Of a DNA stretch of 24,390 nt, positions 1 through 24,390 are shown piece by piece. A program made the translations under genes and the position numbers. How positions within the stretch are numbered: position 1 is the stretch's first letter; each line of letters opens with the position of its first letter. The DNA is from a virus: positions 1-24,390 of the IMG/VR virus record IMGVR_UViG_3300044974_000755. One strand, given 5' to 3'. The notes below the pieces were generated by a model. The model was not told the origin of the DNA and did not search any database. It saw nothing but the letters and a program-made list of their open reading frames with translations.

Positions 1-504
1 TGAAGAGCCATCTGTTCCACTTGTACCTGAAGAGCCATCTGTTCCAGAGCTTCCACTTGTTCCTGATGAACCATCTGTACCAGAAGTTCCTGAAGAGCCA
101 TCTGTACCAGAAGTTCCTGAAGAGCCATCTGTACCAGAAGTGCCTGAAGAGCCATCTGTTCCAGAGCTTCCACTTGTACCTGAAGAGCCATCTGTTCCAC
201 TTGTACCTGATGAACCATCTGTACCAGAAGTACCTGAAGAGCCATCTGTTCCACTTGTTCCTGATGAACCATCTGTACCAGAAGTTCCTGAAGAGCCATC
301 TGTTCCAGAAGTTCCTGAAGAGCCATCTGTTCCAGAAGTTCCTGAAGAGCCATCTGTTCCAGAAGTTCCTGAAGAGCCATCTGTTCCAGAGCTTCCACTT
401 GTTCCTGATGAACCATCTGTTCCACTTGTTCCTGATGAACCATCTGTACCAGAAGTACCTGAAGAGCCATCTGTTCCACTTGTACCTGACGTTCCACTAG
501 TACC
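1..504 (-). repeat. Minisatellite encoding Gly-X-Y triplets
   Basis: A 9-nt-based tandem repeat in which 9-nt blocks (three codons, GTS, GTD or GSS) combine into 18-, 27- and 36-nt higher-order units. A 27-nt unit recurs almost exactly about four times in a row around 285-392. The purity at nucleotide level, not just protein level, indicates recent expansion by slippage or unequal recombination. It may also be a region of collapsed or mis-sized assembly. Confidence 0.9.
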
Positions 505-660
505 CCCAGTGATACTGTCGGTTAAGGCAGAAAAATATATCTGTTGAGAATCCCCGGTTAAGGTTGGACTACCTTGTTCGTAGTTCGTTACAATATAGAG
601 CACATCGCTGGGGGCGGCTGACAGTGCTATACCTAAGTCGGTTATTCTTACATTTGCCAT
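1..660 (-). CDS. Collagen-like Gly-X-Y repeat fibre protein (partial, C-terminus beyond left edge)
   Basis: The minus-strand frame from the ATG at 660 stays open for 220 codons and leaves the window at base 1 without a stop. The first ~52 residues (starting MANVRITDLGIAL) form a short non-repetitive head. From about residue 53 onward the sequence is an unbroken series of Gly-X-Y triplets using only GTS, GTD and GSS. There is no proline, so a classical collagen helix is not assured. Phage collagen-like proteins of this kind usually form trimeric fibre shafts. Its place at the end of a tail/adhesin gene block fits a tail fibre or virion decoration. The ATG is preceded by TATTTATTA with 3 nt between. 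The plus-strand frames open here are shadows of the repeat. Function is inferred from composition and context only. Confidence 0.8.
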   Translation of the reverse strand, partial: MANVRITDLGIALSAAPSDVLYIVTNYEQGSPTLTGDSQQIYFSALTDSITGGTSGTSGTSGTDGSSGTSGTDGSSGTSGTDGSSGTSGSSGTDGSSGTSGTDGSSGTSGTDGSSGTSGTDGSSGTSGTDGSSGTSGTDGSSGTSGTDGSSGTSGTDGSSGTSGSSGTDGSSGTSGTDGSSGTSGTDGSSGTSGTDGSSGTSGSSGTDGSSGTSGTDGSS

Positions 661-663
661 AGC

Positions 664-672
664 TAATAAATA
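664..672 (-). promoter_or_regulatory. TATTTATTA element upstream of the collagen-like fibre gene
   Basis: TATTTATTA lies 3 nt before the ATG at 660, in the 42-bp gap after the PT-stalk gene. It is the same 9-mer as before the 1149-aa gene. The very short spacing argues against a simple -10 promoter box and leaves a translation or RNA-processing role open. Confidence 0.3.
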
Positions 673-702
673 TTTTTAATCTTTACTTTTTTCATTTTAT
701 TT

Positions 703-1674
703 TTAACATGGACCGCATAAACTTCCAACAACAAATCCATCTGTCCCAATTTGCCACATTCCTCCCGAAGTATCGGTTGTGTCAGTATACCAAAGGTTGT
801 TGCCGTTGTATGGTGTATTTAGGGCTGCGTCTGAGTAAAATCTCAATACGTTTGACCATTGTGAAGTTGGTGAGTAAGTAGTCTGTGTCAAAGTGTATGT
901 AGAACAACTACAACTACTATCCCCTGATGAAACAGCATAGGCAGTTGAATCTTCCTGAAGAATTAGTGGATTACCGTCTTGTGTAATCAAGACGTTACCA
1001 AATTGGTCAATTATCAATATTTCGAAAACAGTTGGTGTTGAAGAAGGTGTTGGAGTTGGAGTTTGGGTTGGCGTTTCAGACGGCGTTTGAGTTGGTGTCT
1101 CAGTAGTAGTTTGTGTCGGAGTTTGAGTTGGTGTCTCGGAAGGTGTTTGAGAAGGTGTTGGCGTTTGAGTTTCTGTTGCGGTAGGAGTTGAACCAGGTGT
1201 TGCGCTAGGTGTGGGTGTTTGTGTCGGTGTTTCAGTGGTGGTAGGTGTTTGTGTCGGTGTCTCAGTGGTGGTAGGCGTTTGGGTCGGTGTCTCAGTGGTA
1301 GTTGGTGTAGGCGTTTGGGTCGGTGTCTCAGATGGCGTTATTGAAGGTGTTGGTGTATTTGTAGGTGTTGGTGATGGTGTTGCTGGAGGAGGTGTTGTCG
1401 TAGGTGTTGGTGTTGGAGAAGGGGTAACACATGGCCCAAGTTGAACCACAACCCCATTCAACATTTCAGTTCTTGTTTGAGCCGAATAATATAATGTGGC
1501 CGCTGATAATGGGTCGGGATAATTACTTACATAGACATCAAAGGGACCTAATGCGTTTGTGTTTGGTGTAATCTTTATTATATAGGAATTACAAGTATCT
1601 GCGGAAATCTGTTGTTCAATAAAATTATCACAGCCAGGTGCAGTATTTACAACGAAAATCGATTGAAGGGACAT
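703..1674 (-). CDS. Thr/Pro-rich stalk protein with N- and C-terminal globular domains (putative tail fibre/adhesin)
   Basis: I chose the ATG at 1674 (protein starts MSLQSIFVV, 323 aa) over an in-frame TTG at 1692, because the stretch between is an A-rich leader following a TATTTATTG element. Residues ~1-82 form a small domain with Cys at 15, 28 and 82. Residues ~83-215 are almost pure Thr/Pro/Ser/Gln/Glu (TPTQTP, TTTETP units), an extended stalk-like linker. Residues ~216-323 form a C-terminal domain with paired cysteines (CSC near 255-257, CGPC at the end) and several Trp/Tyr residues, plausibly a receptor-binding tip or disulfide-stabilised knob. It sits between the small Cys-rich gene and the collagen-like fibre. 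No enzymatic motif is visible. A structural role is inferred from architecture and context. Confidence 0.8.
   Translation of the reverse strand: MSLQSIFVVNTAPGCDNFIEQQISADTCNSYIIKITPNTNALGPFDVYVSNYPDPLSAATLYYSAQTRTEMLNGVVVQLGPCVTPSPTPTPTTTPPPATPSPTPTNTPTPSITPSETPTQTPTPTTTETPTQTPTTTETPTQTPTTTETPTQTPTPSATPGSTPTATETQTPTPSQTPSETPTQTPTQTTTETPTQTPSETPTQTPTPTPSSTPTVFEILIIDQFGNVLITQDGNPLILQEDSTAYAVSSGDSSCSCSTYTLTQTTYSPTSQWSNVLRFYSDAALNTPYNGNNLWYTDTTDTSGGMWQIGTDGFVVGSLCGPC
1211..1330 (-). repeat. 30-nt tandem repeat in the Thr/Pro stalk
   Basis: Three near-identical 30-nt units (1211-1240, 1241-1270, 1271-1300) encode repeats of TTTETPTQTP, with a fourth partial copy to ~1330 offset by a 6-nt insertion. 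The high nucleotide identity suggests recent tandem duplication that would change stalk length in multiples of 10 residues. Confidence 0.8.
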
Positions 1675-1689
1675 CAGGTCTTTTTTTTT

Positions 1690-1698
1690 CAATAAATA
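1690..1698 (-). promoter_or_regulatory. TATTTATTG element upstream of the PT-stalk gene
   Basis: On the coding strand TATTTATTG is followed by an A-run and the ATG at 1674, leaving about 15 nt. The same TATTTAT core precedes most non-overlapped genes here. It is a candidate promoter or translation-enhancing element. No promoter activity is demonstrated, and in such AT-rich DNA chance matches are possible. Confidence 0.35.
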
Positions 1699-1752
1699 CC
1701 TGAACTATATTGATTTTTAAACCACCATAAAAAATAAAATAAACTAATAATA

Positions 1753-2112
1753 TCAAACGAGCACCAAAGAACAATTTGACTCGTCTATGGATATTCCACT
1801 TATCACACAGCTTGACTCTTGAATCGAAATATTAACAATACAATCAACCAAACTTACGGTAATGTTAAATGAACATCCAAAAGTACAATCCAAAATCTTA
1901 AATAATTCACAACCGTTAGCATCAACTAATTTCAACATTATCGCCGGAGCTGTATTGAAAATTGGAGGAATCGAAGAGTTGTAACTAATTTCAGGTGGTA
2001 CTGTAGTATTGATTGTACCAATTAGGCTTTGATTATTCCCATAAACATCCGCAATGTAAACTTGAACTGGTGTGCTAGCCCCCGATATGAAGTCTATTCT
2101 TACCTGTGTCAT
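1753..2112 (-). CDS. Small Cys-rich putative tail/adhesin accessory protein
   Basis: I chose the ATG at 2112 (119 aa, starting MTQVRIDFI) over a TTG at 2121, because the ATG overlaps the TGA of the SprB-repeat gene as ATGA, a typical coupled junction. The protein is beta-rich in appearance, with six cysteines (about 68, 76, 80, 91, 102, 114), no membrane segment and no catalytic motif. Residues 64-68 (DANGC) match the end signature of SprB repeats, and the encoding 15-nt string also occurs in the neighbouring SprB gene. It may be a degenerate repeat module or a chaperone/tip protein for the adhesin next to it. I do not recognise a family. Confidence 0.75.
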   Translation of the reverse strand: MTQVRIDFISGASTPVQVYIADVYGNNQSLIGTINTTVPPEISYNSSIPPIFNTAPAIMLKLVDANGCELFKILDCTFGCSFNITVSLVDCIVNISIQESSCVISGISIDESNCSLVLV

Positions 2113-4259
2113 GACAAACAACTTATATCATAGTTTATAACCAAATCTATAACGATACTTTGATTGAGCAAAGCAGGATTTGTACCATTGGTTTGAATTG
2201 TTATTTGGTTGGTTTGTGGATTTACAATGACAGATGTTACACCAGGTACACCATAAAGTAATGTGGTAATTGTATCGTAATACAAATTATCTGAAGGAGC
2301 AACATTTAATTGTGTTGTCGTGAAGAAAGTTGTTTGACCACTCAATCCACTTGGCTCAACTTTGACTTGTGCTGTGAATGTTGCAGAGTTAAAAGTACAA
2401 CCCGAGTTTCCAAAAATTAAGTCTTGGTATCCATCATTCAACATCTGTAATAATCCAAACTGACATGGTGATACCGTAGTTAAGAACTCGGAACCCATGA
2501 CATATGTGGTATAAGAGGCGTAGGTCGAAAAACAAGAAATTGTCGTTTGTCTAGTTAGGTAACATCCTGTTAAATCAGTAATAGTAACACTATAAGTTCC
2601 TCCTGTAAGACCCGATACTGATATTTGTTGTGGATTATTAGGTACGTTATCAGACCATTGATAGGTAAATGGTGGTTGACCACTCGAAATAAATGCGGTT
2701 ATTGTACCACTATCCCCCGTTCCACAACCTGTACTGTATATTGAAAAATCTAATGGTATAGAATTACCCACAAAAACTTGTGCCGTCTGTGTACACCCTG
2801 AAGAATCTGTAACTTGAACCACATGTTGTCCTGCGGTAATATTAGTGAACGTCACAGAACTTAAAGTTGTATCTGAAAAATAAGTTATACCATCTAAACT
2901 ATATTGAAAAGGTTCAACGCCCCCACTTGTCTTTATCAATTCAATTGCCCCGTTTGAACCATTACATGTTGTTCCACTTACAAGTGTAGAAATTGTAAAT
3001 AAATTATCTGTAAAAATGTCAACATCTTGAGCGTAGGCACAACCAGTCTCATCAGTAACAAAAAGAGAATAAGTACCTGCCGATAAATTATTGAAAAACT
3101 GATTGGACTCAATTGATGTTACAATTTGTGAATTTGAGTCAGGATAAATAAGTTGGTAAGTATATGGGGGGCTTCCTTCTGTTACATTTATTAGTAAGGA
3201 ACCACCAGTACTTGAACAAACGGAGTTCTCAATCGTCAATGAAACTGAACCCAAACTTTGTGGAGTTGATATTTCTGTTCCCACAACAATATTACACAAT
3301 CCGGCGTCCGTTACTGAAAACAAATATGACCCTGAAGGTATATTATTCAAAACAAATTGTTGAGAATAAGTTATAAGTACATTTCCCGTTGAAGCAGAAT
3401 AATAATATGGTGCCGTTCCTCCTGATATGTTGAGCGTCAATGACCCGTCACTACTAAAACAAGTTGGTGTTATTGCTGAAAAGTAAGTAAACCCTAAAGG
3501 TTGAACTTCTCCGACTCCTACCGACTTTGTTCTTTTACAACCGTTAGCATCCGTAACTTCGACTGAGTATGTCCCTGTGGTCAATCCTGTTATTGTGCTT
3601 CCCGTATCACCATTACTCCAAACATAAGTGTATGGTGGTGTGCCAGTTTGACCTGTGACGTAGACTTTACCGATTGGTGTGAACGTGTTGGCACATGGGG
3701 AACTCGGCACTGAGTAGAAACCGAAATCTAACTCATTCGAACTTGAAATTATAAAACTTGGAGTGGAACCTGATGTTCCTCCAATATCCTCCGCAACAAT
3801 GTAATAACTGTCAGCAGATAAACTTGTGAAAACAAACTCTCCCGAATTAGTATAACCCGAACTTACTAAACTATTTGAGGTGGTGTAAAGATAAAAATTG
3901 GTTGTTGCCAAATTAGCGGTCGAGGTGGCACTTACCGACCCGTTATTAAGCCCACAAGTTGTATCAACGAGACCTAATATGGAAGCACAGATTCCACTAC
4001 TTACTAAGACGTTAATATTATTGTATCCGTAATTGTTAGGTGTGCTTGAATCAATTCCGTTAATTACGTAAACACCAGGAAAAAGACCCGTTCTTGTTGA
4101 TGTACCGCCGATACTATAATCTGAACCCAAATCGGGGTCGACCCATGTGACAGTATATGGTGGAGTACCCCCAGTAAATGTAATACTTATCACACCCGCA
4201 CCAGTATTCAAACTGTCACCAGTTATCAATAATGAATAATTAAGTGCTACGTTAGACAT
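2109..4259 (-). CDS. SprB-repeat protein, putative phage adhesin/tail fibre
   Basis: A 716-aa protein built mainly from ~70-residue modules of the SprB-repeat type, with a GGTPPY-like opening, a central Trp-Ser-Asn, then GTYSVxVTDxxGC at the end. Clear copies lie near residues 195-250, 265-335, 345-415, 428-497 and 510-575. A divergent one covers ~20-90, and a degenerate one ~96-170. Residues ~576-716 form a distinct C-terminal domain without the repeat. SprB repeats are known from large Bacteroidota surface adhesins, including the gliding adhesin SprB. Here there is no signal peptide and no type IX secretion C-terminal domain, and the gene overlaps an upstream virion gene by 8 nt. Display on the phage tail is therefore the likely role (inference). 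Repeat-family recognition is strong; exact function is not known. Confidence 0.85.
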   Translation of the reverse strand: MSNVALNYSLLITGDSLNTGAGVISITFTGGTPPYTVTWVDPDLGSDYSIGGTSTRTGLFPGVYVINGIDSSTPNNYGYNNINVLVSSGICASILGLVDTTCGLNNGSVSATSTANLATTNFYLYTTSNSLVSSGYTNSGEFVFTSLSADSYYIVAEDIGGTSGSTPSFIISSSNELDFGFYSVPSSPCANTFTPIGKVYVTGQTGTPPYTYVWSNGDTGSTITGLTTGTYSVEVTDANGCKRTKSVGVGEVQPLGFTYFSAITPTCFSSDGSLTLNISGGTAPYYYSASTGNVLITYSQQFVLNNIPSGSYLFSVTDAGLCNIVVGTEISTPQSLGSVSLTIENSVCSSTGGSLLINVTEGSPPYTYQLIYPDSNSQIVTSIESNQFFNNLSAGTYSLFVTDETGCAYAQDVDIFTDNLFTISTLVSGTTCNGSNGAIELIKTSGGVEPFQYSLDGITYFSDTTLSSVTFTNITAGQHVVQVTDSSGCTQTAQVFVGNSIPLDFSIYSTGCGTGDSGTITAFISSGQPPFTYQWSDNVPNNPQQISVSGLTGGTYSVTITDLTGCYLTRQTTISCFSTYASYTTYVMGSEFLTTVSPCQFGLLQMLNDGYQDLIFGNSGCTFNSATFTAQVKVEPSGLSGQTTFFTTTQLNVAPSDNLYYDTITTLLYGVPGVTSVIVNPQTNQITIQTNGTNPALLNQSIVIDLVINYDISCLS

Positions 4260-7230
4260 TACAATTTATGTTTATATTTATCCCCGTGTTTAGAACCAAT
4301 TCCTCATTAACATAATAGGGTGACGATGTTAAGTTCACAAAACTGATATTATTCCCATTTATATAGAATGTATATCCATAATTGTAAAGTTGTGGTAAGT
4401 ATTGAATCAAAGCATTTCTCCAATCTGTAGCGGTTGGTATGTCATTTGAGCCAACACCATAAAAAAAAGGTTGTTGTATAAGAATATTATTTCCAATTCT
4501 TAAATCAATATACCATGTGGTGGTAACTGAATCTAAAATACATTGAGTCAGGCTAACACCTGATGAACTTAACATACTATTGACAGAAAAATATAATATC
4601 GAGCTGAAATTAGAAACTTGTACATCCCCGTTCAACCATGGGTAAATTGAGAATGATGGATTAACACAATTAGAGGTGTAATTGAAAATACCGCTTGATA
4701 TTTTACATGGATTTGCCTCGACAGGTTCTTCGATACAACCTCTCTGTCTTCTATAAACAAATTTTTGTTTGTGTAGAACGGAGTTCTCGAATTTTATACC
4801 TCCTTGCCAAATGGTTGTAGCAGGAATCATTTGTTCCACCAACTTCATCCAATACGGACCTATACCTTCTACATAATCAATTAATTTCTGATAAGTGTAT
4901 TTGTTATTTGGTAAACCAACAGTTTGTTCAGATTGGATATATTTCCACCAAATGGACTGTAAGGTTGGGTATCCTCCTGTTTTTCCATCCGTTATGTATA
5001 ATCTATTTCTTGTGTTCACCATATTTTCCCAAAAAGTTTGGTAGAACTCAAAAAATGTTTTTTGTTTTGGCTGTGGATTTACATAAGTCCAGTCAACACC
5101 ACCAGGTACAGGGTATCCCACCGTGAGACCAGATTCAGGAATCGGATAGTCATATCTTCTTGATTGGTCCCAAACATCGTAAACTAATCCTTGAGCAGGA
5201 TTTAAGAATAAATCTATGTTTTTGACATTAAGAACAAGTTTTTCATTCCCAACATAATAGTAGGCGTTGTAATCCGCTTGATTCGATATCCTTAACTTAT
5301 CATCATCATCTAACCAACTCTTATTATTATCAATAATCTTCCTTAACTTGAATCCCAGGTTCATATATGGAAAATCTCTGTATCTATCGAGATAAAGTTG
5401 ACCATAGGTAAAAGGTTGTAGTTGTGTTTGAATATCGATGTTTTGACCTGTGTATACATTTCCTGTGATGGTAACTTGGTCAGGACTTCTATGTTGTGGT
5501 GTAACCTCGTACCAACCCGCACCAAGTTGGAAGAAATAATTTTCAGTATCTCTCGGTGCCTTCGGATAACCTAAATCATCTACAGGATAATCATCTCGAG
5601 TGATTATTGCTGCTTCATACGTAGCGGAAGAAGTAAATGCTGAAAATAAAACCCCTTTTACTTTAAAAGTAACTCCTGGTAAATATGTTGGCGTTTGCTC
5701 AACATATGTTCCACCAGTAATTGCCAGATATTGTGTTGTAAAGTTTTTTAAATTTATTCTTTGGTCGGCTAAATAAATGTGTTCGTTATACTCAATCAAT
5801 GATTCGGGAGCACCAATCAATCTCATTAGAAACTCTATAGACCTTCTTGTACCTTTTGACTTAAACAAATAAGCGGCGTTCAAGATTAAATTTCTGTAGA
5901 AGGCGTAGTTTAATTCTGTTGGTGTTAAAGCTCTAGCGTAACCAGGGTAATTGGGTTTACTTTGGTTGCCAAACACGGAGTCCAAGAAATTTTCATTCGT
6001 TATTGGTGAAAAGTTAGAAGACCATCCGAGTGTTTGAGACAAGTTGACTAATAATTGATTCGGAATGTTATTTCCTGGGTTATATTGAACTGAGTTCATA
6101 AACGCCAAGGACTCAATAAATTGTTTTACTTGGTCAAAGCTCCTACCATATATTTGTAATATCTTTTCAACCTTTTGATTTAGGGTATCGAATTCTTTTA
6201 TAGCATCAGTAACCAAAAACCTCGAAATTAGGTTTGTCTTATAAGAGTCTAAATCTACAGCAATAGATTGAAGTTGGGTTAAGTATGTATCAAAAGCGGC
6301 ACCGAGAATTGACAAGTTCCATGGTCCATCTTTTGGCCACGTTACTTGTTGATAATTGGTATAAAACTGACCCGCTTGATTCTGTGCTGGTATTTGGAAG
6401 AAAGCAGTATACTCAGGAACAGTCAATCTGTTAATCAAAAACTTTTCAACCTCATCGAAATCTTCGAGAAATACCTTATCAACGATGTAGTCGTTTGGTC
6501 TTACTAAGAAATTACCGAAATAAGTTGTTGCTGTCGTTGGGAAAGGTTGTCCTGAAACGTAAAAACCCAAAGGACCTGTAGTGGTAGAAGGTGACGGTTC
6601 AAAACCAACAACCTTATATTCGATATCATTAATAGAAATGGCATAATCCAAATACGTTTCGGTTAGGTTTCTATACTTTGAGGTGATAATTTCACGAGCC
6701 TCAATATTTGTAGTGGCACTTACACTATATTCAATCGCAAATGGGTTATTCAATCTATCAAGGTTGACCTGAAAGAATGTCTCATCTGAAATAGAATCGT
6801 ACGTGATATTGATAGCGGTTGCCCCTGTTGTAAAATCAATATTATCAAATAAAACTTCTATTGCCGCAGGAAAATAGTTAATAATTTTGGTTACAGAAAC
6901 ACTGAACCTTTTGGCTAAAGAACCATACAAAGAAAAATTAAGAACTTGAGAAACATCATAATTAGGATAGACTCTAAACTGAGTTGCTTGAATCGCTCTA
7001 CTTTGTAAAACATCTTCTAAACCCAAATCATCCAATGATAAAGGTTCGGAGAATGCCCCAACATTAAAGGTTCTATTTACCTTTTCTGTAACAATGTCAT
7101 TAAAATCAAAAACACCTAACGTAAGTCCTCCACCATTGACAGTCTGTAAACCAACAATGTTGTCAGAGAAAGTTCCCGCACCATTACCAGGTCTCGGAGG
7201 GTAAAAATATTTGGTTCTTGAAGTACTCAT
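4252..7230 (-). CDS. Large baseplate/tail protein with tail-protein-I-like motif (possible gp7/Tri2 counterpart)
   Basis: A 992-aa protein. Residues ~451-475 contain AAYLFKSKGTRRSIEFLMR followed by LIGAPE. This resembles the KGT..(S/A)..xxLxxxG signature of P2 gpI-type tail proteins, which occupy the gp7 position in contractile-tail wedges. The preceding helical region (~312-400) would suit the wedge-binding part. A later stretch (YVEGIGPYWMKLVEQMIPAT) is also helical. The last ~130 residues look like a separate beta domain. It starts at an ATGA junction with the upstream gene and overlaps the SprB-repeat gene by 8 nt, so it may anchor that adhesin. T4 gp7 is of similar size (1032 aa). The gp7 link is inference from the motif and the presence of gp25 and gp6 upstream. 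An alternative is a fibre-attachment protein. Confidence 0.6.
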   Translation of the reverse strand: MSTSRTKYFYPPRPGNGAGTFSDNIVGLQTVNGGGLTLGVFDFNDIVTEKVNRTFNVGAFSEPLSLDDLGLEDVLQSRAIQATQFRVYPNYDVSQVLNFSLYGSLAKRFSVSVTKIINYFPAAIEVLFDNIDFTTGATAINITYDSISDETFFQVNLDRLNNPFAIEYSVSATTNIEAREIITSKYRNLTETYLDYAISINDIEYKVVGFEPSPSTTTGPLGFYVSGQPFPTTATTYFGNFLVRPNDYIVDKVFLEDFDEVEKFLINRLTVPEYTAFFQIPAQNQAGQFYTNYQQVTWPKDGPWNLSILGAAFDTYLTQLQSIAVDLDSYKTNLISRFLVTDAIKEFDTLNQKVEKILQIYGRSFDQVKQFIESLAFMNSVQYNPGNNIPNQLLVNLSQTLGWSSNFSPITNENFLDSVFGNQSKPNYPGYARALTPTELNYAFYRNLILNAAYLFKSKGTRRSIEFLMRLIGAPESLIEYNEHIYLADQRINLKNFTTQYLAITGGTYVEQTPTYLPGVTFKVKGVLFSAFTSSATYEAAIITRDDYPVDDLGYPKAPRDTENYFFQLGAGWYEVTPQHRSPDQVTITGNVYTGQNIDIQTQLQPFTYGQLYLDRYRDFPYMNLGFKLRKIIDNNKSWLDDDDKLRISNQADYNAYYYVGNEKLVLNVKNIDLFLNPAQGLVYDVWDQSRRYDYPIPESGLTVGYPVPGGVDWTYVNPQPKQKTFFEFYQTFWENMVNTRNRLYITDGKTGGYPTLQSIWWKYIQSEQTVGLPNNKYTYQKLIDYVEGIGPYWMKLVEQMIPATTIWQGGIKFENSVLHKQKFVYRRQRGCIEEPVEANPCKISSGIFNYTSNCVNPSFSIYPWLNGDVQVSNFSSILYFSVNSMLSSSGVSLTQCILDSVTTTWYIDLRIGNNILIQQPFFYGVGSNDIPTATDWRNALIQYLPQLYNYGYTFYINGNNISFVNLTSSPYYVNEELVLNTGINININCNV

Positions 7231-8138
7231 TGAGCTGTGATAGTTGTGAAGTTTTTACTGAAGTCGATATTATTACCACGATTTTGTCTAACCTCATATA
7301 GAAGAGCATTGAATTGGTCTCTAATTTCATACAAGTTGTATTGTCTGTATATGTTGTTCTGTGAATCGTAGATTGTGTATATACCATCATCAATAGACTT
7401 GGTTTGATTACCATAAAGGGCAATTGCGAGAGATGATATATCGTATTCAACCATTTCAACCTCCAATGTTACCGGGTTAAAAAATGTATTTGAAATAATA
7501 ACCTCTTGGTCAGGTTGACCAATATATGGTGTTGCGTTTGGATTGTTGGTAGGTGATGATGACGGGGATAATGTCAAAAATAATAAGTTTGCCGTACCAT
7601 CAACATATCTATATCTTATCGCCTTTTGAGTAGAATTCGTTTGGTTAGATACGACAGGCTCACAATAGAAACAAGAAGTTACAACTCTGAAGAAGTTAGG
7701 AATTTTTGAACCATCAGGGTTTAAATACTCCACTCTGAATCCAACAAGTCCTTGAGGTACGAATTTATTTTGGAACTCAGGTGGCACGTTTGTAACATCT
7801 ATAATAATTCCTTTGACGTTGGGAAGAGCGCTTAAAACACCACAATCCGTGATTACAGTTCTTATTTGTGCTGGTCTCAAATAGAGAGTATAAATACCAA
7901 TTGCGTTGAATTGATTGGCCGGCAGAGTTAAATTATATAACCCACCCAAAACTTCGACACCAGCATTTCCCCCAGTTGCCGTATTGTTAAAAAATGGTCT
8001 CAAAATTGTTGGTGCGTCCAACCTTGTTAACGTAAAATCTTGAGTCGCATCACGAGTCGGCGTATACACCATAAGGATTTCTACATCTTCAGGTGAAACA
8101 TCACTCGGTCTTATTGTACCATATGAACCTATCGCCAT
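7227..8138 (-). CDS. Putative virion (baseplate/tail) protein, 303 aa
   Basis: No family recognised. The start at 8138 follows an A-rich leader and a TATTTATA element 13 nt upstream. The protein looks beta-rich, with a CxxC pair at 156/159 (SCFYCEP) and a Ser/Pro/Asn-rich loop near 195-205. Its C-terminal third is rich in Tyr, Asn and Gln (IYDSQNNIYRQYNLYEIRDQ). It has no signal peptide or membrane segment. It is coupled by ATGA to the 992-aa tail protein and lies directly after the PKD-domain gene, so a structural role in the same assembly is likely but inferred. Confidence 0.7.
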   Translation of the reverse strand: MAIGSYGTIRPSDVSPEDVEILMVYTPTRDATQDFTLTRLDAPTILRPFFNNTATGGNAGVEVLGGLYNLTLPANQFNAIGIYTLYLRPAQIRTVITDCGVLSALPNVKGIIIDVTNVPPEFQNKFVPQGLVGFRVEYLNPDGSKIPNFFRVVTSCFYCEPVVSNQTNSTQKAIRYRYVDGTANLLFLTLSPSSSPTNNPNATPYIGQPDQEVIISNTFFNPVTLEVEMVEYDISSLAIALYGNQTKSIDDGIYTIYDSQNNIYRQYNLYEIRDQFNALLYEVRQNRGNNIDFSKNFTTITAQ

Positions 8139-8151
8139 ATTTTCTTTTTTT

Positions 8152-8164
8152 TATAAATAGTTTA
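8152..8164 (-). promoter_or_regulatory. TAAACTATTTATA element (candidate late promoter or translation signal)
   Basis: The coding-strand 12-mer TAAACTATTTAT (8164 down to 8153) is identical to one upstream of the 1149-aa gene (16625 down to 16614). In both cases the TATTTAT core ends about 12-14 nt before the ATG. Identical sequence at matched spacing before two separate gene starts argues for function. Seen from the other strand the core reads TATAAATA, the T4 late promoter consensus, but in the wrong orientation for these genes. Confidence 0.4.
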
Positions 8165-9241
8165 GTCCCTGTTTTGGACATTGAAAAATCCGTATCCGTA
8201 ATTTAATAAATCACCAATATTATCAACCTCACCTAATCTCTGAACCCTCTCGTAAGCACTATTTTTTCCTCTTTCAACATACACGTCCGTTTGTATTTGA
8301 GGTTGGTCAATAAGTTTTAATAGTGCCTCATCTTTAGTTATGGGCTCCGCAGTTAAATTGTTCGCGGTAAATCCTGATGATTCAACAAAAAATATTGTCG
8401 AGCCGTCGGAAAAATCATAGTAGTTTATATTGTTAATTGTGTAACCGGTTGAGAAAGTTCCAATGTCCGTTACAACACCCCATATTTGTCCATTACTAAT
8501 AACTGGAACCCCTACTTGATATTTGACAGGACCATATAATTGTAGTTCAGTCAATCGGGACCTGGTTATACCCGAAACAACATAAGGTACCGTCGTGTAA
8601 TTGTTCGAAGTCTGAGGTGCCACTTGGTTTACCGCATCCCCTGAAAAAATATAATTGTAAGAAATAGGAGTTGCTGACCAGCTTCCCGTGTTAGGGAAAA
8701 AGAATGCTGTCCCATTTGGATTCGGTGGTATAATATCTTGATATGGCGTTGTTATTTTCTTTTCAACTTTTGTTATTCCCCACGGATTGGTTTGTGTTAA
8801 TGTTATGGTATAAGCTGAAGAGGTTACTGGATAGTTATGTGGAATGTTATTTGGAGTAAATGTTGTAATTATTTGTGGTGCGGACCCATCACCCCAGTCA
8901 ACAACGTAATTCGAAAGTTCCAAAAACTTTTGAAATTCGTTAGAAGTATTGTAAACATAGTAAGTGTATGGATTTCCTGTTGTCGAACTAAATATAAAAT
9001 TGGCAACCACATCTTTTTGTAAAACAGCACCATCAAACGGAGAATAATATCCTACGTCAACCGCAGATTGGGTCAACATTAAATTAACTGTTAGACCAGT
9101 CAACAATGAACTTCCGTTTGTACCCCCACTTAAAACTTGAGTCATCGATGAATATACTCCAACAGGTATCCCTTTGTAGTTGACAGTGAAAATGTCACCT
9201 TTGATATTCTCAGGAGATACTATAAAATTATAAGTGTCCAT
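8162..9241 (-). CDS. PKD-domain virion protein, 359 aa
   Basis: Residues ~75-165 match a PKD-type Ig-like domain: VVDWGDGS at ~113-120, then HNYP and a YTITLT strand about 25 residues later, the usual PKD order. PKD domains are common in extracellular adhesins and in phage tail proteins, where they mediate protein or carbohydrate contacts. The rest of the protein has no recognised family, is rich in Thr/Asn/Tyr, and ends in a charged segment. Its ATG shares one base with the stop of the upstream gene (TAATG). A role as a tail/baseplate component or fibre adaptor is inferred from the domain and the operon. Confidence 0.75.
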   Translation of the reverse strand: MDTYNFIVSPENIKGDIFTVNYKGIPVGVYSSMTQVLSGGTNGSSLLTGLTVNLMLTQSAVDVGYYSPFDGAVLQKDVVANFIFSSTTGNPYTYYVYNTSNEFQKFLELSNYVVDWGDGSAPQIITTFTPNNIPHNYPVTSSAYTITLTQTNPWGITKVEKKITTPYQDIIPPNPNGTAFFFPNTGSWSATPISYNYIFSGDAVNQVAPQTSNNYTTVPYVVSGITRSRLTELQLYGPVKYQVGVPVISNGQIWGVVTDIGTFSTGYTINNINYYDFSDGSTIFFVESSGFTANNLTAEPITKDEALLKLIDQPQIQTDVYVERGKNSAYERVQRLGEVDNIGDLLNYGYGFFNVQNRD

Positions 9242-10050
9242 TACTGTGGGGGGTTTACATATTCATACCAATTTATTGGATTTGCGGCATCTCCGAGCCT
9301 TTGTCTTACTTGATTGAAAACTTGATAAGTTTGTGTCGGGTAATCTAACTTCACAGGAAGGTAAAGATATTTGGATATGTCAAACATATAAGGGGTTCCC
9401 GCTTGAGCCAGGTTCCATTGCCCCTCGTTCATCATTTTGACAAAATACCCTTTTTCCGCATTGTAAAACTTAGCGGTCATCCAAAAGTTTGTTATATCCA
9501 AAAATTCCCTGCTTTTTAACCAATAAATAAAATAACCCTCTTTGTCACCAACGTAGTCTAAAACAAACTCAGGTTTTTTTATTGTGACGTTAGTTCTCTG
9601 CATAATTGCCGAGGTTACCAACCCCTGTTGTGTTGGAATGATGAGTGTAAAATAATTTGTTTGTCTCTTCTCATCGTTGTTATCGTAAAAATCCAACTTG
9701 AAAAATGAGTTGGCAAAATTATTATTGTAATAATAAATGTCTTGTGTTGAGAAACCCTCTGCCAAGTAATTGGGTTGCCAGTTCAATTGGTTAGTGAGAG
9801 AACCCCCTGAATAAAAATAAAACTTATAGTTAATTTCAGTCACTCCGCTTGAAGTCCCACTATAAGGTTGATTGGCAAATCTTGTAACTTCGAAGTCTCT
9901 TCCATCACCTAACACCTCAGCAATAACCCCTTGTTCATATAGTTCAATGGAATCTCCAACATTAAGATAATCCCAATTAAGTTCGATAGGAATGTTTAAG
10001 GACCTATCGATTCCAACGGATTGGCTAAGTTTTACTTTACTCGCAGGCAT
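9241..10050 (-). CDS. Putative virion protein, 269 aa
   Basis: I chose the ATG at 10050 (MPASKVKLSQSV); a TTG one codon earlier is also possible. The start lies inside the 3' end of the upstream gene (14-nt overlap) and the stop overlaps the next start as TAATG. The protein is soluble, aromatic-rich (many Tyr, Trp, Phe) and beta-like, with no Cys clusters, signal peptide or catalytic motif. I do not recognise a family. The compact overlaps on both sides tie it to the tail/baseplate block. Confidence 0.7.
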   Translation of the reverse strand: MPASKVKLSQSVGIDRSLNIPIELNWDYLNVGDSIELYEQGVIAEVLGDGRDFEVTRFANQPYSGTSSGVTEINYKFYFYSGGSLTNQLNWQPNYLAEGFSTQDIYYYNNNFANSFFKLDFYDNNDEKRQTNYFTLIIPTQQGLVTSAIMQRTNVTIKKPEFVLDYVGDKEGYFIYWLKSREFLDITNFWMTAKFYNAEKGYFVKMMNEGQWNLAQAGTPYMFDISKYLYLPVKLDYPTQTYQVFNQVRQRLGDAANPINWYEYVNPPQ

Positions 10051-11728
10051 CAATCAAAGGTTTAATTGGGTAGTTTATTCCACCTAACACATTGTTGTAA
10101 TTAATACCTTCAGGTATTAATCTGAATATTACATTCTGATAGGGGTAGTGGGCTTTATTTAAATATGGGTAATCAACCCCACGATTCAAATTATCAAAAA
10201 AACCGTATTGGTATAAATCTCTCCATCTGAAGGATTGGTCTGCTTGTGAATAATATGAATAGCTAGGGATGTCGACGACAGATTCTGCCGGTCCTTCATC
10301 AACATAATCCGAAAAGAATCTCAAATTCATTTGTTGGTAAGGTTTATAGTAAAAACCTGGAGCATTTGGATTTGGTAGAATTGTTGTGGTGAAGACGTTT
10401 TGGTTATATTTTATTTTATGATAATATGGGGAAATGACTCTCTCGATTTGTTGATAATCATTCCACTCACAGAAGTCACCGTCCATGATATCACCTTTGG
10501 ATAAATCGGAGTTATAATAAAATGTCTTTGTTGTTCCACTCGTCTTCGTGTAAGATTGTAAAGGTATATTTGTATTGGAATTAAAATTCGTAGTTGCCCA
10601 CCAAGAGGTTGTCTCAGATGATAGATTGAACTGCCAACCTTGTTTTATACCTATCCCATTGGATGGTTCGTTGAAATAACCCGAGTATCCTTTGAAAACA
10701 ATGGTTAAAAAAAGTTCTGTAATCGGTCTCTTTTGATTATCTATTAGGTCAATTATGTCCAAATCTTTGGCAACTGTGAAATTATAGGCATTACTACTTG
10801 TCTTTTGAACAATTCGATTAATGTTATTTGGCGTTAACGAACTAAGCTCTAACTTTCTTTGTTCTTGAAAAACGTTTTTCTCGAAACCAGCCTTTGTCAC
10901 AATTAAGTCTTCAACATCGGTTAAGATTTTATGTCGTCTGACATAATATTTCGATGTGGTCTCTAACTCATTAGCGGCATTAATTACTCTTCTAAAAGTT
11001 CCGACAACACCATCTTGAAATGTTGTTCCTGTATATCCCACGTTTAATATATTGAAAATGAATGGTGAAGATAAAAACGTATCGTCACCCAAAGAATGTA
11101 CCTGAAATAAATCTTCCTGTTTGTAGCTAAAAGGCAATTTCACAAATTCTCCAACCGCCAGTCCATGTTCCGAAATACATTCGAATGAAATTAACTCCTG
11201 ACCATTTTGTGTAATATTCTTAATGGTGAAAGGAATACCATCCTTAGCAACCCACGAACCTATAGAACATAAAGTGGTATTGAAAACTTGATTCTCATTA
11301 TTTTCTACGGGATAACTAAGATAGAATGTCCAATTATAGGTGTAAGCACTTTTTGCTCTGTAATCCAAATGATTGTCAGGGATGTTAGGTCTGTAAAAAT
11401 CGAATTCATAGAACTGTGGAAAACCACCCCAAATACCACTCACAACAGACTCCTCTTCAGCGACATGCCATAAGTTATTCCTGAACGGTATGTAATCTGT
11501 AGTTCCAGAATAAGTATTATCGTAGAGATAGGTAACCTTAAAGGTGGGTCTAAAAATTGTAGAAGCTTGTCTCTCATTATCATAAACTTGACTGAGTTCA
11601 ACTGTGGAAGTTCTATCATATTCAATAATCTCCCGTTGTTGCTGTTCCAGTCCGAGCTGAACGGATTGGTCAACACTTGGGGAAGCTTTGTATTGTATGG
11701 CACTTGGTATGGATGTATACCTATTCAT
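10037..11728 (-). CDS. Putative virion (baseplate/tail) structural protein, 563 aa
   Basis: No family recognised. It starts at the ATG at 11728, which overlaps the end of the upstream gene by 8 nt, and ends 14 nt inside the next gene. The composition is that of a large beta-structured virion protein: Tyr/Phe/Asn-rich, few cysteines, no hydrophobic segment, no signal peptide. A Gln-rich N-terminus (LEQQQREII, ~27-35) may form a short helix. Its position after gp25 and gp6 places it where T4 encodes baseplate wedge and pin proteins (gp7-gp11). This is positional evidence only. Confidence 0.7.
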   Translation of the reverse strand: MNRYTSIPSAIQYKASPSVDQSVQLGLEQQQREIIEYDRTSTVELSQVYDNERQASTIFRPTFKVTYLYDNTYSGTTDYIPFRNNLWHVAEEESVVSGIWGGFPQFYEFDFYRPNIPDNHLDYRAKSAYTYNWTFYLSYPVENNENQVFNTTLCSIGSWVAKDGIPFTIKNITQNGQELISFECISEHGLAVGEFVKLPFSYKQEDLFQVHSLGDDTFLSSPFIFNILNVGYTGTTFQDGVVGTFRRVINAANELETTSKYYVRRHKILTDVEDLIVTKAGFEKNVFQEQRKLELSSLTPNNINRIVQKTSSNAYNFTVAKDLDIIDLIDNQKRPITELFLTIVFKGYSGYFNEPSNGIGIKQGWQFNLSSETTSWWATTNFNSNTNIPLQSYTKTSGTTKTFYYNSDLSKGDIMDGDFCEWNDYQQIERVISPYYHKIKYNQNVFTTTILPNPNAPGFYYKPYQQMNLRFFSDYVDEGPAESVVDIPSYSYYSQADQSFRWRDLYQYGFFDNLNRGVDYPYLNKAHYPYQNVIFRLIPEGINYNNVLGGINYPIKPLIDACE

Positions 11729-13166
11729 TCGGGAGATACTTTGTTTTAAATTTATCCAAAGCTGTTTGTCCTTTCATAATTCCAAAATAGAATTGGTTAG
11801 GAGCACCTACAATAAATTCACTTCTCATGTTAGGAAAGGTTTGTCTTCTATAATTACCGGCAGCGTCAGAGCTGAATATATACCCTCTCTGAGTTGTGTC
11901 AGGGAAAGTGGTAAAGTTTACAAAATAACTCGGTGTCGTAATTCTTCTCCTATCTAACGATTGATATGGAAAAAACTTGATTCCTGTTAAAGATGGGTTG
12001 GTTACATTATAATTTGTATACCAATCATTTTTCTCACTCCCAAAAATTGTTTGGAAGGTTAGATTTGCCGGTTGAGTAAGTTTCCACTGATAGAAAGGAA
12101 CAACTTGAGATTTTATTCCGAAGTCGTAGGTTATTGCGTTTTGATTAGAATTAGGTCTGAAGTTCAGTCGACCTGGACTCAAAAAGTCCTTGTTTTGTAA
12201 ATCAACTGTTGTTGAAGAAAAGAAAACTCCCATTGTTGGTTGATTCAAATCACCCACGATAACCACAGGGTCTGAGGTCTGACCAAACACACTATAAAAC
12301 TCAGGAGAAAAAGGTATAAGTCCAAGCTCACAATTTATTGACAAAAGTTGTGTTACATCTGCATCTAATCTTTGTTTTCTTCTTTGTGATACGTTAGAAA
12401 ATCTAGTAAACAATAAAGACAACGCATCGTTCTTACCAATCTGAATAAGATTTTGTAAAAATTTCCTATTTGTGATTCTCGATATGGCAAACATGTTAAT
12501 CAAGTCAGATGTATCAGAATAACTTGTGGGTGCCAAAGTCCTCATTAGATAGGCGTTAGTTCCAGGGTCGAATGAAATCTCTCTATAAACTTCGTCCTTC
12601 ATACCCAAATTAGCAATTGTAGTAGGAAATAATAAATTCCTCTGATTAGTTGGAGAGTCGTCTGTGATTGTAGGTCTACCTATAAATGGTTGGTTATTTG
12701 TCGAACCGGTATAATAAGGAGAACTTCTATAATAATAGTTGTTAGTATCCGCATCAAAGTATGCCAATTGTTTAGCGAAGTTAGGCCGACCTGGTTTGTT
12801 ATTTTTATCGTAAATCCTATCAACTTGAATCGGGAACATAAATAAGGAACCGTTAATCCAATTGTTTGTAAATGATTGTGCCAAAACCCCTCTACATAAA
12901 CCAAAGAAAAATCTAAATCTGAAACCCCATTCTTGGAAAGTTAATATATCCTTCGTCAAATCCTTCCAAATATTTCTAGCCAATACATAACAACCATTTT
13001 CAACAGTATCCCCACTAGGACAAGAAGGTATTACACCAAAATTGACTCCATCTCCACTATAACAGGTCAATGAAACCAAATTCTCACACTCGAAAGAATC
13101 TAAAACGTTGATAGAAGCTAATTGACCAGCAATATCCGGACTTACCAACTCAGCACCTCCTGCCAT
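11721..13166 (-). CDS. Putative virion (baseplate/tail) structural protein, 481 aa
   Basis: No family recognised. Its start overlaps the 1149-aa gene by 17 nt and its end overlaps the 563-aa gene by 8 nt, so the three are likely translated together. The N-terminal 60 residues carry four cysteines (27, 35, 49, 59). They are followed by an aromatic segment (FQEWGFRFRFFFGLC, ~77-91) that looks like a buried interface or a short amphipathic patch rather than a true transmembrane helix. The remainder is a soluble, Asn/Thr/Phe-rich sequence. By position it could correspond to a T4 wedge protein such as gp8, but I see no sequence support for that. Confidence 0.7.
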   Translation of the reverse strand: MAGGAELVSPDIAGQLASINVLDSFECENLVSLTCYSGDGVNFGVIPSCPSGDTVENGCYVLARNIWKDLTKDILTFQEWGFRFRFFFGLCRGVLAQSFTNNWINGSLFMFPIQVDRIYDKNNKPGRPNFAKQLAYFDADTNNYYYRSSPYYTGSTNNQPFIGRPTITDDSPTNQRNLLFPTTIANLGMKDEVYREISFDPGTNAYLMRTLAPTSYSDTSDLINMFAISRITNRKFLQNLIQIGKNDALSLLFTRFSNVSQRRKQRLDADVTQLLSINCELGLIPFSPEFYSVFGQTSDPVVIVGDLNQPTMGVFFSSTTVDLQNKDFLSPGRLNFRPNSNQNAITYDFGIKSQVVPFYQWKLTQPANLTFQTIFGSEKNDWYTNYNVTNPSLTGIKFFPYQSLDRRRITTPSYFVNFTTFPDTTQRGYIFSSDAAGNYRRQTFPNMRSEFIVGAPNQFYFGIMKGQTALDKFKTKYLPNE

Positions 13167-16100
13167 ATTTGCTGTGGTTAATTGAAATCCCGAAACTCAG
13201 GTTTTGCTGTAATAATGCCGGATTGTAATTCCAATCTGAACCATCCAACGTGTCTGATGAAGGTAGACGGTCAGTTCTCATTACATTTCTAACGTTTGAC
13301 GTTATTTGGAAAGGAGTAGAACCCGTAAAACTCGGAAGTAAAACTTTAGACCAATAGTACGTTATACAGTTTTCTGGTTTAAATCCTCCAGGGTATTGAG
13401 GTCCTGTGTTCACCTGTAACCAATAAAAAGCGGCTCCCGATAAATCTTCATTAGATTGATAAGTGGCGAATTGTCTTTCGGGGGTAGGAGGACTATTTAA
13501 AACAAATTTATTTGCGGTTTGTGAAACAACACCTACGGGTAAAGAGAGGAATGGATATGCGTTCTGTGGATAATTATCCCTGTCGAGTGCCCCATAATAA
13601 CCGACAGCCGACGTAGTATAAGCAGACCATTGACTACCTCCCCTAAAGAAATGTGATGGATAAAATATGTTTGTTTGAGAATTAAATCTTTGAATTGACA
13701 TAGAACTATCATTCAACTTCTGAATGGGTATGTTAATTCTAGTTGATGCGGTCACCGTAAGAGCATTCTCACTTGGGAAACCAAAAATTTTACCAATACC
13801 AAAACGATTAACATATTGTGGTGAGTATGGGTCAACCCCCCTTTGTAGAATTGTTATATATTGCGTATCAAAGTTAGGATATAAGCTTCTGATGTTATAA
13901 GGCTGAGTGTCTTGAGGTGCCCATCCGAAGGGACCAAATTTAACATATGTTACTACTGTATTAGAATTCAATAGAGTTGGGAAATAAGGTCCTGTGGTAT
14001 TGTTCCAAAGTACTGCCGCTTCGCTAACAGTAAGAGCAGTAACCACTTGATAATACTCAATATCACTTGGATAAGAATAATTTGTATTTGTAGACCCTGT
14101 TGTCAAGTTGTAATCAACACTGAGGTTGTTCAATTGGTCATTCGGGTTACAATATTCAACAGTGTATTGAGACGCACCTGGATTGAGAGGGGTTCCACTA
14201 ATTCCATTCGGGAACCCTGTCTGAGCACTATATGCGGGTGTAAAATAGTTTCTGTCTCTCGATGAATCTGGTGTAACGAAAGTCAACATACTTCCAGTCT
14301 CAAGTTTCGTTGTTAACAAAACTGTAAGTGTGTTATCAAAATGTTGTACTTGAACGTTTCCCGGATAATCAAACGAGACACTTATTCTATTGATACCACC
14401 ATTATCATCAAAATATTTTGCTCTTGTATTGAAAACGTTTATTCTCTCAGCCATCGGAAGATTTGATGAAAAAGAATAAATGTCTGAAGCTAAAGCCGCC
14501 TGTGTATTGGGAAATCTTGATACCGGTGACTTGGTGGTTTTATATATGTTTATATTATTTTGTGAAAGATTATTTGTTCCTATTGCGTTCGCAATACTCA
14601 AAGCAAATGTTTGTTGATTGTCAGGATTTTGTTGTGATACTGGAGGTAAAACCGTTACACTATCAATGTAATTTACAAATCTCGAAAATGGGGTAAAGAA
14701 TGAGTTGTAATTGGAAACGAGTCCTTCGTATAATGAATCACCACTACAATCACACGCAACACAAGATGGATATGTTAATGCGGGGAGTTTTATTGGCCCG
14801 AATGGCTGTTTACCTAACCATTTGGTTATGGCGTCCCACACTAAAGCAAAAGCAGCCCATTTAGCCGAAATCAATAGTTCGTAAACACCTGCTCCGGCAA
14901 CTCCACTCAAAACGCCCAAAAATAACATAGCAGCAACTAAGGCGTGAAGTCCCGAGACAACCCATAGAAATGTTGAAAAGGGTTGCTTCAATTCATACAA
15001 AAATTCATAAATTCTTGCAGCTAAATGGTATGACCATATCAAAATGGGACCCAATAGTTGTAAAACTTGTAGAAGAATTGAATAAACGAAAAAAGTCAAA
15101 TCGAAATTTCTAAACCCTTCATTCACAGGAAACTTATTAATAGTTTGTTCACAACTATCATTGTTAATTTCTTTGATTCCAACAAATCTACCCCTAGCAC
15201 CATTTTTAAATTCGTCTATCAAACCGGCAACTGTGTAAACTCTGTTAAATGAGAATTGATAAAACGTGTCTTCGCAATCAATTACCTCCTGAAGTCTATT
15301 CAATTTAGCTTGTCCTGTAAATCCTTGCGTGTATCCTGACCAATCCAAACCGAAATAATATGAACTCTTTAAGCTGTCTGGTGGAGTAAAAAATGAATTC
15401 GGGTCTGTGTTGATGTCAGGCCATCCATACTCTTTCACGTTCGGTACAAGATAGTATGGTCTCCTCACTTGTTCAGTAAGGTTCTGTGATTGCTGCCACT
15501 TTATCTTGAATCTATATTTGGCCCTTGTTGGAATACCAATAGCAGGGTCATTTGATAGAACAGTTTCTCCGAACTCGTTAGTGACTAAATAATCCAAATT
15601 CATTGGTAACTCCACAACCCATGTCCCATCACCATCTATTAAGTTACCATTTTGTTCCAAACCATATCTTTCTATTATCGGATTACCATCCTCGTCTTGA
15701 AAAATTGTTTGTCTTATAGCAACGATTTGTCCCGGACCCGCCTGTAAACCACATAAGTTACCAAAATCATCTCTCGGTCTTGCGTTTTTCCTTATTCTGA
15801 AGTTGTCACCTGTGGAGTAGATTGAGCCCATGAAAACAGCCGTCGGTTGAATATCAACGTTAGCGTCATCTCTCAAATCAAAATCCATTCGATTGATAGC
15901 AATTTGACAAAGTGACTCAGCTCCCCAAAGAGGAGCAATTTCTATATTCCTGTTGAAGGATATGATTTGAGGTAGTGAATTCAGGTCGTTCGATGTCCTG
16001 AATGTGTTCCCGTTTACTTGGGATTCTGTTGCCAAACCCATTCTAATCAAATCTTGAGGAGTGAGTGAAAACTCCCCTATATCAGACAAATCAACATCCA

Positions 16101-16599
16101 TGAAAAGTAGTTGGTCTCCCAATGGAGCACCCATAATCATGTAATCACCACTATCATTGGTTTTAGTAGTGAATTTATAATATTTGTCATATATTTCTAC
16201 AACTGTACTTCCTGTAAGAGCGTCTGCTCGTGTTGGTAATGTCCCTGTTGCGGCATGTGTTGAATAGGATTTTTCGTATGGAAGAAGATTATATCTGTAC
16301 CCATCTTCATTTTTATCATCCACTGATTTATATGGATAGATACTTGTTATTATAGGGTTGGATTCATCAATCGATTCTATCGGTATGAATATCGAAACTC
16401 TCGCATTTGGAATTCCAAAACCACCGTTAGCTGTGACTCTACCTACAACCACACCATAATCAGCACAATTCCTATTATAGATTTCAGATTGTAATATTTT
16501 CAAGGACAGGATTTCTAAAAATTCGAAATCTTGGTCTAACTGTATGTTCAGCGTTTTGTTGGTACCTAACTCTGTTCTAATTCTATAGGATTGTCCCAT
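13150..16599 (-). CDS. Giant baseplate-region protein with Ig-like N-terminus and central hydrophobic block
   Basis: A 1149-aa protein, first gene after gp6. Residues ~49-75 and ~143-168 (GRVTANGGFGIPNARVSI..., then NDSGDYMIMGAPLG) resemble a carboxypeptidase-regulatory-like beta-sandwich, split by an insertion. Residues ~500-596 form a long hydrophobic block with several helix-length stretches (FFVYSILLQVLQLLGPIL; FLWVVSGLHALVAAMLFLG; WAAFALVW). A Cys cluster, CxxCxC at 613-618, follows directly. The remaining ~530 residues are soluble and Asn/Thr/Tyr-rich. The hydrophobic block is unusual for a baseplate protein and could be membrane-active or form an internal helical bundle. The start follows a TATTTATTA element. 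By position it may replace a T4 wedge protein, but the family is unrecognised. Confidence 0.75.
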   Translation of the reverse strand: MGQSYRIRTELGTNKTLNIQLDQDFEFLEILSLKILQSEIYNRNCADYGVVVGRVTANGGFGIPNARVSIFIPIESIDESNPIITSIYPYKSVDDKNEDGYRYNLLPYEKSYSTHAATGTLPTRADALTGSTVVEIYDKYYKFTTKTNDSGDYMIMGAPLGDQLLFMDVDLSDIGEFSLTPQDLIRMGLATESQVNGNTFRTSNDLNSLPQIISFNRNIEIAPLWGAESLCQIAINRMDFDLRDDANVDIQPTAVFMGSIYSTGDNFRIRKNARPRDDFGNLCGLQAGPGQIVAIRQTIFQDEDGNPIIERYGLEQNGNLIDGDGTWVVELPMNLDYLVTNEFGETVLSNDPAIGIPTRAKYRFKIKWQQSQNLTEQVRRPYYLVPNVKEYGWPDINTDPNSFFTPPDSLKSSYYFGLDWSGYTQGFTGQAKLNRLQEVIDCEDTFYQFSFNRVYTVAGLIDEFKNGARGRFVGIKEINNDSCEQTINKFPVNEGFRNFDLTFFVYSILLQVLQLLGPILIWSYHLAARIYEFLYELKQPFSTFLWVVSGLHALVAAMLFLGVLSGVAGAGVYELLISAKWAAFALVWDAITKWLGKQPFGPIKLPALTYPSCVACDCSGDSLYEGLVSNYNSFFTPFSRFVNYIDSVTVLPPVSQQNPDNQQTFALSIANAIGTNNLSQNNINIYKTTKSPVSRFPNTQAALASDIYSFSSNLPMAERINVFNTRAKYFDDNGGINRISVSFDYPGNVQVQHFDNTLTVLLTTKLETGSMLTFVTPDSSRDRNYFTPAYSAQTGFPNGISGTPLNPGASQYTVEYCNPNDQLNNLSVDYNLTTGSTNTNYSYPSDIEYYQVVTALTVSEAAVLWNNTTGPYFPTLLNSNTVVTYVKFGPFGWAPQDTQPYNIRSLYPNFDTQYITILQRGVDPYSPQYVNRFGIGKIFGFPSENALTVTASTRINIPIQKLNDSSMSIQRFNSQTNIFYPSHFFRGGSQWSAYTTSAVGYYGALDRDNYPQNAYPFLSLPVGVVSQTANKFVLNSPPTPERQFATYQSNEDLSGAAFYWLQVNTGPQYPGGFKPENCITYYWSKVLLPSFTGSTPFQITSNVRNVMRTDRLPSSDTLDGSDWNYNPALLQQNLSFGISINHSKYGRRC

Positions 16600-16611
16600 T
16601 AAAGACTTTTG

Positions 16612-16625
16612 TAATAAATAGTTTA
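16612..16625 (-). promoter_or_regulatory. TAAACTATTTATTA element before the large virion operon
   Basis: It carries the same coding-strand 12-mer as at 8153-8164, here followed by TA, with 12 nt between the element and the ATG at 16599. It lies in an 84-bp intergenic space after gp6, a sensible place for a late promoter starting the 16599-4252 block. The function is inferred. Confidence 0.4.
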
Positions 16626-16653
16626 TGTGTAATTTTTAAAGAATACACACAAC

Positions 16654-16676
16654 TCAATTATAGTCGTAATAATTGA
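16654..16676 (-). repeat. Inverted repeat between gp6 and the large virion gene
   Basis: TCAATTAT and ATAATTGA form a perfect 8-bp stem with a 7-nt loop, just downstream of the gp6 stop in the transcription direction. The stem is AT-only apart from one pair at each end, and no T-tract follows, so it is a weak terminator candidate at best. It may instead stabilise the mRNA 3' end or be an operator. Confidence 0.4.
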
Positions 16677-16684
16677 ATAATAAA

Positions 16685-18523
16685 TTAAGACAAGGTAACT
16701 GTTTGGAAATTCTTAACTGAAACTCTAATATCTTTATTAGGATATCTTATTTGATAAACTTGACTCGGTTGAGCGAATATTGTGTCATCTACAGGTTGAA
16801 TTAACTTTGTTGCCGGGTCAGCGTATTCCATCGATGTTTCCGCTGACGAGTATTGACCCCCCACTTCATTAAAAATATCTAAGCTGGCCACAGTCAGAAC
16901 ACCATTAGTGTTTTGTACAATACTTTTAATTTCGGAAAGGTAAACATTTTGACCCAATTGTCTGAGTTGTGGGTTGAAATAAGTAGATATCTTATCAATA
17001 ACATTTGTGATTACTTGTCCTGAGTTTTGTGCCGAGTCGAGTACTATAGAAATATCAACACTTAAGTCGATAACTTCAGCACTGAAAATAGAAATATAAT
17101 CGTTCATCATTCGATAGTTCGAAAGATAGCTGGCAATGTTTTGTCTCATCGTATTAGAAACAATTGAAGTCAGTTTCCCTGAAGAGTCGTATGATAAAAT
17201 TTGTATTAAAATCTTATTGTTATTTTCAGTTATGGAAACTTTAGCAGGTGCTCCAAACTGAGAAGGCATGTTTCTTATAATTGACTCATAGTCTTGAACG
17301 GTAACAGCTCTCTTTTGAGCCGCAAAATTATATGTAACATAATTCCTAACTTCTTCTATATTAGGTGCTCCCGCTCCACCGACAGCCGCTGTTACGTTTG
17401 TACATCTCAATGAGTTGACAACTGATTGGTTTGTTTGTTCGGAGGGTCCGTTAACAAAGAACGAGACAGTACCCACTTGATTAATTACGTTTGTACCTAA
17501 GTTTGTCCCCAATCCACCTCCAACTCTATATTGTATAAACAATGTTGAATTAGGTGATAACGTAGAACCTAACGAAAAGTTATTTGAGTATTTTTGTAAA
17601 TCCAACGTTGTTCCTAAAGTGGTGAATTGATTTAAGGCGTCTTGAGCAGTGTTTGTTCCACCACCGAAAGTTAGTTTTTTGAAACCCTCTGAAGTATATT
17701 CAGAAATAAAACGATTTTGAGTTTGTATATATCTACCCACCTTGATTCCTGGTTGGTCAGAAACTTTTGTTGGGTCTTCAACCCAAACTCTATCTTCTGC
17801 TAAGGCGTCTACTTCGTACCATTTATTTTCAAGACCTAAAAACTCCGACACAGTCGGTACATTCGTATATTGTGTGCCATTCTTTAAGAGGACACTTGTG
17901 ATACCCAATACGTTTTTTTCAGGTAGGTATAACTCGAAGAACGGCTTTACATCGTTTGGAGAGATAACTCTTTTAAATACTTTTGTAATACCGTTAACAA
18001 CTATCTCCCTTTTTGTTATTGTGTAATTTAATAAAACTCCATTACCATTAAAGTTCGGAATTTTTAACCTATTGAGAACCCCTTGAGAATTGTAAGGTGA
18101 TGAAAAATCAATGTCCTCGACATTTTCAAAAACTATTCCGGCGCCGACTACCTGAGACCCCCTCTGAAGAATTCCCAAATATCTTTCATCTTCTTTATCT
18201 CCGAAAACAGGAACTGTGATAGAAAAATCAACAATAGCAACTGAAGGTCTTTGTCCAGGTATTTTTAAACCGTAAGTTCTGGCTATATTATAAACAGAAT
18301 TTTTCTGTTGGGCATACTGTAAAACTGTTTCTTGAACACTCCTGTCTATATTATAGTTGAGATTGTCGGCAACTGCCGCGTTCAAATCCAAGAACACTGA
18401 AAAAACCGAAGCGTCGTTAAAATCCTGAATAAGTTCCGGATAATATGTTCTAACATAATTTTGAAGTTCAGTTCTAATTGCCTGAAAATCTCTGGTTGCG
18501 TACGATATTTTTCTGTTTGCCAT
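16685..18523 (-). CDS. 6: Baseplate wedge protein gp6-like (baseplate J family)
   Basis: A 612-aa protein of the T4 gp6 / P2 gpJ type, which forms the wedge ring connecting the central hub to the periphery and transmits the sheath-contraction signal. The N-terminus (residues ~13-90) has the characteristic pattern: YPEL, DLNAAVADNLNYNID, a helical QETVLQYAQ segment, and YGLKIPG. The region ~401-430 (AVTVQDYESIIRNMPSQ, FGAPAKVSI) is the typical J-family core. Length is close to T4 gp6 (660 aa). It follows gp25 by 5 nt and is the first of the long virion genes. The gp25-gp6 order is conserved in contractile tail systems. Confidence in the family is high. Confidence 0.92.
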   Translation of the reverse strand: MANRKISYATRDFQAIRTELQNYVRTYYPELIQDFNDASVFSVFLDLNAAVADNLNYNIDRSVQETVLQYAQQKNSVYNIARTYGLKIPGQRPSVAIVDFSITVPVFGDKEDERYLGILQRGSQVVGAGIVFENVEDIDFSSPYNSQGVLNRLKIPNFNGNGVLLNYTITKREIVVNGITKVFKRVISPNDVKPFFELYLPEKNVLGITSVLLKNGTQYTNVPTVSEFLGLENKWYEVDALAEDRVWVEDPTKVSDQPGIKVGRYIQTQNRFISEYTSEGFKKLTFGGGTNTAQDALNQFTTLGTTLDLQKYSNNFSLGSTLSPNSTLFIQYRVGGGLGTNLGTNVINQVGTVSFFVNGPSEQTNQSVVNSLRCTNVTAAVGGAGAPNIEEVRNYVTYNFAAQKRAVTVQDYESIIRNMPSQFGAPAKVSITENNNKILIQILSYDSSGKLTSIVSNTMRQNIASYLSNYRMMNDYISIFSAEVIDLSVDISIVLDSAQNSGQVITNVIDKISTYFNPQLRQLGQNVYLSEIKSIVQNTNGVLTVASLDIFNEVGGQYSSAETSMEYADPATKLIQPVDDTIFAQPSQVYQIRYPNKDIRVSVKNFQTVTLS

Positions 18524-18528
18524 CTATG

Positions 18529-19002
18529 TTAAATATTAACAATAACAAAATCACTTTCAGCAAACGTTTGTCCGTTTGTAGAATAGTCAATTCTTATTTT
18601 TGCCGTATACTCAGAGGTCCCTTTACCAGGCACTCTGAGGATATCATATACTCTGGTATCACCAGGTTGTGACCTATAAGTTAGGGTATCAACTTCATCA
18701 GCAGAATCGGCAGGTTCTATGGTTATTTTATTAACCAAAAGGTTCGGCATAAATCTTTGTATAGAATCTCGAATATCGGCCTCAATGGCTGAAAAGGTTA
18801 AACCATCAAACGGTTCAAACAAAAACTCATAAAGTCTTGTACCAAACTCTGGTAAGTAATATCTGGCACCTTTCCTTGTTAATAGTAAGTGTGTAAGGTC
18901 TGCTCTTATTTGTTGTGCCCTATAGTCTGTGACTTGAAGATAATCTCCTTGGAGTGAGTCGGCAAAAGGGAAATTTATCCCATATGTAATTCCATTAGCC
19001 AT
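18529..19002 (-). CDS. 25: Baseplate wedge protein gp25-like (GPW/gp25 family)
   Basis: A 157-aa member of the GPW/gp25 family, the small sheath-proximal wedge protein that binds gp6 and initiates sheath polymerisation. Residues 45-64 (GARYYLPEFGTRLYEFLFEP) match the family signature around the conserved EFG(T/S)xL. A short helix follows (SAIEADIRDSIQRFMP), then the usual beta strands. It is slightly longer than T4 gp25 (132 aa), with an extra C-terminal tail. It is separated by 5 nt from gp6, its known partner. The ATG at 19002 is preceded by TATTTATC with only a 4-nt gap and no Shine-Dalgarno sequence. Confidence 0.93.
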   Translation of the reverse strand: MANGITYGINFPFADSLQGDYLQVTDYRAQQIRADLTHLLLTRKGARYYLPEFGTRLYEFLFEPFDGLTFSAIEADIRDSIQRFMPNLLVNKITIEPADSADEVDTLTYRSQPGDTRVYDILRVPGKGTSEYTAKIRIDYSTNGQTFAESDFVIVNI

Positions 19003-19006
19003 ATGA

Positions 19007-19014
19007 GATAAATA
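19007..19014 (-). promoter_or_regulatory. TATTTATC element just upstream of gp25
   Basis: TATTTATC sits 4 nt before the gp25 ATG, in the 14-nt gap after the DUF5522-like gene. If it were a -10 promoter box the transcript would be essentially leaderless, so a translation-related role is at least as likely. It shares its core with elements at 664-672, 1690-1698, 8152-8159, 16612-16620 and in the 21081-21215 gap. Confidence 0.3.
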
Positions 19015-19016
19015 TA

Positions 19017-19214
19017 TTAGTTAGTTTTTTTTGTTAAAGTATTACCGGGAATATGTCTAGGGTCATAAGGACAATGTTTACATTTAAAACCACAACAATA
19101 TCCACGATTTAAATGATAAGCCTCAGTCAAAACGACTAAACCATTTTCATTGTGATAGTAAAAAGAAGGGTCAAGCTTTATTTGCTTGACCCCTTTTGGA
19201 TTTTCTTTTTCCAT
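19017..19214 (-). CDS. Small Cys-cluster protein, DUF5522-like
   Basis: A 65-aa protein with the DUF5522-type signature: a C-terminal RGYCCGFKCKHCPYDP (residues ~37-52; Cys 40, 41, 45, 48) preceded by YYHNENGLVVLTEAYHLNRG. The four cysteines in CCxxxCxxC spacing suggest a metal or Fe-S site. The function of the family is not known to me. Cellular members are common in Bacteroidota, which supports the host inference. It begins 3 nt after the stop of the ribonucleotide reductase and ends 14 nt before gp25. A terminator-like hairpin overlaps codons ~6-18, so expression may depend on read-through or on its own start. Confidence 0.8.
   Translation of the reverse strand: MEKENPKGVKQIKLDPSFYYHNENGLVVLTEAYHLNRGYCCGFKCKHCPYDPRHIPGNTLTKKTN
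19161..19197 (-). terminator. Intrinsic-terminator-like hairpin inside the DUF5522-like gene
   Basis: In the coding direction GGGTCAAGC, a 7-nt loop AAATAAA and GCTTGACCC form a perfect 9-bp stem, followed at once by TTCTTTTT. This is the layout of a Rho-independent terminator for transcription leaving the ribonucleotide reductase gene. It starts ~27 nt downstream of that gene's stop but lies within the first 20 codons of the next small ORF, whose reading frame is intact. It could end middle-gene transcription before the virion genes, or act as an attenuator. Activity is inferred. Confidence 0.7.
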
Positions 19215-19217
19215 TAA

Positions 19218-21080
19218 TTAAGCCATTACTATTTCACAAGCACCACCAGCACATGCCACTTCACCACTTAAGTTTGTATCATCGTTTTCTTCAACGATTT
19301 TTGACAAATCAATCTCATGTAAAGTTTTCATTAGCTCTTCGTATTTTTCTTTAGTACAATCTTCGAATGGTGCTTGGATATATGTACCACCATCATATGG
19401 TAACACTGACAATCCATTATAGTGTTCTCTATTTTCCCACATCCATTCACCAACAGCAGGCCACTCATGTTCTCTAATTGAGACCGTAGCACTTACATTG
19501 TGTGAGTTCGAACCACTTCTGTGAGCGGGTTTAATCCATTCCGTATGAACTTTCTTAACTCTTTCTAAGAGTTGGATTGGAGATTCATTTCTAAGAATTG
19601 AACCTTCGGGTGCTCTTTGTGGGATTCCAATTACCGCAGTATCGTGTGGTCTGAAATATTCGTCCTCAATTAATTCAGGATGATTTTTTTGTAAATGAGA
19701 ATAGATTGCCTCATTTTTACCAACACGTACTCTTCTAATATAATATTCGTTATGCCAAGCGTGAATTCCTGATGAGGTTCCAAGTGTCAACGAAGTTGTT
19801 CCTGCTGGTTTAACGGTTGTTGTTCTTGCCGCCTGATTAATACCAAGGATTTCCGCAACTCTCTTATTTTCTTCTTTAACAACCTTAGCAGCTGCTTTCA
19901 TATCTAATTTAAGAACAGCCCCTGAACCGATACCTGTCATTGAAATTCCAATCAAAGCATCTTTTTCAGTTGTTCTTTGCCAAATAGGTCTAAGATAATG
20001 AAAATCAGTGTATCCAGCCTGTAGTGTCCCAATAAAGGTCGCCGCTTTAACTCTTCCTTCGTAATCTTCTTGAGATACTACGTTTGACACGTTAACCTCA
20101 GTTAAATTACAGAATTGGAAAGGTCTAAGAGCAATTTCACAACATGGATTGGTTCCCCAATCTTTATCATTTGTCAAATAGATACCAGGTTCACCGGCCC
20201 CACTATTCTCAATTCTTTTCCAAAGTTCCATAAAATAATCTTTGGTAATCTTGTGTCTCACCAATACTGCTGAGTTGTTAGCTCTTCCTCTCTGAGGATT
20301 CGTTTCCCACCAAGAGCCACTCTTACAACCAATCATTTCATCGTCAGTTGCTGAGAATAAAGAGATTAGTGCCGCTCTTCTGATACCACCAGCCAATACC
20401 GCATCAGCAATATGACAAACCATATCATGAACTTCAATTGCTTTGAGTTTTTCTCCACCTTCCTTAGAATCAAGGATACCCTCTAATTTAATTAAACACT
20501 CCTTGAGAGGTTGAGGACCAGGAGCTTTTCCGCCTGATGTAACCAATCTAGCACCTTTCGGTCTGATGTCACTAAAATCGAATTGAATATGTGAACCTCC
20601 GAAGAAATAAGATTTCACTAATACTTTTACCGCGTCAGCCCAACCTTCGATGGAGTCTGCCACCAACCATCTTCTACTTCTCTCTTTTGATGGTTTTCTA
20701 ATCTCAGGTAATAATTCAACGTGATGTTTTTGAACTGAGTATCCAACACCTGTTCCCCCAAGTAACAAGAACATGATTTCTGAGAATACTCTCCAGTCAT
20801 CAACAGGAGCGTAAGCACAGTTGTAAATTCTATTAGGTGAAATATCAATAGGTTTACCAGCGAACTGCATTGACCTCATTGATGGGAGAACTTGTTTTTT
20901 GAATACATACATGTAGTTCTCTCTGATTTCTTTTTCAAGTTGTGGATACTTTTTGATATGCATATCCATGTTTCTTGTGACAAGTTCTTGCCACGTCTCT
21001 CTTCTCTTCAATTCCGGAATGTACTTAGCATACTTCATGTACACTGTGATGTCCGATAAAATCCTGTTCGAAATGTCCAT
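19218..21080 (-). CDS. nrdJ: Adenosylcobalamin-dependent (class II) ribonucleoside-triphosphate reductase, compact form
   Basis: A 620-aa monomeric class II RNR, which makes dNTPs from NTPs using a B12-generated radical. All key residues of the Lactobacillus RTPR type can be placed. Cys313 in NPCCEI is the radical cysteine, with Glu315. Cys88 (NRIYNCAY) and Cys324 (FQFCNL, 11 residues after Cys313) are the active-site redox pair. Cys610 and Cys615 (CAGGAC) near the end are the CX4C shuttle pair. The spacings C313-C324 and C610-C615 match that enzyme exactly. LAGGIRRAALIS (~229-240) and PAGTTS (425-430) are further RNR motifs. It is shorter than the ~740-aa prototype, with the largest loss before Cys313. 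It raises dNTP supply for phage replication. It lies downstream of the helicase. Confidence 0.93.
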   Translation of the reverse strand: MDISNRILSDITVYMKYAKYIPELKRRETWQELVTRNMDMHIKKYPQLEKEIRENYMYVFKKQVLPSMRSMQFAGKPIDISPNRIYNCAYAPVDDWRVFSEIMFLLLGGTGVGYSVQKHHVELLPEIRKPSKERSRRWLVADSIEGWADAVKVLVKSYFFGGSHIQFDFSDIRPKGARLVTSGGKAPGPQPLKECLIKLEGILDSKEGGEKLKAIEVHDMVCHIADAVLAGGIRRAALISLFSATDDEMIGCKSGSWWETNPQRGRANNSAVLVRHKITKDYFMELWKRIENSGAGEPGIYLTNDKDWGTNPCCEIALRPFQFCNLTEVNVSNVVSQEDYEGRVKAATFIGTLQAGYTDFHYLRPIWQRTTEKDALIGISMTGIGSGAVLKLDMKAAAKVVKEENKRVAEILGINQAARTTTVKPAGTTSLTLGTSSGIHAWHNEYYIRRVRVGKNEAIYSHLQKNHPELIEDEYFRPHDTAVIGIPQRAPEGSILRNESPIQLLERVKKVHTEWIKPAHRSGSNSHNVSATVSIREHEWPAVGEWMWENREHYNGLSVLPYDGGTYIQAPFEDCTKEKYEELMKTLHEIDLSKIVEENDDTNLSGEVACAGGACEIVMA

Positions 21081-21215
21081 TTTTTAAGTTTTTGTTAGTT
21101 TGTATTTTTTATCAAAAAATCGGTGATTTTTATGATAAATATAATGTTGTGTTATAAGCGACCTTGTTTTTTTATAAAAAAAATTAAGTTTTTTTTGAAA
21201 AAAGTAGATATTTAA
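21081..21215 (-). promoter_or_regulatory. Intergenic regulatory region before the ribonucleotide reductase
   Basis: This is the longest gene-free stretch in the window and is very AT-rich. It contains a TATATTTATC element (coding strand, ~21145-21136) of the TATTTAT type, and long A/T runs immediately after the helicase stop that could form a weak terminator. An inverted repeat lies next to the element. It probably holds a promoter for the RNR gene. No clear classical -35/-10 pair is seen, so the promoter call is tentative. Confidence 0.45.
21109..21138. repeat. Inverted repeat upstream of the ribonucleotide reductase
   Basis: On the plus strand TTATCAAAAAATC, loop GGT, then GATTTTT-A-TGATAA: a 13-bp inverted repeat with a single extra A in the right arm. 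It lies ~30-60 nt upstream of the RNR start, partly overlapping the TATTTAT-type element. It could be an operator, an mRNA leader hairpin or a weak terminator after the helicase gene. No consensus riboswitch (for example cobalamin) is recognisable. Confidence 0.55.
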
Positions 21216-22592
21216 TTAGCTAGTTTTTTCTTCCCGTTGTCTTCTTTTTTCTAAAAGTTCTCTGACTCTATCTCTCTTCTTTTCTTCTTGTTGTTCTTCA
21301 AAACCTAAGAATGTTATTGAGGACTCTGTATCGATTTCTAATAGTTCATTATTGAACTTACAATTTTCGAATACAACACCGTCTTTACCCAATCTCGATT
21401 TAGTAATCGCGATTGTCGCCAGATTCATTTCTTTTTGTTGGAGTGTTTTGGCAACTGTTATAATAACGTGTCCGACTTGTGCTTTTTTGATTGAACCGCC
21501 CATTTGGTCTGTGGTTACAACTTCAGATGAGATTGAACTTCTGTTACCTTGTGTTGCCGTCCATCCAACCAAATTGAGTTCGTGACACATTGCTTCAAAA
21601 GCTCTCATTACTGAACCTTCGGCTTTCCACTCATCTTTAGCACTTTGTTCTGGAAGAACACAATCGATATAATCCAAAAGAATTAAATCAATCTTTGTAC
21701 CATCAGCAATGATTTTACGAACTTGATTCTTGATTGAACCCATTGTGACAGTATCCGAAGCCAACTTTTTCAGGATTAACTTATTTTTCATAGTCTCCTG
21801 AATTTCGGTGATTTTTGATAAAACATCTTCTTTGTGAAGGGCTAACTCGTCAGGAGCTATACCTGTCCAAATTGTAAAATGTTTTCTTTGAACAATTTTA
21901 GGATTGTCTTCAAAAAATATTTGTAAGACATTGTATCCCATATTGAACGCTGTGTTGGCTATCTTAGTGAGAATTGTAGTTTTACCCACACCAGTTGGTG
22001 CCAATATAACTCCAATCTCCCCTTTCGCCAGTCCACCTTTGAGCAGTTTGTCAATACCTTGAATTCCCATAGGGATTGGATGTCTGTAGTCCTCTTCCAA
22101 TACAGTGTCAAGTCCAGTGAAGATGTCAGAAACATTTTTTTCAACCTCCCCAACTTGTAGGGCTTCTCTAACTAAACCTTCAACTTTGTCATAGGATTCG
22201 AAGTCTCCCTCGGTAATAATCTTTTGGGCTTTGTCCATGGCTTTTTGTAACTCTTGTTGTTTACAAAATTTCAAAGCCTTTTCTTGGACAAATTGGGTAC
22301 CTTCAAAGGGTGCGTCTTTGACTTGTTTTAGTGTGTCCAAAACAATTTTAGCAACTAACTCTTGTGTAATCTCAGACTTGATGAGTTGTTCTAATGTCTC
22401 AAAGTTTGGTGCCGACTCATATTTTTTATGGTACTCTTTGATTAACTGTAAAATTATCTTGAAATACTTGTTGTCAAAATATGATGGTTCTATTACATCA
22501 ATAATGGAAGATGTAAAATCTTTATCTTCCATTAATTGATTGAGTAATTGTATTTGAAACGTGTTCCCTAAATAGTCAAAATTTTTATTCAT
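21216..22592 (-). CDS. 41: Replicative DNA helicase, gp41/DnaB-like
   Basis: A 458-aa hexameric-helicase protein of the DnaB/T4 gp41 family, which unwinds DNA ahead of the phage replication fork and cooperates with primase. The N-terminal ~150 residues are helical, as in DnaB N-domains. The RecA-like core has Walker A APTGVGKTT (198-206), FFEDN (226-230, the region of the catalytic Glu), Walker B DLILLDYID (302-310), an ATQGN segment (346-350) and an arginine-finger-like KSRLGKDG (398-405). Length is close to T4 gp41 (475 aa). The last ~25 residues are a highly charged Glu/Lys/Arg tail. It follows the unknown 150-aa gene by 34 nt. I see no fused primase domain. Confidence 0.92.
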   Translation of the reverse strand: MNKNFDYLGNTFQIQLLNQLMEDKDFTSSIIDVIEPSYFDNKYFKIILQLIKEYHKKYESAPNFETLEQLIKSEITQELVAKIVLDTLKQVKDAPFEGTQFVQEKALKFCKQQELQKAMDKAQKIITEGDFESYDKVEGLVREALQVGEVEKNVSDIFTGLDTVLEEDYRHPIPMGIQGIDKLLKGGLAKGEIGVILAPTGVGKTTILTKIANTAFNMGYNVLQIFFEDNPKIVQRKHFTIWTGIAPDELALHKEDVLSKITEIQETMKNKLILKKLASDTVTMGSIKNQVRKIIADGTKIDLILLDYIDCVLPEQSAKDEWKAEGSVMRAFEAMCHELNLVGWTATQGNRSSISSEVVTTDQMGGSIKKAQVGHVIITVAKTLQQKEMNLATIAITKSRLGKDGVVFENCKFNNELLEIDTESSITFLGFEEQQEEKKRDRVRELLEKRRQREEKTS

Positions 22593-22626
22593 AAACTATA
22601 TCTATACCCCTTCATTAATTAAATAT

Positions 22627-23079
22627 TCAGGCAGAGAGGTCGAATTCCAAATATTTGTAAGTCAAATCTTGATTTGAAAAAATGTCAGTAAGTTCTTTGA
22701 GAATATCTTTCAAAAATGGTCGCACGTCCACTGTATAACGAACCTTTGGTGGAAATTTTTTTCCGTCAAAAATTCTATGACAAAGTGTCTGTTCTCCGAG
22801 TTTGACATAGATATTGAAAACTTCGGGACCATCAGTTTGAGAAGTTTCCATGATTTTTGGGTCGTGGATGATTGACTCTTTGTTGTCCATCATGTAAACA
22901 ACAGTTTTCATCTTTAGGTAGTACTGTAAAGATTCTTTTACCGACTTGATAAATTCGTAAAACTCAAGTGAGTTTTTTGCTTCGGGATTGTAACCCCTAA
23001 CATTGTAATACCTTTGGACTACAATGTTGTCATTTAGAGTTAACAGGAACTCCATTTTAATACTGTCTTGTTCTTTCAT
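22627..23079 (-). CDS. Unknown phage protein, 150 aa
   Basis: I chose the ATG at 23079 (MKEQDSIKMEFLL) over an upstream in-frame TTG at 23118. The TTG would overlap the oxygenase gene, whereas the ATG leaves a 16-nt A-rich leader. The protein is soluble with a strand-helix-strand look (VVQRYYNVRGYNP; EFIKSVKESLQYYLKMK; FNIYVKLGEQTLCHRIFDG; YTVDVRPFLKDILKELTD). It has one cysteine and no membrane segment. I do not recognise a family. Its location between the oxygenase and the helicase suggests a replication-associated or early role, but nothing in the sequence proves it. Confidence 0.75.
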   Translation of the reverse strand: MKEQDSIKMEFLLTLNDNIVVQRYYNVRGYNPEAKNSLEFYEFIKSVKESLQYYLKMKTVVYMMDNKESIIHDPKIMETSQTDGPEVFNIYVKLGEQTLCHRIFDGKKFPPKVRYTVDVRPFLKDILKELTDIFSNQDLTYKYLEFDLSA

Positions 23080-23095
23080 GTTTGTTTTATTAAAA

Positions 23096-23827
23096 TTAAA
23101 ATTTAAAAATTTCTTCAATACCTAATTCTTGGTTTTTATAAAATATTACCATATGGGGATTTTCAGGAGAATTATCAGTAAAGTAATATAACGCCAAAGA
23201 TAAACGTTCCAAATTGTCGGGACAATTAAGAGGAGTTGGGTGTCCGTGAAGAGCATTGTCGATGTCGAAAATAACCGCTCTATTGTATATAGGTTCAATT
23301 TCAACTTCTTTTTTCCAAGTTTCTTTATTCCATAGTTCGAGATTACCCCCATACTCGGTTACCCAATTTTTATTTAAATAAAGTAATAAATTCAATCTTC
23401 TATGTTTTTTTGTACCTGGTTGTAAGTTGTAATCTTCATGAATTGATAGTGAACCCCCTTTTTTTATTTTGTGAATTCCTCCACCAATCAAATAAGGGTC
23501 CCTGAAAAGATTATCTATACCCGTAAGACTTTGTAAGAATATTAGAAATTCCTTGGAATTTAGATATTCCATTAGAAGATTTGTTATAGGAAGTTTGTTC
23601 TTTATTTCTTGAGCGGTCGTGTCATGGTTTGGATAATAAAATTTATTAATCTCATGTTCATTCACCCACTCAGTAGTATTATGAAACCAATCTTGATGGT
23701 TTTTGATTTCTTCCAAAACATTATCTAATAAAAATTCAGATAAAAAATTATCAATTATAATGTGAGGATATGGCTTGGCAGATAAAAACTGTGTTCTTAA
23801 ATTATTCGCCAAATTTAGGTTTATCAT
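23096..23827 (-). CDS. 2-oxoglutarate/Fe(II)-dependent oxygenase (prolyl-4-hydroxylase-like)
   Basis: A 243-aa double-stranded beta-helix oxygenase. The iron ligands are visible: His130 and Asp132 in SIHEDYN, and His194 in NALHGHPTPL. Arg208 in ERLSLALYYFTD is the likely 2-oxoglutarate binder, and the spacing is normal for the family. The N-terminal part (PYPHIIIDNFLS) is the usual opening of this group. Such enzymes hydroxylate protein side chains, small molecules or nucleobases; the substrate here cannot be read from sequence. Its ATG overlaps the TGA of the RNase H gene (ATGA), so it is translated with replication genes. Related genes are frequent in T4-like aquatic phages (general knowledge). 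Confidence 0.87.
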   Translation of the reverse strand: MINLNLANNLRTQFLSAKPYPHIIIDNFLSEFLLDNVLEEIKNHQDWFHNTTEWVNEHEINKFYYPNHDTTAQEIKNKLPITNLLMEYLNSKEFLIFLQSLTGIDNLFRDPYLIGGGIHKIKKGGSLSIHEDYNLQPGTKKHRRLNLLLYLNKNWVTEYGGNLELWNKETWKKEVEIEPIYNRAVIFDIDNALHGHPTPLNCPDNLERLSLALYYFTDNSPENPHMVIFYKNQELGIEEIFKF

Positions 23828-24390
23828 AATCTACGTTTTTCTTTTCTTATAAGTTTCATAAAGGGTCTTAAGAAATTAACCCAAGCTTCGTCATTTTTCG
23901 GAAGGTACTTAAAAAGTCCATCTTCCATCATAAGTCTCATCAAATTTTTATATCCTCTGTCGGTGGGGTCAATTGTGTCAATATGAATTTGTTCGACAAG
24001 TGATTTACCATCCTCCGTGATTAAGGGATTACTGAGGTCAACAATTTTTTGGTTAACTCTATAAAACTCTTCTCCAAGTATACCATTTTTGGTCCGTCCA
24101 GTCAAAATATTTTGAACTGTTTTGGGAACCTTTTTTTGCCTTATATCTCGTGCGTTATCGAGAATTTCTTGAATAGTGCTTGGTTTATCAAGCAAAAAAG
24201 GGAATAATTTGACTAAAGTTTTTTCACCCAAACCCTCGATACCATCGATGTTGTCAGATTTATCACCTGTGAAAACTTTTGTAATAGTTACGTTGTAGTG
24301 TGGTATATCCACTTTGTTAATAGTAACCTTATCTCCGAACTTCAAATACTTCTTTATTACAGGGGAATAGATTGTCACATTTTCTGAAAT
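23824..24390 (-). CDS. rnh: RNase H / 5'-3' exonuclease, T4 Rnh-like (partial, N-terminus beyond right edge)
   Basis: The frame is open to the window end, so the first visible residues (ISENVTIYSPVIKKYL) are internal; a GTG at 24378 is not a convincing start. The 188 visible residues include FTGDKSDNIDGIEGLGEKT, the metal-binding Asp pair followed by the helix-hairpin-helix (H3TH) DNA-binding motif of FEN-1/T4 RNase H-type nucleases. T4 RNase H has 305 aa, so roughly the N-terminal third, with the first acidic residues, is missing. The enzyme removes RNA primers and adjacent DNA from lagging-strand fragments, which fits the nearby helicase. The C-terminus is basic (KLIRKEKRRL). It is coupled to the oxygenase by an ATGA overlap. 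Confidence 0.88.
   Translation of the reverse strand: MSENVTIYSPVIKKYLKFGDKVTINKVDIPHYNVTITKVFTGDKSDNIDGIEGLGEKTLVKLFPFLLDKPSTIQEILDNARDIRQKKVPKTVQNILTGRTKNGILGEEFYRVNQKIVDLSNPLITEDGKSLVEQIHIDTIDPTDRGYKNLMRLMMEDGLFKYLPKNDEAWVNFLRPFMKLIRKEKRRL

Follow-up and report, generated by a model that had tools for sequence, protein, structure and literature searches.

The 716-aa protein encoded at 2109..4259 on the minus strand of a 24.4-kb virus contig (an IMG/VR virus record, analysed over its full 24,390 nucleotides and called the window here) carries seven SprB-type Ig-like modules, a short linker, and an alpha/beta C-terminal domain (CTD). We consider it probable that this is a conserved structural protein, the fixed-length shaft of a tail or baseplate fibre, with the CTD as its docking part. 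The SprB array is far above chance and is kept across hundreds of viral contigs, and the phage group that carries it is large, uncultured, and contractile-tailed.

Genomic Context and Phage Type

The main features of the tail region are as follows.

18529..19002 (-): gp25-like baseplate wedge protein (phrog_261 E 2e-16; PF04965 E 6e-13)
16685..18523 (-): gp6/Baseplate_J-like wedge protein (phrog_219 E 3e-28; PF04865 E 1.5e-7)
4252..7230 (-): 992-aa tail-region protein, conserved partner in 80/80 fetched relatives
2109..4259 (-): 716-aa SprB-array protein (domain layout as given above)
1753..2121 (-): 122-aa protein, next in the operon; at 2112 an in-frame ATG forms an ATGA overlap with the stop codon of the SprB gene
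703..1692 (-): 329-aa candidate distal or tip protein, Pro/Thr-rich linker, variable end (homologues 160-855 aa)
1..660 (-): collagen-like (GTSGTDGSS) tail-fibre gene, start only, cut by the contig end

The minus-strand order begins with genes for an exonuclease-like protein, a 2OG-Fe(II) oxygenase, a DnaB-like helicase, and a class II (B12-dependent) ribonucleotide reductase, passes through the gp25- and gp6-like baseplate genes, several unnamed genes of structural appearance and the 992-aa protein, and ends with the SprB-array, 122-aa, and Pro/Thr-linker proteins and the truncated collagen-like fibre. The SprB-array ORF (4259..2109, minus strand) starts with ATG and shares 4252-4259 with the 992-aa gene and 2109-2121 with the 122-aa gene. 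The ORF coordinates thus confirm, on both sides, the overlaps with tail-region neighbours that had been described in a sequence-only reading of this DNA. The same reading had placed SprB-type modules in a phage tail-region gene, in agreement with the gp25- and gp6-like genes upstream in the window and with the tail sheath of sibling contigs, which is encoded by 5/5 long relatives. One of these is a 66-kb contig that carries the same proteins at 99-100% identity to the window. A host-chromosome origin, which that reading had named as the alternative to a phage genome, was ruled out: the contig is a virus record with baseplate genes, and its relatives have sheath and terminase. In the 326-kb relative the collagen-like fibre homologue is 1706 aa long and ends in a C-terminal Peptidase_S74 chaperone. 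The baseplate wedge genes upstream, the collagen/S74 fibre downstream, and the sheath in the long relatives count in favour of a fibre role, and the synteny points to the SprB-array protein as a virion component.

Three further observations were made on these contigs. In the collagen-like gene, the 66-kb contig of this phage seems to stop close to where the window does, and the shared end point in the GTSGTDGSS repeat is probably an assembly break. The 1149-aa protein at 13150-16599 of the window, between the baseplate and fibre genes, shows long hydrophobic membrane-like stretches by eye and has no family match in Pfam or PHROGs. The 326-kb relative has 12 clustered tRNA genes (L237 6622-13149).

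Seven SprB/Ig-Like Modules

The Pfam profile PF13573 (SprB) matched the 716-aa protein in six stretches at E 4e-25, with 87.6 bits against a cut-off of 28, and was found in 47/47 orthologues. The proposal of SprB-type repeats therefore held when the profile search was run, the score lying well over the curated cut-off. A PHROGs search with the protein returned no useful family. In the AlphaFold2 (AF2) model, built on an alignment of 47 orthologues (mean pLDDT 81.6), the protein folds into a chain of seven beta-sandwich modules with the alpha/beta CTD set apart from them, the structure prediction thus giving the distinct repeat and C-terminal parts into which the sequence-only reading had divided the protein. 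These tandem beta-sandwich domains also gave Foldseek matches to Ig-like arrays. The overall shape of the seven-module rod would not be fixed by this model, because its pTM is only 0.35. The modules are as follows.

3999..4259 (-): module 1, residues 1-87, divergent SprB type; AF2 strands, hhalign to M3-M7, motif GGTPPYTVTW
3735..3998 (-): module 2, residues 88-175, divergent; hhalign M5 E 3e-10, M6 E 8e-14, M7 E 2e-8
3507..3734 (-): module 3, residues 176-251, clear SprB; Pfam, motif GTPPYTYVW..GTYSVEVTDANGC, hhalign M7 E 7e-23
3261..3506 (-): module 4, residues 252-333, clear SprB; best Pfam stretch 265-293, hhalign
3009..3260 (-): module 5, residues 334-417, clear SprB; motif, hhalign
2763..3008 (-): module 6, residues 418-499, clear SprB; motif, hhalign
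2529..2762 (-): module 7, residues 500-577, clear SprB; motif, hhalign

When the modules were compared by hhalign, each had strong links to others (E 1e-8 or better), and the M1-M2 pair by itself was weak. By this comparison all seven modules are homologous, the two divergent N-terminal ones included. Since every module is strongly linked, the original count of five clear and about two divergent modules was right, Pfam, AF2, and hhalign together giving seven.

A C-Terminal Domain Common to Two Adjacent Proteins

Two related C-terminal domains were located.

2112..2453 (-): CTD of the SprB-array protein, residues about 603-716, topology H-b-b-H-b-b-b (AF2; hhalign to the 992-aa CTD)
4647-4255 (-): CTD of the 992-aa protein, residues about 862-992 (hhalign; AF2 topology)

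The linker ahead of the first (577-600) is low-confidence and floppy in AF2. The CTD aligned by hhalign with the last ~130 residues of the 992-aa protein at E 5.8e-7 and probability 92, the best of 50 column-shuffled control runs reaching E 0.012, and both domains were predicted by AF2 with the same helix-strand-strand-helix-three-strand topology. On these profile and model comparisons the two CTDs are homologous. No hhalign match was observed between the CTD and the other operon proteins, and in the three long genomes searched the CTD was confined to the SprB-array and 992-aa proteins. The distinct C-terminal domain that had been proposed is therefore present, but it is not unique, as the 992-aa protein ends in a homologous one. 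Profile searches gave no family name for the 992-aa protein or for the CTD, and tblastn of the 992-aa protein against the annotated phage collection gave no match; its AF2 model was poor (pLDDT 50.8) and a fold search with that model was uninformative.

The CTD homology and the common predicted topology were counted in favour of docking and a shaft: the CTD would be a docking module joining the shaft to the 992-aa protein, the baseplate, or the next fibre segment. The domain in common with a tail-region protein also counts against the idea of a Hoc-like Ig protein decorating the capsid, which we regard as highly improbable. That idea can draw on a Hoc-like match to phrog_4069 (E 1e-3, over one module) and on weak matches to the decoration proteins 5lxk and 8zvi, but the gene overlaps its neighbours inside the baseplate/fibre operon in every fetched relative.

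Fixed Length and Distribution

IMG/VR was scanned with the 992-aa protein, which gave 235 relatives, and with the SprB alignment, which gave 480. Eighty loci were fetched from the scan with the 992-aa protein, and in 78/80 the 992-aa gene is followed immediately by an SprB orthologue downstream; the other two contigs end there. Among 57 distinct complete orthologues, 50 span 710-725 aa and one has 684 aa; the remaining six exceed this range because a Pro/Thr-rich linker comes after the CTD, joined in 4/6 by a further variable domain. Variability is thus found beyond the CTD or in the next gene, as Pro/Thr linkers and beta-propeller-like or other ends. A separate motif scan gave at least 120 stretches; in 54/80 fetched loci there is an orthologue that extends to the CTD, nearly always with seven modules, and this number is still kept in orthologues as low as ~33% identity. 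Conservation in the orthologue alignment is fairly even across the array, with no hypervariable region. The synteny, the length, and the module number retained at this distance count in favour of a fixed shaft.

For pairs whose 992-aa proteins lie in the 80-90% identity band, the mean pairwise identity drops from gene to gene along the operon, with 92% for the 303-aa protein, 85% for the 992-aa protein, 70% for the SprB-array protein, and 63% for the Pro/Thr-linker protein, which fits a gradient from buried core to exposed parts. The SprB-array protein therefore diverges faster than the 992-aa core protein, and this counts against a shaft, as it could reflect selection at a binding surface.

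The faster divergence is one of the points that favour a multivalent receptor-binding protein, whose SprB modules, captured or mimicked from a gliding adhesin, would bind a host surface polysaccharide or receptor. The family of the modules, the mostly Bacteroidota SprB modules found as nearest nonorthologous relatives, and the crAssphage BACON array discussed below point the same way. We nevertheless judge it unlikely. Length and module number are fixed, conservation is even, and the variable parts lie elsewhere, in C-terminal extensions and in the Pro/Thr-linker protein; moreover, the module positions are old phage clades, with which bacterial modules mostly share 35-40% identity. A reading of the array as a fast-changing receptor-recognition part is weakened accordingly, the module number being fixed and the length nearly so while the Pro/Thr-linker and tip lengths vary. 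Fixed length with variable parts elsewhere fits a shaft and docking role better than a primary receptor-binding protein. In the preferred reading, the seven tandem modules would make up a fixed-length rod that serves as the shaft of a tail or baseplate fibre. Host specificity would come chiefly from distal elements that vary: the Pro/Thr-linker protein, the C-terminal extensions of some phages, and the collagen-like fibre.

Origin of the Modules

When phage and bacterial modules were placed in one tree, the phage modules grouped by position into seven clades free of bacterial sequences, with support of 0.68-0.998 that comes from short domains; taken together, the phage modules interleave with the bacterial ones. 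For 6/7 positions the nearest relatives outside the own position are mainly bacterial, mostly at 35-40% identity, in a sample where bacterial modules outnumber phage ones, which favours bacterial nearest matches. A genome scan gave bacterial relatives almost exclusively from Bacteroidota; the CTD is fully covered by none of them, the best two reaching residues 643-648. To judge from these sequences, the array is old, either put together from already divergent SprB-type modules or diverged that far since, and the position-specific clades place it before the radiation of the phage group. The comparison with bacterial SprB modules had been suggested at the outset together with capture of a host module. 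It bore out the Bacteroidota affinity of the relatives and did not support capture as a recent event, against which the module divergence and the position-specific clades speak. That the virion array is an ancient captured piece of a Bacteroidota gliding or adhesin system, engaging the polysaccharides or partners that host SprB engages too, seems to us very unlikely.

Secretion Signals and Host

The N-terminus of the SprB-array protein, MSNVALNYSLLITGDSLNTG, has no signal-peptide-like stretch as judged by eye, the T9SS C-terminal signal CHU_C (TIGR04131) was not detected with Pfam, and an NCBIfam search gave zero matches. The sole T9SS-signal match, Por_Secre_tail (TIGR04183), is sub-threshold (E 0.046, 14.5 bits against a cut-off of 27) and lies inside module 7. 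The two marks of a secreted SprB gliding adhesin, a signal peptide and a T9SS C-terminal signal, are both missing from the window protein, just as the first reading had it. Their absence and the location of the gene in a structural operon make it extremely improbable that the protein is a host-type adhesin which the infected cell would make and present on its surface, even if other phages do encode SprB and CHU_C proteins with signal-peptide-like starts.

A Shine-Dalgarno signal was present upstream of 0-5% of the clade genes versus 3-5% of shuffled ones, that is, without excess; in the controls it reached 28% in a Microcystis phage, and a Flavobacterium phage resembled the clade. A 133-kb clade member (contig G004, L380:3606-8141 (+)) encodes a 1511-aa PKD and CHU_C protein with a signal-peptide-like start. 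Such a T9SS-type protein makes sense only with a T9SS host. From these two lines of evidence the host phylum is almost certainly Bacteroidota, as first proposed. The Bacteroidota promoter motif TTG-N18-21-TAnnTTTG was rejected as host evidence: it was enriched in 2/3 contigs, yet the Microcystis control had a twofold excess too.

Known Relatives

The gliding adhesins of PF13573 have the same repeat family (E 4e-25) and the same motif, GGTPPY...GTYSVxVTDxxGC, but the window protein differs from them by its fixed seven modules, its phage-specific CTD, its phage operon, and the lack of secretion signals. The top BFVD fold match (E 1e-60) was A0A6J5LD72 of an uncultured Caudovirales phage, a 714-aa protein with 33% identity along the whole protein and a probable orthologue. 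Its database annotation is "SprB repeat" only, so SprB repeats in phages were already present in databases; a search of open-licence papers for SprB with phage or tail fibre gave no paper describing the gene or A0A6J5LD72. The closest solved folds are fragments of the grappling-hook protein GhpA of Aureispira (9fly, 9flp, 9flw; E 5.6e-19, 18% identity), a surface appendage from the Bacteroidota that is likewise built of Ig-like modules in tandem. GhpA is a cellular protein of at least ~5,000 residues without the phage CTD, and the whole-chain TM-score of 0.19 limits the similarity to the module level.

In the tandem-repeat BACON protein of crAssphage, too, a domain of Bacteroidota surface proteins forms an array within a tail gene whose layout is conserved; the domain family, phage group, and module number are different (PMC6949934). 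A host-binding role has been proposed for that array, but the solved BACON domain is described as a linker and not a binder (PMC6949934), which argues against receptor binding.

The Citrobacter phage KKP_3664 has a fibritin-like tail-region protein whose Ig modules also match PF13573 (E 2.5e-13). Because of this match, the SprB label denotes a sequence type of Ig-like module and is alone no proof of gliding-adhesin descent. The Citrobacter protein differs in having Fibritin_C and I-set-like Ig modules, no CTD, and an unrelated phage as its source. It lies between gp12 and gp13 of a T4-like genome, and in T4 itself wac is located after the baseplate genes. The SprB-array gene has a similar position, and the best PDB sequence-profile match of its product, at E 7e-5, is to 9occ, a putative neck whiskers protein, so that a neck whisker or fibritin-like collar fibre, rather than a baseplate or tail fibre, had to be weighed. 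We think it quite unlikely. The 9occ match spans about one Ig domain only, Pfam reported no Fibritin_C (foldon) in the window protein, and fibre genes come next; by eye, the 326-kb relative then has a collagen-like fibre and sugar/glycosyltransferase-like genes and no recognisable neck genes.

SprB repeats were also observed in another setting. The 642-kb phage LR756502.1 (L101:18894-23906) encodes a 1670-aa protein with a signal-peptide-like start, 13 SprB stretches, PKD, and CHU_C, which by its domains is a host-type secreted adhesin in a huge phage. IMG/VR contigs of 166 kb and 281 kb (L303:3235-10805 (-), L381:5360-8977 (+)) encode SprB, PKD, and CHU_C proteins with signal-peptide-like starts, two of the genes being adjacent. 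These two records may be host contamination, because terminase phrog_2 was not found in them.

Significance

The results single out a conserved SprB array of virion type in a large uncultured phage group and set it apart from a second use of the same repeats, in phage-encoded secreted T9SS adhesins. Predictions follow on which tail parts would set host range in Bacteroidota phages. If the array were an ancient adhesin capture, the phage could exploit adhesin contacts or surfaces associated with gliding as a route to its receptor. The CTD common to adjacent genes offers a concrete docking hypothesis.
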